Shown here: positions 1-64,000 of the stretch, piece by piece
Numbering within the stretch: position 1 is the first letter of the stretch
How the letters are laid out: the number at the start of each line of letters is the position of its first letter
DNA from: Arthrobacter sp. ATA002
GTDB lineage: Bacteria > Actinomycetota > Actinomycetes > Actinomycetales > Micrococcaceae
Assembly: GCF_026898095.1 (NCBI RefSeq)
Contig: NZ_CP114015.1
Coordinates: forward strand, 3,534,001 to 3,598,000
Reading direction: 5' to 3'
Length of the DNA: 64,000 nt
Position numbers and translations under genes: made by a program
The notes under the pieces: model-generated
Seen by the model: only the letters and a program-made list of their open reading frames with translations
Told to the model about the DNA's origin: nothing
Database searches by the model: none

Positions 1-783
1 GCAAATATCACAAACGTTCCCTTCGCTGCAGGCAGCCCGCGCCCGCTGGTCCGGACCATCGAAAATGCTCCGGACATCCACGGCGAATCCGGCATGGACG
101 GCCCCGAACTGCCTGAACCCGCCATCGAGTTGGACCCCCGTCACGCCGTCGACCTGATCATCGACACCGTGATGACTCATGAACCCGGAACCGTCACGCT
201 GGTCCCCACCGGCGGGCTGACCAACATTGCGCTGGCCGTCCGCAAGGAACCGCGCATCGCCGAGCGGGTGAAGGAAGTCGTGCTCATGGGCGGCGGCTAC
301 CACGTGGGCAACTGGTCGGCAGTGGCCGAATTCAACATCAAAATCGACCCCGAAGCCGCACACATCGTTTTCAACGAGAAGTGGCCGCTGACCATGGTCG
401 GTCTGGACCTCACCCACCAGGCACTGGCCACTGACGAGGTAGCCGACCGCATCGCCGCGGTCGGAACGAAGCCGGCCAAATTCGTCGGAGAGTTGCTCGA
501 GTTCTTCGGCCACGCCTACAAGGACGCGCAGGGCTTCGACTTTCCCCCGGTCCACGACCCGTGCGCCGTCGCCTACGTCATCGACCGCTCGGTCATGACC
601 ACACAGCGTGTGCCGCTGGATGTGGAGCTGACCGGTTCCCTGACCCTGGGCATGACGGTGGCGGACTTCCGCGCGCCGGCCCCCGCTGACTGCAACACCT
701 CCGTGGCAATCGATCTGGACCACCAGAAGTTCTGGGACCTGATCGTGGATGCCCTGGAACGAATTGGTGAGGTTGACCTGTGA
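1..783 (+). CDS. Inosine/uridine-preferring nucleoside hydrolase, 5' end outside window
   Basis: Hydrolyses the N-glycosidic bond of purine or pyrimidine nucleosides to free base plus ribose in the cytoplasm. The frame is open from base 1, so the N-terminal Asp cluster that binds calcium lies upstream of the window. Visible family landmarks are TGGLTNIAL, the MGGG loop, AEFNIKIDPEAA and the C-terminal catalytic-site HDP of VHDPCAVAY. The stop overlaps the GTG start of the next gene (GTGA), which suggests translational coupling to the carrier. A ribokinase follows, so the ribose product is probably phosphorylated by the same operon. The internal ATG at 94 is not the real start because conserved sequence precedes it. 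Confidence 0.9.
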   Translation, partial: ANITNVPFAAGSPRPLVRTIENAPDIHGESGMDGPELPEPAIELDPRHAVDLIIDTVMTHEPGTVTLVPTGGLTNIALAVRKEPRIAERVKEVVLMGGGYHVGNWSAVAEFNIKIDPEAAHIVFNEKWPLTMVGLDLTHQALATDEVADRIAAVGTKPAKFVGELLEFFGHAYKDAQGFDFPPVHDPCAVAYVIDRSVMTTQRVPLDVELTGSLTLGMTVADFRAPAPADCNTSVAIDLDHQKFWDLIVDALERIGEVDL

Positions 784-2204
784 CTGAAACAACCCAGCGC
801 CGCGTAAACGTGGGCGTCCTGATGACCGCCCTGCTCGCCGCCTGTGTCGCGTTCCAGCTGAACGCTTCCATGCTCTCCCCCGCCCTGGTTACCATCGAAG
901 AGGAACTGAACACCACCTCGGCGGCGGTCGGCCTGACCCAGACGGCGTTCTTCACCTCCGCGGCACTCTTCTCCCTGTTCCTGCCCCGGCTCGGTGACAT
1001 CATCGGCCGCAAAAAGGTCCTCGGCGGCATGCTCGTGGTCCTGACCCTTGGTTCCGTGGTCGCTGCCCTGGCCCCGAGCGTCGAAGTACTGTTCATTGCC
1101 CGCCTGATCCAGGGCGTTTCGGGGCCCGTGGTCCCGCTGGCACTAATCATGCTGCGCGTGGAAATTCGCGAACCGAAGCTTTACGGCACCCTGATGGGCG
1201 TCATCACCGCCGTCAACGGCGGCATTGCCGGCGTTGACGCCATTGCCGGGGGCTACCTGGCGCAGAACCACGGTTTCGCCTCGATCTTCTGGACCATGGC
1301 AGTGGTGGGCGCCATCGCCTCCGCCCTGCTGATCTTCCTGGCCCCGGAGTCCACCGCGGAGAAGAAGGAAAAGATGGACTGGGTGGGCGTTGTTCCCCTG
1401 GTCATCTCCGTGGGAACCCTGCTCACCGCCTTCAACGAGGCCGGCAAACTGGCCGCCTCCAACTGGCCCCTGGTCACCGGACTGATCGTCATTGCCGTCA
1501 TCGCCTTCACCGTGTTCTGGAAGGTGGAGAACCGCAGCGACCACCCGCTGGTGGCCACGCACCTGCTCAAGCAGCGCTCCACCTGGGCGCTGCTGCTCAC
1601 CACACTGCTGACCATGACCGGCGTCTTTGCCGTCATAAACGGCATCATTCCCGCCCTGGCGCAGGACGGCGTCGTCGGCTTCGGTCTCGGCGCCGAAGCC
1701 TCCGCATGGTGGACGCTCACCCCCTACGCCCTTGCCGGGCTGCTGGTCGGACCGTTCGCGGGCCGCCTGGCAGCAACCTGGGGCTACGGCAAGGTGCTGC
1801 GGATCGGCATGATCGGTTCCGTGATCGCGCTGGCGCTCATGCTCCTGGTGGTCGGCACGGATTCCAAGCTGGGCCTGCTGGGCGTTTCGCTGCTGGTGGG
1901 CATCACCTATGCCGGTATTGGCAACATCATGCTCAACGGCCTGGGCATCGTGCTCTCCCCCAAGGAGAACCCCGGCTTCCTGCCGGGCCTGAACGCGGGA
2001 GCGTTCAACCTCGGCGCCGGGCTGAGTTTCGCGGTCATCTATGCAGTGAAGACCGCGACCACCACGGCGGACGGGTCCGGCACGGAAGGCTACTACGGCG
2101 GTATCATTGCGGGTCTGGTTATTCTCGGCCTGGCACTTGCTTCGTCCTTCCTGATCCCCAAGCCTGTCGACGCTGAAGTAGCAGCCGACGCCGGCGCACG
2201 CTGA
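780..2204 (+). CDS. MFS transporter, probable nucleoside/ribose carrier
   Basis: A 474-residue major facilitator with about 12-14 hydrophobic segments spread over the whole length. The typical MFS loop between TM2 and TM3 reads RLGDIIGRKKV. It starts with GTG inside the stop codon of the nucleoside hydrolase gene and ends 23 bp before the ribokinase gene, so the three form one operon. The substrate is inferred only from this context: a nucleoside cleaved by the hydrolase, or the released ribose. Drug-export families (DHA2) have similar architecture, so the direction of transport is not proven by sequence. Confidence 0.8.
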   Translation: MTETTQRRVNVGVLMTALLAACVAFQLNASMLSPALVTIEEELNTTSAAVGLTQTAFFTSAALFSLFLPRLGDIIGRKKVLGGMLVVLTLGSVVAALAPSVEVLFIARLIQGVSGPVVPLALIMLRVEIREPKLYGTLMGVITAVNGGIAGVDAIAGGYLAQNHGFASIFWTMAVVGAIASALLIFLAPESTAEKKEKMDWVGVVPLVISVGTLLTAFNEAGKLAASNWPLVTGLIVIAVIAFTVFWKVENRSDHPLVATHLLKQRSTWALLLTTLLTMTGVFAVINGIIPALAQDGVVGFGLGAEASAWWTLTPYALAGLLVGPFAGRLAATWGYGKVLRIGMIGSVIALALMLLVVGTDSKLGLLGVSLLVGITYAGIGNIMLNGLGIVLSPKENPGFLPGLNAGAFNLGAGLSFAVIYAVKTATTTADGSGTEGYYGGIIAGLVILGLALASSFLIPKPVDAEVAADAGAR

Positions 2205-2227
2205 TCCCCCACCAAGGAGAACCCCGA

Positions 2228-3148
2228 ATGACCGCCGGAAAAGTTGTAGTTGTTGGCTCGCTCAACGCTGACCTGACTGTCCGCACGGACCGTTTCCCGT
2301 CCCCGGGAGAAACGCTCAACGGCTCGGAACTGGTGATTGTCCCGGGCGGCAAGAGCGCCAACCAGGCAGCCGCGGCGGCCATCCTGGGTGCGGACGTGCG
2401 CCTCTTCGGAGCTGTTGGCGCCGACGGCCACGGGGATCTGCTGCTGAAGGCGGCGGCCGATGCCGGGGTGGACGCATCACGGGTTCTCCGCCGCCCGGAC
2501 ACGGCAACCGGCACTGCCATGATCGTCGTGGACGCGGCCGGCGAGAACACCATCATCGTCTCCCCGGGTGCCAACGGCACCGTCACCGGCGGTGACCTCC
2601 CGGCGGATCTGTTTGATGGCGCCGCCGTACTCTGCCTGAGCCTGGAGGTCCCGCTGGACGCGGTGACAGCTGCGGCGCAGGCAGGACACGACGCCGGTGC
2701 AACGGTTCTGCTGAACCTCTCGCCCTACCGCGAGGTCCCGGCCGAGCTGCTGGCGCTGACCGATGTCCTCCTGGTCAACGCCCACGAGGCAGCGCAGGTC
2801 TCCGGCCTGGCCGATCCTGCCGCGGACTGGGAAGCCGTCATCGGTGCCTTCGCCCGGCTGGGCATCCACCGCGCCATCATCACCCTCGGCGGGGACGGCG
2901 CCGTCGTGCTGGATGGAACGGCTGCGGGCGCGGACCGGATCGTTGCTGCAGCGCCCACCCGCGTGACGGCAGTGGACACCACCGGCTGCGGAGACGCCTT
3001 CACTGCGGCAACCGCTGCCCGGCTGGCCGCCGGCGATTCGCTGCCCGCTGCTGCCGGATTCGCTGCCCGGGCCGGCGCGCTGGCCGCGACGCTCCCGGGC
3101 GCGCAGTCCTCGTACACGGCGCTGCTGGGGCTCGGCGCCGAGGCGTAA
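2228..3148 (+). CDS. rbsK: Ribokinase (PfkB family)
   Basis: Phosphorylates D-ribose to ribose-5-phosphate with ATP, feeding the pentose phosphate pathway. The 306-residue length is normal for ribokinases. The N-terminus has the PfkB start VVVGSLNADLTV with the PGGKSANQA motif (PfkB signature 1), and the C-terminus carries DTTGCGDAF with catalytic base Asp256. A strong Shine-Dalgarno AAGGAGA lies 8 bp before the ATG. It is the third gene of the nucleoside hydrolase operon and is followed by a strong hairpin terminator. Another PfkB sugar or nucleoside kinase is possible, but ribose fits the context best. Confidence 0.88.
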   Translation: MTAGKVVVVGSLNADLTVRTDRFPSPGETLNGSELVIVPGGKSANQAAAAAILGADVRLFGAVGADGHGDLLLKAAADAGVDASRVLRRPDTATGTAMIVVDAAGENTIIVSPGANGTVTGGDLPADLFDGAAVLCLSLEVPLDAVTAAAQAGHDAGATVLLNLSPYREVPAELLALTDVLLVNAHEAAQVSGLADPAADWEAVIGAFARLGIHRAIITLGGDGAVVLDGTAAGADRIVAAAPTRVTAVDTTGCGDAFTAATAARLAAGDSLPAAAGFAARAGALAATLPGAQSSYTALLGLGAEA

Positions 3149-3153
3149 CTCCC

Positions 3154-3199
3154 ACCGGGGCCGGTGGTTCGGGAATGCTCCCGAGCCACCGGCCCCGGT
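3154..3199 (+). terminator. Hairpin terminator after the ribokinase operon
   Basis: Two 20-nt arms (3154-3173 and 3180-3199) pair along their full length with a single G-U wobble and enclose a 6-nt loop. There is no U-tract, which is common for actinobacterial terminators. It closes the nucleoside salvage operon. Confidence 0.8.
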
Positions 3200-3279
3200 T
3201 CAGTCTCAGGGACCAGATTGTTTACCCGAAACGGGTCAAACCCCCTCTTAGTACGGAGCCGAAAGCGCCGGCAACGAAC

Positions 3280-3285
3280 TAGGCT
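3280..3285 (+). promoter_or_regulatory. -10 box TAGGCT upstream of the 3337 gene
   Basis: TAGGCT fits the actinobacterial TANNNT -10 consensus and lies 51 bp before the start at 3337. No convincing -35 box is seen. A purine-rich Shine-Dalgarno (GAGGGGAAA) precedes the ATG. Confidence 0.45.
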
Positions 3286-3336
3286 GGCTGCAGTTGCGGC
3301 AAACCTGCTGCACGTAGCCGGCTTTGAGGGGAAAGC

Positions 3337-3888
3337 ATGTCTGAGCAAGCGCCGCAGGAAAACAATTACAACTACAACGCCTACACCGGGGGCCAGAGCG
3401 CTCCGGCGCCTGTTGCCAGTCCGGAGCGTCCCAAACAGGTCAACATCTCCTTTTGGCTGCTCATAGCCTGCCTGGTCCTTTCAGTGCTGACGGTGCCGCT
3501 GGGCATTGCCGGCCTCAACTCCGCGGAGGGCCGGGAGACGCTGGAGAACCAGCTGCAGCAGCAGAACCCGGGCAACCTCACCGTGGACGACGTCATTTCG
3601 GCCAGTACGGCTTTCCTGGTGATCGTGGCCGTCCTCAATGTGGCAGTCACCCTCCTGGTGGCGTTCTTCATCCGTAAGGGACACAACTGGGCGCGGATCC
3701 TGCTGACCGTGTTCACCGTACTTTCGCTGCTGGCCCTGGTGGTCCCGGGTGGGCTGACACCGCTGGGCATCGCGGGCATGGTCCTGCTGCTGGCCGCTAC
3801 CGTACTGCTGTACATCACTCCGGCGCCGGAGTTCTTCAAGGCGATGAAGCAGTACCGGATCAGCAGGAAATTCGGCCAGGCCTACTAG
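3337..3888 (+). CDS. Four-TM membrane protein of unknown function
   Basis: A 183-residue protein with a polar Asn/Tyr/Pro-rich N-terminal tail (about 35 residues) followed by four hydrophobic segments: roughly 37-60, 87-110, 117-137 and 138-155. Between TM1 and TM2 there is an extracytoplasmic stretch rich in Glu/Gln. I do not recognise a characterised family. Similar small four-helix proteins with disordered N-termini are common in Micrococcaceae. The start has a GAGGGGAAAG ribosome binding site and the gene is closed by a terminator with a U-tract, so it is monocistronic. Confidence 0.8.
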   Translation: MSEQAPQENNYNYNAYTGGQSAPAPVASPERPKQVNISFWLLIACLVLSVLTVPLGIAGLNSAEGRETLENQLQQQNPGNLTVDDVISASTAFLVIVAVLNVAVTLLVAFFIRKGHNWARILLTVFTVLSLLALVVPGGLTPLGIAGMVLLLAATVLLYITPAPEFFKAMKQYRISRKFGQAY

Positions 3889-3922
3889 TCACTGACAGCT
3901 GGCCCGTTTGGTGTCCGCTGGA

Positions 3923-3957
3923 GGCGGCGTCTCCCCGTGAGGGAGGCGCCGTCTTTT
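3923..3957 (+). terminator. Intrinsic terminator after the 3337 gene
   Basis: Thirteen-nt arms (3923-3935 and 3941-3953, two G-U wobbles) with a 5-nt loop and a TTTT tract at 3954-3957. It also separates this gene from the leaderless AAA gene that begins at 4000. Confidence 0.82.
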
Positions 3958-3985
3958 GCATCACTCCGGCGGTGGCGCGTGCTGC

Positions 3986-3991
3986 TAGGCT
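3986..3991 (+). promoter_or_regulatory. -10 box TAGGCT, leaderless start at 4000
   Basis: TAGGCT ends 8 nt before the ATG at 4000 and there is no Shine-Dalgarno in between. This is the geometry expected of a leaderless actinobacterial transcript. Confidence 0.5.
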
Positions 3992-3999
3992 CTGCCGGC

Positions 4000-5518
4000 A
4001 TGGACGAAAAACTGGGGGAATTCCTGAGCAGCTTCAACCGCGCCGTTGAGCTGGCGCAGGCTCACCGGAACGAAACTTCGACGCAGAAGCGGCTATTGGA
4101 GGTGCTCTCCTCCCACCTCGACATGTCCGCGGCGGAGCTCCCGATCCTGGCCCAGGACTTTCCGGTCCATCGTTTCGCGGACCTGGACATCGCCGTCGAG
4201 AAGATCTCCGGGCAGGACCCGCAGGCACGGCTGATAGGCGTGGGAGGCGGACAGCAGCGTCACCACCAATCCCTCTCGGACCTTGTGCAGCAGGAGTACG
4301 GTCCGGTGACCGTGGGCCAACCTGATTTCGTCAACCTAGCCGTCGGTCCGGACAACACCCGCGAAGTGCTGGCACTGGGACTGCGGCTCTTTGCTTACGA
4401 AGGGGTCCCCCTAGCGGTGCTGCAGCGCGGCGCCAACCCGCAGTATGGACGCAACGGGACCGATATTGCCGTGCTTGCTCCGGAGCGGGAAGCCGCGGCC
4501 CGGTTCCTCGCGACGGTGCAGGAGGATCTGCGGACCAACAGCATTCTGCGCGGACAGGTGGTGTCCTTCGCCTTTGACCCGTACGGCCAGCAGAGTGCCG
4601 GCGTCACCTTCCTGCCCCGCCCCTCGCTGCCTGCAGACGAGGTGATCCTGCCCGACGGCGTGCTGGGCCGGGTGGGCCGGCATGTCCTGGGCATCGCCGC
4701 CAACCGGGAGGTGCTCCGCGAACACGGGCAGCACCTCAAGCGCGGCGTCCTGCTCTACGGCCCGCCCGGCACCGGCAAAACCCATACCGTCCGCCATCTG
4801 CTCAGCGCCAGCGAGGGCACGACGGCGGTGCTGCTGTCCGGGAGTTCGCTGCACGCGGTGGGCGAAGCGGCCCGTCTGGCCCGTGCCATGGCGCCGTCCA
4901 TGGTGATCTTGGAGGACATCGACCTGGTGGCTGAGGACCGGAACATGGGCAACGGCCCCCAGCCCCTGCTCTTTGAAGTCCTCGATGCCCTGGACGGGCT
5001 GGATGCGGACGCCGACGTCGTCTTCCTCATGACCACCAACCGGGCGGAAGCCCTGGAACGCGCGCTCGTGCAGCGGCCCGGGCGGGTGGACCTCGCCGTC
5101 GAAATTCCGCTGCCCGCTGCCCGATGCCGGAAACCGGGTGCGGCTGCTGGAGCTCTACGCGCCGCCCGGAGTCTTTTCCGAGGTTGCCCTGCAGTCCGCC
5201 GCGGAGCAGTCCGAGGGCGCCACTGCGTCTTTCGCGCGGGAGCTGGTGCGGCGGGCAGTACTGGGCGCCGTGGATGCCGGCGAGCAGCCCGGTGACGGGC
5301 ATTTGGCGGCCGCCGTTCAGGAACTCATGGGCCAGGGGGAGGCGTTGACCCGGAGCCTGCTTGGTGCCGGCGGAGGGGATTCCGGCGGAGGCGATTCGAA
5401 CGATCCCGAACTGTTGCCGGACGGGCAGGAACCCCAACCCGGGGGCAGCACGGGATACAGCTTTGGCCGGGTCGGCCAGGGCGGAGCCCGATACGTCCCG
5501 CTGCCGCGGGTCACATGA
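4000..5518 (+). CDS. AAA+ ATPase, ATP-dependent chaperone/remodeller type (frameshifted)
   Basis: Cytoplasmic AAA ATPase: an N-terminal helical region of about 220 residues, then Walker A GPPGTGKT (254-261), Walker B MVILEDID (301-308), sensor TTNR (345-348) and a probable arginine-finger RPGRVD. The frame breaks after EIPLP. The continuation, LLELYAPPG with the AAA lid helices and a Gly/Asp-rich tail, is in another frame to 5518. At the break the 7-mer GCTGCCC occurs twice in tandem (5109-5122). Removing one copy, or one C, restores the frame. The ATG at 4000 is preferred over GTG 3937, which lies inside the upstream terminator. The substrate is unknown. The gene is monocistronic and convergent with the FAD dehydrogenase gene. 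Confidence 0.75.
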
Positions 5519-5521
5519 TGG

Positions 5522-7192
5522 CTAACGCCCCGCGGCCCGGCCGGCTGACCGCCCGCTGAACAGGCAGCCGCCCAGGAATGTTCCTTCCAGGGAGCGGTAA
5601 CCGTGCATCCCGCCGCCGCCGAACCCTGCGGCTTCGCCGGCGGCAAACAGGCCCGGCACCGGTTCACTCCCGGCACCCAGCACCCGGGAGTCCAGATCCG
5701 TTTCCAGCCCGCCCAGGGTTTTGCGGGTCAGGACCGACAATCGAACCGCGATCAGCGGCCCGTCCTTGGGATCCAGGATTGGACGTGGTGCAGCGGTGCG
5801 GATCAGCCGGTCGCCCAGGTAGCTGCGGGCACCGCGGATGGCCGTGACCTGGCTGTCCTTACTGAAGGGGTTGACGATTTCCCGGTCCCGGGCGACCAGT
5901 TCTTCGCGCACGGCCGCCGCCGCCAGCACCGGAGCCCGCCCCTCGGTGGAGGCCTTCGCCAGGGCATTCATGCCGGCCACCAGTTCCTCCACGGAACCGG
6001 CCGTAATGAAGTCCTCGCCGTGATCCAGGAACTGCTGCACCGGGCCGGGAATGCCGGCCGTCGCCCGGCCCAGGACATCCCGCACCGACTTTCCGGTCAG
6101 GTCCGGATTCTGCTCCGAACCGGAGAGGGCAAACTCCTTGCGGATGATCGCCTTGTTGAGGATAAACCAGCTGTAGTCCTGCCCGGTGGTGCGCAGGTGC
6201 TCCAGCGTCCCGAGCGTGTCAAAGCCGGGAAACAGCGGTACCGGAAGCCGGTTCCCGGCCGCATCCAGCCACAGCGACGACGGCCCGGGCAGGATCCGGA
6301 TCCCGTGGTTGGGCCAGACCGGGTTCCAGTTCCGAATGCCCTCCACGTAGTGCCACATGCGGTCCGGGTTGATGACGCGTCCGCCGGCGGCTGCGCTGGC
6401 CGCGATGCCGTGTCCGTCCACGTGTCCGGGCACGCCGCTGAGCATGATGGGCGGCGGGCTGCCCAGCCGGTCCGGCCAGGCGGCGCGCACCAGTTCGTGA
6501 TTGCCGCCAATACCTCCGGTGGTCACGACGACGGCGCCGGCCGAGAACTCGAACTCCCCTGCCGGGGTGCGGCTGGCCGGAGTGCCGCGGGCCGCCGTCG
6601 TTGGCTCCAGCACGGCGCCGCGGACTCCCGTGACGACGCCGTTGGTCACCGTCAGTTCTTCCATGCGGTGCCGGAAGGCCAGTCGGACCGCGCCGCGTGC
6701 GGCGCCGTCGCGCACCTTGACTTCGAACGGTGCCGTTACGCCCGGTCCTGTTCCCCAGGTGATGTGGAAACGGGGGACCGAGTTTCCGGGACCGGTGGCA
6801 CCGTAGCCGCCGCGCTCGGCCCAGCCGACAACGGGAAAAATGCGGTGCCCCATGCCGTGCAGCCAGGACCGTTTCTCGCCGGCAGCGAAGTGAACGTAGG
6901 CCTCGGCCCAGCGGCGCGGCCAGTAGTCCTCGGGCCGGTCAAAACCGGCGGTGCCCAGCCAGTCCTGCCACGCCAGCTCCACGGAGTCCTTGATCCGCAG
7001 CCTGCGCTGCTCGGGGCTGTTCACGAGGAACAGTCCGCCGAAGGACCACCAGGCCTGCCCGCCCATGCCGGCCCCGCCTTCCTGCTCCACCAGAATGACG
7101 GTGCGGCCGGCATCGATCAGCTCTGCGGTGGCCACCAGCCCCGCCAGGCCGGCTCCTACGACAATGACGTCTGCGTCTGTGGTTGGCTGCAT
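5522..7192 (-). CDS. FAD-binding dehydrogenase (3-ketosteroid dehydrogenase/fumarate-reductase flavoprotein fold)
   Basis: An oxidoreductase of about 556 residues. It has an N-terminal Rossmann dinucleotide motif VVGAGLAGLVAT, a following acidic residue pair at the strand-2 end (LVEQEGG), an Ala/Gly-rich VVVTTGGIGG segment in the middle, and the C-terminal flavin-binding GLFAAGEAAGFGGGGMHGYRSLEG. This is the widely distributed FAD-binding dehydrogenase family related to KstD and fumarate reductase flavoprotein subunits. The physiological substrate is not known. I choose ATG 7192 over GTG 7201 because a TAGCGT -10 box sits 7 nt upstream of 7192 and there is no Shine-Dalgarno, which implies a leaderless transcript. 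Confidence 0.85.
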   Translation of the reverse strand: MQPTTDADVIVVGAGLAGLVATAELIDAGRTVILVEQEGGAGMGGQAWWSFGGLFLVNSPEQRRLRIKDSVELAWQDWLGTAGFDRPEDYWPRRWAEAYVHFAAGEKRSWLHGMGHRIFPVVGWAERGGYGATGPGNSVPRFHITWGTGPGVTAPFEVKVRDGAARGAVRLAFRHRMEELTVTNGVVTGVRGAVLEPTTAARGTPASRTPAGEFEFSAGAVVVTTGGIGGNHELVRAAWPDRLGSPPPIMLSGVPGHVDGHGIAASAAAGGRVINPDRMWHYVEGIRNWNPVWPNHGIRILPGPSSLWLDAAGNRLPVPLFPGFDTLGTLEHLRTTGQDYSWFILNKAIIRKEFALSGSEQNPDLTGKSVRDVLGRATAGIPGPVQQFLDHGEDFITAGSVEELVAGMNALAKASTEGRAPVLAAAAVREELVARDREIVNPFSKDSQVTAIRGARSYLGDRLIRTAAPRPILDPKDGPLIAVRLSVLTRKTLGGLETDLDSRVLGAGSEPVPGLFAAGEAAGFGGGGMHGYRSLEGTFLGGCLFSGRSAGRAAGR

Positions 7193-7199
7193 TCGGATC

Positions 7200-7205
7200 A
7201 CGCTA
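7200..7205 (-). promoter_or_regulatory. -10 box TAGCGT of the FAD dehydrogenase, leaderless geometry
   Basis: Read on the minus strand, TAGCGT stands 7 nt before the ATG at 7192 with no ribosome binding site in between. It would be inside the coding region if the upstream GTG were used, which argues for the shorter protein. Confidence 0.45.
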
Positions 7206-7326
7206 CCGGCAGCCCTGCCCGCTGGCCAGGGAAGATGTCCGCTGCGGCAGCGGTGCCCGGGCCCGCCTCTTTCCGTTCGCGGCGTTCACATGACGGCAGC
7301 CCCTTTCTGCGGGGCATGGCACTTCC

Positions 7327-7332
7327 TAGACT
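7327..7332 (+). promoter_or_regulatory. -10 box TAGACT upstream of the small-protein gene
   Basis: TAGACT matches TANNNT. It is followed by a leader of about 90 nt holding a 15-codon upstream reading frame and then the 50-residue protein gene at 7427. Confidence 0.4.
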
Positions 7333-7382
7333 GGGCTTATAGCTGCTCAGCCGCAGAGAACCATTAGGGAGAACGGGCTTCG

Positions 7383-7430
7383 ATGCGCAGAGCCGGCGTC
7401 CGCCTCGATCTGACTGGAGAAAAACCATGA
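7383..7430 (+). CDS. Possible 15-residue upstream leader peptide
   Basis: ATG at 7383 preceded by a GGGAGA Shine-Dalgarno encodes MRRAGVRLDLTGEKP and stops with a TGA that overlaps the ATG of the next gene (ATGA at 7427). The geometry is that of translational coupling. No protein family can be assigned to so short a peptide, and it could be a chance reading frame. Confidence 0.3.
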   Translation: MRRAGVRLDLTGEKP

Positions 7431-7579
7431 CTGAGAAGGAAACCCCCGCAGCCAATGACGACAAGAACCGGGTCCACAACGAGGCCCCCTCGGAGGGTGA
7501 CACCTCGCAGCCGCCCGCCTCGGACCGCATGCACACCCAGGAAGCGGCCGAGGGAGATGACGCGGACGGGAACACATAG
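7427..7579 (+). CDS. 50-residue acidic, disordered small protein
   Basis: Starts ATG 7427 with TGGAGAAAA upstream. The product is almost devoid of hydrophobic residues (rich in Glu, Asp, Asn, Pro, Ala, Thr) and should be intrinsically disordered. A strong bidirectional terminator follows 40 bp downstream and a TAGACT promoter box precedes it, which supports a real transcript. I recognise no family. A second small hydrophilic protein of the same character is at 13414, which hints at a class of small stress or hydrophilin-like proteins. That role is inference. Confidence 0.6.
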   Translation: MTEKETPAANDDKNRVHNEAPSEGDTSQPPASDRMHTQEAAEGDDADGNT

Positions 7580-7617
7580 CCGGCAACTGACGAGCTGACG
7601 AGCTGACGAACGGCAGC

Positions 7618-7658
7618 AAAAAGGCCTTGGGTTTCGTTGGGAAACCCAAGGCCTTTTT
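7618..7658. terminator. Bidirectional intrinsic terminator
   Basis: Perfect 18-nt arms (7618-7635 and 7641-7658) with A-tract/T-tract ends around a 5-nt loop. It serves the small-protein gene on the plus strand and the YegP-like gene on the minus strand. Confidence 0.93.
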
Positions 7659-7684
7659 GGCAGCCCGCTTCGTCGGTAGATGCG

Positions 7685-7921
7685 TTAGGAAGCCCGCGCC
7701 TTTCCTTCGTTCCGGCGGGCGTCTCCGACCACATCGGCGTCGGAACTTTGGTCAACCACCGGCCCCGTCCCGGCAATCTCCCGCAGCAGCTCGATACCCG
7801 CAACTGCCTCCTGCTTTGTAGGGAACATCGCCGAGACCGCCATCAAGGCGCCGTCGCCGGAAATGAGCTTGATCCGGAATGCGCCGTCATGAGCGTCGAC
7901 CAGCTTGAAGTAGCCCGACAT
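7685..7921 (-). CDS. YegP/DUF1508 family protein
   Basis: A 78-residue protein. Residues 3-50 form one DUF1508 (YegP) repeat: GYFKLVDAHDGAFRIKL then GALMAVSAMFPTKQEAVAGIELLRE. Its beta-beta-alpha pattern is seen in small bacterial stress-associated proteins of unknown mechanism. The remaining 28 residues are a polar tail. A near-perfect Shine-Dalgarno AAGGAGG precedes the ATG, so expression is probably high. It is convergent with the small-protein gene and shares its terminator. Confidence 0.85.
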   Translation of the reverse strand: MSGYFKLVDAHDGAFRIKLISGDGALMAVSAMFPTKQEAVAGIELLREIAGTGPVVDQSSDADVVGDARRNEGKARAS

Positions 7922-8006
7922 CTCTTACCTCCTTGTAAGGGGTACCACTCGTGCCCTTAATAGTAAGCCAGCTTAGGGGTGGTGGAACCCCCGGTGGACA
8001 AATCAC

Positions 8007-9019
8007 CTAGGTTCGGTTTCGGGAGCCTTCCCCGACACCGGCGGACCCTCCTCCCGGCGCAGCGGTCAGGGCGTGCAGGATCTGTTCCGGGGTCGCCGGC
8101 TGGGACGTGAGCAGCGCCGCGAGGATGCGTGCCTGCGGCGGCTTCAGGTCTCCGGAGGGAATGGCTCCGGCACGAACCAGGTCCATTCCTCCCCGGCTCC
8201 GTAGGCGGGAACGACGGGACCTTCGGGCACCCGCGAACTCAGGACCACGAAACATCCGGCGCGCACGGCATCCTGCACCGCCTCAACGAAACCGGGGCCG
8301 GCGTTGCCGGAGCCCGTTCCGGCCAGGACAACCGCATCGCTTCCGGCGTGGACGGCGAAGGACAACAGCTCGGTTCCGGTGCCCGGGGAGCAGTCGATGA
8401 TCTCCACCCGTGTGGTGTCAAAGTCCCCGGTGGGCATGGCCACCGGAGCCGGGCGCAGCGGCCGGGCGGTCACGTGCAGTGTATCGCCGATAAAGTGCGC
8501 CACTTCGATGCCGCCGGCAAAGGGGTCCGCTGCCACGGTGCTGGCCTTGTGCAGCCCGCGGACCGAACGGACGGCGCCGGCAAAGGACACCAGCACGCCC
8601 GCATCCCGCAGCTCCGGCGCGGCCGCAGCCTCCACGGCTTCCTCGAGGTTGGACGGCCCGTCCGCAGCGGAACTGTCAAGGGGCCGCACTGAACCGGTGA
8701 AGACCACGGGCTTCGGGGACGCGTGCACCAGGTCCAGCAGGAAGGCCGTCTCTTCCATGGTGTCCGTTCCGTGTGTGATGACGACGCCGTCAACAGTTGT
8801 GTCCGCGAGCGCATTGCGGGCGGCCTGCGCAATGGTCCGCAGGTCGGAAAACTGCAGCCGGTAACTTTCGCTGACCATGATGTCCCGCACGCTCACTGTG
8901 TGCCGGCGCGGGAGGGTGCGGATCAGCTCTTCGGCGCGTGCCGACGCTGCCAGTCCTCCGGCCGCGGTTCGGCGGGACGCGATGGTGCCCCCGGTACCCA
9001 AAATTCGAATCGATGCCAC
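8007..9019 (-). CDS. Asparaginase (type I/II family), frameshifted near the C-terminus
   Basis: Hydrolyses L-asparagine to aspartate and ammonia. Both catalytic Thr motifs are intact: ILGTGGTIAS at the N-terminus and HGTDTMEET in the middle. The conserved C-terminal part (MDLVRAGAIPSGDL...KPPQARILAALL) is in a different frame. A missing G in the run read as CCCC on the plus strand at 8191-8194 explains the break, turning GAGGGMDL into a read-through that stops early. I start at GTG 9019 because the family begins just before IRILGTGG and a GAAGGG ribosome binding site is close. Longer starts up to 9124 add only low-complexity sequence. Confidence 0.83.
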
Positions 9020-9135
9020 TGGCCGACCCTTCACGTGTTTTACCTGTCTAGCCAACCTAGGACGCATGCCATGCCGGTGCCTAGGGGCAGACGCGGTACC
9101 GGCACCTGGGCACCGGCATCCCAATGCTCCCTGCC

Positions 9136-9141
9136 TAGACT
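9136..9141 (+). promoter_or_regulatory. -10 box TAGACT, leaderless start of vsr
   Basis: TAGACT ends exactly 6 nt before the ATG at 9148. The nucleotides in between (GGGAGC) could also act as a poor, too-close Shine-Dalgarno, but the spacing favours a leaderless message. Confidence 0.5.
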
Positions 9142-9147
9142 GGGAGC

Positions 9148-9612
9148 ATGGCCGATACCGTCAGTGCTGAACAGCGCAGCCGGAATATGTCCCGGATCCG
9201 AAGCACAAACACCAAACCGGAACTTCTGGTCCGGCGCCTTCTCCACGCGGCCGGATACCGCTTCCGGTTACACGGCGCGGCCGGCAGGAGACTCCTGCCC
9301 GGAAAGCCCGATCTGGTTTTCGCATCACGCCGGAAGGTCATCTTCGTCAACGGCTGTTTCTGGCACCTGCACACGTGTCCGGCCGGCCGGAGGGCCCCGC
9401 AGACCAACAGTGCCTTCTGGGCGGAGAAACGCAGCCGGACCGCGCAGCGCGATGCCGCGGCGGTTCACGCCCTGTCCGCGGACGGCTGGGAGTCGCTCAC
9501 TGTCTGGGAGTGCGAACTTCAGGACCGCGCCCGGCTGGAGAGCCGGCTCACCGGCTTCCTGGGACCCCGCAGCGGGCCTAACCGCCCGCAGGCGGCAGTG
9601 CCGCAGGAATAG
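9148..9612 (+). CDS. vsr: Very short patch repair (Vsr) endonuclease
   Basis: Nicks DNA 5' of T in T:G mismatches that arise by deamination of 5-methylcytosine. The 154-residue protein shows the family core: RSRNMSRIRSTNTKPE at the N-terminus, catalytic Asp55 in LPGKPDLVF, and the zinc/active-site stretch VNGCFWHLHTCP with His73 and His75. Vsr genes usually sit next to a cytosine-C5 methyltransferase. None is present within this window, so the partner methylase is elsewhere or absent. The gene has its own leaderless-type promoter. Confidence 0.92.
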   Translation: MADTVSAEQRSRNMSRIRSTNTKPELLVRRLLHAAGYRFRLHGAAGRRLLPGKPDLVFASRRKVIFVNGCFWHLHTCPAGRRAPQTNSAFWAEKRSRTAQRDAAAVHALSADGWESLTVWECELQDRARLESRLTGFLGPRSGPNRPQAAVPQE

Positions 9613-9649
9613 ACTCGAACACCTGAGCACTCAACGAAAGGAACACATA

Positions 9650-10339
9650 ATGACCGGCAGCACGGTGAAGCGCGGCGTACTTTTCGACGTCGACGGGACC
9701 CTGGTGGACTCAAACTATCTGCACGCCGTCGCCTGGTGGCAGGCCTTCCGCCGCCAGGACCACGACGTTCCCATGTCAGCCATCCACCGGGCCATCGGCA
9801 TGGGCGGCGACAAACTCGTGGAGCACCTGCTGGGCGGGGACCGGGACGCGGAGCAGGATGAAAAACTGGATGCCACCCACGGCGCCATCTTTTCCACCTG
9901 GTGGCCGTCCCTGCGTTCCTTTGACGGCGCCCGCGACCTCCTGCTGGCCTGCGCCGGCCAGGACCTGACCGTAGTCCTCGCATCATCCGCGTCCGAGGCG
10001 GAGCTGAAGGTTCTGCGCACAGTGATCGACGCAGACCCGGCCATCAGTGCAGCAACCAGTTCAGCGGACGCCGAACAGTCGAAACCGGCGCCGGACATCC
10101 TGCAGGCGGCCCTGGATTCCTCCGGGCTCGCGGCTGAGGACAGCGTTTTTGTTGGCGACTCGGTCTGGGACGTAAAGGCAGCCGCCGCTCTGGGCATTCC
10201 CACCATTGGCCTTCTGTGCGGCGGTACCAGCGAAGCTGAGCTGCGCGACGCCGGCGCCGAGGAAATCTGGAACAACCCCCGCGAGCTGTTTGAACGCCTG
10301 GGCGACTCCCTGCTGGGAAGGCTGTCAGCTGCCGCATAG
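9650..10339 (+). CDS. HAD superfamily hydrolase (phosphoglycolate phosphatase/beta-phosphoglucomutase-like)
   Basis: A 229-residue phosphatase with motif I FDVDGTLVDSN, an alpha-helical cap domain (about residues 20-90), motif II VVLASSAS, motif III Lys in AEQSKPAPDI and motif IV GDSVWDVKAA. This is subfamily IA, which dephosphorylates small sugar or glycolate phosphates. The substrate cannot be read from sequence. The start at 9650 has GAAAGGAAC upstream. Longer in-frame starts reaching back to about 8723 would read through the vsr gene in another frame and are not credible. Confidence 0.85.
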   Translation: MTGSTVKRGVLFDVDGTLVDSNYLHAVAWWQAFRRQDHDVPMSAIHRAIGMGGDKLVEHLLGGDRDAEQDEKLDATHGAIFSTWWPSLRSFDGARDLLLACAGQDLTVVLASSASEAELKVLRTVIDADPAISAATSSADAEQSKPAPDILQAALDSSGLAAEDSVFVGDSVWDVKAAAALGIPTIGLLCGGTSEAELRDAGAEEIWNNPRELFERLGDSLLGRLSAAA

Positions 10340-10402
10340 GGCCTGCCTCCCGGCGGCGGTGTGATTGACACCACCGCGATTCTATACAAGGGTAGGCGCA
10401 GC

Positions 10403-10451
10403 GGAAGACGCTTTCCAAGGCTCGGTCGACGAATGAGGGAAAGCGCCTTCC
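10403..10451 (+). promoter_or_regulatory. Two LacI-family operator boxes before the Gfo/PmoA/cupin operon
   Basis: Box 1 (10403-10416, GGAAGACGCTTTCC) and box 2 (10438-10451, GGAAAGCGCCTTCC) are two imperfect copies of the palindrome GGAAAGCGCTTTCC, the core recognised by LacI/GalR-type repressors. Their centres are 35 bp apart and box 2 ends 46 bp before the start at 10497. No LacI-type regulator gene is in the window, so the repressor is encoded elsewhere. Confidence 0.6.
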
Positions 10452-10496
10452 AGATTCCGGCAGCAATGAAGCGCCCTACCCTTGGAGTTCCCGCAC

Positions 10497-11597
10497 ATGA
10501 CACGTCTTTTCCGCACAGCCATTGTTGGCACCGGCGGCATCGCCCAGGCGCATGCCCGGAGCATGTCCACCCTGAAAGACAGGGCCCAGGTGGTTGCCGC
10601 CGTGGACATCGATCCCGCCCGGCTCGCCGAGTTCTGCGACAAATGGGACATTGCAAACCGGTACTCCTCCCTGACGGAGCTGCTGGCGGCTGAAGAGCTG
10701 GATGTGGTCCATCTGTGCACGCCGCCGGGTTTCCACAAGGGCCAGGCCATCGAAGCGCTCCGCAGCAACGTCAATGTGCTGTCCGAAAAGCCGCCGGCAC
10801 TGACCCTGGCGGACATGGATGAGATCGCGGAGGCCGAAGCGGCCTCCGCGGCCTGTTTCGCCACGGTCTTCCAGCACCGCTTCGGTTCCGGTGCGGAGAA
10901 CCTGAAACGCCTGATGGGCGAAGATGGGCTGGGCCGCCCCCTGGCCGCCATCTGCAACACCCTTTGGTACCGCCCGGACAGCTATTTCGACCTGCCGTGG
11001 CGGGGACAGTGGCTGGTTGAAGGCGGCGGGCCCACGATGGGGCACGGCATTCATCAGTTCGACCTCCTGCTCTCCATCCTGGGGAACTGGACCGAAGTCA
11101 CGGCAGTGGCCGCCCGCCAGGCACTTCCCACCAACACCGAAGACTTCTCGGCCGCCATTGTCAGCTTTGAGAACGGCACCGTGGCCACCATCATCAACAG
11201 CCTCCTGGCCCCGAAGGAAACCAGCTACCTGCGCTTCGACTTCAGCGGTGCCACCGTTGAGCTCGAGCACCTGTACGGCTATTCCGACGACAGCTGGGCG
11301 CTGACCCCGGCTCCCGGCCATGAAGACCTGGAACGCCGGTGGAAAGAGGGCCTGACGGGCCGGGCCTCCGGGCACTCCTCACAGTTTGCCGCCATTTTTG
11401 ATGCCCTCGCCTCCGGCGGCGTACCGCCGGTCACCAGCACCGAATCCCGGATGACCATGGAGCTGATTGCCGCCATCTATGCCTCCGCATTCACGCGCAA
11501 GCCGGTGTCCCGCGGCCAGATAGACACGACATCCCCCTTCTACGGCGCCATGGACGGCAATGCCGCCCCGTGGTCCGATGTGAAAGCGAGCCACTAA
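10497..11597 (+). CDS. Gfo/Idh/MocA family NAD(P)-dependent sugar oxidoreductase
   Basis: A 366-residue enzyme with an N-terminal Rossmann fold (AIVGTGGIA at 8-16), the family EKP motif (SEKPPAL), and the C-terminal substrate-domain signature GHGIHQFDLLL with its catalytic His. Members oxidise sugars, inositols or sugar acids. A TTGGAG ribosome binding site supports ATG 10497. Its stop overlaps the start of the PmoA-like gene (TAATG) and two LacI-type boxes lie upstream, so this is the first gene of an inducible three-gene carbohydrate operon without its own transporter. Confidence 0.87.
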   Translation: MTRLFRTAIVGTGGIAQAHARSMSTLKDRAQVVAAVDIDPARLAEFCDKWDIANRYSSLTELLAAEELDVVHLCTPPGFHKGQAIEALRSNVNVLSEKPPALTLADMDEIAEAEAASAACFATVFQHRFGSGAENLKRLMGEDGLGRPLAAICNTLWYRPDSYFDLPWRGQWLVEGGGPTMGHGIHQFDLLLSILGNWTEVTAVAARQALPTNTEDFSAAIVSFENGTVATIINSLLAPKETSYLRFDFSGATVELEHLYGYSDDSWALTPAPGHEDLERRWKEGLTGRASGHSSQFAAIFDALASGGVPPVTSTESRMTMELIAAIYASAFTRKPVSRGQIDTTSPFYGAMDGNAAPWSDVKASH

Positions 11598-12586
11598 TGT
11601 CCCAGCGCCACTCCAGCCTCACCGAGCCGGGCAGCCCGGGGCTGTCCCTGGTCCACGAGCACGGCCGCAGCCTGCGGGTGTCCTTCAACGGCACCGGAAT
11701 CTTCCGCTACGTCTACGGCCCGTGGGATCCGCAGTTCGAGTCCCCCCGCCCCTATTTCCATCCCCTAACCACGCTGGGCGGCAAAGAGGTCAGCACCTAC
11801 CGCCCCCACGACCACCTCTGGCACAAGGGAATGGCATGGTCGCTGCCCAACGTCGGCACCGAGAACTTCTGGGGCGGCCCCACCTACAACCGCGGACGCG
11901 GTTACCAGCAGCTGGAAAACAACGGCTCCACCAACCACATCGAATTCACCTCCCTGGAGGTCAGCCCCGAGCGCATCACCGTGGTGGAAAACCTGGAGTG
12001 GATCACCCAGGCCGGAGAACTCTGGGTCCGCGAAGAGCGCCGGTTCGGCGTGGAAGTGATCGGCGCCGGGGAACACGGCGAAGCGGCCTGGGCCCTGACC
12101 TATGCCACGAACTTCACCAACGTGTCCGGGGCGGACATCGTGATGGGCAGCCCCACCACTCAGGGCCGGGAGAACGCCGGTTACGGCGGATTGTTCTGGC
12201 GCGGCCCCCGGTCCTTCACCGGCGGCTCCGTTTACATCCCCGGGCGGCAGGGCGGCGACGACCTCAACGGAGTCCGCGCCCCGTGGATGGCCTTTAGCGG
12301 ACAGCATGACGGAGAGGGCGGCGCCTCGACCCTGGTGTTCGTCGACTCCCCGAACAACTCCTACCCCGGCGGGGAGAACACGGAGTGGTTTGTCCGCACC
12401 GGCATTTTCGCCGTCGTCAGCCCCTCCCCCTATTACTCCACTGAGCTGACCTTTGAGCCGGGCCAGAGCCTGTCCTATGAATACGCCGTGGTCATTGCGG
12501 ATGAGGACCGGGGCGTGGACGGCTCCGGGGACCTGGCCGCGGCCAGTCTGCAGCTGCTCGGCTCACCCGCCGCGGCGGGCCGCTGA
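11597..12586 (+). CDS. PmoA family (DUF6807) protein
   Basis: A 329-residue beta-rich protein resembling the PmoA family often found in sugar-utilisation loci next to Gfo/Idh/MocA oxidoreductases. The family name derives from an old methane-oxygenase annotation and does not imply methane metabolism. Visible features are HDHLWHKGMAWSLPNV near residues 71-86, with several His residues that could bind metal, and a GRENAGYGGLFWRGP segment. No enzymatic activity can be assigned from sequence. It overlaps both neighbours by 1 bp (TAATG upstream, TGATG downstream), so translation is coupled. Confidence 0.82.
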   Translation: MSQRHSSLTEPGSPGLSLVHEHGRSLRVSFNGTGIFRYVYGPWDPQFESPRPYFHPLTTLGGKEVSTYRPHDHLWHKGMAWSLPNVGTENFWGGPTYNRGRGYQQLENNGSTNHIEFTSLEVSPERITVVENLEWITQAGELWVREERRFGVEVIGAGEHGEAAWALTYATNFTNVSGADIVMGSPTTQGRENAGYGGLFWRGPRSFTGGSVYIPGRQGGDDLNGVRAPWMAFSGQHDGEGGASTLVFVDSPNNSYPGGENTEWFVRTGIFAVVSPSPYYSTELTFEPGQSLSYEYAVVIADEDRGVDGSGDLAAASLQLLGSPAAAGR

Positions 12587-13365
12587 TGCTGCCCGGCCCG
12601 GGCGGCGCGCCGGCCGGCTTCCCCGGCGGCACCGGCGTCACGCGCATCAATGTGTACACCTGGGACGCGGTGGACGGCCAGTGCGGCGGCAGCCCGCACC
12701 TTCACACGGCCACGACGGAAAGCTACGTGGTGGTTGCGGGCCGCGGGCGGGTCCAGACCTTGAGCTCCACGGGGTTCGACGAGCATGGGCTCGCTCCCGG
12801 CACCGTCCTCTGGTTCACTCCCGGAACGGTGCACCGGTTGATAAACGACGACGGCGCCCTGGAGATCGTTGCCGTCATGGGCAATTCCGGGCTGCCGGAA
12901 AACGGCGATGCAGTGCTCACTTTTCCGGAACGCTACCTGGACGATCCGGCGGCGTACCGCGAGGCGGCCGCGCTGCCCCGCGAAGAGTCGGCGGAAGCCC
13001 GGGAAGCAGCGGTGGTTGCCCGCCGTGACCTTGCCATGGAGGGGTTCCTGGCGCTGCGCGCCCGGGTCGAGGCGGAAGGGCCGCAGGCACTGGACCAGCT
13101 TTACCGCCAGGCCGCCGCCCTCGTGCAGGACAAGGCCGCTATGTGGAACACCCTGGTCCACAACGGCCCCCTGGCCCAGGCCCGGCAGAGTCTGGCCCAT
13201 CTGGAGCAGCTGGCGCAGGCCGACGGCACCCACCTGCACGACGCCGTCGTCCGCTCCGCCGCGCCCACCTCCGCCGATCCCGTGTACGGGATGTGCGGGC
13301 GGCTCCAAACATGGAACCTGATGCCGTCCGTTGCGGAGGCATACACTACGGTGCGGCCGGGGTGA
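12586..13365 (+). CDS. Cupin-domain protein with uncharacterised helical C-terminal domain
   Basis: Residues about 20-105 form a cupin barrel. Motif 1 contains the metal-type ligands in SPHLHTATTESYVVVAGRG and motif 2 PGTVLWFTPGTVHRLIN. The second half (about 140-225) is an Ala/Glu/Leu-rich helical domain that I do not recognise. The start ATG overlaps the PmoA-like stop by 1 bp, so it is the third gene of the carbohydrate operon. It is probably a sugar isomerase, epimerase or sensor of the pathway intermediate. That role is inference. Confidence 0.75.
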   Translation: MLPGPGGAPAGFPGGTGVTRINVYTWDAVDGQCGGSPHLHTATTESYVVVAGRGRVQTLSSTGFDEHGLAPGTVLWFTPGTVHRLINDDGALEIVAVMGNSGLPENGDAVLTFPERYLDDPAAYREAAALPREESAEAREAAVVARRDLAMEGFLALRARVEAEGPQALDQLYRQAAALVQDKAAMWNTLVHNGPLAQARQSLAHLEQLAQADGTHLHDAVVRSAAPTSADPVYGMCGRLQTWNLMPSVAEAYTTVRPG

Positions 13366-13381
13366 GCGGCAGCGCCGGTGG

Positions 13382-13387
13382 TAGTCT
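13382..13387 (+). promoter_or_regulatory. -10 box TAGTCT upstream of the 13414 small gene
   Basis: TAGTCT lies 26 bp before the ATG, just downstream of the cupin stop. GCAGAGAGG before the ATG provides the ribosome binding site. Confidence 0.4.
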
Positions 13388-13413
13388 CGAAAAATCCGCA
13401 GAGAGGACGCCAC

Positions 13414-13677
13414 ATGACCACTGAACCCACCGGCCCCGCCAACAACGGCGAGGACCCGCTGGGGCCCAGCGCCCCACAGCCCGAACCCACCTCCGACCCG
13501 CGCCGGCCCGGCTCTTCCGGTACCAGCGCCGACAACATCCGCGACGCCCAGGGCACGGCCCCGGGCGGAACCGTGCCCGCCGGCCATTCCGGCCGGACAG
13601 ATGGTCCAGGTTCCGCCGGGGACCGGAACTCCGCACCCGAGGACGCCCTCAACAGCGCCGAGTCCGCCGACGGTTAA
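13414..13677 (+). CDS. 87-residue Pro/Gly/Ser-rich disordered protein
   Basis: The start at ATG 13414 has a GAGAGG Shine-Dalgarno. The sequence is low-complexity (Pro, Gly, Ser, Thr, Asp, Ala) with no hydrophobic core and no signal peptide, so it is predicted to be intrinsically disordered. I recognise no family. It is convergent with tex, and the two stop codons share the palindrome TTAA (13674-13677) once the tex frame is corrected. Composition and size resemble the 50-residue protein at 7427. Confidence 0.6.
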   Translation: MTTEPTGPANNGEDPLGPSAPQPEPTSDPRRPGSSGTSADNIRDAQGTAPGGTVPAGHSGRTDGPGSAGDRNSAPEDALNSAESADG

Positions 13678-16167
13678 GCCAGTCCGGCCCGCCGCAGTGC
13701 TTCCGCCATTGCCCCCTGTGCCGGCGGGGCGGCATCCTGCCGGCGGCGGTTGGTGCCCGACGCCGGAGTGCCCGCCTTAGTGCTGCGCTCCGGCGCTGCG
13801 CCTTTGCCCGTACCGCCGCGGGCGGTGTCCCTTTTCCAACCCGCGGCGGGCGCGGTCCGCGCGGCCCGCGCGGCCCGCGCGGTCCCGGGATCCGGCCGCC
13901 GCGTCGTCGTCGAGGCGAAGCGTCAGGGAGATGCGCTTGCGGTACGGGTCGGCCTCCAGCACCTTGACCTTGACCACCTGCCCGGACTTGACGATGTCGT
14001 GCGGGTCGGAAATGAACGTGCTGGACATGGCGGAGATATGCACCAGTCCGTCCTGATGCACGCCCACATCCACGAAGGCGCCAAAGGCAGCCACGTTGGT
14101 GACCACGCCGTCGAGCACCATGCCAGGACGGAGGTCGGTGATCTTTTCAACCCCGTCGGAAAAGGCAGCCGTGCGGAACGCCGGACGCGGATCACGGCCG
14201 GGCTTGCGCAGTTCGGCCACGATGTCCAGGATCGTGGGCAGTCCCGCCGACTCATCCACGAACGCAGACGGATCCAAACTGTCCAGTGCTGCACCGGCCG
14301 GGCTCATCGTGGTGCCGGCGGCGGCCAGGATCCGGCGCGCGGTGCCGTAGGACTCCGGGTGAACGCTCGATGCGTCCAGCGGCTCCGACCCGGCGGTGAC
14401 CCGCAGGAAGCCGGCGCACTGCTCGAACGCCTTGGCGCCAAGCCGGGGCACTTTTTCCAGGTCGGTCCGCCGGGCGAAGGGGCCGTGTTCGTTGCGGTAC
14501 GCGACGATGTTTTCACTCAGCAGCGGTCCAACCCCGGCGACCCGGGTGAGCAGCGCCGGCGACGCGGTATTGACGTCGACCCCCACGGCATTGACGCAGT
14601 CCTCAATTACCGCGTTCAGCGAGCGCTCCAGCTTGGCCGCTCCGACGTCGTGCTGGTATTGGCCCACGCCGATCGACTTCGGATCGATTTTGACCAGCTC
14701 GGCGAGCGGATCCTGCAGCCGCCGGGCGATGGACACCGCCCCGCGCAGCGAGACGTCCATTCCCGGCAGTTCGGCAGCGGCCAGGGCGGACGCGGAGTAC
14801 ACCGAGGCACCGGCTTCGGACACCACGAGCTTCTGCAGTCCGGCCTGCGGCAGGAGCCGGATCAGCTCGGTGGCCAGCTTGTCGGTTTCGCGTGATGCCG
14901 TGCCGTTGCCGATCGCGATCAGCTCCACCCCGTGCTGCTGCACCAGCGCAGCCAGCCGGGACAGCGCATCATCCCACTTGCGGACCGGAGCATGCGGGTA
15001 AACGGTGTCAGTGGCAACTGCCTGCCCGGTGCCGTCCACGACCGCAACTTTTACCCCGGTGCGCAGGCCCGGGTCCAAGCCCAGCGTCGCCCGGTTTCCG
15101 GCGGGGGCGGCCAGCAGGACATCGCGCAGGTTGGCCGCGAAAACCCGGACCGCCTCTGCTTCGGCCGACGTGAACAGACGCACCCGAAGATCGATGGAGA
15201 GCTTGGCCAGGATCCGGCGCCAGGCAAGCTGTGCTGTTTGGAGCAGCCATGCGTCGGCGGGGCGGCCGCGGCCAGCCACCCCCAGGCTGGCGGCCACTGC
15301 CCGCTCATATTTTTGCCGGGCGGCGGCAAGTGCTGCGGTGTCCGCCGGATCGGCCTCTGCCAGGTTCAGCTCCAGGATGCCTTCCTTCTCACCACGCAGC
15401 AGGGCCAGGACCCGGTGCGACGGCATCCCCGACGGTGATTGCGCAAAGTCAAAGTAGTCGGCGAACTTCTGGCCTTCGGCCTCCTTGCCGGCTTTCACCC
15501 GGGACCGCATCCGGCCCTGTTTCCACAGCCGCTCGCGCTGTTCGGTGAGCAGGTCGGCATCCTGCCCTGCACGCTCGATCAGGATGGCGCGTGCTCCGGC
15601 GAGCGCTTCAACGGCATCCGGAACGGCGCCGGTCAGGTAACCGGCGGCTGCATGCTCCGGTTCCAGCAGTGGGTTGGCCAGCAGCGCTTCGGCCAGCGGC
15701 TCCAGGCCTGCTTCGCGGGCTGTCTGGGCCTTCGTCCGGCGTTTGGCCTTGTAGGGCAGGTAAATGTCCTCGAGCCGGGACTTGGTATCGGCGGCATGGA
15801 GGGCGGCGTCCAGCGCCGGGGTGAGTTTGCCCTGGGCCGCGACGGCTTCCCGGACCGCCGTCCGCCGTTCCTCCAGCTCGCGCAGGTACCGCAGCCGCTC
15901 ATCCAGTTCGCGCAGCTGCGTATCGTCGAGCGTTCCGGTGGCCTCCTTGCGGTAGCGGGCAATGAAGGGCACGGTGGAACCGCTGTCCAGCAAGTCCACG
16001 GCGGCACGCACCTGCCACACTGCCACTTCGAGTTCTGCCGCGATCACGGTGCAGATACGGGCCGTGGCCGGGGCGGCCGTTTTCGGGGAGGATTTTGCCG
16101 GGGAGGTTTTGGCCGGGGACTTTGATTCGGACGTTGGTTCTGCGGGCTGCGCCGGGGGAAGACTCAC
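13674..16167 (-). CDS. tex: Tex family S1 RNA-binding transcription accessory protein (C-terminal frameshift)
   Basis: A large nucleic-acid-binding protein of about 830 residues thought to modulate transcription. Order: low-complexity Ala/Lys/Ser/Pro N-terminus (1-30), helical Tex N-terminal region (TICTVIAAELEV onward), YqgF/RNase H-like domain (LGLDPGLRTGVKVAVVDG), helix-hairpin-helix (NTASPALLTRVAGVGPLLSENIV) and a C-terminal S1 domain (GMVLDGVVTNVAAFGAFVDVGVHQDGLVHIS). The basic tail breaks frame at the CCC run 13829-13831. Restoring one base gives a tail ending AMAEALRRAGLA, as expected for actinobacterial Tex, and moves the stop from 13777 to 13674. The start is GTG 16167. Confidence 0.9.
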
Positions 16168-16200
16168 CCGGCCATTGTTCCCTACCTCCCGTGGGTCCGG

Positions 16201-16476
16201 TCAACTGCTGCCCGCACCCCGGGCGGCACTGCGATCGGCATCCGCGCCGCCCTCCTCCTCGTCGCCGGGCCCGTCGGGCTCCCAGCGCAGCAAATCGCCG
16301 GGCTGGCATTCCAGCACTTCGCACAGCGCCGCGAGCGTGGTGAAGCGGACCGCCTTGGCACGGCCGTTCTTCAGGACCGCCAGGTTGGCCGGAGTGATTC
16401 CAATCCGTTCAGCCAGCACACCCACCGGCATCTTGCGCTTGGCGACCATGACATCAATGTCCACGATGATCGGCAT
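16201..16476 (-). CDS. Small XRE/Cro-type HTH regulator (YozG-like)
   Basis: A 91-residue protein. A Cro/C1-type helix-turn-helix spans about 12-62 (KMPVGVLAERIGITPANLAVLKNG), followed by an acidic disordered tail. It directly follows the DUF2975 membrane protein with an ATGA overlap at 16476. This YozG-like regulator/DUF2975 pairing is a recurrent two-gene unit in Gram-positive bacteria. Its regulon is unknown, but autoregulation of the pair is likely. Confidence 0.85.
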   Translation of the reverse strand: MPIIVDIDVMVAKRKMPVGVLAERIGITPANLAVLKNGRAKAVRFTTLAALCEVLECQPGDLLRWEPDGPGDEEEGGADADRSAARGAGSS

Positions 16477-16988
16477 CAGATCACTTCATCCAGCTCAGTG
16501 CGCAGATGGGTGGCTTCCGCGTCCCTGGCCACCGCCTGGGCGAGCAGGGCCCTCAGCACCAGGACAATCAGGGCCACGCCTGCGACCGCCACGCCCAGCC
16601 CGCCAATCAGCAAGACGACGCCCGGAGCTATGTCTTCCCCCGGTGCCAACACCGCGCCCAGGCCGAACACGACCAGGGAACCGGCGGCTACGGCGCCGGT
16701 CACAACGTCGACATAGCGGAAGGCTGCCGGTGAGAAGACTGTTCCCCGGCGCACCATGGTGAGCAGGCACCATACGCACACCAGGACAACCTGCACCGCG
16801 ATGATGCCCAGGACGACCAGCACGATGACCGGAACCCGCACGGCGTCGGCGTCCGGACCCGCCTCGGCCAGATCGACGGCGAGCAGCGGCACCATGACGG
16901 CCTGCGCAAACAGCGTTCCGGCCAGCACCACCGCCAGCACGATGCGCAGCGCCAGGATCGTCAGCTTTCCCATGACACTGACTTCCAC
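16476..16988 (-). CDS. DUF2975 four-TM membrane protein
   Basis: A 170-residue integral membrane protein with four hydrophobic segments (about 10-33, 46-74, 92-114 and 121-150) in the order typical of DUF2975. The motif GTVFSPAAFRYVDVV between TM2 and TM3 is the usual family signature. The start may be GTG 16988 (GAGGT ribosome site) or ATG 16973. It is translationally coupled to the XRE regulator gene. Function is unknown. The pair may act as a membrane sensor plus DNA-binding partner, which is inference. Confidence 0.85.
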   Translation of the reverse strand: MEVSVMGKLTILALRIVLAVVLAGTLFAQAVMVPLLAVDLAEAGPDADAVRVPVIVLVVLGIIAVQVVLVCVWCLLTMVRRGTVFSPAAFRYVDVVTGAVAAGSLVVFGLGAVLAPGEDIAPGVVLLIGGLGVAVAGVALIVLVLRALLAQAVARDAEATHLRTELDEVI

Positions 16989-17123
16989 ATGGCGGACCTC
17001 TTCCGGTTGAGCAACAGGAAAAAGTTATCGATAATCGAGAGCAACCACAAGACCCTGCGGCTGCAGATGCCAACTGCGCCCCCAGATCCCGGTGGGTCGC
17101 CGCGCCGGCCACCCGCCACGGGC

Positions 17124-17129
17124 TAGGGT
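17124..17129 (+). promoter_or_regulatory. -10 box TAGGGT, leaderless start at 17136
   Basis: TAGGGT lies exactly 6 nt before the ATG at 17136 with no ribosome binding site, so a leaderless transcript is likely. Confidence 0.5.
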
Positions 17130-17135
17130 GCCACC

Positions 17136-17600
17136 ATGGATGAGAAGAGAAGTGCCGCACCACGCCGGGACTGGAGCGAGGGCGTACAAATCCGTGAAAC
17201 GGGCGGGCCGAACCCCGGCAGCGGGCAGTACTCCGAAGCGGAGGCCAGGCCCGGGGCCGGCGGCGCGGCAGGGACCGATTCCCGGGAGCGGCGGCATCAG
17301 CAGCCGTTTCGGGCGGCCTGGATACTCACCGGGATCCTGATCGGAATCGGACTGCTGTGGCTCGGCGGTGCCCTGGAAGACCCGATGGCCAACAGCTACG
17401 GCATGACCACCTTCGATCCGGAAACCGGCAGACAGGTGGAGCCCGAGCGGCCTCCCCTGGCCATACAGCTGCGCAACTTCGGCTATCTGGCTCCCCAAAT
17501 GCTGCAGACCGGGCTGGCATCCGCTGCAGCGCTGCTCATCATCCGGGGCGTCCGCAAATCCCGCACGCTTCCGCAGCCCACACCCAGGTCCGAGCTGTAG
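17136..17600 (+). CDS. Hypothetical membrane protein with two TM helices
   Basis: A 154-residue protein. About 58 residues of charged, Gly/Pro-rich N-terminus precede TM1 (about 60-80, LTGILIGIGLLWLGGAL). A 40-residue extracytoplasmic loop follows, then TM2 (about 118-138). I recognise no family. It starts from a leaderless-type promoter and ends 10 bp from the convergent DUF503 gene. Confidence 0.72.
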   Translation: MDEKRSAAPRRDWSEGVQIRETGGPNPGSGQYSEAEARPGAGGAAGTDSRERRHQQPFRAAWILTGILIGIGLLWLGGALEDPMANSYGMTTFDPETGRQVEPERPPLAIQLRNFGYLAPQMLQTGLASAAALLIIRGVRKSRTLPQPTPRSEL

Positions 17601-17609
17601 CCGGGCGGA

Positions 17610-17905
17610 TCACCAATCATCGACGTTCAACACGCGCCTGCGGGTACTGAGAAGCTCCGCCTCCGGACGGGCGGCCACCAGCCGTTCGACGGCGTCAAGC
17701 ACCTCAGTGATATGCGCACCGGAGGCTGACACCAGCCCCACACCAATCTCCGCCCGGCGGTGCAGGTCCGGCTGGCCCGTTTCCGCGGCGGACACGTCAT
17801 ATTTGCGCCGCACCTCGGCAAGGACCGGGCGTATGACGGAGCGTTTTCCCTTGAGCGAATGCACGTCCCCAGAAGCAGGTCGAATTCAATAACTCCCATC
17901 CACAT
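17610..17905 (-). CDS. DUF503 (YlxP-like) protein, frameshifted
   Basis: About 98 residues when repaired. The N-terminus MWMGVIEFDLLLG is in one frame and the conserved rest (VHSLKGKRSVIRPVLAEVRRKYDVSAAE...DLHRRAEIGVGLVS) in another. A single missing C in the CCCC run at 17868-17871 (plus strand) accounts for the break and restores the family sequence LLLGDVHSLK. DUF503 proteins are small RbfA-like-fold proteins of unknown function, often linked to ribosome or RNA genes. Here the gene stands alone. The start is ATG 17905. Confidence 0.82.
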
Positions 17906-18020
17906 GGCCCCATGGTGGTACACCGCTGCGTGGCGCGCCAGCTGCGCCGCCCGGGGGATGCAGCACGGCCGGGGCGCTGATGATGCCCGGCCCGCCGTGC
18001 AGCGGCTGCAGCGGCAGTGC

Positions 18021-18026
18021 TATCTT
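18021..18026 (+). promoter_or_regulatory. -10 box TATCTT, leaderless start of the DUF2243 gene
   Basis: TATCTT ends 6 nt before the ATG at 18033. No Shine-Dalgarno is present. Confidence 0.5.
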
Positions 18027-18032
18027 CTCTGC

Positions 18033-18509
18033 ATGAGCTCGTCCCGAACATCCCCCGTCCGTCCGCGCCGCCGCAATGTCCTCTCCGGAGTTCTGGTGGG
18101 CATCGGAATCGCCGCCTTCGTGGACGAGGTCATCTTTCATCAGCTGCTGCAGTGGCACCACTTCTACGACAAGTCCACCACCGCCGCCGGACTCTTTTCC
18201 GACGGTCTCTTCCATGCCTTTGGCTGGTTTGCGGTGGTGGCGGGACTCTTCCTTTTTGCCGACCTTCGCCGGCGTTCCATGCTGCTGCCCGCCCGCTGGG
18301 CCGGAGCCATCCTGCTGGGCACCGGTGCTTTCCAGCTCTATGACGGAACCGTCCAGCATAAACTCATGGGCCTGCATCAGATCCGCTATGACGTTCCGCT
18401 GTTGCCGTATGACCTGCTGTGGAATGCCAGTGCGGCATTGATGATCCTCGCCGGCGCAGTGCTGCTCCACCGCACCCGGCATGACACGGCCGCGGCCGCC
18501 GGCAGCTAA
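18033..18509 (+). CDS. DUF2243 domain-containing membrane protein
   Basis: A 158-residue protein with four hydrophobic segments and the family signature: FVDEVIFHQLLQWHHFYD near the N-terminus and YDGTVQHKLMGLHQIRYDV in the middle, both rich in His and acidic residues that could bind metal or heme. DUF2243 genes recur next to CtaG-type oxidase assembly genes, as here, where the next gene follows within 1 bp or overlaps. A role in haem-copper oxidase assembly or copper handling is inferred from this linkage only. Confidence 0.85.
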   Translation: MSSSRTSPVRPRRRNVLSGVLVGIGIAAFVDEVIFHQLLQWHHFYDKSTTAAGLFSDGLFHAFGWFAVVAGLFLFADLRRRSMLLPARWAGAILLGTGAFQLYDGTVQHKLMGLHQIRYDVPLLPYDLLWNASAALMILAGAVLLHRTRHDTAAAAGS

Positions 18510-18510
18510 G

Positions 18511-19298
18511 GTGCACGACCACGGCGCCGGAGCATTTGGCGCTGAACTGCTGTTCCTGATTCCCGCTGTTGCAGCTGTTGCGGCGTACTGGGCCGGGACC
18601 CTGTCCTCCCGGTCCCGCGGCTGGCCGGTCCACCGCGCGCTCCTGTTCACCGCCGGGGTGGGCGCCGTCCTGGCGACCGTGCTGGACCCGCTGGCGGCTG
18701 GAAGCCATGCGGATTTTGCCGTCCTGGCAGCTGCCCACATTCTCGCCGGAATGCTGGGCCCGCTCCTGCTGGTGCTGTCCCGCCCGGTGTCGCTGGCGCT
18801 GCGGACCCTGGACGTGGTGCCGGCCCGCCGGCTGGCCCGGATACTGCGCAGCCGGCCGCTGCGGATTCTGACGTTTCCGGTCACGGCGGCCGTGCTGAAC
18901 ATCGGCGGCATGCTCGTGATGTTCCGCACCGGGCTCTTCACTGCCATGCAGGATTCCCAGCCCGTCCATTGGCTGGTGACCTTCCACTTGGCCGCCGCCG
19001 GCTACCTCTATACGGCGGTCCTGGTGGGCCGGGATCCCATGCCGCACCGGGCGGGCTTTTATTTCCGCGCCGCGGTCCTCATCGGTGCGACAGCCGCCCA
19101 CAATATTCTGGCCAAGACCCTCTACGCCGATCCGCCGCCGGGCGTTCCCCGGGCGGCCGGGGAAACCGGTGCGCTCATCCTCTACTACGGCGGCGGCGGC
19201 GTGGAGCTGGCGCTCGTGATCCTCCTGTGCCGCCAGTGGTACATCTCTGCCCGGCCGCGCGGGAGTACCACTCCCCGCTGTATCACAAGCAGGCTTAG
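18511..19298 (+). CDS. CtaG-family cytochrome c oxidase assembly protein, frameshifted at the C-terminus
   Basis: A polytopic membrane protein of about 262 residues with six to seven hydrophobic segments. Family features include AAHILAGMLGPLLLVLSRPVSLALR, the conserved HWLVTFHLAAAGYLY histidines and ATAAHNILAKTLYA. These match the CtaG/caa3-type assembly factors thought to deliver copper to oxidase subunit II. The end of the frame runs on abnormally. Restoring one G at 19261-19263 gives the natural terminus EYHSPLYHKQA with a stop at 19296. The start is GTG 18511 or ATG 18481, the latter overlapping the DUF2243 gene. Confidence 0.8.
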
Positions 19299-19342
19299 CA
19301 CTTGCGGCCGCGGGAGGGCCGCCGGCACGAGGACGGGGTTCA

Positions 19343-21087
19343 ATGACCATTACACGCCGGGACTTACTGCAGACCGCCGCCGACATCTTCGGCTGGGACA
19401 CCTTCCGGGACGGACAGCTGGAGGCAATGGAAGCCGTGGCCGGCGGCCGGAACGTGCTGTGCGTCATGCCCACCGGATATGGAAAATCGGGCATCTACCA
19501 GGTGCCGGCGCTGACACTGCCCGGTGTTGCGCTGGTCGTGTCCCCGCTGATAGCCCTGCAGCGCGACCAGGCTGACGCCATCAATGAAGCCGCCGGCAGG
19601 ATCCGCGCCCATGTCCTGAACTCCACGCAGGCCCAGAGCTCCCTTGACGCTGCCTGGGCGGCGGCGGAAAATCCTGATGAAGCGGTGCGCGCCAAGTTCC
19701 TGTTCCTGGCCCCCGAGCAGCTCGCACGGGAGGAAGTCGCGGACCGGCTCGCGGCTCTGGACGTTTCACTCCTTGTCATCGACGAAGCGCACTGTGTCTC
19801 GTCCTGGGGGCACGGCTTCAGACCCGATTACTTACAGCTCGGCGCCCTGGTCCAGGCCCTCGGCCGGCCCGTCCTCGCCCTGACAGCCACTGCCGCGCCC
19901 CCGGTGCGCAGCGACATCGTCGCCTCGCTGAATCTGCGGGATCCATTGGTGCTGGCCCACGGGTTCGACCGCCCCAACCTGCATTTGGCTGTGCAAATGC
20001 ACGTATCGGCAGCGAACAAACGCCGCGCTGTCCTGGACACGGTGCCGGAACTGGCCGGGCCGGGGCTGCTGTATGCCGCAACCCGGCGCGAGACCGAAGA
20101 CTATGCAGCCGGGCTGGCAGAACGGGGCCTGCGCGCCGCGCCGTATCATTCGTCCCGGCGGGCAAGGACCGCCGGGACGTGCACCAAAAATTCCTCGACG
20201 ACGAGGTGGACGTGGTGGCTGCCACCAGCGCCTTCGGCATGGGGATCGACAAGCCGAATGTCCGGTTTGTGGTCCACGGCGCCATCCCCGACTCCATCGA
20301 CAGCTACTACCAGGAGATTGGCCGCGGCGGGCGGGACGGCGAGCCTGCCCGGGCCATCCTGCACTACCGTCCGGAGGATCTGGGGCTTCGCCGGTTTTTC
20401 GCCAGCAAGACCCCGGATGCGGATGGCCTGCAGCAGCTGCTGGCAGTACTGCGGACGCACGACGGCGGAGCCACCGCCGCGGAGCTGCGCACCGAGCTGG
20501 GCCTGAGCTCCCGGAAGCTGGGCGGGCTGCTCAATCTGCTCCGGGAATCGGGTGCCGCGGCGGAGGAACAGGGGATTTACCGGGCGGGGACGATGAACCC
20601 CGGAGAGGCCGTTGAAGCCGCCTTGGCCTTCGCCGAACAGCGCGAGCATATTGACCAGTCGCGGGTGGACATGGCCCGCCAATACGCTGAGACCACCGGC
20701 TGCCGGCGGCACTTCCTGCTGGGCTATTTCGGCGAGCAGCTGGTGGAGCCCTGCGGCAACTGCGACAACTGCGAGAAGGGCGCCGCGCAGGATGACGCCG
20801 CCGCGGAGGAACCTGCCGCCGGCCAGGCTCCCGGGGCACAGCCTTTCCCGCTCCAGTCACCGGTGGTCCACAGCGAGTGGGGCCCCGGTATGGTGATGAG
20901 CTACGACGACGGAACCGTCACCGTGTTGTTCGAAAGTGCGGGCTACAAGACACTCTCGCTGGACGTGGTGCTGGAAAAGGTTCTGCTCAAGCCTGCCGGA
21001 GCTGCTGATGGTGCTCCAGGTACGGCGGTATACCCGCGTCCGTTCACTGCGCATCAAGGGGACGGAGCGAGGAATTCCCGGGACTGA
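19343..21087 (+). CDS. recQ: ATP-dependent DNA helicase RecQ, frameshifted in the helicase C-domain
   Basis: A 3'-5' superfamily 2 helicase of recombination repair, about 581 residues once repaired. Walker A MPTGYGKS (42-49), DEAH box IDEAHCVSSWGH, ALTATA (motif III), motif VI QEIGRGGRDG and the zinc-binding RecQ-Ct with CGNCDNCEKG are all present, plus an actinobacterial C-terminal module (HSEWGPGMVMSYDDGTVTVLFE). The break lies between APYHS and GKDRRDVHQKFLDDEVDVV. One missing base in the CCC (20154-20156) or GGG (20160-20162) run restores it. The HRDC domain of longer RecQs is absent. Confidence 0.88.
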
Positions 21088-21181
21088 AGCCGGCTGCGCC
21101 GGCAACGGCGGCAGGACCGCCGGGTAGTTCGCAGCGGACCCCGCCATTGTGTCCTACAGAACATTCCCCTAAGAATGGACT

Positions 21182-22423
21182 ATGACGGTTACCATCAAAT
21201 CCCTTGAAATTGCTGTTCCGCCCACCGTGCTGGTACAAACCGAAGCACGGGATGTTTTTGGGGCCCAGCCCGGTCTTACCAGACTGGGACAAAGGCTCGT
21301 TCGGACCTGTTTCGATTCGGCTGCCATCGACACCCGGCGCACCTCCCTGGCGGAGCTTTCCCTCTCCTACCGCTCGGATAATCCCGTATTCTTCGACGCC
21401 GAATCCGGCAACATGCTCAGTCCCAGCACAAAAACCCGAAACGACATCTTTGCAACGGAAGCGACCAAGCTTTTCATCGAATCGGCTCGGAAAGCAGTTG
21501 ATGCCTGCGAGGGAATCGATCCCGCAGACATCACCCATGTGATCACTGTTTCCTGCACGGGGTTTTTCAATCCCGGCCCGGATTACAAGGTTGTGCGCGC
21601 ACTGGGCCTGAATGCCTCGGTGCAGCGGTTCCATCTCGGGTTCATGGGCTGCTACGCGGCCTTCCCGGCGATGCGGGCGGCGAAAGCCTTCTGCGATGCC
21701 GACCCCAGCGCCGTCGTCCTGGTCGTCAGCGCCGAACTCTGCTCCCTGCACGTCCGCACGTCCAATGACCCGGACACCATCATGGGTTCCTCCCTCTTCG
21801 CCGACGGCGCCGCCGCAGCGGTCATCACTGCTCGGGACCTGCCCGGAAACGCCCCCGGAATCCAGCTCGACCACTTCGAAACCGTCCTGACGCCGGTGGG
21901 CGAAGAGTCCATGGCATGGAACATCGGGGATGAGGGCTTCGAAATGGTGCTGGGCACCTATGTTCCGCACATTATCGACGACCACATTGTGGGCGCCCTC
22001 GAACCCCTGCTGGCGCACGATCCGTCAGTGGCCCAAATGGCGTACAACGACATTGAACACTGGGCGATCCACCCAGGCGGCCGCAGCATCCTGGATAAAG
22101 TCGAGGCCAAGCTCGACCTGAGCGCCGAACAGCTGGTTCCCGCCCGCGAAACGCTGCGCACCTGGGGCAACATGTCCAGCGCGACGGTGATGTTCGTCCT
22201 CAAGCACATCATGGACCAGCCTTTCCGGGGCGGTAATGAGCGCATTTGTTCCATGGCGTTCGGTCCCGGCCTGACTGTGGAGACCGGGCTCTTCACCCGC
22301 GTGGGCGGACCGGCGGCTCCGGGCGCCGAGAGCGCCGGGGGCCGGGCTGTGGAACAGTCCACGGACCACGGAACGGTCCGGGCACCGGAGCCGGATGCGG
22401 TGCCTGCACCGGCGGGCGTGTGA
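21182..22423 (+). CDS. Type III polyketide synthase (chalcone/stilbene synthase-like)
   Basis: A homodimeric condensing enzyme that extends an acyl-CoA starter with malonyl-CoA units and cyclises it to resorcinol or pyrone products. The 413-residue protein has the thiolase-fold triad Cys157 (GFMGCYAAFPA), His297 (HWAIHPGG) and Asn330 (TWGNMSSAT), and the GPGLTVE loop. The last 40 residues are a Pro/Ala/Glu-rich extension beyond the usual end. A methyltransferase and a flavin monooxygenase follow without gaps, the same three-activity set as the Streptomyces srsABC phenolic-lipid operon. A long-chain alkylresorcinol is therefore the likely product (inference). Confidence 0.9.
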   Translation: MTVTIKSLEIAVPPTVLVQTEARDVFGAQPGLTRLGQRLVRTCFDSAAIDTRRTSLAELSLSYRSDNPVFFDAESGNMLSPSTKTRNDIFATEATKLFIESARKAVDACEGIDPADITHVITVSCTGFFNPGPDYKVVRALGLNASVQRFHLGFMGCYAAFPAMRAAKAFCDADPSAVVLVVSAELCSLHVRTSNDPDTIMGSSLFADGAAAAVITARDLPGNAPGIQLDHFETVLTPVGEESMAWNIGDEGFEMVLGTYVPHIIDDHIVGALEPLLAHDPSVAQMAYNDIEHWAIHPGGRSILDKVEAKLDLSAEQLVPARETLRTWGNMSSATVMFVLKHIMDQPFRGGNERICSMAFGPGLTVETGLFTRVGGPAAPGAESAGGRAVEQSTDHGTVRAPEPDAVPAPAGV

Positions 22424-22505
22424 GCAGGGACCCCTCAATGGAACCGGGACTGCAGGGCTCCACCGTGCCCTCCCTGAAACATCCGGTTCCCTGCCGCAGG
22501 GACCG

Positions 22506-23234
22506 GTGGCGCGGCGGCTGACGCCCCCGCACCTTCGGTCCCTGGCGGAACGGGATCCATCGGCGGTGGAGGAAATGGACCGCCCCGACTGTGATCCGGA
22601 GAAGCTGCGGCGGACCTACGCCCAGTTCTGGCTCATCAATTCGGTGGTGTCGGGCTGGCGGCGCAACTACGTCCGCTACCTGCGCCCGAGGTTCACTTCC
22701 GGGCGCCTCAACACGCTGCTGGACATTGGTTCGGGCGGCGGTGACGTACCGCGCATGCTGGCCCGCTGGGCGCGCCGGGACGGCCTGCGCCTGGACATCA
22801 CCGGAATCGATCCCGATCCGCGGGCACATGCGTTCGCCTCATCGCGCCCGGCCGTGGAGGGACTGAGCTTCCGCCGGGCGTTCAGCTCGGAGCTTGTCGC
22901 CGAAGGCCGCACATACGATGTCGTGATCTCCAACCATGTCCTGCACCATCTCACCGGCGGGGAGTTCGCGGCGCTGCTCGCCGACTCGGAGGCGCTGGGC
23001 AGCCGCTTGAGCCTGCACAGCGATATCGAGCGCAGCCGCTGGGGGTATGCTCTGTTCTCCGCCGGAACCCTGCCGTTTTTTCCGGGCAGTTTTATCCGGA
23101 AGGACGGGCTCACCTCCATCCGCCGCAGCTATACCGCGGCGGAACTTGCCGCCGCCCCTGCCGGCTGGCAGTGCCGGCAGCACCATCCCTGGCAGAACCT
23201 GCTGATGCGGGCGGCGGACGGAACCGGCCGATGA
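22506..23234 (+). CDS. Class I SAM-dependent methyltransferase of the type III PKS operon
   Basis: About 242 residues. The SAM-binding motif is LLDIGSGGGDVPRML with the acidic residue of motif II in GIDPDPRAH. Post-motifs NHVLHHL and the N-terminal RTYAQFWLINSVVSGWR resemble O-methyltransferases found beside bacterial type III PKS genes. The start is uncertain. GTG 22506 has weak AGGGA spacing. Alternatively translation begins at GTG 22420, overlapping the PKS stop, with one base missing from the CCC run near 22489-22491, which would give a continuous N-terminus VSRDPSMEP...PVPLPQGPVARRL. The stop overlaps the monooxygenase start (ATGA). Confidence 0.8.
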   Translation: MARRLTPPHLRSLAERDPSAVEEMDRPDCDPEKLRRTYAQFWLINSVVSGWRRNYVRYLRPRFTSGRLNTLLDIGSGGGDVPRMLARWARRDGLRLDITGIDPDPRAHAFASSRPAVEGLSFRRAFSSELVAEGRTYDVVISNHVLHHLTGGEFAALLADSEALGSRLSLHSDIERSRWGYALFSAGTLPFFPGSFIRKDGLTSIRRSYTAAELAAAPAGWQCRQHHPWQNLLMRAADGTGR

Positions 23235-24411
23235 CGGCGCTAACGCTGCCTCCCGCCGTCGTGCCCCGGGCCGCGGCCGATGTGGCGGTGGTGGGCGGCG
23301 GACCGGTGGGCGTTTTCCTCGCGGTGCTGCTGGCCCAGGCCGGGGTGAGTGTGCAGGTGCTGGAACAGCGCGGCCAAGGTCCGCTCATTCGCGGGCTATT
23401 GGCATCCATCCCCCGGCGCTGGAGGCGCTGGCATCCGCCGGGGTTGCGGAAGCTATCAGCGGGGAAGGGGTGCAGATCCGCCGGGGTGAGGCCCGCAGCA
23501 ACGGGCGGCCTGTGGCAGCGGTGGATTTTTCCGCTGCCTCCGCACGGTTTCCCTACGTCCTGACCCTGCCGCAGCTGCGGACCGAAGCCATCCTGGAAAC
23601 CCGGCTCCGGGACCTGGATCCGCACGCGTTGGTGCGGGGAGCGAAAGTGGACAGCCTGCACGACGACGGCGGCCGGGTCCGGCTGCACGGCACCGCCGGC
23701 CCCGCCGGCCAGGAATTTGAGACTTCGGCCCGGATTACGGTGGCGGCCGACGGCGCACGGTCTCCTCTGCGCCGGCTGCTGGGAACACCATGCCGGACCC
23801 GCGATCTGCCGGACACCTACCTGATGGGCGACTTCGCTGACACCACCGGCGACGGCCCGGTGGGCGTGCTGTATCTGGAGTCCGGAGGCATCGTGGAGTC
23901 CTTTCCGCTGCCCGGCGGTATTCGGCGCTGGGTCGCCCACACTGACACCCTCTTGTCCGGAGCCACGGCGGAAGACCTTTCGGCGCTGGTGTTCGAGCGG
24001 ACCGGGGTCCGTCCGGATCCACGGTCCAACACCATGCTCAGTGCCTTTTCGGTCCGCACCGGGCTGGCCCGGGACCTGGTCCGCGGCCGGACGGTGCTCA
24101 TTGGCGATGCCGCCCACGAGGTCAGCCCCATCGGCGGGCAGGGCATGAATCTCGGCTGGCTGGACGCCGCCGCCCTCGCCCCGATTATTGGAGCGTCACT
24201 GGACGGACACGACGTCGGTGCTGCCCTGGCGGCTTTTGGGCGGGACCGCCGCCGGGCCGCCGGAGTCGCATCTCTTCAGGCGCAGCTGAATATGGCGCTG
24301 GGACGGCCGCTGCCGCCCCGCCTGCTCGCGGTCCGCAACGCCGGCCTGTCCGGGCTTTTCCGGGTGCCGGCCGTCGGTCATCTGGTGGCCCGGCGGTTCA
24401 CCATGCAGTAA
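23231..24411 (+). CDS. FAD-dependent aromatic hydroxylase of the type III PKS operon, frameshifted
   Basis: A class A flavoprotein monooxygenase of about 393 residues once repaired. It has an N-terminal GxGxxG (VVGGGPVGVFLAV), a DG motif ADGARSPLRRLLG, and the GD motif LIGDAAHEVSPIGGQGMN. The frame breaks after PLIRG. Restoring one G in the GGG run at 23393-23395 gives PLIRGAIGIHPPALEAL, the conserved ring-binding stretch. It starts inside the methyltransferase stop (ATGA), so the three genes form one translationally coupled unit. The expected job is ring hydroxylation of the PKS-derived phenol. Confidence 0.87.
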
Positions 24412-24434
24412 CGGACCCGCACACAGGCGTTAAA

Positions 24435-24468
24435 CGCTCCGGCCACCGCGAGGGGCCGGGCCGGAGCG
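24435..24468. terminator. Hairpin between convergent PKS operon and MFS gene
   Basis: Perfect 10-nt arms CGCTCCGGCC/GGCCGGAGCG (24435-24444 and 24459-24468) with a 14-nt loop, 24 bp after the monooxygenase stop. There is no U-tract, so efficiency is uncertain. Confidence 0.6.
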
Positions 24469-24512
24469 GCGGCATCAGCGTGCGGGGCCCGACGTGCCCG
24501 GAGCAGCCAGGA

Positions 24513-26282
24513 TCAGTGCCCGGGGCCGGACCTGCCGTTGCGGGCAGCGGTTGGGGCAGGAGCCGCGGACGATGCACCCGACGGCACCAGGCCGGATCCG
24601 CCGGGAAGGCCGGGCTCTGCCGGCGTCTTGGCGGCCGGCTGGATGTCGAGCGTGCGGCGCAGCACCTGCTCCTTGATGAAGAGCACCGCAACCAGCGCGA
24701 TCACGGAGATGACGGCGGCGATCTGGAAGATCGTGGCCGTGGCGTCACCGTACGCGGCACGGAAGATGCCCTGAACGGCCCCGGGCAGTCCGCCGATGTC
24801 CAGCGAGTCGCCGGCTCCGCCGTCGGACACCGGAATGTTGGCGGCACGCATGCCGTCAGCGGCCCGGCTGCTGACCGTGGTGGACATGACGGCGCCCAGG
24901 ACGGATACGCCCACGGCGCCGCCAACGGTGCGGAAGAACGCAATGGAGGCGCTGGCCGATCCCACTTCGGAAACCTTGACCGTGTTCTGGACGGCGAGGA
25001 CGAGGTTCTGCATGAGCAGGCCCATGCCCAGGCCGAGCACGAAGATGTAGAGGCTGACTAGGAGCATGTCGGTTTCGTGGTCCATGGTTCCGGCCAGTCC
25101 GGTGCCGGCGATGACCATGACTGTGCCGGCGATCAGGAACCGCTTCCACTTGCCGAACCGGCTGATCAGCTGACCGGAGCCCACGGAACCCATCAGGTTG
25201 CCCGCGATCATTGGGAGCATCAGCAGTCCGGCCTCGGTGGGGCTGTAGCCCCGGGCAATTTGAAAGTACTGGCCCAGGAAGGTGGTGGAACCGAACATGG
25301 CGATGCCGACGGCAACCGATGCCACGATCGACAGGGCAGTGGTGCGTTCGCGGATGATCTTCAGCGGAATGATGGGTTCACGGACCTTGGATTCCACCAG
25401 GACCAAAAGAGCCAGAAGCACGATGCTCGTCCCAACCATGGCGGCGGTCTGCCAGGACATCCATTCGTAGTAGCCGTCCTTGCCGGCAAACGAGACCCAG
25501 ATCAGCAGCAGGGATACGCCGGCGGTGAGCAGGATTGACCCCAGCCAGTCGATGCTGACGCGGCGCTTGGTGTGCGGCAGGCGCAGGGTGACCTGCAGCA
25601 GGAACAGCGCGACCACTGCCAGCGGCACGCAGAGGAAGAAGGTCCAGCGCCAGCCCAGCGGGCTGTCCACGATGAAGCCGCCCAGCAGCGGGCCGCCGGC
25701 CGTGGCCACAGCCATGACTGCGCCCATGTAGCCGGAGTACCGGCCGCGTTCACGCGGCGGAATGATCGAGCCGATGACGGCCTGCACCAGGGCGGTCAGC
25801 CCGCCCATGCCCAGGCCCTGAATGACCCGCGCGGTGAGCAGGACCGGCATATTGTCGGCAAGCCCGGCCACCACGGAACCGATGACGAAGATGATGATGC
25901 TCAGCTGGACGAGGAGTTTCTTGCTGAACAGGTCGGCAAGCTTGCCCCAAATGGGCGTGGAGACGGCGTTGGCCAGCAGCGCCGCGGTCACGACCCAGGC
26001 GAAGTCGGTCTGGGTGCCGTGCAGGTCCGCCATGATCGTCGGCAGCGCGTTGGCCACGATGGTGGTGCTCAGCATGGCCGTGAACAGGGCAGCGAGCAGC
26101 CCGGTCAGCGCCTGCAGAATTTGCCGGTGGCTCATCTCTCCGGGCACCTGGGCCTGGCGGGCGGTCTTGCCGTTCTTCCGGAGCTTGGAGTTTCCGCCGG
26201 CCTTGCCGGCCTTTCCGGCTTCTTCGTCCTGTCCGGAGGCGCCGGTATTCTCTGCGGCGATGGATCTTTGCGGCTCTGTCAC
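24513..26282 (-). CDS. MFS drug exporter, DHA2 (EmrB/QacA) family, 14 TM
   Basis: A 589-residue proton-driven exporter. It has a polar N-terminus of about 50 residues, then TM1 with LTGLLAALFTAMLSTTIVANALP, the motif A loop GKLADLFSKK, and the motif C region GGPLLGGFIVDSPLGWRWTFF diagnostic of DHA antiporters. The hydrophobic segments count to about 14. GTG 26282 directly abuts the stop of the MarR gene upstream, so the two are cotranscribed. It may export an antimicrobial or the product of the convergent phenolic-lipid operon. The latter is speculation from adjacency. Confidence 0.9.
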   Translation of the reverse strand: MTEPQRSIAAENTGASGQDEEAGKAGKAGGNSKLRKNGKTARQAQVPGEMSHRQILQALTGLLAALFTAMLSTTIVANALPTIMADLHGTQTDFAWVVTAALLANAVSTPIWGKLADLFSKKLLVQLSIIIFVIGSVVAGLADNMPVLLTARVIQGLGMGGLTALVQAVIGSIIPPRERGRYSGYMGAVMAVATAGGPLLGGFIVDSPLGWRWTFFLCVPLAVVALFLLQVTLRLPHTKRRVSIDWLGSILLTAGVSLLLIWVSFAGKDGYYEWMSWQTAAMVGTSIVLLALLVLVESKVREPIIPLKIIRERTTALSIVASVAVGIAMFGSTTFLGQYFQIARGYSPTEAGLLMLPMIAGNLMGSVGSGQLISRFGKWKRFLIAGTVMVIAGTGLAGTMDHETDMLLVSLYIFVLGLGMGLLMQNLVLAVQNTVKVSEVGSASASIAFFRTVGGAVGVSVLGAVMSTTVSSRAADGMRAANIPVSDGGAGDSLDIGGLPGAVQGIFRAAYGDATATIFQIAAVISVIALVAVLFIKEQVLRRTLDIQPAAKTPAEPGLPGGSGLVPSGASSAAPAPTAARNGRSGPGH

Positions 26283-26798
26283 TTAGTTCTTTTCTCCTGC
26301 CGGGATGGGCGGTTGGTGGGTACCCGGCTTCATTGCGCGGATGGATGTATGCAGCGTTTCGGTGAGCTTGGCCAGGGAGCCGCTGGCCAGCGATGCTTCC
26401 TCGTTGGTCCAGTCGGCAAGCATTTCCTGCAGCAGCGCTGAACGGCGGCGCATTTCTTCGGCCACCGCCCGGCTGCCGGCCGGGGTAAGACTGATTAGGT
26501 AGGCACGACCGTCCTCCGGATGGGGCCGGCGGCACACGTACCCCATGTCCACGAGTTCGGAAATGTGCCGGCTCAGTCCTGCTGCTCCGATTCCGAGCTT
26601 TTGCGCCAGTTCAGTGGCCCGAATCTCCGGCTGTTCGCCGATCAGCCGCAGCACCGCCTGCAAAGCGGTACCCGGGCCGCGCGGATCCGTACTGCGCTGG
26701 GCGACGCACCGAAGCTCCCGCTGCAGCCGGAACACTTCGGTAATGAGTTCTTCAGCGGTCTGCTGGTTTACTGCCACGAAACACCTGTCTGAAAGCAT
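26283..26798 (-). CDS. MarR family transcriptional regulator
   Basis: A 171-residue winged helix-turn-helix protein. The recognition region ELAQKLGIGAAGLSRHISELVDMGYVCRRPHPEDGRAYLISLTPAG is classic MarR, including the DGR wing. It precedes the DHA2 exporter in one operon and its promoter is spanned by two related palindromes (26806-26846), so autorepression released by a ligand is likely. The start is ATG 26798. GTG 26777 is an alternative that would shorten the product by 7 residues. Confidence 0.9.
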   Translation of the reverse strand: MLSDRCFVAVNQQTAEELITEVFRLQRELRCVAQRSTDPRGPGTALQAVLRLIGEQPEIRATELAQKLGIGAAGLSRHISELVDMGYVCRRPHPEDGRAYLISLTPAGSRAVAEEMRRRSALLQEMLADWTNEEASLASGSLAKLTETLHTSIRAMKPGTHQPPIPAGEKN

Positions 26799-26805
26799 TT
26801 GTTGT

Positions 26806-26846
26806 TTGCCTCAGGCAACGATAGTTACAGTACTTGCCTGAGTCAA
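26806..26846 (-). promoter_or_regulatory. Promoter and two MarR operator boxes
   Basis: Read on the minus strand, -35 TTGACT (plus 26841-26846) and -10 TATCGT (26818-26823) are separated by exactly 17 bp. Box 1 TTGCC-TCA-GGCAA (26806-26818) overlaps the start of transcription. Box 2 TTGCCTGAGTCAA (26834-26846) overlaps the -35. Box centres are 28 bp apart. This is a textbook autoregulated MarR promoter. Confidence 0.65.
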
Positions 26847-27195
26847 CCAAATAAGCAAAATAGTTTCCGTGCACCAAGACACATGGCGCGTGGGCGAGCT
26901 TGGCAAGGCAACCTTGCACCCATGGACGGAGGCAAGGCCGCCTTGCCTGCGGGGCGGGCGGCTCATCCGGTCCCTGCACGGTGAACATGTGCTCCAGCAG
27001 GACAACCGGCCATGAGAGGTCAACCGCATCTCAGTGCTCTCCGCCCGTCCGATGCCCTCGGCCAGGGACGGCTGGCCGGCTGCGGCCACCCGATTCCCGG
27101 ATTGCTTCTACATCCGCCGGCTGCAGGCGGACGGCCCGGAAAACTAGCGGGCAACACCGCTGGGAGGTTGCCGTCGCAGGGTTAGGCCGCCGGGA
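26847..27195. other. Intergenic region with two GCAAGG inverted repeats
   Basis: About 350 bp with no credible gene. It holds two inverted repeats: GCAAGG-CAA-CCTTGC at 26903-26917 and GGCAAGGC-C-GCCTTGCC at 26931-26947, with centres 29 bp apart, and a small TCCGCC/GGCGGA stem at 27113-27131. The repeats resemble paired operator half-sites or short hairpins. Nothing else is apparent. Confidence 0.5.
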
Positions 27196-28940
27196 TTACA
27201 GTGCCAGATGCGTGGGAGCAAACAGTCCAAGTGTTGCCTCCACCACCACCACGTTAGGGCCCTCAGCAGCCAGGGATTCTGCCAGCACCCGGCGAATTCC
27301 TCCGGCCCAGTCCGCCGCGCCGGTACGCCAAAGGACTCGGCCAGCTTGACGAAGTCCGGGCCGGCAAGTTCCGTAGCCGTTGCCTTGCCAAAGGCCTCGG
27401 CCATGTACTCCCGCAGGATCCCGTAACCGCCGTCATCGACAATCAGCCAGGTAACGGGCAGGTTGTGCTGCCGTGCGGTGGCCAGTTCGGCAATCGAATA
27501 CATGGCTGACCCGTCACCGGAAACGGCCAGCACCCGCTCCCCCAGCCCGACGGCACCGCCGATAGCGCCGGGATAGCCATAACCCAGGCCGCCGGCGCCC
27601 TGCGCGGAATGGAACTGGCCGGATTTGGCGTCCCAGCAGCTCCAGGCCCAATAAGCGGAAATGGTCATGTCCCAGTAGGTCTGCATGCCGGCGGGGACGG
27701 CGGCGCGGATGTCCGCCATGAAAGCCCGTTCCATCCCAAGATCCTGGCCGTCCAGCCGGGCGGAGACCTTGCCAGGGTGGCGGCCACCACCTGCTCCGGG
27801 TTTGCCCGTGCCAGTCCGGCTCCTGCGGGGCGCGGCACCAAGGGCTTCAGCCAGCGCCCGGTCCAGGGCGGCGAGGGCCTGCCCGGCGTCGGCCCGGATG
27901 CCCAGGGCGGGCTGGTTGGACTCCAGCACCCGCGGTTCGGCGTCGATCTGGATGATCCGGCCGCGGGGCTTCAGGGTGAAGTAGTTGGAGGTGACTTCGC
28001 CCAGCGAGGATCCGATCACGAGCAGCACATCGGCATCTTCCAGGACCTCGGTGGTGTGGCGGTCCTCTATCCACGACTGCAGGGACAGCTCATGGTTCCA
28101 GGGGAAGGCGCCGTTGCCTCCGGGGGTGCAGATGACCGGCGCGCGCAGCTGCTCGGCGAGCGCCAGCAGGTCCTCCTCCGCCCCGCCGCGGCGTGTGCCG
28201 CCGCCGGCGATGACCGCAGGCCGTTCCGCGGCGGCGAGCCAGCGAACTGCTTCCTTGACCAGCTCGGTGCGGGGCGGGTTGTCAAAGGGTTCAGCCAGTG
28301 CATCTTCGACCGCCGGCACCATGGTTGGGTTCAGCAGGACGTTTTGCGGCACTTCCAACCACACCGGTCCCATCGGTGAGGAGATCGCCTCCGTCCACGC
28401 GTCCTGGATGGCCGACGGGATGCCGGACGCGTGCTGGATCAACCGCTGGCTCTTGGTGACGTTGGCCGCCGAGGCCTTCTGGTCATCCAGTTGGTGCAGC
28501 ATTCCGCGGCGGCGTGCACCCAGGCCTTCGATGGGGATTTGGCTGGCCACCACCACCATCGGCACGCCCGTGGCGTAGGCCTCCTGCAGCCCGGACAACG
28601 CAGTCAGGGCGCCGGGGCCCGTGGAGAGGAACAGCACCCCCACGTGGCCGGTGGCACGGGAGAATCCGTCGGCCGCAAAGGCTGAGTTGTTTTCCACCCG
28701 TGAAGATACGAACCGCAGGTTGGAGCGGGAAAGCGCATCGAAGAGCCCCAGGGCATGCTGCCCGGGAATCCCGAACACGGTGGTGGCGCCGAGCGCTGAC
28801 AGTGTTTCGATCACCAGGTCCCCGCCGTTGCGCACCGCGGCTCCGGCCTCCGGCATGGCTGCGGTGGCGGTTGCCTCGTCCCGGATGCTGTGCGCCGGCA
28901 TTCCACCGGGTGACGCTTCGGGTCGGCCTGCCGCGCTCAT
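27196..28940 (-). CDS. Thiamine-pyrophosphate enzyme of the acetolactate synthase superfamily, frameshifted at the C-terminus
   Basis: About 581 residues. The N-terminal TPP-Pyr domain includes the catalytic Glu region in SRVENNSAFAADGFSRATG, then a central domain, then the TPP-PP domain with GDGSAMYSIAELATARQHN. The frame breaks after EEFAG. Restoring one base in the CCC run 27288-27290 yields VLAESLAAEGPNVVVVEATLG and a stop at 27196 instead of 27144. It overlaps the agmatinase-like gene by 1 bp (TAATG). The pairing suggests a decarboxylase or carboligase acting on the carbon skeleton released by the ureohydrolase. True acetolactate synthase is less likely, as no ilvN-type partner is present. 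Confidence 0.82.
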
Positions 28941-29905
28941 TACGGCAGCCCCATCAGGGTGATCAGGTCATAGGCGACGTGGGAGGCGGCCACCGCGGTG
29001 ATGTCGGCATGGTCGTATGCCGGGGCGACCTCAACGACGTCGGCACCCACCAGGTTCAGTCCGCGCATTCCGCGCAGGATCTCCAGCAGTTCGCGGCTGG
29101 TCATGCCGCCGGCTTCGGGGGTCCCGGTTCCCGGCGCGTGGGCCGGATCCAGGACATCGATGTCCACCGAGATGTACAGCGGCCGGTTGCCGATCCGGTC
29201 CCGGAGCTTGGCCACTACTTCGTCCACGCCCTGCCGGAACACGTCTGAGGATGTGACGATCCCGAAGCCAAAGCGCCGGTCGTCTTCCAGATCGCGCTTA
29301 CCGTAGAGCGGTCCGCGGGTTCCGACATGGGAAATGGCCTCCGTGTCCAAAATGCCCTCCTCCACGGCCCGGCGGAACGGTGTGCCGTGCGTGTATTCGG
29401 CACCGAAGTAGCTGTCCCAGGTGTCTAAATGGGCATCAAAGTGCAGCATGGCCACGGGCTGCCCGGCCCGTTCGGCGGCGGCGCGCAGCAACGGAAGCGC
29501 GATCGTGTGATCTCCGCCCAAGGTGAGCAGTTTGGCGCCCGTCTTGGTAAGGTCCAGGGCATTTTCCTGGATGGTCTCGATGGCCTCGTTGATGTTAAAG
29601 GGGTTGACCGCCATGTCACCGGCGTCCGCGACCTGCAGGTTTTCGAACGGTGAGGCGTCCTGTGCCGGGTTGTACGGGCGCAGCAGGCGGGAGGCTTCAC
29701 GCACGTGGTTGGCGCCGAAACGGGCCCCGGGGCGGAACGACACTCCTGTGTCGAAGGGAACCCCGACTACTGCCACATCCGCGTGCTGCACCTCGTCCAG
29801 GCGCGGAAGCCGTGCATAGGTGGCCGGGCCTGCGTAGCGGGGCACCAGCGCGGCATTGATGGGTCCGACGTTGCCGTTGGAGTGGATGCGCGGCGGATTC
29901 TGCAT
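28940..29905 (-). CDS. speB: Agmatinase-like ureohydrolase
   Basis: A Mn-dependent ureohydrolase that releases urea from agmatine or a related guanidino compound. The 321-residue protein carries the full binuclear metal set: GGDHT (His133), DAHLD (Asp157, His159, Asp161) and SVDIDVLD (Asp248, Asp250). ATG 29905 is preceded by GGAGAAG. In-frame starts up to 30007 lack a ribosome binding site. The stop overlaps the TPP enzyme start. Guanidinobutyrase, guanidinopropionase or agmatinase activity cannot be distinguished by eye, and the TPP-enzyme partner makes a non-agmatine substrate plausible. Confidence 0.87.
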
Positions 29906-30052
29906 GGTGACTTCTCCAGTTCCGGTCCCGACGACGACCGGCGGAACCCGTGGCATCCGCGGCGCCGACTCGGCGGCACCCCGGACGCGTTGTCTTATAG
30001 GCATCAAGTGTTTCCCCTGAGGCTAAAGTGGAACCGGGGCTCAGGTCAAGAC

Positions 30053-30058
30053 TAGGCT
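30053..30058 (+). promoter_or_regulatory. -10 box TAGGCT, leaderless start at 30065
   Basis: TAGGCT ends exactly 6 nt before ATG 30065. The 6-nt gap starts with GTG, which would be the alternative start, but the box favours the ATG as the 5' end of the message. Confidence 0.5.
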
Positions 30059-30064
30059 GTGACT

Positions 30065-31749
30065 ATGGCGGCTCATCAGCACAGTGCGGACAATAACTAC
30101 GACGTCGACGTCCTGATCGTGGGCGCGGGACCCACAGGGCTGGCCCTGGCGGCCCAATTGAGCAGTTTCGGCACAAGTTTCCGCATCATTGACCGGCAGA
30201 TGGACCGCTCCGAACACTCCCGGGCGCTTGCACTGCAGCCTCGGACGCTCGAAGCGCTGCGGCCGTTCGGCGTGAGCGCCAGCCTGGCCGCAGCCGGCCA
30301 CCCGGCACGCGGGCTTCACCTGCATCTGCCCGAGCAGACCATCCCTGTTGACCTCTCCGACGCCGGCATTGAAGACTCCGAATACCAGCACCTGCTCTTC
30401 CTCTCACAGGCCGAGACCGAGCGTGCCCTGGTTTCCTATCTGAGCGCCCGGGGAGTCCGGGTGGAACGCGGCACCGAACTGCAGGAGCTGGACCGGCTGG
30501 ACCCCGAGGATCCGTTCGCCGGGATGGAAGCCAAAATTCAGCGCATGGACCGGGGCATCGAGCGCGTCCGAGCCCGCTATGTGGTCGGTGCCGACGGCGC
30601 GCACAGCACCGTACGCGCCAAGATGGGCATGGGCTGGCGCGGCAGCGGATATCCCGGCACCTATGTGCTGGCCGATGTCGAAGCCGCCGGCGCGGAACCG
30701 AACACCATCCATGCCTACCTCAACGACGACGGCTTCATGATGCTGTTCCCGCTTGGCAGCCCCGCCACCTGGCGGTTGATCGGCATGAAGGAACAGGGCG
30801 ACACCTCGGAGGCGACCCTCGGATCGCTGCAGACGATGGCGGACAAGTTCACCGGCGGCGCTCTCCAGCTGAAGGATCCGCAGTGGATCAGCACCTTCAA
30901 GCTCTCCCACCAGATTGCCGAGTACTACCAGTTTGGTTCCGTCTTCCTCGCCGGCGATGCTGCGCACGTCCACTCCCCGTGGCCGCGCAGGGAATGAACA
31001 CCGGGATCCAGGACGCCCTGAACCTGGGCTGGAAACTCGCCCTGGGTGCCCGCGGCCTGGCCTCGGACGAGCTGGTGGACAGCTACGACGCGGAACGGCG
31101 CCCCGTGGGGCAGGGCATCCTGCACTTCACCGACCGCGTCTTCAAGCTGGCGTCCAGCCGCAGCGGACTGCTGAAGCTGCCCCGCACCAAGCTCCTGCCG
31201 GCCATCGCACCAAAGGCGTCCGGCTCAAAGGCACTTCGCACCCGCCTGCTGCGGACGGTTTCCCAGCTGGACACCGCGTACCGCGGCAGCGACATGGTGG
31301 ATACCGGCGCGGCCGGGCTGCCGGCCTTCCTGACCAGCGGCCCGAAGGCCGGAGACCGGCTGCCTGATGCCGTGGTCGTTGACCGCGGCAGGGAAATGCG
31401 CCTGCACGACATCCTCGCAACTCCGGGATTCCACGTCCTCCTGTGCGGGCGCGGCTGGCCCGCAGACACCCAGCTTCGGCTGCACGATGCCCTCGGACGC
31501 CTGTCACCGTGGCTGAGCGTGCAGCGGCTGAACGTGGGCAGCCGGCTGGCGGAAACAAGCCCGAACGAGATCTCCGACATCAGCGGACTGGCTTTCGAGC
31601 GCCTTGGCCTGAGCGTCCGCCGCCCGGAACTGCTGGTGGTCCGCCCGGACGGACACATTGGCTTCCGCTCCTCCGGCACCGACGTCGCCGGCGCCGTGGA
31701 TTACCTGAACCGCATCACTACTTCGGCCGCGGTTCACCAACCGGCATAG
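30065..31749 (+). CDS. FAD-dependent aromatic monooxygenase (PheA/TfdB type), frameshifted
   Basis: A flavin hydroxylase of about 561 residues: GxGxxG VGAGPTGLALAAQL, DG motif VGADGAHSTVR, GD motif FLAGDAAHVHSP, and then a C-terminal thioredoxin-like domain (HDILATPGFHVLLCGRGWPAD) as in phenol hydroxylases. The break follows HSP. Adding one C to the CCCC run at 30975-30978 gives HSPVAAQGMNTGIQDALNLGWKL, the invariant family continuation. It has its own leaderless-type promoter and is divergent from the ureohydrolase operon. A phenolic, or NADPH-dependent polyketide, substrate is inferred only from the family. Confidence 0.86.
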
Positions 31750-31767
31750 TTTTCCGGCCTGGTTGAC

Positions 31768-32343
31768 CTAGCTGGCCGAAGGGCTGACCAGGGTCCACAG
31801 GACCACGGCCTCTTCGGCGGTTGGGTTGTGCCATGAGTGCGCTTCCTGGCCGGGAAAGGTGACGGTATCGCCTTCCGCCAGCTCCATCGACCCTCCGGCG
31901 AAGATCAGGACAAAGCGGCCGCGTGCCACGTGAAGGACTTCAACATCGCAGTCCACCGAGTACAGCTCCGACTCCCCGGAGCCGCCGGGAGCAATGACGG
32001 CCCGGATCACCTGTACGCGGCGCTCCGTCCGGGGAGTGACCAGCCGCTCGGTGATTCCCGTCCCGCCCAGGTTCACTGAGGGGGCATCAACCCACCGGGT
32101 AAGTTCAGTGGCCGGCGCCGTGAAGAGATCTCCGATCGAGATGGACAGGACCTGGCAGAGCGTCAGCAGTGACGCCACCGACGGCGAGGTCAGGTCGCGC
32201 TCCACTCGGCTCAGGAAACCTTTGGTCAGTCCGGTGGCCGCGGCCACCTGCTCAATGGTCATCCGGCGTGCCTGCCGTGCCAGCCGGATCCTGGGGCCAA
32301 TGGCCACCGGAGCGTTGGAGGGCTCTACAGGCAAGGCCTTCAT
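31768..32343 (-). CDS. XRE family regulator with C-terminal cupin sensor
   Basis: A 191-residue protein. The N-terminal helix-turn-helix is MTIEQVAAATGLTKGFLSRVERDLTSPSVASLLTLCQ (about 29-65). The C-terminal cupin (about 110-185) contains EVLHVARGRFVLIFAGG and GDTVTFPGQEAHSWHN. This architecture is typical of small-molecule-responsive repressors of amine, polyamine or amino-acid catabolism. It is divergent from the sodium:solute symporter gene whose promoter carries a 12-bp palindrome, so it probably controls that gene and possibly the nearby ureohydrolase operon. Confidence 0.88.
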   Translation of the reverse strand: MKALPVEPSNAPVAIGPRIRLARQARRMTIEQVAAATGLTKGFLSRVERDLTSPSVASLLTLCQVLSISIGDLFTAPATELTRWVDAPSVNLGGTGITERLVTPRTERRVQVIRAVIAPGGSGESELYSVDCDVEVLHVARGRFVLIFAGGSMELAEGDTVTFPGQEAHSWHNPTAEEAVVLWTLVSPSAS

Positions 32344-32447
32344 GACGAAATTGTCCTCTCAGTGCGGCTTTACAGCCGCGAAGTCGAAAATAACCTTTTC
32401 AGAGCATATCCAGCGCCGCCAAAAAACGGTTGCGGAGACAGTAACCA

Positions 32448-32494
32448 TTGACGGTGGCACCCCGCTGAATTAGCCTACGGGAAAACAATTGTTT
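32448..32494 (+). promoter_or_regulatory. Symporter promoter with overlapping palindromic operator
   Basis: -35 TTGACG (32448-32453), a 17-bp spacer and -10 TAGCCT (32471-32476) form a near-ideal vegetative promoter. The perfect 12-bp palindrome AAACAATTGTTT (32483-32494) starts 7 bp after the -10, over the expected transcription start. That is the position for a repressor, probably the divergent XRE-cupin protein. Confidence 0.65.
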
Positions 32495-32537
32495 ACTTGT
32501 GGGCACACAACCCGCATCCGGCAACGGCAGGATTCTC

Positions 32538-34067
32538 ATGGAACACGTCAATACCGTCATTGTGGTGGCCTACCTGGTGGCGATGCTTGCCTTTGGCTGG
32601 TGGGGCAAGTCCCGCACCAGGAATGTCAGTGACTATCTGGTGGCGGGCAGACGGCTCGGACCCCTCTTTTACACCGGCACCATGGCCGCGGTGGTGCTCG
32701 GCGGGGCGTCCACCGTGGGCGGCGTCGGGCTCGGCTACACGTACGGCATCTCGGGCATGTGGCTGGTGGTGGCGATCGGAGCCGGTGTGCTGCTCTTAAG
32801 CCTGCTGTTTGCGTCCACCCTTCAGAAGCTGAAAATCTACACCGTTTCGCAAATGTTGACGCTGCGCTACGGTACCCGTTCCACCCAGGCTTCATCCATC
32901 GTCATGCTGGCCTACACACTAATGTTGTGCGCGACGTCGACCGGCGCCTACGCCACCATCTTCGTGGTCCTCTTCGGCTGGGAACGCTGGGCGGCGATCG
33001 CCGTGGGCGGCGCCGTCGTCCTGGTTTACTCAACCATCGGCGGCATGTGGTCGATCACCCTGGCGGACATGGTTCAGTTCATCATCAAGACCATCGGCGT
33101 TTTTGCCCTGATGCTGCCCTTCACCTTCAACGCAGCCGGCGGTTTGGACGGCATCCGTGAGCGGGTGGGCACTGAGTTCTTCAGCATCACCGGCATCGGG
33201 GCGCAGAGCATCATCACCTACTTCGTGGTGTACACACTCGGGCTGCTGATCGGCCAGGACATCTGGCAGCGCGTCTTCACGGCTCGAACTCCGCTGATCG
33301 CCCGCTGGGGCGGCACCGCAGCGGGCATTTACTGCATCCTGTACGGCGTCGCCGGCGCGCTGATCGGCATGGCTGCGGCCGTGGTGCTGCCGAACGTGGC
33401 GTCCAAGGACGACGTCTACGCCGACGTTGCCATCAGCATTCTTCCCGTGGGACTTGGCGGCCTCGTCCTGGCTGCGGCCGTGGCGGCCATGATGTCCACC
33501 GCATCCGGTGCACTGATCGCCGCAGCAACCGTGGCCCGCACCGACGTCGTACCCTTTGTGGCCGGCTGGTTCCGGGAACGCAGCGCTGCCGGCCGGGAAA
33601 ACACCTCCGGACAGGACACCGCGGAAAATCCGGAGCACGCCGTGGCCCAGAACCGGGCCTGGGTCCTGGGGCTGGGGCTGGTCGCCATTGGCCTGGCCAT
33701 CGCGGTGCAGGACGTGGTGGCTGCCCTGACGATCTCCTACGACATCCTGGTGGGCGGTTTGCTGGTGAGTATCCTCGGCGGGCTCGTTTGGAAGCGCGGC
33801 ACCGGATTTGGGGCCGCATTCTCGATGGCCGCCGGCACCGCGGTGACGCTGGGAACCATGGCCTTCCTGGAACTTACCGCCGAACAGCAGTACGACGGGA
33901 TCTACGCCAACGAGCCCATCTACTTCGGACTGCTGGCCTCGGCCGCGGCCTACGTCATCGGCTCGCTGCTCACCCCCCGCACCGACGCCGCCGTGATGCT
34001 GGCCTGGGAAGACCGAGTCGCCGGCCGCGGCACCGACACCGATACCGTGCCGGCTCCCGTGAGCTGA
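32538..34067 (+). CDS. Sodium:solute symporter family transporter
   Basis: A 509-residue SSS-family carrier with about 13 hydrophobic segments. Family signatures include VSDYLVAGRRLGPLFYTGTMAAVVLGGASTVGG near TM1-TM2 and ISILPVGLGGLVLAAAVAAMMSTASGALIAAAT in the sodium-site region. These carriers import amino acids, polyamines, carboxylates or vitamins. The start at ATG 32538 has a CAGGA site; GTG 32499 is unlikely because it lies in the expected 5' UTR. With the XRE-cupin regulator and the nearby ureohydrolase/TPP genes it may import a guanidino compound (inference). Confidence 0.87.
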   Translation: MEHVNTVIVVAYLVAMLAFGWWGKSRTRNVSDYLVAGRRLGPLFYTGTMAAVVLGGASTVGGVGLGYTYGISGMWLVVAIGAGVLLLSLLFASTLQKLKIYTVSQMLTLRYGTRSTQASSIVMLAYTLMLCATSTGAYATIFVVLFGWERWAAIAVGGAVVLVYSTIGGMWSITLADMVQFIIKTIGVFALMLPFTFNAAGGLDGIRERVGTEFFSITGIGAQSIITYFVVYTLGLLIGQDIWQRVFTARTPLIARWGGTAAGIYCILYGVAGALIGMAAAVVLPNVASKDDVYADVAISILPVGLGGLVLAAAVAAMMSTASGALIAAATVARTDVVPFVAGWFRERSAAGRENTSGQDTAENPEHAVAQNRAWVLGLGLVAIGLAIAVQDVVAALTISYDILVGGLLVSILGGLVWKRGTGFGAAFSMAAGTAVTLGTMAFLELTAEQQYDGIYANEPIYFGLLASAAAYVIGSLLTPRTDAAVMLAWEDRVAGRGTDTDTVPAPVS

Positions 34068-34071
34068 GGCC

Positions 34072-35234
34072 TCAGGCCCTGTCTGCGTCAGCGGTGTCGC
34101 TGGCTTCCGATTCTTCCGGTTCGGGGAGTTCGGCAACCTCCTCGGCATCGCCGTCGTCCTCTCCAATCCACACTTTGATGATGGCCCAGGACACGGCCGC
34201 GATGGGAACCGAGAGGATTGCGCCGATGATGCCGGCCAGGATTGTTCCGGCGGTCAGGGCCAGCAGGATCACCAGGGCGTGGATGCTCAGCGTGCGGCCC
34301 ATCACCACCGGCTGCAGGAAGTTCCCTTCCAGCTGGTTGACCGCGATGATCACGATCACGACGATCAGCGCAACGAGCGGGCCGCTGGCGACCAGCGCGA
34401 TCAGGGCGGCGAGGACGCCGGCAGCCGTGGCGCCCACCAGCGGAATGAACGAACCGACAAAAACAATCACTGACAGCGGCAGCGCCAGCGGAACCTGCAG
34501 GATAAACAGGGCGGCGCCGATGCAGATGGAATCCACCGCGGCCACAATCGCGGTTCCGCGTACGTACCCGCCGAGGACCTCCATGGCCCGGGCACCCGAC
34601 AGACGCGCCTTTTCCCGGTTCTCTCCATGGAACCAGCGCAGGAAGAACGCCCAGATTTTGTCGCCGTCCTTGAGGAAGTAAAACAGCACCACTGCCATCA
34701 GGATGAAGCCGGTCACGAAGTTCGTCGCGGCTCCGATTCCGGCGAGGGCGCCGCTGCCGGCGGTGGAGCTGGTTGCGAAGTCGATGACAGCGTCGCGGGC
34801 ATCCTCGAAGGTTTCGGTGTCGATCGGGATCGGGCCTTCCTGGACCAGGGTGGAGAGGGCCGTAAACCCCTCCACCGCCTGGTCCACCAGCGAACTCCAC
34901 TCGCTGCGGATGGCAAAGACAATGCCGGTAATGAGGCCGGAGAAGGCGCCGAGCAGCAGCAGGAAGGACACACCCGTGGCCAGCGCGCTGGGCCACCCTC
35001 GCGCCGCAGCCAGTTCACGAACGGGGCAATGGCGGCCGCCAGGATCAGCGCCAGCAGTACGGGGATCACCACCAGGGTAATCTGCCGCAGTCCGTAAACG
35101 GTCAGGCTGACCAGAATCAGCACCAAAAGGATCTGCGCGGCCCGCTGAGCGGTTCGGCCCAGCGGGCCGCTCCAGTACCGCCGGGGAGTTTCCATAGCCG
35201 GCGTGCGCTGTTCGGGTAACGGTGTGCTGGACAT
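34072..35234 (-). CDS. AI-2E family transporter (permease), frameshifted
   Basis: A polytopic protein of about 387 residues: two N-terminal TM helices (about 28-70), a periplasmic helical region, then five or more C-terminal helices and an acidic tail. The signature GSFIPLVGATAAGVLAALIAL and NQLEGNFLQPVVMGRTL is diagnostic of the family once named for AI-2 export, which also includes Na+(Li+)/H+ antiporters. The break after NWLRREG is repaired by one G in the CCC run (plus strand) 34996-34998, giving WPSALATGVSFLLLLGA. The start ATG 35234 has GGAAG upstream. Confidence 0.85.
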
Positions 35235-35279
35235 AGCCTGGTCTTCCTGTTGGCGGAACCGGTCTGGAGCTTGGCGTAC

Positions 35280-37162
35280 TTACTGAGGCAGCGGGCGCAG
35301 CTTAGGGTTTGTCCCCGGGGCAGCGGCTTCAATCCGGCTGCCGGGGCCGGCGGGATCGGGAGCCGTGAGCTGATCGCGGACATGCCGGCGCATGACCTTG
35401 CCGATGAGGGAGCGCGGCAGGTCCGGGATCTGCACAATCCGGCGCGGGACCTTGTAGGCAGCCAGTTCGTTGCGGACATAGGTTCGGACGGCCTCGGCAT
35501 CGAAGTGTGCATCCTGCTTCAGCACTACCGCGGCCACCACGTCTTCGCCGCCGCCCGCCTTCCCGATGCCGACGACGGCGGCGTCGGCAATGCTCTCGTG
35601 GCGCTTCAGCGCTTCCTCCACTTCCGACGGCGATACGTTGAAGCCGCCGGTGATGATCAGTTCCTTGATCCGGTCCTGGATCGTGACGAAGTGGTCGTCA
35701 TCAACAGTGACGATGTCACCGGTCCGGAACCATCCGCCGTCGAGCAGCGCCGCCTGAGTTTCCGCCGGCTTGTTCCAATATCCCTGGAACACCTGGGGGC
35801 CGCGGATCAGCAGCTCACCCTGCTCGCCGTGGGGACGGTCCACTGTGGGGTCTTCCGGATCCACCACGCGGATGTCGGTCAGCGGGAACGGAACACCGAC
35901 GGTTCCGGGCTTGCGGGTGGGCCCCATGGGATTGCCCAGGGCAACCGGCGAGGTTTCCGTCAGCCCGTATCCCTCGATCAGGTAGCCACCGGTTGCTTCC
36001 TCCCACGCGCTGACCGTGGCGACGGGGAGGTTCATGGCTCCGGAAATCGCGAACCGGACGCCCTTCAACGAAACGCCCTGTTCCTTGGCGCCTTGAACAA
36101 TGCGGTCGTAAATCGGCGGAACGGCCGGCAGGAAGGTGGGCGGGGTCTTCTTGGCGGCTTTGAGGACCATATCCGGATCAAACTTGGGGAACAATACCAG
36201 TTTGGCGCCCAGACTCATCGCGAAGGTCAGGCACAACGTCAGCCCGTAGGCGTGGAACATCGGCAGCACCGCGTAGAAGGTTTCCTTGCCCGGGCGCAGC
36301 CCCGGAACCCAGGCCCGGCCCTGCGCCGCGTTGGCCATCAGGTTCGCATGGGTGAGCATGGCGCCCTTCGGCATGCCCGTGGTGCCGCTGGTGTACTGGA
36401 TGACGGCGAGGTCGGCAGCCTCGGGGCGGGGTGCCGGCGCCGCAGGGGCCGGTTGTCCAGCAGCTTCTTCCAGGGCAGCACGGAACGGAGACCGCTGCGG
36501 GGAGCCTTGGCAACGGTCAGGGCGCTGCGGGCCCTGCGGGCTGCCGGCACGGGCAGCTTCAGGGCTATTCGGTTGCCCAGCGGCATGCTGTCCACCAGGT
36601 TGACCGAAATGATGCTGCGCACCGGAATGTCGGCCGGCATCGCCTGCACCCGCTCCACTGCCTTGTCCCACACGATGGCCACGGTGGCCCCGTGATCCTC
36701 AAACAGGTGCCGCAGCTCCCGGTCGGTGTACAGCGGATTGTGTTCCACCACGACGGCGCCCAGCCGCAGTGCCGCGTAGAAAGCCACAATGTGCTGGGGG
36801 CAGTTCGGCAGCACCAGGGCAACCCGGTCGCCTTTTTTCACGCCGAGCTTCCGAAGTCCGGTGGCCGCGCGGCGGATTTGTTCGCCAAGGCTCTGGTAGC
36901 TGGTGACCGCTCCGAAGAACTGCAGTGCCGGCTTGGACCCGAACCTCCGCACCGACTCCTCCACCATGTCCACCAGGGATCCCTCGGGCAGGCGCAGATC
37001 TGCAGGAACGCCTTCACCGTAATGGCGGGTCCAGGGGCGTGGCTGCTCGGTCGGATCTGAGAAGGCTGAAGTACTCACGACCTCGACTTTAGCCGCTGCC
37101 CGGGGCGCCTCATGCCGCGCCCTGCCGGTTTCCGTACCAAAGCTGGCTCCTGCTGGTTGCAT
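35280..37162 (-). CDS. Long-chain acyl-CoA ligase (AMP-binding, FadD-like), frameshifted
   Basis: Activates fatty or aryl carboxylates to acyl-CoA through an acyl-AMP. The protein is about 627 residues when repaired. The P-loop YTSGTTGMPKGAMLTH, the adenine motif GYGLTETSP, DGGWFRTGD and the C-terminal catalytic Lys region (LIGKVMRR) are intact. The N-terminal third is in another frame. The break, after LLDNRP, is cured by one C in the run read as GGGG on the plus strand at 36445-36448, giving PAAPAPRPEAADLAVIQYTSG. ATG 37162 with GAGGA is preferred over GTG 37183. Confidence 0.88.
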
Positions 37163-37438
37163 TTTGTCTTCCTCGGGATTCACCCTGATCTCCGCTACAC
37201 TGTTAGCTCGAAGGGGAGTAGCTCCGGCCCTCCCGCAGAAACAATCTTAGTGAACGCCCACGGCGCGCACGGTTACCTGCGGAGACGGCCGAGGTCTGTC
37301 GACATACTGGCCGCCGCTGTGTGGCCCGGCATTCCACCCGAATGTGCACAGTGCACGGGCGAGCGAGACCTTCGGTCAGTTTCGCCACCAGCTGACCGGA
37401 GCACCCCTCAGCCGCTCCGGTTTTTCCCCAGGAGCATT

Positions 37439-38560
37439 GTGAACCCCCACCCCGCAGACGCGTTTCCCGAACGTCCGCACCCGTCGTCGTCCGATCTGAA
37501 GCGCTGGCGGCAGTACCTTGCCGATGAACGCGCCGAAGCCGACACCTACCGCTACCTGGCCGAACGCCGCAGCGGGGAGGAACGCGACATCCTCCTCGCC
37601 CTGGCGGAAGCGGAAGGGCGCCACGAAGCCCATTGGCGGGAGCTGCTGGGTGACGACGCGAACCGGCGGACCAAAGCGTCCCTGCGGAACCGGCTGCTGG
37701 GATTCCTGGCGCGCCGCTTCGGTTCGGTCTTCGTCCTGGCCCTCGCCCAGCGCGCCGAGGGCCGTTCCCCCTATGCCAGCGACCCGAACGCCACCAATGC
37801 CATGGCCGCGGACGAGCAGATCCACGAGGAAGTGGTGCGCGGCCTTGCGACCAGGGGCAGGACCAGGCTCTCCGGCAACTTCAGGGCAGCCGTTTTCGGC
37901 GCGAACGACGGTCTCGTTTCAAACCTCGCCCTGATCATGGGCATCGGTGCCACCGGGGTGTCCAGCGGATTCATCCTGTTCAGCGGCCTGGCCGGCCTGC
38001 TGGCCGGGGCGCTGTCCATGGGTGCCGGCGAATATGTATCGGTGCGTTCCCAGCGGGAACTGCTGGAGGCCTCCCGCCCCACACAGATCACGCTGGATGC
38101 GGCAAAGTCCCTGGACATCGATGCCAACGAACTGGTCCTGGTCTACCGGGCGCGCGGCATGTCCCGGGAGGCCGCCGAGCACCGTGCCGCCGAACGCATG
38201 GGACTGTACAGCTGCGACTGCGACCCCAGTTTCTCCCTCAACCCCGAGGCCACGGTCGATGGAGATGACGAGCATGAAAGTGTGGGCACCGGGCTCGGCG
38301 CCGCAGTTTCCAGCTTCTGCTTCTTCGCGTCCGGCGCGATCATCCCCGTCCTGCCCTACATTTTCGGATTCACCGGGCTGACTGCCGTCATCATTTCCTG
38401 CGTCCTGGTGAGTCTGGCACTGCTGATGACCGGCGCCGTCGTCGGCCTCCTCTCCGGCGCTTCGCCGTTGAAGCGCGGGGTGCGGCAGCTGGCTATCGGG
38501 CTGGGTGCCGCAGCTGCCACCTATGTCCTGGGATTGCTGTTCGGCACCGGCGTCGCCTAG
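37439..38560 (+). CDS. Ferritin-like domain fused to VIT1/CCC1-type Fe/Mn transporter
   Basis: A 373-residue protein. Residues about 18-120 form a rubrerythrin/ferritin-like helical domain with EADTYRYLAERR and EAEGRHEAHW metal-ligand motifs. Residues about 135-373 are a five-helix VIT transporter (FGANDGLVSNLALIMGIGAT, SMGAGEYVSVRSQRELL, then two C-terminal hairpins). It likely captures and exports or sequesters cytosolic iron or manganese. The start GTG 37439 follows a clear AGGAG four bases upstream. Earlier in-frame starts back to 37112 run through promoter-like sequence (TACACT at 37196-37201) and are rejected. Confidence 0.87.
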   Translation: MNPHPADAFPERPHPSSSDLKRWRQYLADERAEADTYRYLAERRSGEERDILLALAEAEGRHEAHWRELLGDDANRRTKASLRNRLLGFLARRFGSVFVLALAQRAEGRSPYASDPNATNAMAADEQIHEEVVRGLATRGRTRLSGNFRAAVFGANDGLVSNLALIMGIGATGVSSGFILFSGLAGLLAGALSMGAGEYVSVRSQRELLEASRPTQITLDAAKSLDIDANELVLVYRARGMSREAAEHRAAERMGLYSCDCDPSFSLNPEATVDGDDEHESVGTGLGAAVSSFCFFASGAIIPVLPYIFGFTGLTAVIISCVLVSLALLMTGAVVGLLSGASPLKRGVRQLAIGLGAAAATYVLGLLFGTGVA

Positions 38561-38641
38561 GCGCGGCACCGGCGGGTTGCACTTTCGTCCGACCCGGACA
38601 ACGATGCGGAGGAACCGCGACTACTTCCGTGAGGACCTTCC

Positions 38642-39469
38642 ATGACCATCCTTTCTCCTGTCCTGCCGCTGCGCAGCGGCGCATTGATCCCGCAAATCGG
38701 TCTGGGCACCTGGCCGATGGACGACGACGAGGCAGCCCGCGCCGTCGACGCCGCCGTCAGCCTCGGTTACCGCCATTTCGACACAGCGGAAAATTACCGC
38801 AATGAAAAAGGGGTCGGTGAAGGGCTGCGGCGCAGCGGCCTGGACCGGGAGCAGGCCTTTATCACCACCAAGTTCAACAAGGAATGGCACAGCTTTGACG
38901 GCGTTCGGCGGGCTGCGGACGCCGCCCTGCAGCGGCTGGGCACCGATTACATCGACCTGCTGCTGATCCACTGGCCCAATCCCGGACTGAACCGCTACGT
39001 TGATGCGTTCCGGGGCATGCGGGTGCTCCAGGATGAGGGCCTGGTCCGTGCCGTCGGAGTATCCAATTTCAAACCCGCGCATCTGCAGCAGCTGGCCGAC
39101 GCCGGTTTGGTTCCGGAGGTAAACCAGGTCCAGCTGGATCCGTACCGGCCTCGCCTCGGGGTTCGGGAAACACACTCCCGTCTTGGCATCGTGACCGAGG
39201 CCTGGAGCCCGCTGGGCCCAGGCAGCGGGCTTTTGACCGACCCCCGCATTACGGCTCTCGCCGAAAAATACGGCAAGACTCCGGCGCAGATTGTGCTCCG
39301 CTGGGACGTCCAGTCCGGCCTGGTTGCTATTCCCAAGTCCGTTCATCCGCAGCGCTTGGCGGAGAACCTGGACGTGGTCGACTTCGTGTTGGACGCGTCG
39401 GACCTGCAGACCCTGGACGGCATGGAGACCGATGCCCCGGTTTCGGATTCGGATGTCTTCGGCCACTAG
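38642..39469 (+). CDS. Aldo/keto reductase
   Basis: A 275-residue NADPH-dependent TIM-barrel carbonyl reductase of the 2,5-diketo-gluconate reductase branch. The catalytic tetrad is intact: Asp47 and Tyr52 (HFDTAENYRNE), Lys77 (TTKF) and His110 (LLIHWPNP). The cofactor end IPKSVHPQRLAENL is also present. GAGGA stands 7 bp before ATG. It is probably a single gene. The substrate (aldehyde, keto-sugar) is not predictable. Confidence 0.92.
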   Translation: MTILSPVLPLRSGALIPQIGLGTWPMDDDEAARAVDAAVSLGYRHFDTAENYRNEKGVGEGLRRSGLDREQAFITTKFNKEWHSFDGVRRAADAALQRLGTDYIDLLLIHWPNPGLNRYVDAFRGMRVLQDEGLVRAVGVSNFKPAHLQQLADAGLVPEVNQVQLDPYRPRLGVRETHSRLGIVTEAWSPLGPGSGLLTDPRITALAEKYGKTPAQIVLRWDVQSGLVAIPKSVHPQRLAENLDVVDFVLDASDLQTLDGMETDAPVSDSDVFGH

Positions 39470-39527
39470 CAGTCTCCGGCTTGTCCACAGGCTCAGCACT
39501 TCGGTATGTCCGTTTCCCGGACTCGGT

Positions 39528-39533
39528 TAGATT
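39528..39533 (+). promoter_or_regulatory. -10 box TAGATT upstream of the WXG-like pair
   Basis: TAGATT matches the TANNNT consensus and lies 32 bp before the ATG at 39566, which has a strong AAGGGAAGGGAG ribosome binding site. Confidence 0.45.
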
Positions 39534-39565
39534 GAGCGCACCGCCGGCAAGGGAAGGGAGAAGCG

Positions 39566-40402
39566 ATGGTTGCGTACGACATCGACACCGCCGCTGTGAT
39601 GGACGCGGTCCGGAAGACGCAGGCAGAGCTCAGGGTTCTGTCCGCTGTTCCCGCCGGCCTGCAGCGCAGCGCCGACGCCGTGGAGACCGCCCTTGGTGCC
39701 GGCCGCGTGGCCCGCGTCTTCACCGCTTTCAGCGCGGGGGAACTTCTGCCGGATCTGCGGTCGCTCCTGGCCCGCGCCGAAGGTGCAGCGCTGGGCGTCA
39801 CGGAGGCGGTCACCGAGTATTTGCGCGCCGACGAAGAAATGAGGTCCCGGGCCGAAGCTGCCGCGGCCGCCGTTCCTGACGCAGCCGGAAAACGGCCGGA
39901 CGCAGCCCCGCCGCCCGCAGTTCTTCCCGTCGTCCCGCCGGCGCGGCGGGCTCCCGCGGAGTGGCTGTTTCGTCCGGCACTTCCGGGGCGGCCGCCCATC
40001 ATCGTTGCCCGTGACCTGATGCTGCGGCTGTATTTCCCATGCCCGGGGAGCCCGCCGCGCCCCGGCGGCTGGTTTCCCCGGTGGCCCCGCCCGGGCTGCC
40101 CGCCCCACGGCTGGTTTCCACGGTGGCCGGAGCCGGCCTATCCTCCCGGCAGCCGGCTTCCCTGGCTGCCGGGTCCGGCCTATCCTCCCGGCTGTTGGTT
40201 TCCCCGGTGGCCGGAGCCGGGTATCCCGCCCCGCGGCAGGTTCCCCTGGTGGCCGGCCAAGCCTCTTCCGGGCCTGTTCCCGGATCCGGGGTACGTTCAT
40301 CACTGGCCGCTGGAGGTCAAGCCGCTGCCCTTGGCCGTACCCCTGATTGGATATGAAACCCTTCCCGGAGGAAACTCCGGCGGAAAGTGGGGCATGACGT
40401 GA
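39566..40402 (+). CDS. WXG100-like helical protein with five 14-residue Trp/Pro repeats at the C-terminus
   Basis: A 278-residue protein. Residues 1-115 are Ala/Glu/Leu-rich and read as a two-helix hairpin of the size and composition seen in WXG100-like/DUF6507 proteins (AYDIDTAAVMDAVRKTQAEL, then LPDLRSLLARAEGAALGVTEAVTEYLRADEE). A Pro/Arg linker follows. Residues 168-237 are five tandem 14-residue units with consensus GWFPRWPxPxxPPG, encoded by 42-nt DNA repeats. No signal peptide is seen. Third codon positions stay G/C-rich through the repeats, so this frame is real. It overlaps the next helical gene (GTGA), implying a co-translated pair. Function is unknown. Confidence 0.7.
   Translation: MVAYDIDTAAVMDAVRKTQAELRVLSAVPAGLQRSADAVETALGAGRVARVFTAFSAGELLPDLRSLLARAEGAALGVTEAVTEYLRADEEMRSRAEAAAAAVPDAAGKRPDAAPPPAVLPVVPPARRAPAEWLFRPALPGRPPIIVARDLMLRLYFPCPGSPPRPGGWFPRWPRPGCPPHGWFPRWPEPAYPPGSRLPWLPGPAYPPGCWFPRWPEPGIPPRGRFPWWPAKPLPGLFPDPGYVHHWPLEVKPLPLAVPLIGYETLPGGNSGGKWGMT
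40067..40276 (+). repeat. Five tandem 42-nt coding repeats
   Basis: Units begin at 40067, 40109, 40151, 40193 and 40235, exactly 42 nt apart. They share the core GGCTGGTTTCCCCGGTGGCC with substitutions. Unit 3 is the most diverged (SRLPWLPGPAYPPG) and unit 5 degenerates at its end. They encode the Trp/Pro repeats of the 39566 protein. Confidence 0.85.
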
Positions 40403-40907
40403 GCGCGTCCATCGATCTAAGCGGCACAGCCCGTCTGCCTGCCGCGCCGGAACTCCTCAAAGCCGCTGCAGCGCTCCGAAAGCACACTTCCGACGCCGGT
40501 GAAACCATGCAGCTGGCCCATTCCGCCTGGTCCTTCCTGGCCGGGGCTTATACGGCCCCTGAACAGCAGCAGGTGCACCGCGCGATGGACAGGCCGCGGC
40601 ATGACGGACAAGCCCTCGCCGCCGCGGGTTCCCGTGCGGCGGAAGCCCTCGAGACATTCGCCGCCGCCGTCGAAGGCATCCGCCGGCAGTGCCTGGAGCT
40701 GCAGGACGATATGGAACAACTGCAGGAGAGGGAGCAGCCCGTCGCCGGTGGAGGTGTCCAGCCGGCAGGGATGGTTACTCCCTAACCCTTGCCGGGCAGC
40801 TTTTGCAGACGCGCGCCAATCAGCTGGCCCGGGACCTGACGGCCGCCGAAGACCACTGCATCCGTGCTCTTGAAAAGCTGGCGGGCATGTCTGTTTCACC
40901 ACGTTAA
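40399..40907 (+). CDS. WXG100-like helical partner protein, frameshifted
   Basis: About 169 residues after repair. It is all-helical by composition (Ala, Glu, Gln, Leu), with a central AHSAWSFLAGAY resembling a WxG-type turn and a long helix AAEALETFAAAVEGIRRQCLELQDDMEQLQ. The frame breaks after QPAG. One G added to the GGG run at 40768-40770 continues as DGYSLTLAGQLLQTRANQLARDLTAAEDHCIRALEKL to a stop at 40905. It starts GTG 40399 inside the upstream gene's stop (GTGA). The pair resembles small exported or ESX-type helical substrates, but no secretion ATPase is nearby. Function is unknown. Confidence 0.65.
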
Positions 40908-41218
40908 CGCCCGTTTAGCTGCCCCGCGTCGCCCGGGAACGTCCTTTTTCCGGCGCTCCGCCGGGCCTTCGGGGCGCTGCCGGAGCCTTTCCTAATTTGA
41001 CTTGCCCGGGTAAGCGGGAAACTCTAATAGAGACTACGCACCACGATTTACCAGGTACGGAAGAAACGCAAAAGAGGGGCAGCGTCGCTTTCTTCACCCG
41101 GTAGAGCCAAGCCCGCAGACGAATTCTCCTGCGAATCCGGGGCCGGCCCTCTCTTCTGAAGCTGCCCGATGACTCCTGCGGGAACCGGGCATATCTTCCG
41201 TTAACACAAGGAAGGCCT
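40908..41218 (+). promoter_or_regulatory. Long, structured, unexplained leader of the BCCT gene
   Basis: About 310 bp without a gene. It contains a TTGACT -35-like box (40997-41002), a CTCTAATAGAG palindrome (41022-41032), an imperfect inverted repeat GAAGAAACGC/GTCGCTTTCTTC around 41060-41093, an AAGAGGGG...CCCTCTCTT pairing across about 41070-41155, and two copies of CTCCTGCGnnn(n)CCGG about 45-50 bp apart. The last stem GCCCG/CGGGC (about 41164-41190) lies just before the AAGGAAGG ribosome site. I cannot match it to a known riboswitch family. Confidence 0.45.
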
Positions 41219-43166
41219 ATGGCTAACATGACTGAGCCCGTCCCCTCACCGGGGCCGGGGCCGGAAGGACGCGCCGGAGCAATCCGCCGCGGCTCGGATA
41301 CGGAAACAGCGGCATCGCAGAACTACGTCCACGGGGCCGGTGAGCCTGACAGCGATCCGGACCAGGAGCTCCTGGCGCAGCTCCGGGAGACCGAGCGCGC
41401 GCACGAGACCGCCCGCAGCAGGGAGATCCCCGCCAAGCTGGACAAGGTGCTCTTCGGAGTCACCGGTGTCCTGGCCATTGCCTTCATTCTGTGGGGCTTC
41501 TACGGCCGGGACTCGCTGGCCACGAGCTCGCAGACGGCGCTGGACTGGGTCATGAAGAACACCGGGTGGCTGTTTGTCCTGCTGGCCTCCTTCTTTGTGG
41601 TTTACGTCCTGTGGCTCGCTCTCGGACGGTTCGGCAGAATTCCGCTGGGCAAGGACGACGAGGAGCCCGAGTACAGCACGCTGTCCTGGATTTCCATGAT
41701 GTTCGCCTCCGGCATGGGCATCGGCCTGATGTTCTACGGCGTGGCCGAGCCTCTGTTCCACTACGTCTCACCTCCCCGGGAGCGTTGACGGCGAAACCCC
41801 GGAAGCGGTGCGGACGGCGATGGCCACCTCGGTCTTCCATTGGGGCCTTCATCCCTGGGCCATGTACGCCATCGTCGGTATCGCAATGGCATACGGCAGC
41901 TACCGGCTGGGCCGCAAACAGCTCATTTCCTCCGCCTTCACCTCCCTCTTCGGCAGGGCGCGCGTGGATGGTCCGCTGGGCAAGGTCCTGAACATTTTCG
42001 CCATTTTCGCGACACTGTTCGGCACCGCAGCCTCGCTCGGCCTGGGCGCCCTGCAAATCGGCAGCGGCCTGGAATCGACCGGCGCCATCGGCGCTGTCGG
42101 CACCAGCGTCCTGGTGGGCATTGTTGCAGTCCTCACCGCACTCTTCGTCGCGTCGGCCATGTCCGGGATCTCCCGGGGCATTCAGTGGCTCTCCAATATC
42201 AACATGGGTCTTGCCCTGGTGCTGGCGATCATCGTCTTTATCGCAGGACCCACTCTGTTTATCCTCAACGTCATCCCCTCCGCCATTGCGGAGTACGCCG
42301 GCAACATGGCGGAAATGGCTTCACGGACCGAGGCCGTCGGGGACGAAGGCATGCGTGACTGGCTCTCCGGCTGGACCATCTTCTACTGGGCCTGGTGGCT
42401 CTCCTGGACGCCGTTCGTGGGAATGTTCATCGCCCGGATCAGCCGGGGCCGCACCATCCGGCAGTTCGTGACCGGTGTCCTGCTGGTCCCCTTCACGGTG
42501 ACCATTCTCTGGTTCTCCATCTTCGGCGGCGCCGCCATCGGCACGGCGCAGAGCGCTTCAACGGGCGAAGCTGACGCGCTGGTGGCTGCTGCCGGCTCGG
42601 ACGCGGCGCTCTTCGAGCTCTTCGCCCTGCTGCCTCTGCCCAACTTGATCGCGGCGGTTGTCGGGATCCTCGCAATGGTCCTGATCGGCATCTTCTTTGT
42701 CACCGGAGCCGATTCCGCCTCCATCGTCATGGCGTCGCTGAGCTCCAACGGATCCGAAAAGCCGGCGCGCGGCGTCGTCATTTTCTGGGGTGTGCTGACC
42801 GGCGCCGTGGCAGCGGTGATGCTTCTGGCCGGAGGGAACGACCCCTCTGCGGCACTGGATGCGCTGCAGCGGATCACCATCGTGGCAGCTTTGCCGTTTG
42901 CCCTCGTGATGCTGCTGATGACGGTAGCGCTGGCACGGGATCTGGCCAGGGATCCGCTGGCCCTGCGCCGGCAGCTCGCCAAGTCGGTGGTGGAGCGTGC
43001 CATCGCCGCCGGCGTGGACGAACACGGAGGGTCAACCTTCGACCTCGCCACGCAGGAACACGACACGTCGGCGCACGACGTCCTGGCTCCCGCTCCGGTT
43101 CCGGCCCGTCCGGCCCCCTCGCCGAAAGCCGTGAACGACGGCGGGTCGCTGCCGCCGCGCGGCTAA
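41219..43166 (+). CDS. BCCT family betaine/carnitine/choline transporter, frameshifted
   Basis: A sodium- or proton-coupled uptake system for glycine betaine and related osmolytes, about 649 residues. A hydrophilic N-terminal domain of about 75 residues precedes 12 TM helices. The signature WISMMFASGMGIGLMFYGVAEPLFHY and the TM8 WTIFYWAWWLSWTPFVGMFIARISRGRTIRQF box, with the Trp cage that binds the quaternary amine, are present. The break lies in the CCCCGGG run 41774-41780. Adding two bases restores PPPGSVDGETPEAVRTAMATSVFHWGLHPW. An acidic C-terminal tail and a long structured leader suggest osmotic or metabolite regulation. Confidence 0.9.
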
Positions 43167-43204
43167 CCGAAGGGACCGCGGGAGCAGCCGCTCCGGGCCC
43201 GCGT

Positions 43205-43253
43205 AAAACAGGGCCTGCTGCCGTTTTCATCGGCAGCAGGCCCCTGTTTTTTT
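43205..43253 (+). terminator. Intrinsic terminator after the BCCT gene
   Basis: Long hairpin (AAAACAGG-GCCTGCTGCCG against CGGCAGCAGGC-CCCTGTTTT, one bulge) with a run of seven T. It is convergent with the sugar porter gene. Confidence 0.92.
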
Positions 43254-43294
43254 GTCCGGCCGTGATGTACGGGATAGGGCCCCGAAACCGGATC

Positions 43295-44704
43295 CTACTT
43301 GGCTCCTGCTGCCTTCAGCTCGGTTTCCAGCTGTTCAAGGGACTTGCCCTGCGTCTCCGGCATGAAACGGCGCACGAACAGGATGGCGCACAGGCCCAGG
43401 GCCACGAAGATAAAGAACGTACTGGAGATCCCCAGCCCTGCCATCAGCATGGGGAACGAGAAGCCGACGGCGAAGTTGGCCATCCACTGCACGAACACCG
43501 ACAGCCCCATGCCCAGGCCCCGGACCCGCAGCGGGAAGATCTCCGCGATCATCAGCCAGGTCACCGGCGAAATGGATCCCTGCTGGAACGCCAGGAACAG
43601 TACGGTCAGGGACAGCACCACAAACCCGCGGGCAGTTCCTTCGGCCATGGTCATCGATGCAATGCCGATGAGCAGCAGCGTGGTTGACGTCCCGATCAGC
43701 CCGGTGATGAGCATCGGCCGCCGGCCCACCTTTCCAAGCAGCCAAATGCCCAGAATGGCAGCCGCCACGCTTACTACGCCGTTGGCAATGTTGGCGGTCA
43801 GCGCAGCCTCGGTGCCGAACCCGGCGTCGGCCAGGATCTGCGTGCCGTAGTACACGATCGCGTTCACGCCCGTGATCTGCTGGACCACCGACATCCCCAT
43901 GCCAATCAGCAGCACCCGGAACAACCAGGGCTCGGCGAAGTCCTTTAACGACCCCCGGCGGGTGGTTTCGTGGCTTGCCAGGGCGCGGACGCCGTCGTAT
44001 TCGGACTGAGCGTCCTCTGAGCTGCGGATTTTCTGCAGCACCGCCATCATTTGCGGGTAGCGGCCCTGCGCCGCGAGCCACCGCGGACTCTCCGGCACAA
44101 ATTTCATGCCAATCCACAGGGCGATGGCGGGCAGCGACGCCACGGCCAGCATCCAGCGCCAAACATGGTTCTCCTCGCCCCACACATTGCCGATCACGGC
44201 ATTGGTGGTGAAGGCCGCCAGCTGGCCGGTGACGATCATCAGCTGGTCCCGGGTCACCATCTGCCCGCGGCGGTCCGCCGGTGCGATCTCGGAGAGGAAC
44301 ATGGGTACGACGGCGGACGCCCCGCCCACTGCGAGGCCGAGGACTACGCGTGCAGCGACCATCAGACCGACGGAGGGAGCCACCGCGGTGCCCAGCGCGC
44401 CGGCCAGAAAGACCATGGCCAGCACCATCAGCAGCCGGCGCCGCTCGAAGCGGTCGGCGAGCTGGCCCGCCAGGACCGCGCCGAAGGCCGCTCCGAACAG
44501 CAGGCTGGATGTGATCAGGCCTTCGGTGAACGGTGTCAGCCCCAGGTCATCCTGCATGAAGGGCAGCGCTCCATTAATGACTCCGGTGTCATAACCGAAC
44601 AGGAACCCGCCCAAAGTGGCGATCCAGGAGGCGCGGCCCAGGGCGCCGCGGTGGCGGCTGCCTCCCTGTTTCGCAGCCCCTCCGGGGGAAAGAAGTGCGG
44701 ACAT
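43295..44704 (-). CDS. MFS sugar porter (inositol/hexose:H+ symporter type)
   Basis: A 469-residue, 12-TM member of the sugar porter family. FLFGYDTGVINGALPFM in TM1, the ADRFERRRL loop, VPMFLSEIAPADRRGQM (PESPR-type family motif region), VPESPRWL, QQITGVNAIVYYG in TM7 and the C-terminal PETQGKSLEQLE are all diagnostic. It is a single gene upstream of the BCCT terminator and follows sucCD, from which a hairpin separates it. The substrate is probably a hexose, pentose or inositol. Confidence 0.93.
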   Translation of the reverse strand: MSALLSPGGAAKQGGSRHRGALGRASWIATLGGFLFGYDTGVINGALPFMQDDLGLTPFTEGLITSSLLFGAAFGAVLAGQLADRFERRRLLMVLAMVFLAGALGTAVAPSVGLMVAARVVLGLAVGGASAVVPMFLSEIAPADRRGQMVTRDQLMIVTGQLAAFTTNAVIGNVWGEENHVWRWMLAVASLPAIALWIGMKFVPESPRWLAAQGRYPQMMAVLQKIRSSEDAQSEYDGVRALASHETTRRGSLKDFAEPWLFRVLLIGMGMSVVQQITGVNAIVYYGTQILADAGFGTEAALTANIANGVVSVAAAILGIWLLGKVGRRPMLITGLIGTSTTLLLIGIASMTMAEGTARGFVVLSLTVLFLAFQQGSISPVTWLMIAEIFPLRVRGLGMGLSVFVQWMANFAVGFSFPMLMAGLGISSTFFIFVALGLCAILFVRRFMPETQGKSLEQLETELKAAGAK

Positions 44705-44739
44705 CTGGTGTCTTTCTGCTTATATCCAAGCGCACAAAA

Positions 44740-44770
44740 CCCCCGTCGGCCGGACTCCGGTCGACGGGGG
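44740..44770 (-). terminator. Terminator after sucCD
   Basis: Nine-nt perfect arms CCCCCGTCG/CGACGGGGG (44740-44748 and 44762-44770) with additional inner pairing. On the minus strand it is followed by GTTTTG, 18 bp after the sucD stop. Confidence 0.8.
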
Positions 44771-44787
44771 CTGTGTGCGTGTGTGTA

Positions 44788-45690
44788 CTAGAGGGCTGCG
44801 TAAACTTCGCGCAGCAGGGTGGCGGTCTCGGACGGCGTTTTGCCGACCTTCACGCCGGCAGCCTCGAGGGCTTCCTTCTTGGCCTGTGCGGTTCCTGCGG
44901 AACCGGAGACGATGGCGCCTGCGTGGCCCATGGTCTTGCCTTCGGGAGCGGTGAAGCCTGCAACGTAGCCGACAACGGGCTTGGTGACGTTGGCCTTGAT
45001 GAACTCGGCGGCACGCTCTTCAGCGTCCCCGCCGATTTCGCCGATCATGACGATGGCCTTGGTCTCGGGGTCAGCTTCGAACGCAGCCAGGGCGTCGATG
45101 TGCGTGGTGCCGATGACAGGGTCGCCGCCGATGCCGATTGCGGTGGAGAAGCCCAGGTCCCGCAGTTCGTACATCATCTGGTAGGTCAGGGTGCCGGACT
45201 TGGAGACCAGGCCGATCGGGCCCTTGCCGGTGATGTTGTTCGGGGTGATGCCCACCAGCGCCTCACCCGGCGTGATGATGCCCGGGCAGTTCGGCCCGAT
45301 GATGCGGGTGACCTGGTTGCCGTCAGCATCAACCTTGGACTGGGCGTGGGCCCAGAACTCGGCGGAGTCCTGCACGGGGACACCTTCGGTGATGACGACG
45401 ACGAGGCCGATGCCGGCGTCGATCGCTTCCATGACGGCGTCCTTGGTGAAGGCCGGCGGCACGAAGACGATGGAAACATCGGCGCTGGTCTTGTCAATGG
45501 CCTCGGTGACGGTGCCGAAGACGGGCAGTTCCACGTCGCCGTGGGTGACCGTGGTACCGGCCTTGCGGGCGTTAACGCCGCCGACAACCTGGGTTCCGGC
45601 CTTGAGCATCAGGGCGGTGTGCTTGGTTCCTTCGCCGCCGGTGATGCCCTGAACGATGACCTTGGAGTCCTTGTTCAAAAAGATAGACAT
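44788..45690 (-). CDS. sucD: Succinate-CoA ligase subunit alpha
   Basis: A TCA cycle enzyme that interconverts succinyl-CoA and succinate with ATP or GTP formation. The 300-residue alpha subunit has the CoA-binding Rossmann domain ([20 protein letters not shown]), the [13 protein letters not shown] stretch and the phosphohistidine loop [15 protein letters not shown]. It lies 38 bp downstream of sucC and is cotranscribed with it. The gene end is followed by a strong terminator. Confidence 0.97.
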
Positions 45691-45728
45691 AAGGGGATTC
45701 TCTTTCTAAAAGGTTCGACAGGCTGGGG

Positions 45729-46898
45729 TCAGCGAGCGGCGTAAGCGAGCTCGGCAGCCTTGTCGGCGCCTTCGTCCATGGTGGTGGCCAGCGTGACCAG
45801 CGGGTGGTTGGCGTCGGCCAGGATGCGGCGGCCTTCTTCGACGTTGTTGCCGTCAAGGCGGACGACCAGCGGCTTGTTGGCTTCGTCGCCGAGGATTTCC
45901 AGGGCCTTGACAATGCCGTTGGCCACTGCGTCACAGGCGGTGATGCCGCCGAAAACGTTCACGAACACGGAGCGAACCTGCTCGTCATTGAGAATGACGT
46001 CCAGGCCGGCAGCCATGACGGACGCGGAAGCTCCGCCGCCGATGTCCAGGAAGTTGGCCGGCTTGACGTTGCCGTGCTTCTCGCCGGCGTAGGCGACGAC
46101 GTCGAGCGTGGACATGACCAAACCCGCACCGTTGCCGATGATGCCGACCTGGCCGTCAAGCTTGACGTAGTTGAGGTCGTTGGCCTTGGCCTTGGCCTCC
46201 AGCGGATCGGCGGCGTCCTTGTCTTCCAGGGCGGCGTGGCCGGGCTGGCGGAAGTCGGCGTTCTCGTCCAGGGAGACCTTGCCGTCGAGGGCCAGGATCT
46301 CGCCGTTGCCGGTCTTGACCAGCGGGTTGACCTCAACGAGGGTGGCGTCTTCCTTGACGAAGACGTCCCACAGCTTGAGGATCGCGTTGATGACGCCTTC
46401 GCGCAGTTCGGGAGCAAACCCGGCGGCGTCAACGATTTCTTCGGCCTTGGCGGAGTCGATGCCGACGGCGGGATCAACGGCAACGCGGGCCAGGGCGTCG
46501 GGGCGCTCGACGGCGAGGACCTCGATTTCCATGCCGCCTTCCACCGAGCACATGGCCAGGTAGTTGCGGTTGGCGCGGTCCAGAAGAACGGAGAAGTAGA
46601 ACTCCTCGGCAATGTCTGCGCCCTGGGCGATCATCACGGTGTTGACGGTATGGCCCTTGATGTCCATGCCGAGGATGTCCGAAGCGTAGGAGAACGCCTC
46701 GTCAGCGGTCTTTGCGACCTTGACGCCGCCGGCCTTGCCTCGGCCACCGACCTTGACCTGTGCTTTGACGACAACTACGCCGCCAATCTTCTCGGCTGCA
46801 GCTTTGGCTTCTTCAGGAGTGTGCGCCACGATTCCGGCAAGCACGGGTACACCGTGCGCCTCAAACATATCGCGCGCCTGATATTCAAACAGGTCCAC
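45729..46898 (-). CDS. sucC: Succinate-CoA ligase subunit beta (ADP-forming type)
   Basis: A 389-residue beta subunit with an ATP-grasp domain: [19 protein letters not shown] at the N-terminus, [18 protein letters not shown] nucleotide-binding strand, EVNPLVKT and the C-terminal LDIGGGASA / [15 protein letters not shown] loop. It starts at GTG 46898 with GAAGGA upstream and is the first gene of the sucCD operon. The 209-bp upstream region to pcrA holds no gene and should contain the promoter. Confidence 0.97.
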
Positions 46899-47107
46899 GG
46901 GCTAGTGTCCTTCTACGTCGAAGTAGGTTTACATTCGATCAGATGATCGCCGAAGCAGATGCGTCATGCCGGTCTGCCCCACTGGAACTTTAGTCGCTCG
47001 GCATCCAACGCCGCCCCCAGACTACCTCTTTAGTGATTAAGCGCACAGTTCTATGGTTTGTAGAATTTGAGGCGCGTGGGTTATGACGGGGACGGCGCGG
47101 GCGGGCG

Positions 47108-49594
47108 TCAGGACTCCTTGGTCAGCGGGGCGTAGCGCAGCAGCAGGCGCTTCTCGCCGGCGTCGAACTTTACCTTTGCCACCGTTTTGTCCCCCGCACC
47201 CTCCACGGCCAGCACGGTCCCGGAGCCAAAGGTGGTGTGGTTGACCTTGTCTCCCACGCCAACCGAAATGACCTCTTTCTGCGGCTGCACCCGGCCGATG
47301 GCTTTGGACACGGGAGCTGCGGAAATGCTGCCTCCGGTGCCGGAGACCGAGGGTGCCCCGGCGCCCCAGGATGATCCGCCGTAACGGCTGGAGCCGGAGC
47401 CGGAGCTGCCGCCCCAGGTGGGCCGGTCCATGCCCTCGCGCTTCCAGTCGATCAGTTCCCCCGGAATCTCGCCGACAAACTGGCTGGCCGGGTTGTACTG
47501 GCTCTGCCCCCACATGCTGCGCACTTCCGAGCGCGTGATGTACAGGCGCTTCCGGGCCCGGGTCAGGCCCACATAGGCGAGGCGGCGCTCCTCGGCCAGT
47601 TCGGCCGGATCCGTGGCGGAACGCTGGTGCGGGAACAGTCCCTGCTCCATGCCGGTGAGGAAGACCACCGGGAACTCCAGGCCCTTGGCGGTGTGCAGCG
47701 TCATCAGGGTGACCACGCCCTGGCGGCGGGATTCCTCGACGGCGGCGGCCACTTCCTCGGCGGAGCCTTCCGGGGCGTCGGGAATGGAATCGGCATCGGC
47801 CACGAGCGACACCTGTTCGAGGAATTCCCCCAGCGATCCCTCCGGGTTCTCCTTTTCATATTCGCGGACCACTGCCACGAGCTCCGCGAGGTTCTCCACC
47901 CGCGACTCGTCCTGCGGATCCGCGGAGGACCGCAGCTGGGCCAGGTAGCCGGTTTGTTCCAGCACCGCTTCGAGGGCGGCGGCGGCACCGGAGCCGCTGG
48001 CCACTTCCGAGAGGTCATCGATGAGCTTGACGAAACCGTTGACCGCATTCAGGGAGCGCGTTGCGAGCCCGGGGGCTTCTCCGGCCCGCCGCAGGGCAGC
48101 CATGAAGGAAATTCGTTCCCGTTCCGCCAGGGCCGCCACCGAATATTCGGCCCGGTCACCGATGCCGCGCTTGGGTTCATTCAGGATCCGGCGCAGGTTC
48201 ACGACGTCGTCGGAGTTCACCAGGACCCGCAGGTAGGCGAGTGCGTCCTTGATTTCCTTGCGCTCGTAAAACCGGGTGCCGCCCACCACCTTGTACGGCA
48301 GCCCCACCCGGACGAGGACGTCTTCAAGGGAGCGGGACTGGGCGTTGGTGCGGTAGAACACGGCGACATCGCCCGGGCGCAGGTTTTCCTCGTCCTGCAG
48401 GCGGTCGATTTCCTCCGCGATGAACCGTGCTTCTTCATGCTCGTTTTCACCCACATAGCCGGTGATTTTCTCGCCGCTGCCCTCGGCCGTCCACAGACGC
48501 TTCTCGGGCCGGTTGGGATTGCGGGAAATCACCGCGTTGGCCGCATTCAGGATGTTCTGGGTGGACCGGTAGTTCTGCTCCAGCAGGATGGTCCGCGCCG
48601 AGGGATAGTCCTTCTCGAAATCCACGATGTTGCGCACATCGGCTCCGCGGAAGGCGTAAATGGACTGGTCGGAGTCACCCACCACCGTCAGTTCGGCCGG
48701 CGGAATGTCGAGGGCGCTGCCCTCCCCGGGCACGCCCACCAGTTCCCGCACCAGGGCGTACTGGGCGTGGTTGGTGTCCTGGTACTCGTCCACCAGGATG
48801 TGGCGGAAGCGGCGCCGGTAGTACTCGGCAACCCCCGGGAAGGCGCGGAACATGTACACCGTCTGCGCAATCAGGTCGTCAAAGTCCATGGCGTTGGCCG
48901 AGCGCATGCGCTCCGTGTAGCCCTTGTACACTTCCGCGACGGCCTGCTCGAACGGGTCGGCGAGGTTGGCGGAAGCGGCGAAGGACTCATCGTCGATCAG
49001 CTCGTTCTTCAGCGCGGAGATCTTGTGCATGATCATTTTGGGCGTAAAGCGCTTGGGATCCAGGTCCAGGCCCTTGGCCACCAGCGTGATCAGCCGCAGC
49101 GAATCGGCGGAGTCGTAAATCGAGAAGTTCGAGTTCATGCCCACCGTTTTGGCTTCCCGGCGCAGGATCCGCACGCAGGAGGAGTGGAAGGTGGAGATCC
49201 ACATGGTTTTGGCGACGCCGCCCACCAGCGCCTCAATCCGTTCGCGCATTTCCGCGGCGGCCTTGTTCGTGAAGGTGATTGCCAGGATCTGCCCGGGATT
49301 GGAGCGCCCGGTGGCCATCAGGTACGCGATCCGGTGGCTCAGCACCCGGGTTTTTCCGGACCCCGCCCCGGCGACGATGAGCAGCGGCGAGCCGCCGTGC
49401 TTGACGGCCTCCTCCTGCTGCGGGTTCAGCCCCTGGAGCAGGTCCGCCGCCCGCTGCTCATCCACGCGGGGCACTGCCCCCGGGCGCTCGGCGGGACGGC
49501 CGGTTTCCGCCTCGCCGTCGCCCGCCCCGGCGTCGCCGGCCCGGGCAGGGTCCGTTTTGGTGGCTGAAAAGTACGGATCAAAAAGATAGTCCAT
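47108..49594 (-). CDS. pcrA: ATP-dependent DNA helicase PcrA/UvrD
   Basis: A superfamily 1A 3'-5' helicase of nucleotide-excision repair and replication-conflict resolution, 828 residues. A 45-residue acidic/Pro-rich N-terminus precedes the Q motif (LNPQQEEAV), Walker A AGAGSGKT (75-82), Walker B VDEYQDTN, motif III GDSDQSIYAFRGA, motif IV EQNYRST and motif VI VGLTRARKRLY. The C-terminal Tudor-like RNA-polymerase-binding module (VGVGDKVNHTTFGSGTVLAVEG) follows a Ser/Gly linker. The start ATG 49594 has TAGACT 10 nt upstream. The longer frame to 49795 overlaps the phosphatase gene region and is rejected. Confidence 0.96.
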   Translation of the reverse strand: MDYLFDPYFSATKTDPARAGDAGAGDGEAETGRPAERPGAVPRVDEQRAADLLQGLNPQQEEAVKHGGSPLLIVAGAGSGKTRVLSHRIAYLMATGRSNPGQILAITFTNKAAAEMRERIEALVGGVAKTMWISTFHSSCVRILRREAKTVGMNSNFSIYDSADSLRLITLVAKGLDLDPKRFTPKMIMHKISALKNELIDDESFAASANLADPFEQAVAEVYKGYTERMRSANAMDFDDLIAQTVYMFRAFPGVAEYYRRRFRHILVDEYQDTNHAQYALVRELVGVPGEGSALDIPPAELTVVGDSDQSIYAFRGADVRNIVDFEKDYPSARTILLEQNYRSTQNILNAANAVISRNPNRPEKRLWTAEGSGEKITGYVGENEHEEARFIAEEIDRLQDEENLRPGDVAVFYRTNAQSRSLEDVLVRVGLPYKVVGGTRFYERKEIKDALAYLRVLVNSDDVVNLRRILNEPKRGIGDRAEYSVAALAERERISFMAALRRAGEAPGLATRSLNAVNGFVKLIDDLSEVASGSGAAAALEAVLEQTGYLAQLRSSADPQDESRVENLAELVAVVREYEKENPEGSLGEFLEQVSLVADADSIPDAPEGSAEEVAAAVEESRRQGVVTLMTLHTAKGLEFPVVFLTGMEQGLFPHQRSATDPAELAEERRLAYVGLTRARKRLYITRSEVRSMWGQSQYNPASQFVGEIPGELIDWKREGMDRPTWGGSSGSGSSRYGGSSWGAGAPSVSGTGGSISAAPVSKAIGRVQPQKEVISVGVGDKVNHTTFGSGTVLAVEGAGDKTVAKVKFDAGEKRLLLRYAPLTKES

Positions 49595-49604
49595 GGTGTT
49601 CTTA

Positions 49605-49610
49605 AGTCTA
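49605..49610 (-). promoter_or_regulatory. -10 box TAGACT of pcrA
   Basis: On the minus strand TAGACT ends 10 nt before the pcrA ATG. With transcription starting about 6 nt after the box, the message would have a leader of only a few bases. Confidence 0.4.
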
Positions 49611-49653
49611 GGTGCTGCCGCCGACCTTTTCCGGCGGGTCCACACCCCCGAAG

Positions 49654-50454
49654 CTAGGCGGAGGCCAGGGCGCCGCTGATTTCGCGTACAGCGGCGGCCG
49701 GGCCGGCGATGTGCCAGCGGAAACCCCGCACCACGACGACGGCGGTGCTGCCGCCGGCGGCACGCACAATGGCCTTGCCAGGCAGCCAGTCCCATTCCGG
49801 GCAGCTGTGCTGGAACCAGGCGCCCAGCCGGCCGGAGGCGACTCCGCCCAGATCGCAGGAGCCCGACCCCAGCATGCGGATCGTGGCAGTCCGGGCAGCG
49901 GCGGCAGTCCAGGGGCCGGCTACTTCCGGGCGCAGCAGCCAGGTGGGGTGCAGATAGGTGCCGGCACTCAGCCGGTCCAGGGGCGCATCCTCCAGCAGGG
50001 GAAGCGGCTCACCGTTCAGGGTTGCCGGATGATCCTCCCCGCCGAGCCACAGCCGGTCTTCCTGGGGTTGGTAGACCGCTCCCAGCAGGACCTCGGCGTC
50101 CCCCTCCGGCGATTCGGGTTCGTCGGCCTTCAGGGCAAGGGCCGAACACCAGTAGGTGGACCCGGCAAAGAAGTTGTAGGTGCCGTCCACCGGGTCGATA
50201 ACCCAGGACCGGCCGGAGGTGCCGGTGACGCTGGCGCCTTCCTCCCCCACGATCCCGTCGTCGGGCCGCAGCCTGCGGAGCCTGTCCACCACCAGCTTCT
50301 CCGCGGCATGGTCGGCAGCAGTCACGACGTCGGACACCGTGGTTTTGGCAGTGGCCGTCAGCCCCTGCGAGCGCATGCGCAGGGCCAGCGCCCCGGCGTC
50401 GCGCACCAGCTCTGCGGCAAGAAAAAAGTCATCCTTTGTGGCGTGAACACTCAT
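49654..50454 (-). CDS. Inositol monophosphatase family phosphatase
   Basis: A 266-residue Mg-dependent phosphatase with the Li-sensitive fold: GEEG (metal ligand), the hallmark DPVDGTYNFFAG and C-terminal CPEWDWLPGKAIVRAAGG. Members in actinobacteria dephosphorylate inositol-1-phosphate, histidinol phosphate (HisN), fructose-1,6-bisphosphate or PAP. The substrate is not decided by sequence. The start ATG 50454 has TAGGCT exactly 6 nt upstream, a leaderless arrangement, divergent from the 50538 gene. Confidence 0.9.
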   Translation of the reverse strand: MSVHATKDDFFLAAELVRDAGALALRMRSQGLTATAKTTVSDVVTAADHAAEKLVVDRLRRLRPDDGIVGEEGASVTGTSGRSWVIDPVDGTYNFFAGSTYWCSALALKADEPESPEGDAEVLLGAVYQPQEDRLWLGGEDHPATLNGEPLPLLEDAPLDRLSAGTYLHPTWLLRPEVAGPWTAAAARTATIRMLGSGSCDLGGVASGRLGAWFQHSCPEWDWLPGKAIVRAAGGSTAVVVVRGFRWHIAGPAAAVREISGALASA

Positions 50455-50460
50455 CGGGCC

Positions 50461-50532
50461 AGCCTATCGGGCCAAAGTTGCCCCGGGGCATGAACGGCGG
50501 CCCAAAGTTGCCCCCGCGTACGGCGATACTGT
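50461..50532. promoter_or_regulatory. Divergent leaderless promoters with a phased 13-bp direct repeat
   Basis: Minus-strand -10 TAGGCT (50461-50466) serves the phosphatase gene and plus-strand -10 TACTGT (50527-50532) the membrane-protein gene. Each is 5-6 nt from an ATG. Between them the 13-mer CCAAAGTTGCCCC occurs twice (50472-50484 and 50502-50514) exactly 30 bp apart, possibly a shared regulator site. Confidence 0.5.
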
Positions 50533-50537
50533 TAGGT

Positions 50538-51155
50538 ATGGGAAAAACTCCGGCACAGCGGGCGGCGAAGCACGGCGGGAAGGCTGTCCTGCCCCCGCGC
50601 TTAGCTAACCAAACCGTGCAGCGCTCACCGCAGCAGGCCAAGAACAATGCGAACCTGATCCTGATAGCAGCGGTGGCCACCACGCTGTTTATGTTCTTCT
50701 ACCTGCACCTGCTGGTGCTCAACCAAATGACCCAGCTTGCCGACGGCATGTCCATGCCTGATTCCCTGGTTGGCGGTTACAGCATGGAGTACCTGAACGA
50801 TCTGCGCTCCGTCATGGACGAGGATGCTTTGGGCCAGCTCAGCTACGTGCACAAGACCGCAGGGACGATTTTCCCGCTCATGTTCGGCTTCACCTGGCTG
50901 CTGATCATCGGGCTGAACGCCCGCGGCAGGATGCGGCGCTGGGTGCTGTGGGCGGCACCGATCCTGTTCGTCATCGTTGACCTGTGGGAGAACGTCGCCA
51001 TTGATGCCGCCCTGGGAGCGGAGACTCTGAGCAGCGGAGATGCGGCACTGGCCAGCGTGCTGACGGTAGCCCGCTGGGTGCTGTTCGCCCTGAGCCTGGC
51101 GGCGGCTGTCGTGGCCGTGTTCGGCAGGCGCCGGCCCGCTCCCCCGGCTCCGTAG
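50538..51155 (+). CDS. Hypothetical four-TM membrane protein
   Basis: A 205-residue protein. A basic N-terminus of about 35 residues precedes TM1 (LILIAAVATTLFMFFYLHLLV). A 55-residue extracytoplasmic segment follows, then TM2-TM4 near 110-135, 137-155 and 172-195. The last TM is followed by a short Arg/Pro tail. I recognise no family. The start is ATG 50538 with a TACTGT box 5 nt upstream (leaderless). The gene ends at a perfect hairpin shared with the MMPL gene. Confidence 0.78.
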   Translation: MGKTPAQRAAKHGGKAVLPPRLANQTVQRSPQQAKNNANLILIAAVATTLFMFFYLHLLVLNQMTQLADGMSMPDSLVGGYSMEYLNDLRSVMDEDALGQLSYVHKTAGTIFPLMFGFTWLLIIGLNARGRMRRWVLWAAPILFVIVDLWENVAIDAALGAETLSSGDAALASVLTVARWVLFALSLAAAVVAVFGRRRPAPPAP

Positions 51156-51220
51156 CCGCCCTAGGCGCAGAGACCCCCGGGCACAGGGGCCGTGGAATAA
51201 ACCCAGGAACTGGAACCCAA

Positions 51221-51264
51221 CAGGAGAGGTCCCGCCCGGAATCTTCCGGGCGGGACCTCTCCTG
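51221..51264. terminator. Bidirectional terminator hairpin
   Basis: Perfect 20-nt arms (51221-51240 and 51245-51264) with a 4-nt loop, located between the convergent 50538 and MMPL genes and followed by TTT on the plus strand. Confidence 0.9.
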
Positions 51265-51316
51265 TTTGACACTCCGCAGCTGAACCGCTGCGCCGCGCCT
51301 GCTGCTGCGCGTTCGG

Positions 51317-53456
51317 TTACTGCGTGTTAGCGCGGTGCGCACCGGCCGGTGCCGACTCCAGGGCCGGGCCCGGGTCGCTGCCCGGCTGCGCCTCGTGCCG
51401 GCCGCCGGTCCCGCTCTTGCCTGCCGGCTTGGACGGCCACCAGAACTTCTCGCCCAGGGTGAAGGCCAGGGCCGGAACAATCACTGTCCGGACCACCAGG
51501 GTGTCCAGCAGGACACCGATGGCGACGGTGATGCCCACCTGGGTCAGCGTGACCAGGGGCAGCACGCCGAGGACGGCGAACACGGCGGCCAGCAGGATGC
51601 CGGCGCTGGTGATAACGCCGCCGGTGGAGCGCAGCGCGCTGAGCATGCCCTGCTTGGTGCCCATGGTCATGGCGTTCTCCCGTGCCCGGGTGGTCAGGAA
51701 GATGTTGTAATCCACACCCAGGGCTACCAGGAAGATGAACGAGTACAGCAGCGTGAGGGTGTCCAGTGCGGGGAAGCCCAGGACGTTCACGAACAGGAAC
51801 CAGCTGATGCCGGTGCTCGCAACAAACGTCAGGAGCACCGAGGCCACCAGCAGCACCGGAGCCACGAGGCTGCGCAGCAGCACCACGAGGACCAGGAACA
51901 CCAGGATGATCACGGAAGTCACCACCAGGTTGAGGTCATGCTGGTTCGCCGCGAGCTGGTCCACCCGTTCCGCTGCTTCGCCGCCTACCAGGGCACCGTA
52001 CTCCGGGGTGGCCGCCAGATCGGTGCGCAGTTCCTCGATGAAGGTGTTTGCTTCGTCAGTACCCGGTTCGTAGCTGTCGATCACGTCAATGCGGGTGAGC
52101 CCGTCATGCTCGGAGGCCGCTTCGGCTCCGGACACGCTCTCCAGCGTTGAGAGCTCCTCGATGGCGGCGTCGGCGCTGTCGGAGTTCACCAGCACGATCA
52201 CCGGCGAGGAGGATCCTGCCGGGAATCCTTCGGCCAGGGTTTCGGCGGCCGTGACGGCCTGCGGCTTTTCGGTGAACTGCTCGTTTTCGCTCAGGCCGAT
52301 CTGCACGTTGAAGAGCAGCCCGCCGGCGGCCAGCAGGACGACGACGGCGGCGCCGGCAATCCGTTTGGGTGCGCGGGCCGTGGCCTCGCCGAGCCTGCCC
52401 CAGAACTTGCCCTCGCGGGCCGGGTCGCCAACCTTGGGCACAAACGGCCAAAAGAGTTTGCGTCCAAACAGCACCAGGGCGGCCGGCAGGATAAAGAGGG
52501 CGCTGAGGATGGCCAGGACAATCCCGGTGGCGGCAGAGAACCCCAGGCCGCGGTAGCTCATGGTGTCGGTGAAGAGCAGCACGAGCAGGGCCAGGATGAC
52601 GGTGCCGCCGGAGGCGATGATGGCTTCCCTGGTCCGGCGGAGCGCCTTGCCCATGGCCGCGTACTTGGACTCATGGATGCGGAGCTCTTCCCGGTAGCGC
52701 GCGATCAGCAGGAGGGCGTAGTTGGTGGCGGCGCCGAAGACCAGCACGCTGGTAATGCCGACGGCGGAGGGGTCCACGTCGATGCCCACCACCGGTGCCA
52801 GCAGGTCAACGACCTTCAGGGCTGCCTGTTCGATGGTTGCCACCACAGCCAGCGGCACCAGCCACAGCCACGGCGACCGGTAGGTAATGAGCAGCAGCAG
52901 CGCCACGACGCCGGCCGTGACGGTGAGCAGAACAAAATTGGCACCGGAGAAGACTCCGGCCAGGTCTGCGCTAAAGGCGGCTCCGCCGGTCAGTTGTGCG
53001 GTGAGTCCGTCAGGAGCAGCCTCGGATATTCCCCCGCGCAGGCTTTCCACCTCCGCGGAGACGGCATCGCCGTCGTCGGCTGCCGCCTGCAGGGTAACCG
53101 GAACCAGGCCAACCTGCTTGTTCTCGGACACGATTGGGGGCACCTGCGGCGGGGGGCCCCTCAGCCCCAAGCTCTGCGGCCGCCGCGTTGATGTCAGCTA
53201 TAGCGGCCTGGTCGGCGTCGGTGAGGGCGCCTCCGTCTTCCCGGGCCACCACGATCAGAGCGGTGGATTCCTGGGCGTCGGGAAATTCCTCCAGGAGTTC
53301 ATTAACCTGGGTCGTCTGGTACTCCTCGTCCAGGCCGCCCACTGTGGATGCCTCGTTTTCCTGTGCCGGCAAAGCAAAGAGGCCAATGACGACCGCAAGG
53401 CTCAGCAGCAGCGTGATCCAGGCCGCTTTGGCCGATTTCACAATCCCTGCGTTCAT
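51317..53456 (-). CDS. MMPL family RND-type exporter, frameshifted near the N-terminus
   Basis: A lipid- or drug-exporting membrane protein of about 713 residues with two repeats of one TM helix, a periplasmic domain and five TM helices. The repeats include TSVLVFGAATNYALLLIARYREEL and LVALGVDYNIFLTTRARENA, each with the acidic/Tyr pair of the MMPL proton relay. The first 110 residues are in a different frame. The break lies in the GGGGGGCCCC run 53151-53160 and two added bases restore AELGAEGAPPPQVPPIVSENKQVGLVPV. It is divergent from a MarR regulator, with an AGGAG site before ATG 53456. Confidence 0.9.
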
Positions 53457-53475
53457 GTCTGCTCCTGGTGCAATA

Positions 53476-53527
53476 AAGTATCTCCTCGAAAAAGTATCTC
53501 ACTTATAGAGATACTTCAACATAGAGT
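53476..53527 (+). promoter_or_regulatory. MarR operator: three 9-bp elements phased at 16 bp, plus -10 TAGAGT
   Basis: AAGTATCTC occurs at 53476-53484 and 53492-53500, and its inverse GAGATACTT at 53508-53516. The start positions are exactly 16 bp apart. The last two form a perfect inverted repeat with a 7-bp spacer. TAGAGT (53522-53527) stands 6 nt before ATG 53534, so the MarR gene is probably leaderless. The site covers both divergent promoters. Confidence 0.65.
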
Positions 53528-53533
53528 TACGAT

Positions 53534-54046
53534 ATGAGGGTGGAGCACAATGATCTGCGGCGGAATATCGTCAAAGGGATCCGCGGCATGGCCTTGGACG
53601 GCCAGCGTGTCGCGGACACTTTTGCGCACCGTGAAGGCCTCAATGCAACCGACATGCGGGCACTCACGCTGATCATGGAGGCTGAAACACGACAGGAACC
53701 CCTCACGGCCGGCAGGCTCAGCACCCTGCTGGGCACCTCCACGGGAGCGACGACGGCGGTCATCGACCGTCTGGAGCGGATTGGGCATATCCACCGCAAC
53801 CGCGGCCATGCCGACCGAAGAAAGGTCACTCTGCACTTCGAGCCGCTCGCCATGAAGCTGGCGGCGGCCTATTTCGGCCCCCTGGGAGCCCTCACCGATG
53901 ATGTCATGAGCCGGTATTCCACTGAGGAACTCGAAACGGTGCTCCGGTTCATGGGCGACATGCGCGAAGCCTATGCTGCCCATCAAGAGGCGCTTGCCTC
54001 GCCCCGCACCACCCCGGGCTCGGTCCCGGAACAACACGCACCGTAA
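53534..54046 (+). CDS. MarR family regulator of the divergent MMPL exporter
   Basis: A 170-residue winged-helix protein with LSTLLGTSTGATTAVIDRLERIGHIHRNRGHADRRKVTLHF, containing the DRR wing of MarR proteins. It is divergent from the MMPL exporter and shares a 77-bp control region with phased operator elements, so it probably represses exporter and itself. Inducer unknown. Leaderless start at ATG 53534. Confidence 0.9.
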   Translation: MRVEHNDLRRNIVKGIRGMALDGQRVADTFAHREGLNATDMRALTLIMEAETRQEPLTAGRLSTLLGTSTGATTAVIDRLERIGHIHRNRGHADRRKVTLHFEPLAMKLAAAYFGPLGALTDDVMSRYSTEELETVLRFMGDMREAYAAHQEALASPRTTPGSVPEQHAP

Positions 54047-54113
54047 CGGGTGCCGCACGCGGACCGCAGAAACAGGTAAGCTGATAACCGCCTGCCGGCC
54101 AATCCGGCGGCAC

Positions 54114-54190
54114 GCCCTCGTAGCTCAGTAGGATAGAGCGGCCCTCTCCTAAAGGGCAGGTCGTCGGTTCGATTCCGGCCGGGGGCACCA
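54114..54190 (+). tRNA. tRNA-Arg (anticodon CCU)
   Basis: Cloverleaf folds completely: acceptor GCCCTCG/CGGGGGC, D-arm GCTC/GAGC, anticodon stem GCCCT/AGGGC with loop CTCCTAA (anticodon CCT at 54148-54150), T-arm GTCGG/CCGGC with TTCGATT loop, encoded CCA end at 54188-54190. It reads the rare Arg codon AGG. Confidence 0.96.
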
Positions 54191-54218
54191 CAATCACTGC
54201 GGTCCGGCGCTCGTCGGG

Positions 54219-56110
54219 TTAGCCGCGGACCGCGTCCTCGTCCGAGACCGTCTCCACAGCGAACTGCGTGCCGTGCAGTTCCGCGTACCGGCCGCCCAGC
54301 TGCAGAAGTTCAGCGTGGGTTCCCTGCTCGGCGATGCGTCCGCCCTCCACGACAAGGATTCTGTCCGCGTTGCGGATCGTGGAAAGCCGGTGCGCAATGA
54401 CGACGGCGGTCCGTCCTTCCAGCGCTTCCCCCAGTGCTGCCTGCACGGCTGCTTCCGAGGTGGAATCCAGTGCCGCAGTCGCTTCATCGAGTATGACGAT
54501 GCGCGGCTGGGCCAGCAGCAGCCGGGCGATGGTCATCCGCTGGCGTTCTCCCCGGAGAGCCGGTAACCCCGCTCCCCCACCATGGTGTCCAGGCCGTCGG
54601 GCAGGGACCGGATCAGATCCTCCAGCCTGGCGCGCCGCAGCGCATCCCAGACCTGCTCCTCGCTGGCCCCGGGATTGGCCAGCAGCAGGTTGGAGCGAAT
54701 GCTCTCATGGAACAGGTGCCCGTCCTGGGTCACCATACCCAGGGCCTGCCGCATGGCGCTGAAGCTGACGTCGCGGACGTCGGTGCCGGAAAAGCGCACC
54801 GCTCCGGAATCGACGTCGTACAGCCGGGAGAGCAGTTGGGCAATCGTGGATTTTCCCGCACCCGAGGTCCCGACCAGGGCCACGGTCTGGCCGGGTTCCA
54901 CCCGGAACGAAATTCCGTGCAGCACTTCCTCGCCGCCGCGCGAATCCAGCACCGCGACATCCTCCAGCGACGCCAGCGACACCTTGTCCGCGGTCGGATA
55001 CGCGAACCGGACGTCGTCGAACTCCACTCCCAGCGGGCCCTGCGGCACCGGCACCGGGTGTTCCTTCTCCCTGATCAGCGGTTGCAGGTCGAGAATTTCG
55101 AAGACCCGTTCAAAGCTCACCACGGCACTCATGATTTCCACCCGTGCGTTCGCCAGTGAGGTCAGCGGAGCGTACAGCCGGGTCAGCAGCAGGGCCAGGG
55201 TGACGACGTCGCCGGTGTTCAGGCTTCCGTTGAGGGCCAGATAGCCGCCCAGCCCGTACACCAGGGCCAGGGCGAGGGCCGAAACCAGCGTCAGCGCCGT
55301 GACGAACACGGCCTGCATCATGGCCATCTTCACGCCAATGTCGCGCACCCTGGCCGCACGGACGGTAAACTCTTCCGACTCCTGCTCGGGCCGGCCGAAC
55401 AGCTTGACCAGAGTCGCGCCGGGCGCGGAGAACCGCTCGGTCATTTGTGTGCCCATGGAGGCATTGTGGTTGGCGGCCTCCCGCCGCAGCGCCGCCAGTT
55501 TCCCGCCCATCCGGCGGGCGGGGATGAGGAAGACCGGCAGGAGCAGCATGGCCAGGACGGTCACCTGCCAGGACGTGTTCAGCATGACGATCAGGGTCAG
55601 GACCAGCGCGACGACGTTGCTCACCACACCTGAGAGGGTTCCGCTGAAGGCCTGCTGCGCACCAATGACGTCGTTGTTGAGCCGGCTGACCAGCGCTCCG
55701 GTCCGGGTGCGCGTAAAGAACGCGATGGGCATTTTCTGCACGTGGTCAAACACTGCCGTGCGCAGGTCCAGGATGATCTGCTCCCCAATCCGGGAGGAGA
55801 ACCAGCGCACAGCCAGCGACACTGCGGCATCGGCAACGGCGACGGCGGCAATCAGCAGCGCCAGCCGGATGACCGTCCCCGCGGCCGAACCGGCGACGAT
55901 GGCATTAACGACCTCACCGGCCAGGACCGGAGTGGCCACGGCCAGGAAGGCCCCCACCGTGGACAGCAGCACGAATCCGATCAGCTGCTTCTTGTAAGGC
56001 GCGGCGAACATGATGATCCGCCGGAGCGTTTCCCGGGAAATCCTGTTCTCGCCGCCCCTGGCCGTGGAGATCTTGTGAAGGGAACTCCAGGCTGCGCCTT
56101 CCATGCTCAT
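54219..56110 (-). CDS. ABC exporter, fused permease-ATPase, frameshifted at the signature motif
   Basis: A homodimeric exporter half-transporter of about 630 residues. It has six TM helices (about 35-330) with the GALVSRLNNDV coupling loop, then a nucleotide-binding domain with Walker A LVGTSGAGKST, Q-loop MVTQDGHLFHESI, signature LSGGERQR, Walker B IVILDEATAALD and H-loop IAHRLSTI. The signature is split. The frame reads LSGENASG, and one G added to the run read as CCCC at 54550-54553 restores LSGGERQRMTIARLLLAQP. The start ATG 56110 has GGAGG. The substrate is unknown. Confidence 0.92.
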
Positions 56111-56360
56111 ATTGCCGCCTCCGTTGTATGCAGTCTTTAGTTTAAGCCTCGGCACCGACACTCCATTCCCGCCGAACCTCTCTGCCTCCGTCGAAGCGGC
56201 GGGGCGCACCGCCGGGGCGCACCGCCGGGACGGACTCCCGCCGGGAAACAGCACCGGAATCTCAGTCCGGTGTGCCCGGCCCCACATGCAGACCGGAGCC
56301 GCTGGTACACTTCCATTCGCCGCACCCGCCCGGGCCGCCGGCATTCAAGGAGAGGTTTCC

Positions 56361-58037
56361 ATGCCCACGGCGCTTCAACCACTGGAAGCTGCGTCCGGCG
56401 ACGCCGATATGCAGTTTGCCCTTGTGGGGGTGCGCACCGCGGAGCTGAGGGCCGCCGCGGACACCGTTCTGCGGGCGGCGGGCCTGCGGACGCTGCATGT
56501 GGAGGACGAAACGGCAGCCATCAAGCTCATCCGGGATCACGACGTCGTCCTGGGTGTGGTGGATTCGGCAATGCTGCGCTCCGCGCTGCCGGAGCAGCTG
56601 CGCCGGCTGCGGCAGGAACCTTCCGTCGCCGGCCTCCCGGTGATCCTTTTGTCCGGGAACCAGGACCTGGATGTCGAGGCAATGGTCCAGGTCAACATTA
56701 CCGACTTCGTTGCGGGCCAGGTACAGGAAACGGATTTGGCCGGCCGGGTGGCCCTGGTCCTCGCCCGCAGCCGGGCGACCCGGAGCCGCAAAGTGGCCGC
56801 CGCCAGGCTCCGGGATGACACCCGGGCGATTTCCGCGGCGCTGCGCGGCACCAATGATCCCGAACGCATGGCGGCCCTCGTGGTGCGCGGTCTCGGTGAC
56901 ACGTTCAACGCATGCCATGTCCGGATGGAGACGTTTCCCGGGGACCGCGTCCCCCAGCTGGTGGCCGTCTGGAACCGGTCCGCGCCGGCGGGCGGTCTCC
57001 TGCCGATCCCGCTCGAAGAGGCCCAGTGCCTGTGTTCGTCGCTCTGGGAGCGGGAAACCGTGCTGCGGGTGGATGACCACCGCGGCCCCGCTGACCCGGA
57101 GGCGCGGATCCTGGCCGCCGCAGGCCCCGCCGAACTCAGTACCTCCGTCTTCGCGCCGCTGGCGCACGGCGACCAGGTCCTCGGCTATATCTGGATCGCC
57201 GGCACAACAGGGACGCGGCACTGGACCGGGACCGAACTTTCCCTGATCCAACATGTCTGCGGAAACCTCGCCCACGGTCTGGTGCAGGGACACCTCATCA
57301 CGGCGCAGCGGGAAGTGCTGTCCCGGCTGCGGGAACTGGACAAGGCCAAAACGGATTTCGTGGCCACCGTAAACCATGAGCTGCGGACGCCGCTGACCTC
57401 AATTACCGGGTACCTTGAGCTGATGCTTGACGGTTCCGCCGGTGACGTTCCTCCACACATGGTGCAGATGCTGAACATTGTGGGACGCAACGCAGCGCGG
57501 CTGAACCAGCTGATTTCAGACCTGCTGACCATTTCCCGCAGCGACGCCCGGACCAGTCTTGCCGTCGAGGAAATCGATGTGGCCGCCCTGCTGGGAACGG
57601 TGGCGGCCGCCCTGGCACCGGCCGCGGCAGCAAACGGAATCACGGTGCAGCTGAGTCCGGTGACGGCACCGCTCCTCGTCGAAGGGGACAAGGCGCAGCT
57701 GGAGCAGGTCTTCACGAACCTGCTCTCCAACGCGGTGAAATTCACGGCCCGCGGAGGGACGGTGAGGGTGCTTACCGATGCGGTCACCACGGATTCCGGC
57801 CCGCAGATCCGGATCCGGATTGCGGACACCGGCATCGGAATCCCGGAGGCGGACATCCCGAAGCTGTTCCGGCGGTTCTTCCGCGCATCCAACGCCACGG
57901 CGGCGGCGATTCCCGGTACGGGGCTCGGCCTGGCAATCGTGCAGGACATCGTCCTGCAGCACGGCGGCGAACTGGACATCGACTCCGTGATGGGCCGGGG
58001 CACCACGGTCACCGTCCAGGTTCCGGCGCGGCGCTAG
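56361..58037 (+). CDS. Sensor histidine kinase with pseudo-receiver and GAF domains
   Basis: A soluble 558-residue kinase without TM helices. Residues about 18-135 resemble a CheY-like receiver, but the usual switch Lys region reads ITDFVAGQVQ, lacking the Lys. Residues about 150-300 form a GAF sensor. HisKA carries the phosphoacceptor His339 (VNHELRTPLTSITGYLELML), and the HATPase has N-box NLLSNAVKF, G1 DTGIGIPEADIP and G2 GTGLGLAIV. A strong AAGGAGAGG precedes ATG 56361. No response regulator is adjacent, so it is an orphan kinase divergent from the ABC exporter. Confidence 0.88.
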   Translation: MPTALQPLEAASGDADMQFALVGVRTAELRAAADTVLRAAGLRTLHVEDETAAIKLIRDHDVVLGVVDSAMLRSALPEQLRRLRQEPSVAGLPVILLSGNQDLDVEAMVQVNITDFVAGQVQETDLAGRVALVLARSRATRSRKVAAARLRDDTRAISAALRGTNDPERMAALVVRGLGDTFNACHVRMETFPGDRVPQLVAVWNRSAPAGGLLPIPLEEAQCLCSSLWERETVLRVDDHRGPADPEARILAAAGPAELSTSVFAPLAHGDQVLGYIWIAGTTGTRHWTGTELSLIQHVCGNLAHGLVQGHLITAQREVLSRLRELDKAKTDFVATVNHELRTPLTSITGYLELMLDGSAGDVPPHMVQMLNIVGRNAARLNQLISDLLTISRSDARTSLAVEEIDVAALLGTVAAALAPAAAANGITVQLSPVTAPLLVEGDKAQLEQVFTNLLSNAVKFTARGGTVRVLTDAVTTDSGPQIRIRIADTGIGIPEADIPKLFRRFFRASNATAAAIPGTGLGLAIVQDIVLQHGGELDIDSVMGRGTTVTVQVPARR

Positions 58038-58059
58038 CCGGATCTCCGCCGCAGCGCGT

Positions 58060-58887
58060 TCACACGGAAATCCGCTCCGGAAACGCATAGCAGTTCAAGG
58101 TCGTGCCGCGGCTGAAGCCCACCAGGGTCATTCCGGCGTCGGCGGCCAGCTCCACCGACAGTGACGACGGTGCGCTGACTGCGGCCAGTACCGGGATTCC
58201 GGCCAGCTGGGCTTTTTGCACCAGCTCGAAGGAAGCCCGTCCGGAGACCTGCAGAACGGTTCCGCGCAGCGGAAGCCTGCCGGACCGCAGAGCCCAGCCC
58301 ACCACTTTATCCACGGCGTTGTGCCGGCCAACGTCTTCACGCAGGCACAGCAGCTCGCCATCGGCAGTGAACAGCCCTGCGGCGTGGACTCCGCCGGTCC
58401 GGTCAAAGACCGCCTGGTTCCCGCGGAGCTGTTCCGGCAGCGCCGCCAGCACCGAAAGAGGGACCCGCACGTCGTCAGCGCCGAGGGAGAAGTGGGAGGA
58501 CTTCCGCACCGCTTCGATGGATGCCGTTCCACAGATGCCGCACGAGCTCGAGGTGTAGACGTGCCGCTCCATGGAGGTGTCGGGAAGCGCCGTCCCGGGC
58601 CGCAGCTGCACGTCCACCACGTTGAAGGTCTGCTGCCCGGAATCGTCGACGCCCGCACAGTAGCGCAGGCTGATCAGCTGCCCCGCTTCCCAAATGATGC
58701 CCTCGGAGACCAGGAACCCGGCGACGAGGTCAAAGTCGTCGCCGGGAGTCCTCATGGTGACGGTGAAGGAGCGGCCGCCGATGCGAATCTCCAGCGGCTC
58801 CTCGCCGGCCAGCACGTCTTCACGCTTGGTGACTGTTCCGTCCGTCCGGAATTTCGTAATCCGTCCGCGCCGGGTGACCCGTCCCAT
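58060..58887 (-). CDS. fdhD: Formate dehydrogenase accessory sulfurtransferase FdhD
   Basis: Transfers sulfur from a cysteine desulfurase to the bis-MGD molybdenum cofactor of formate dehydrogenase. The 275-residue protein keeps the catalytic loop SSSCGICG (Cys116, Cys119), the GDDFDLVAGFLVSEG stretch and REDVGRHNAVDKV, which contacts the cofactor. AAGGAG precedes ATG 58887. It lies beside moeA and mobA, although the formate dehydrogenase itself is outside the window. Confidence 0.94.
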   Translation of the reverse strand: MGRVTRRGRITKFRTDGTVTKREDVLAGEEPLEIRIGGRSFTVTMRTPGDDFDLVAGFLVSEGIIWEAGQLISLRYCAGVDDSGQQTFNVVDVQLRPGTALPDTSMERHVYTSSSCGICGTASIEAVRKSSHFSLGADDVRVPLSVLAALPEQLRGNQAVFDRTGGVHAAGLFTADGELLCLREDVGRHNAVDKVVGWALRSGRLPLRGTVLQVSGRASFELVQKAQLAGIPVLAAVSAPSSLSVELAADAGMTLVGFSRGTTLNCYAFPERISV

Positions 58888-58900
58888 TTCCGTCTCCTTA

Positions 58901-58944
58901 ACTGCCTGCCGGTTCAACTGCCTGCCGGTTCGCTTGCCGGTTCC
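58901..58944. repeat. Short tandem repeat upstream of fdhD
   Basis: The unit AACTGCCTGCCGGTTC occurs twice in tandem, followed by a shortened copy GCTTGCCGGTTC, just upstream of the fdhD start. It may create alternative in-frame starts (MNRQAV...) by duplication and has no evident regulatory logic. Confidence 0.6.
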
Positions 58945-59003
58945 GCTTTAGGCCCAGGCCCCATCTAAACGCAGCGCTTGGGCCTGCACCATCCCCCGCG
59001 GGC

Positions 59004-60300
59004 TTAGTGTGCCGGAGGTTCGTTTACGGTCCAGGGCAGCGGCAGCGCCGTGACCGCTTCGTCCTTGGTGCATCCGGCTTCAGGAATCACCATGATGGCG
59101 TCCGCGTCCGCGATACCGCGCAGCATGCCCGAACGGAAGTAGGTCGAGGGTACGGCCCGCCCGTTTGCGATCCGGCACGGCACCAACCGGGTCCGTCCGG
59201 GAAGCGGTTCGATGTCCACTCCCGCCAGGACATGCCGCTCCGGGGACAGCGGCGCCCCGCGCAGCCCGTCCAACAGCGGAGACAGCACGGTGAACACCGC
59301 CATCATGGCCGCGAGCGGATTGCCGGGCAGGGCTACGAGCAGCCGGCCGTCGGGAAGGCGCGCCAGCATGGTCGGATGTCCCGGGCGCATAGCGATGCCG
59401 TTGATGAGCATTTCCGCGTCCATGTCTTCCAGCGCCTGACGCAGATGGTCGGCCTCGGACCGGCCGGTGCCGCCGGTGGTGATGAGGACGTCCCCGGAAG
59501 ACATGGCAATGGACGTTTCATCCGTCGCATCGGTGCTCAGGGCCGCCACCACGTCCTCATAGCGGTCGGAAAGGCGCCTGACAACGTCCATGCGTCCACC
59601 GAGCATGGTCACCAGCTGCGGCAGCTGCGGCCCAAAGGTGTCCCGCACCTGGCCGGACTCCGGCAACCCGTACTCGATGACTTCATCGCCGGTGAGCAGC
59701 AGGGACACACGGGGCGCACGGAGCACCGGCAGGGTGTCGTGCCCGCACACCGCGGCCAGGGCGATATGTGCCGGATTCAGCAGTGTGCCGCGCCGGATCG
59801 TCACTTCCCCGGCCGCGGCTTCTTCCCCCGCGGGGCGAATGTGCTCCCCGGTCCGGGGTTCGTCACTGCGGGCAGAACTACTGGGGGAAAGCACCGGGCT
59901 CTCCCTTCAGAGAGCTCCCCGCTCTCGGAGCGCAGCACGCTGTCGGCCCCGGCGGGAATCACACCGCCGGTCAGGATGGCGACTGCCTGGCCCGGCTGCA
60001 GCGGAAGGCGGCCGGACTCCTTGTGAATCTGCCACCGCTCCGTTTGCGGCTCCTGCTGTGACACCAGCTGCCAGGGCGCAGGACCGGCCACGGCCCAGCC
60101 GTCCATCGCGGACGAGGCATAGTGCGGGACCGGCTGCAGCGCGGTGGCGTCCTCGGCCAGGACCTGGCCCAGCGCCTCGGCCAGGGGCACCGTTTCGTAG
60201 GGCAGCGGGCGGCCGGCCGAGAAGCCAGGCTGCGCGCCTGGGCCCAGGGAGAGTTGGGCTGCAGCGGCAGTATCACGGGAGTGGAATTGTCAGTTGTCAT
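59004..60300 (-). CDS. moeA: Molybdopterin molybdotransferase MoeA, with two frameshifts
   Basis: Inserts molybdate into adenylated molybdopterin. The protein is about 432 residues once repaired. Recognisable parts are YASSAMDGWAV and AVAILTGGVIPAGADSV (domain III), the GDEVIEYG and TGGTGRSEADH loop of the MoaB/MogA-like domain, and MLARLPDGRLLVALPGNPLAAMMAV. Two breaks are seen: one T missing at the TT (plus AA 60222-60223), restoring LAFSAGRPLPYETVPLAEALGQ, and one G missing in the run read as CCCC at 59846-59849, restoring GPGEHIRPAGEEAAAGEV. The start ATG 60300 overlaps the DUF6457-like gene by 11 bp. Confidence 0.9.
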
Positions 60301-60580
60301 TGGGGTCTCCGGTTTCGCCGTAGTTCCTGCATTCGCGTGAGGCCACGCGCATCGCTGCGCCCATGGCGACGGCGTCGTCTGCCTGGCCGCTGCCTGCCGC
60401 CAGTCCGGCTGCAAATCCGGCTACGAAAGTAGTCAGCGGAGCAGCGGGCCGGACCACTGAATGTGCCGCATCTGAGGCCAGCTTGAGCACTGCCCCGACA
60501 TCCACCGCCGTTCCTTCCAGCTCCAAGGCGGTCAGCAGCCTGCCGCACCACGCCTCGAGTTGTTCTTCCTGGCTTGCCAT
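60290..60580 (-). CDS. DUF6457-like molybdenum-cofactor-associated protein
   Basis: A 96-residue all-helical protein with WCGRLLTALELEG, VLKLASDAAHSVVRPAAPLTTFVAGFAAGLAAG and AMRVASRECRNY, resembling the small DUF6457 proteins found between mobA and moeA in actinobacteria. The function is unproven, but linkage to Mo cofactor genes is consistent. ATG 60580 has GAGGAG upstream; an earlier in-frame start at 60607 lacks one. Confidence 0.8.
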   Translation of the reverse strand: MASQEEQLEAWCGRLLTALELEGTAVDVGAVLKLASDAAHSVVRPAAPLTTFVAGFAAGLAAGSGQADDAVAMGAAMRVASRECRNYGETGDPNDN

Positions 60581-60622
60581 TTCATGCTCCTCTGCTGGCT
60601 TTCCCACGCGCCGCTGCGGGCC

Positions 60623-61327
60623 TTACCTGTCTTGGGGCGGGCCGGGTTCCACCGACCACCGCCGGGCGTCGTCCCAGGTGTCAACATCCGCTGTGCTGTG
60701 GGCTGGCACCGCAACGTCCCTCCACTGCACCCTAGCAAGGAGCCTCTTCATCGAAAGATTTTCCAAACCCGCAGGCCTGTCGTACTGTTCCACTGCATCC
60801 CGGAGGTCAGCGCTTCGGTACAGTGCGGCCAGCGGCTGTGCCCGGCCTGACCCGTCAACTGCCAGCAGGGACCGGACCGGCCGGCCGGGTGCCGCGGGAC
60901 CGGCGGAACCGTCCGACCCGGCTGCCGCCAACAGTGCCGTAACGGCCGCGGAGACGAACGGCATGTCGCAGGCCAGCACCAGAGTCCACTCCGGCGGGAT
61001 CCGCCGGTGCGCAGCATCATGTGCCGCCAGTGCGGCCCATGCCGCTGCCACCCCTGCCGCCGGTCCGGAGAACGGCGGGTCCTCCCGCACCAGCAGGGCT
61101 CCGGCGCCGGCATCTCCGAGAGCCGCAGCCAGGCTTTCCGGTCCCGCGACAGCCACCGTGGATGCAGCCGCCGCAGCGGTGAGCGTAATGTCAAGCAGAG
61201 TACGGCCGGACGACCGGAACAGCGCTTTCGGTGTTCCGCCCAGGCGTGAGGACCGCCCGCCGGCCAGGATAATGGCATTAAAGCCGGGGACGCTGCGGCA
61301 GGGCGGCACTGCCCGGGGCGCAGGCAT
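60623..61327 (-). CDS. mobA: Molybdenum cofactor guanylyltransferase (MobA-like)
   Basis: Transfers GMP from GTP to molybdopterin, forming the MGD cofactor used by formate dehydrogenase. The 234-residue nucleotidyltransferase has LAGGRSSRLGGTPKAL (21 onward) and the metal-binding LACDMPFVS. The start overlaps the stop of the HNH gene (TGATG). The region of DUF6457-like, moeA and fdhD downstream forms a cofactor cluster. A plain NTP transferase is the alternative, but the context favours MobA. Confidence 0.88.
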   Translation of the reverse strand: MPAPRAVPPCRSVPGFNAIILAGGRSSRLGGTPKALFRSSGRTLLDITLTAAAAASTVAVAGPESLAAALGDAGAGALLVREDPPFSGPAAGVAAAWAALAAHDAAHRRIPPEWTLVLACDMPFVSAAVTALLAAAGSDGSAGPAAPGRPVRSLLAVDGSGRAQPLAALYRSADLRDAVEQYDRPAGLENLSMKRLLARVQWRDVAVPAHSTADVDTWDDARRWSVEPGPPQDR

Positions 61328-61827
61328 CAGGCGGCTGTGCCGGCGTCAAGGAACTGGTTCCACTGGGGTGCCGGACGCTCAAGTTCCCGGATCTGCCACC
61401 GTGCCCCGCGCGGCGGCTGGGGCAGGAACCGCAGCTGCCATCCGAGTTGGCTGAGGGTTCTGTCACCCTTGGCATTGTTGCAGCGCAGGCAGCATGCGAC
61501 CATATTCTCCCAGCTGTCCGCTCCGCCCCGTGATTTCGGAAGGACGTGGTCCACCGTCGAGGCCGCCTTTCCACAGTAGGCGCACTGGTGGCTGTCGCGG
61601 CGCAGGACCCCGCGCCGGGTGGCTGCGGTACCTTCCCGAAAGGGGATTTTTACATACCGGTGCAGCAGGATCACGGACGGGCGCGGCAGAATCTCGGTGG
61701 GGCCAACCACCGGGTCGCCGCTCTCCGCGACGACGCTGGCCTTGCCCGAGAGCACCAGCACCAGGGCCCGGCGGAAGCTCACAACCGCCAGCGGCTCGTA
61801 GCCAGCATTCAACACGAGAGTGCGCAT
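61327..61827 (-). CDS. HNH endonuclease
   Basis: A 166-residue protein. The N-terminal TLVLNAGYEPLAVVSFRRALVLVLSGKASVV is the domain that usually precedes this HNH type. The nuclease core has CAYCG, STVDHVLPKSRGG (catalytic His) and ENMVACCLRCNNAKG, giving a zinc-binding Cys set CxxC...CxxC. It is common in actinobacteria as a housekeeping gene of unknown role. ATG 61827 has AGAGGA upstream. It overlaps mobA by the TGATG junction and so leads the Mo-cofactor operon. Confidence 0.9.
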   Translation of the reverse strand: MRTLVLNAGYEPLAVVSFRRALVLVLSGKASVVAESGDPVVGPTEILPRPSVILLHRYVKIPFREGTAATRRGVLRRDSHQCAYCGKAASTVDHVLPKSRGGADSWENMVACCLRCNNAKGDRTLSQLGWQLRFLPQPPRGARWQIRELERPAPQWNQFLDAGTAA

Positions 61828-61977
61828 GCACGTTCCTCTTCGCATGCCGGTCCGCCGGAGGAACAGCCCGGGAGCACCCCGCCGGCGGAGGAGGACGATA
61901 CTTCGAATGATAGAGAAAGAGTATGCCCCGATCCGGATCTTGGCCATTTCCGGTGGCAGCGCCGGGTTCGAACAGCT

Positions 61978-62007
61978 CAAGGGTTCTTCCCGAAGGAAGA
62001 ACCCTTG
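61978..62007 (-). terminator. Hairpin terminator after the NlpC/P60 pair
   Basis: Perfect 13-nt arms (61978-61990 and 61995-62007) with a CGAA loop (UUCG on the minus-strand transcript), 42 bp after the second NlpC/P60 stop. No U-tract follows. Confidence 0.75.
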
Positions 62008-62048
62008 ACGGCCGGGGTGAACCGGCTGTACAGCTGGTGGCCCGGCGC

Positions 62049-62828
62049 CTAGCCGACCCGGATGTACACTCCTCCGGAGCCCAGCTCGGCCGGTGCAACG
62101 ACGGTGGAATTGCCGTTGAATCCGCCGTGGATGGCCTGGCCGTTGCCGATGTAAACGGCTATGTGGGCCATGCCCATGCCGCCGTCGGCGTAGTAGATCA
62201 GGTCGCCGGGAACGGCCTGCGACGCGCTCACGGTGCTGCCCAGCGACAGGTACCCTGCGGGCCAGTCGTGGAAGCTGATGCCGGCTGCAGCAAGCGAGTT
62301 CGTGGCCAGCATGGTGCAGTCCTGCGATACGCCGAGCTGTGCGTAGGCTGCCGCGGCGATGATGGCTGCGGTCCCCGACGCTGCGGCGGGGGCTTCCTGC
62401 TGGACGGCAGCGGATGCCGTGGACGCCGCGGGAGCCGCGGTTTCCGAGGCCGGAGCCGTGGTCTGCGCTGCGGCGTCCAGCCCGGCACTGTTCTGCGCCT
62501 GGACCGCGATCTGCGGCGCCGCTTCCGGGGCTTGGATGACGCCGGCGGCTGCCGGACGGTCGAAGTTCACCGTGGCGGTTTCGGGAACGGTCAGCGGTGC
62601 GGCGGCGGACAGATCGAGGGTGCTGGTCTGGACGTCGCGCACCGGTTCGGTTCCGGAGGCGTTGGCGGCGACGCCGGTGCTCAGGACGAGTCCCGAGGCG
62701 GCGACGACGACAGCTGCCTGGCGGCCGACGGTTCCGGCGTTGGCCGTGACGGCCTGGGCCAGGGCAGTCAGGGGCGCGGTGCGTTCTACCGGCGCCCGGT
62801 GGCGGGCGCGCTCAATTGATGATGACAT
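62049..62828 (-). CDS. Secreted NlpC/P60 family peptidoglycan hydrolase
   Basis: A 259-residue exported protein. A polar N-region of about 35 residues precedes a hydrophobic signal core (QAAVVVAASGLVLSTGVAANA) with a likely cleavage near ANA-SG. An Ala/Thr/Pro-rich linker follows (about 60-150), then the NlpC/P60 domain with the Cys motif QDCTMLATNSL, His in GMAHIAVYIGNGQAIHGG and the third His in AIHGG. It probably cleaves D-Glu-mDAP or an equivalent peptide bond in the wall. It follows its paralog by 33 bp under the same riboswitch. Confidence 0.88.
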   Translation of the reverse strand: MSSSIERARHRAPVERTAPLTALAQAVTANAGTVGRQAAVVVAASGLVLSTGVAANASGTEPVRDVQTSTLDLSAAAPLTVPETATVNFDRPAAAGVIQAPEAAPQIAVQAQNSAGLDAAAQTTAPASETAAPAASTASAAVQQEAPAAASGTAAIIAAAAYAQLGVSQDCTMLATNSLAAAGISFHDWPAGYLSLGSTVSASQAVPGDLIYYADGGMGMAHIAVYIGNGQAIHGGFNGNSTVVAPAELGSGGVYIRVG

Positions 62829-62861
62829 GCGGGGGCGGTCTCCGTTATCTGGCAGCTGGAC

Positions 62862-63719
62862 TTAGCTGACGCGGACGAAGCTGGCTCCGCCGAGGTAGGA
62901 GAGCGGGTGCAGCACGGTGTTCATGCCGTCGAAGCCGCCGCTGATGACCTGGCCGTTGCCCACATAGATGGCGACGTGGCCGGCGGTGATGACGAGGTCG
63001 CCGGGCTGGGGCGAGCCAACAACAGAGCCGTACGCGTAGAACTGTCCCGGTGCGAGGTCGCCAACGGACTTGCCGACGGAACGCAGTGCCTTCTCGACCA
63101 TGGCGGTGCAGTCCTGGGCAACGCCGATCTGGCTGTAGGCGGAGGCCACGAGGGCGGCACCTACGCCGCTGGCCACGGGGGCCGGAGCGGGAGCGGGTGC
63201 GGCCGGTGCCGGTGCCGGCGTAGTGGCTGCGGGCGCTGCGGCCGGTGCGGTGTAAGCGTTGGTGCTCACGGCGGCCTGCTGGGTCTGCACGGCTGCGGCC
63301 TGCTGGGCCTGGGCCTGCTGGGCCTGGGCCTGCTGGGCCTGGGCAGCTGCCTCTTCCTGTGCAACTGCGGCGGCGGCGGCAGCAGCTTCTTCGGCCGCAA
63401 CCTGTGCGCGGTAGTCGGCGCCGGAAACCGAGGAAACGGACTCAAGCGTTGCCAGTTCGAACGGTGCCTGCGCCGAAACGGACACGGCACCCGTGGAGGT
63501 GACCGCACTCAGCGGAGTGGCTTCGAGGGCCTGGCGGTCGGTGTTGACGGCGGCCTGGGCGGGCAGGCCCGCTGCGAGGACGAGGCCGGAAGCGGCGACG
63601 ACGACGGCGGCCTGGCGGCCAAGGGTTCCAGCGTTGGAAGTAACGGCCCGGGACAGTGCTGAAATTGGGCTCGTCTGAGTGGTGGCCGCGCGACGGCGGC
63701 CGTGAGCTACTGATGACAC
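62862..63719 (-). CDS. Secreted NlpC/P60 family protein with Gln/Ala coiled linker
   Basis: A 285-residue exported paralog of the next gene with a near-identical signal region (LGRQAAVVVAASGLVLAAG, cleavage near AQA). Residues about 103-150 form an Ala/Glu/Gln-rich helix with QAQ repeats, then a Pro/Ala linker. The catalytic domain has QDCTAMVEKAL and AGHVAIYVGNGQVISGG. At the third active-site position the usual His is Ser (VISGG), unlike the paralog. It starts at GTG 63719 with GAGAGG upstream, directly below a c-di-AMP riboswitch, so synthesis is tied to c-di-AMP level. Confidence 0.87.
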   Translation of the reverse strand: MSSVAHGRRRAATTQTSPISALSRAVTSNAGTLGRQAAVVVAASGLVLAAGLPAQAAVNTDRQALEATPLSAVTSTGAVSVSAQAPFELATLESVSSVSGADYRAQVAAEEAAAAAAAVAQEEAAAQAQQAQAQQAQAQQAAAVQTQQAAVSTNAYTAPAAAPAATTPAPAPAAPAPAPAPVASGVGAALVASAYSQIGVAQDCTAMVEKALRSVGKSVGDLAPGQFYAYGSVVGSPQPGDLVITAGHVAIYVGNGQVISGGFDGMNTVLHPLSYLGGASFVRVS

Positions 63720-63724
63720 AAGTT

Positions 63725-63905
63725 TGCCTCTCCCAATGCCTGCGAGGTGAGCTGTCGGATTCGGATGGGAGTCACCCGGCTGCTGGACCGTTGGGCCCGT
63801 GCAACTTAACCCCTAGGGCTTCTTGCGAAGCCCGAATGTGGTTCCCCCGCCTCTGCCATGCGATGTAGCGAACGGATCTCAAACAGTGGCAGAGCTCGGC
63901 GATCT
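63725..63905 (-). promoter_or_regulatory. c-di-AMP riboswitch (ydaO-yuaA type)
   Basis: Read on the minus strand, the region contains the class's conserved segments in order: GCCGAG, a P2 stem CTCTGCCA/TGGCAGAG (63887-63894 with 63851-63858), GGGGGAACCAC, GGGGTTAAG, ATCCGAATCCGACAGCTCACC and TCGCAGGCATTGG. Actinobacterial members control secreted cell-wall hydrolases and resuscitation factors, as here. When c-di-AMP is bound, expression of the two NlpC/P60 genes is expected to fall. Confidence 0.88.
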
Positions 63906-64000
63906 GTTCGAGAGTGCCCGATCTTTGGCCGATCAGGCACGAGGACGAGCGTACAACATGATTTGCTTAATGTCACGTTCCGGTCACGGAATGATTATCC

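What the first reader, a model, noticed from the sequence alone, without database searches (positions are those of the whole stretch)
39566..40907. WXG100-like protein with five perfectly phased 14-residue Trp/Pro repeats, coupled to a second helical protein
Five units of 42 nt encode the consensus GWFPRWPxPxxPPG after a helical N-terminal domain. The next gene starts in its stop codon and encodes another WXG-like helical protein. Two Trp and six or so Pro per unit suggest a rigid polyproline-type rod that could bind carbohydrate, peptidoglycan or aromatic ligands. No ESX ATPase or toxin is adjacent. This is my best candidate for an undescribed system in the window: a repeat-tailed, possibly exported or surface-exposed pair.
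Basis: partly seen in the sequence, partly recalled or inferred. Interest (0 to 1): 0.7.

Follow-up and report, generated by a model that had tools for sequence, protein, structure and literature searches.

The report
Type VII secretion pair, tryptophan-proline tail

Summary
The repeats and the coupled pair are real. G1 (39566-40402) is a DUF6507 protein (39.7 bits, cut-off 25) with a 168-residue Trp/Pro tail. G2 starts in G1's stop codon. Its frame is broken here, but 17 of 40 testable genes in this window are split (2 of 37 in the control), so an assembly error is likely; relatives hold intact G2 of 168-185 aa. In 245 family genomes DUF6507 and EccC co-occur (54 both, 5 and 5 alone, 181 neither); 26 genomes have DUF6507 within 15 kb of eccC. 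At this syntenic locus some relatives carry a 605-621-aa G2; the two scanned contain Abhydrolase_8. The window's clade keeps only G2's N-terminal helical domain, shows no following lipoprotein-like ORF, and has a cationic Trp-rich tail; the sister group has acidic Trp-poor tails. 14 of 14 tailed G1 end WG(L/M)T. Best reading: an ESX-type export pair whose remaining cargo is the G1 tail. Export, dimerisation and tail function are inferred, not shown. New variant of a known kind.

The parts
39566..40402 (+). G1: DUF6507 protein with Trp/Pro tail, 278 aa
   Evidence: Pfam PF20117, E 8.1e-10, residues 1-111; ORF
39566..39898 (+). DUF6507 helical hairpin domain
   Evidence: Pfam match residues 1-111; AlphaFold helices 8-25, 28-43, 47-102
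39818..39832 (+). YxxxD motif, residues 85-89
   Evidence: Same position in 10 of 10 tailed G1 compared
40067..40273 (+). Five 14-residue Trp/Pro units (last one 13 residues)
   Evidence: TRF row 40061-40256; shuffle test; unit borders by eye
40388..40399 (+). C-terminal W-G-M-T of G1, overlapping the region just upstream of the G2 start
   Evidence: WG(L/M)T in 14 of 14 tailed G1 found through their N-terminal domain
40399..40785 (+). G2: helical WXG/PPE-like protein, first part (128 aa, GTG start overlapping the G1 stop)
   Evidence: ORF; relatives
40782..40907 (+). Out-of-frame stretch matching the third helix region of intact G2 relatives
   Evidence: ORF in another frame; tblastn of this piece to relatives; frame broken in this assembly

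Best explanation
G1 and G2 are a translationally coupled pair belonging to the ESX-type (T7SSa) secretion system. Inferred mechanism: the G1 hairpin with its YxxxD arm packs against the longer G2 hairpin, as PE packs on PPE or Lap1 on LXG domains; the dimer docks on EccC and is exported. In most DUF6507 places examined the next gene is a larger protein; at this locus in related species it is a 605-621-aa protein, shown to contain Abhydrolase_8 in the two scanned. In the window's clade that part is absent, and so is the lipoprotein-like ORF that follows G2 in the sister group. What would be exported is the unstructured G1 tail, a cationic Trp/Pro-rich segment ending in WG(L/M)T. Shown here: family, predicted folds, co-occurrence with EccC, synteny, absence of the hydrolase part, conservation and charge of the tail. 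Inferred: dimerisation, export, tail as cargo, lipoprotein as immunity protein.
For: DUF6507 membership over cut-off. DUF6507 and EccC in 245 family genomes: 54 both, 5 and 5 alone, 181 neither, Fisher p 2.7e-42, not corrected for relatedness; 26 genomes with a DUF6507 gene within 15 kb of eccC. In the genus, G1 matches (12 of 29) and G2 matches (19 of 29) all fall among the 22 of 29 genomes with EccC over cut-off. 38 of 42 DUF6507 places fetched are followed by a 387-965-aa ORF. Conserved locus in nine relatives. Abhydrolase_8 in the long G2 of G010 and G022. YxxxD in 10 of 10 tailed G1. Predicted hairpin and PPE-like folds. Tail dN/dS 0.26-0.37 in frame against 1.11-1.71 in the other sense frames.
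Against: No experiment; the complex could not be predicted. YxxxD with Tyr is found in only 11 of 29 untailed DUF6507 proteins. G1 has no WXG motif in its domain and G2 matches no WXG100 or LXG model over cut-off. Fold matches are tied with unrelated helical proteins and Foldseek found nothing at E <= 0.001. EccC occurs without DUF6507 in 5 genomes and the reverse in 5. In this strain's assembly both eccC and G2 are split. The phased antisense frame of the tail also gives dN/dS 0.38-0.55.
Confidence: 0.6

Rival explanations
1. The pair is not itself exported but serves as a cytoplasmic targeting or adaptor pair for other ESX effectors, with the tail as a disordered tether and WG(L/M)T as a docking peptide.
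For: G2 has no effector part in this clade. A Lap1 protein is reported as not itself secreted although needed for export of its LXG toxin (PMC9600955, passages). Many genomes of the genus hold further G2-like long proteins elsewhere.
Against: The rest of the DUF6507 genes examined mostly have their own long partner next door (38 of 42), and the Trp/Pro tail has no counterpart in those untailed proteins.
Confidence: 0.2
2. One reading: a surface-exposed rod that binds wall or carbohydrate through its Trp residues.
For: Trp- and Pro-rich composition, variable repeat number, probable export.
Against: No binding domain was recognised; the Trp-poor acidic tails of the sister group occupy the same position, so Trp is not a general requirement. 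Compatible with the export model rather than opposed to it.
Confidence: 0.12
3. A decaying remnant of an effector cassette.
For: G2's frame is broken in the window, the hydrolase part is missing and only 251-484 bp separate G2 from the next gene in this clade.
Against: Intact short G2 of similar size in relatives, dN/dS 0.25-0.42 among short G2 pairs, kept synteny, and a window-wide excess of split genes (17 of 40 against 2 of 37).
Confidence: 0.06

Closest known systems
DUF6507 (PF20117) genes paired with a long downstream gene in Micrococcaceae
   Same: Same N-terminal family, same gene order, short or overlapping junction
   Different: 37 of 42 places have at most 73 residues beyond the domain, and the partner is usually 387-965 aa; here a 168-residue tail and a short partner
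Lap1/Lap2 with LXG toxins (T7SSb)
   Same: Small helical partner encoded with a longer helical targeting domain; FxxxD or YxxxD-type motif at the end of the second helix (PMC9600955, passages)
   Different: Bacillota system; no LXG model matched; no toxin part in this clade
PE/PPE pairs (mycobacterial ESX)
   Same: Hairpin plus longer hairpin of about 170 residues; G2 of G019 aligns with PPE41 over 162 residues at 3.4 A, Z 11.1
   Different: No PE or PPE Pfam match; BAR domains align equally well
Trp/Pro-rich antimicrobial peptides (indolicidin, tritrpticin)
   Same: Trp, Pro and Arg together with net positive charge (class named in PMC6017362, search listing only)
   Different: Those are short free peptides; here a long tail on a secretion partner, activity untested; resemblance is of composition only

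Membership tests
DUF6507 (PF20117) | Score over the curated cut-off | tested here: met
   39.7 bits, cut-off 25
T7SSa (ESX) substrate pair | EccC ATPase in the same genome | tested here: met
   TIGR03924 562 bits, over cut-off, on two frames
T7SSa (ESX) substrate pair | YxxxD/E export motif after the second helix | tested here: met
   Residue 85 in 10 of 10 tailed G1; only 11 of 29 untailed DUF6507
T7SSa (ESX) substrate pair | EccC-dependent secretion | not testable with these tools
   Needs an eccC mutant
WXG100 (PF06013) | WXG motif at the hairpin and a match over cut-off | tested here: not met
   No W-x-G in the G1 domain; best G2 match 11.8 bits in a relative, cut-off 27.3
WXG100 (PF06013) | Hairpin fold | tested here: inconclusive
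   3fav_C Z 8.8, 88 residues, 2.1 A, tied with unrelated helical proteins
LXG domain | Pfam match over cut-off | tested here: not met
   No LXG model listed for the window proteins at E <= 10 or for relatives at E <= 1
PE/PPE | PPE-like long hairpin fold of G2 | tested here: inconclusive
   PPE41 Z 11.1, tied with BAR domains; no PE/PPE Pfam match
Abhydrolase_8 effector cassette | Abhydrolase_8 domain in the second gene | tested here: not met
   Found in L058, L059 and L062 long G2, not in four short G2 of relatives nor in the window's pieces

The most novel reading that the evidence does not exclude
In one Arthrobacter clade the active part of a type VII effector pair has moved from the long partner to the small targeting partner: the hydrolase part and its putative immunity lipoprotein are gone, and the small partner carries a cationic Trp/Pro/Arg-rich tail that acts on membranes or walls in the manner of Trp/Pro-rich antimicrobial peptides, delivered through ESX with the help of a C-terminal WG(L/M)T signal.
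Probability: 0.14. Interest if true: 0.75.

Novelty: new variant of a known kind. Interest (0 to 1): 0.45.

Why it matters
It ties DUF6507, for which a full-text search of the held library found no paper, to the ESX secretion machine through co-occurrence and proximity to eccC. It also offers a natural series at one locus, with and without the hydrolase part and with acidic or cationic tails, so that the roles of targeting domain, cargo and tail can be tested separately in a soil bacterium.

Tried and rejected
Pseudogene reading: set low because relatives are intact and because split genes are common in this window. The control covers 37 comparisons in four relatives; its 2 splits are one gene seen twice.

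Chance or wrong-frame repeats: rejected by the shuffle test and by dN/dS. The phased antisense frame also gives 0.38-0.55; I take that as a by-product of shared codon positions, not as an antisense gene. Acidic tails of the sister group evolve faster (0.43 and 0.59).

Conserved C-terminus as only the ribosome-binding site of G2: partly kept. The GGAA(A/G)GTGGGG string looks like such a site, and AGG makes up 5.7% of Arg codons in the genes counted. But G016 uses CTA for Leu (0.6% of Leu codons) and G023 lacks the string, and both still encode WGLT. I favour a peptide-level constraint as well, moderately. The 15 cassettes were collected with that string, so they cannot be used to count how often the ending is kept; the 14 were found through the N-terminal domain.

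Tail search in the family: 4 of 395 genomes match the Trp/Pro tail of G003 at E <= 0.001; the related tails of G024 and G007 are missed, so that search is not exhaustive. Profile searches of PDB sequences gave only weak coiled-coil-like matches. NCBIfam gave nothing over cut-off. The lipoprotein-like ORF following G2 had no Pfam match of note; the pattern used to find it was written after seeing the ORFs. A recurring LMLR-like motif in several tails was not tested statistically. The G2 tree puts short forms in two places, one node with support 0.036, so two independent losses are only suggested.

An earlier count said 40 of 42 DUF6507 places have a long next gene; recounting one search gives 38 of 42 (exceptions: second L108 cassette 185 aa, L130 297 aa, L135 none, L136 100 aa). 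The 40 regions were chosen mainly for long open frames and hold 42 places, against 146 places listed; they are not a random sample.

Literature searches: DUF6507, 0 papers; WXG100 with DUF1023, 0; type VII secretion with Arthrobacter, 16, of which 15 listed, none on this pair by title; WXG100, polymorphic toxin, actinobacteria, proline-rich, 0; ESX-4, Streptomyces, WXG100, substrate, 6, listing only; tryptophan, proline, repeat, WXG100, type VII secretion, 5, listing only. Passages were seen in PMC9600955, PMC3935865 and PMC11217815; no paper was read whole.

Full report
Observation. The 42-bp array is real (TRF 40061-40256, 4.7 copies, 73% matches) and lies in frame in the 278-aa ORF 39566-40402. 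The lag-14 identity of the 80-residue tail stretch (29) exceeds every value in 20,000 shuffles at lags 5-29 (maximum 26). The units are phased but degenerate. G2 begins with a GTG overlapping the TGA of G1. The frame from that GTG ends at 40785; the part up to 40907 is in another frame.

Assembly quality. Predicted proteins of 68 kb of relative G003 around the same locus were compared with the window: of 40 with at least 60% coverage, 17 lie on more than one frame, including the BCCT transporter next to G2 (G2 itself is not among the 17). The same test on 17-18 kb of four other relatives gave 2 of 37 (one gene, twice). The genome's own eccC is on two frames as well and its completeness is 94.24% against 99-100 for the other 28 genomes of the genus searched. 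The break in G2 is therefore most likely technical. Intact G2 frames of 168-185 aa exist in relatives.

Family of G1. Residues 1-111 match DUF6507 (PF20117, 39.7 bits, cut-off 25). In 245 family genomes, 59 have DUF6507 at E <= 0.001 (56 over its cut-off) and 59 have EccC at E <= 1e-150: 54 both, 5 and 5 alone, 181 neither, Fisher p 2.7e-42 without correction for relatedness. In 26 genomes a DUF6507 gene lies within 15 kb of eccC. In the genus, EccC is over cut-off in 22 of 29 genomes; matches to G1 (12 of 29) and to G2 (19 of 29) all lie in that set.

Usual architecture. Among 42 DUF6507 places in 40 fetched regions, chosen mainly for long frames, 38 are followed by an ORF of 387-965 aa and 37 have at most 73 residues beyond the domain. 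Four places with 270-346 residues beyond it end in RGRWGLT and belong to the cassettes described next; one (L130, below the Pfam cut-off) has 149.

The locus. VIT family protein, aldo/keto reductase, G1, G2, BCCT transporter (Pfam names) is the order in G019, G002, G003, G024 and G007; in G023 it is spread over two contigs; in G018, G010 and G022 the reductase is missing. The fetched G001 region does not show it. G002's contig equals A. gandavensis NZ_VTFU01000006.1 by length and match, so the genus is Arthrobacter. G010 has two tandem cassettes, one with a 620-aa G2 and one with a 185-aa G2. The 620-aa G2 of G010 and G022, and a 588-aa relative elsewhere in G007, carry Abhydrolase_8; four short G2 proteins scanned do not. 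The short proteins correspond to the N-terminal helical region of the long ones.

Two groups. In 6 of 6 cassettes of the window's clade (G000, G019, G002, G003, G024, G007) the tail has 4.9-7.4% Trp and charge +6 to +12, G2 is short, and no lipoprotein-like ORF was found within 1.3 kb. In 9 of 9 cassettes of the sister group (G018, G010 twice, G022, G021, G009 twice, G020, G016) the tail has 1.1-1.8% Trp and charge -12 to -27; six have a long G2 (605-621 aa; G020's is cut by the locus end) and three a short one; a lipoprotein-like ORF follows in 7 of 9, the other two loci ending soon after G2. G023, whose G1 is cut by a contig end, was left out of this count. A short G2 therefore also occurs with acidic tails. 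This is essentially one split in the tree, so the link between cationic tail and loss of the hydrolase is suggestive only.

Selection. Tail dN/dS in frame is 0.37 (G002/G003), 0.26 (window/G002) and 0.30 (G024/G007), against 1.11-1.71 in the other two sense frames; the phased antisense frame gives 0.38-0.55. Over seven pairs the tail gives 0.22-0.59, the domain 0.19-0.31 and G2 0.17-0.42. Synonymous change is near saturation in some pairs with the window. By eye, five units are present in the window, G002 and G003, and two in G019.

C-terminus. 14 of 14 tailed G1 proteins found through their N-terminal domain end in WG(L/M)T. The nucleotide string at the junction occurs in 12 of 395 family genomes, all in this genus, at 14 places, each a G1/G2 junction. 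G016 and G023 keep WGLT with other nucleotides. A ribosome-binding site for G2 and a peptide signal are both compatible. C-terminal signals of some WXG100 proteins that bind EccC/EssC are described in PMC11217815 (passages).

Structure. G1 helices span 8-102, pLDDT 96-98 from residue 11 to 100; the tail is mostly under 50. The hairpin aligns with several WXG100 structures, best 3fav_C at Z 8.8, 88 residues, 2.1 A, level with unrelated helical proteins. The G2 of G019 gives three helices, mean pLDDT 87, and aligns with PPE41 at Z 11.1, 162 residues, 3.4 A, level with BAR domains. Foldseek found nothing at E <= 0.001 for either. These matches agree with, and do not prove, a T7SS fold. YxxxD sits at residue 85 in 10 of 10 tailed G1; of 29 untailed DUF6507 proteins 11 have it with Tyr, while the Asp is conserved in at least 90% of 37 aligned sequences.

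Mechanism. The best-supported model is an ESX-type targeting pair, G1 supplying the export arm and G2 the longer helical scaffold, as proposed for PE/PPE and for Lap1 with LXG toxins (PMC9600955, passages). Dimerisation, export and the role of the tail as cargo are inferences. The resemblance of the cationic tail to Trp/Pro-rich antimicrobial peptides is of composition only (PMC6017362, listing only).

Verdict. A real, conserved, lineage-specific variant of a known kind of secretion pair; the tail's function is open.

Noticed in passing
window 1-64000: 17 of 40 genes testable against relative G003 are split over two or more frames, so frame breaks in this window should not be read as biology.
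   Followed up: yes
G000:C1:2962974-2966569 (outside the window): The genome's eccC lies on two frames (open frames of 723 and 752 aa), against one frame in relatives.
   Followed up: partly
L058 4907-6473 and 8372-9447, L057 10824-12455: Repeated lipoprotein-like ORFs and partial copies follow G2 in the sister group, as expected of duplicated immunity genes; function untested.
   Followed up: partly
window about 40010-40030 (G1 residues 149-155) and tails in L050, L051, L052, L057, L058: A short RDLMLR-like motif recurs in otherwise unalignable tails, up to five times in one protein.
   Followed up: no
window 63297-63344: A perfect 15-bp tandem repeat, 3.2 copies.
   Followed up: no
L055 end and L056 start (G023): A contig break falls inside the Trp/Pro tail of this relative, so its tail could not be read whole.
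   Followed up: no
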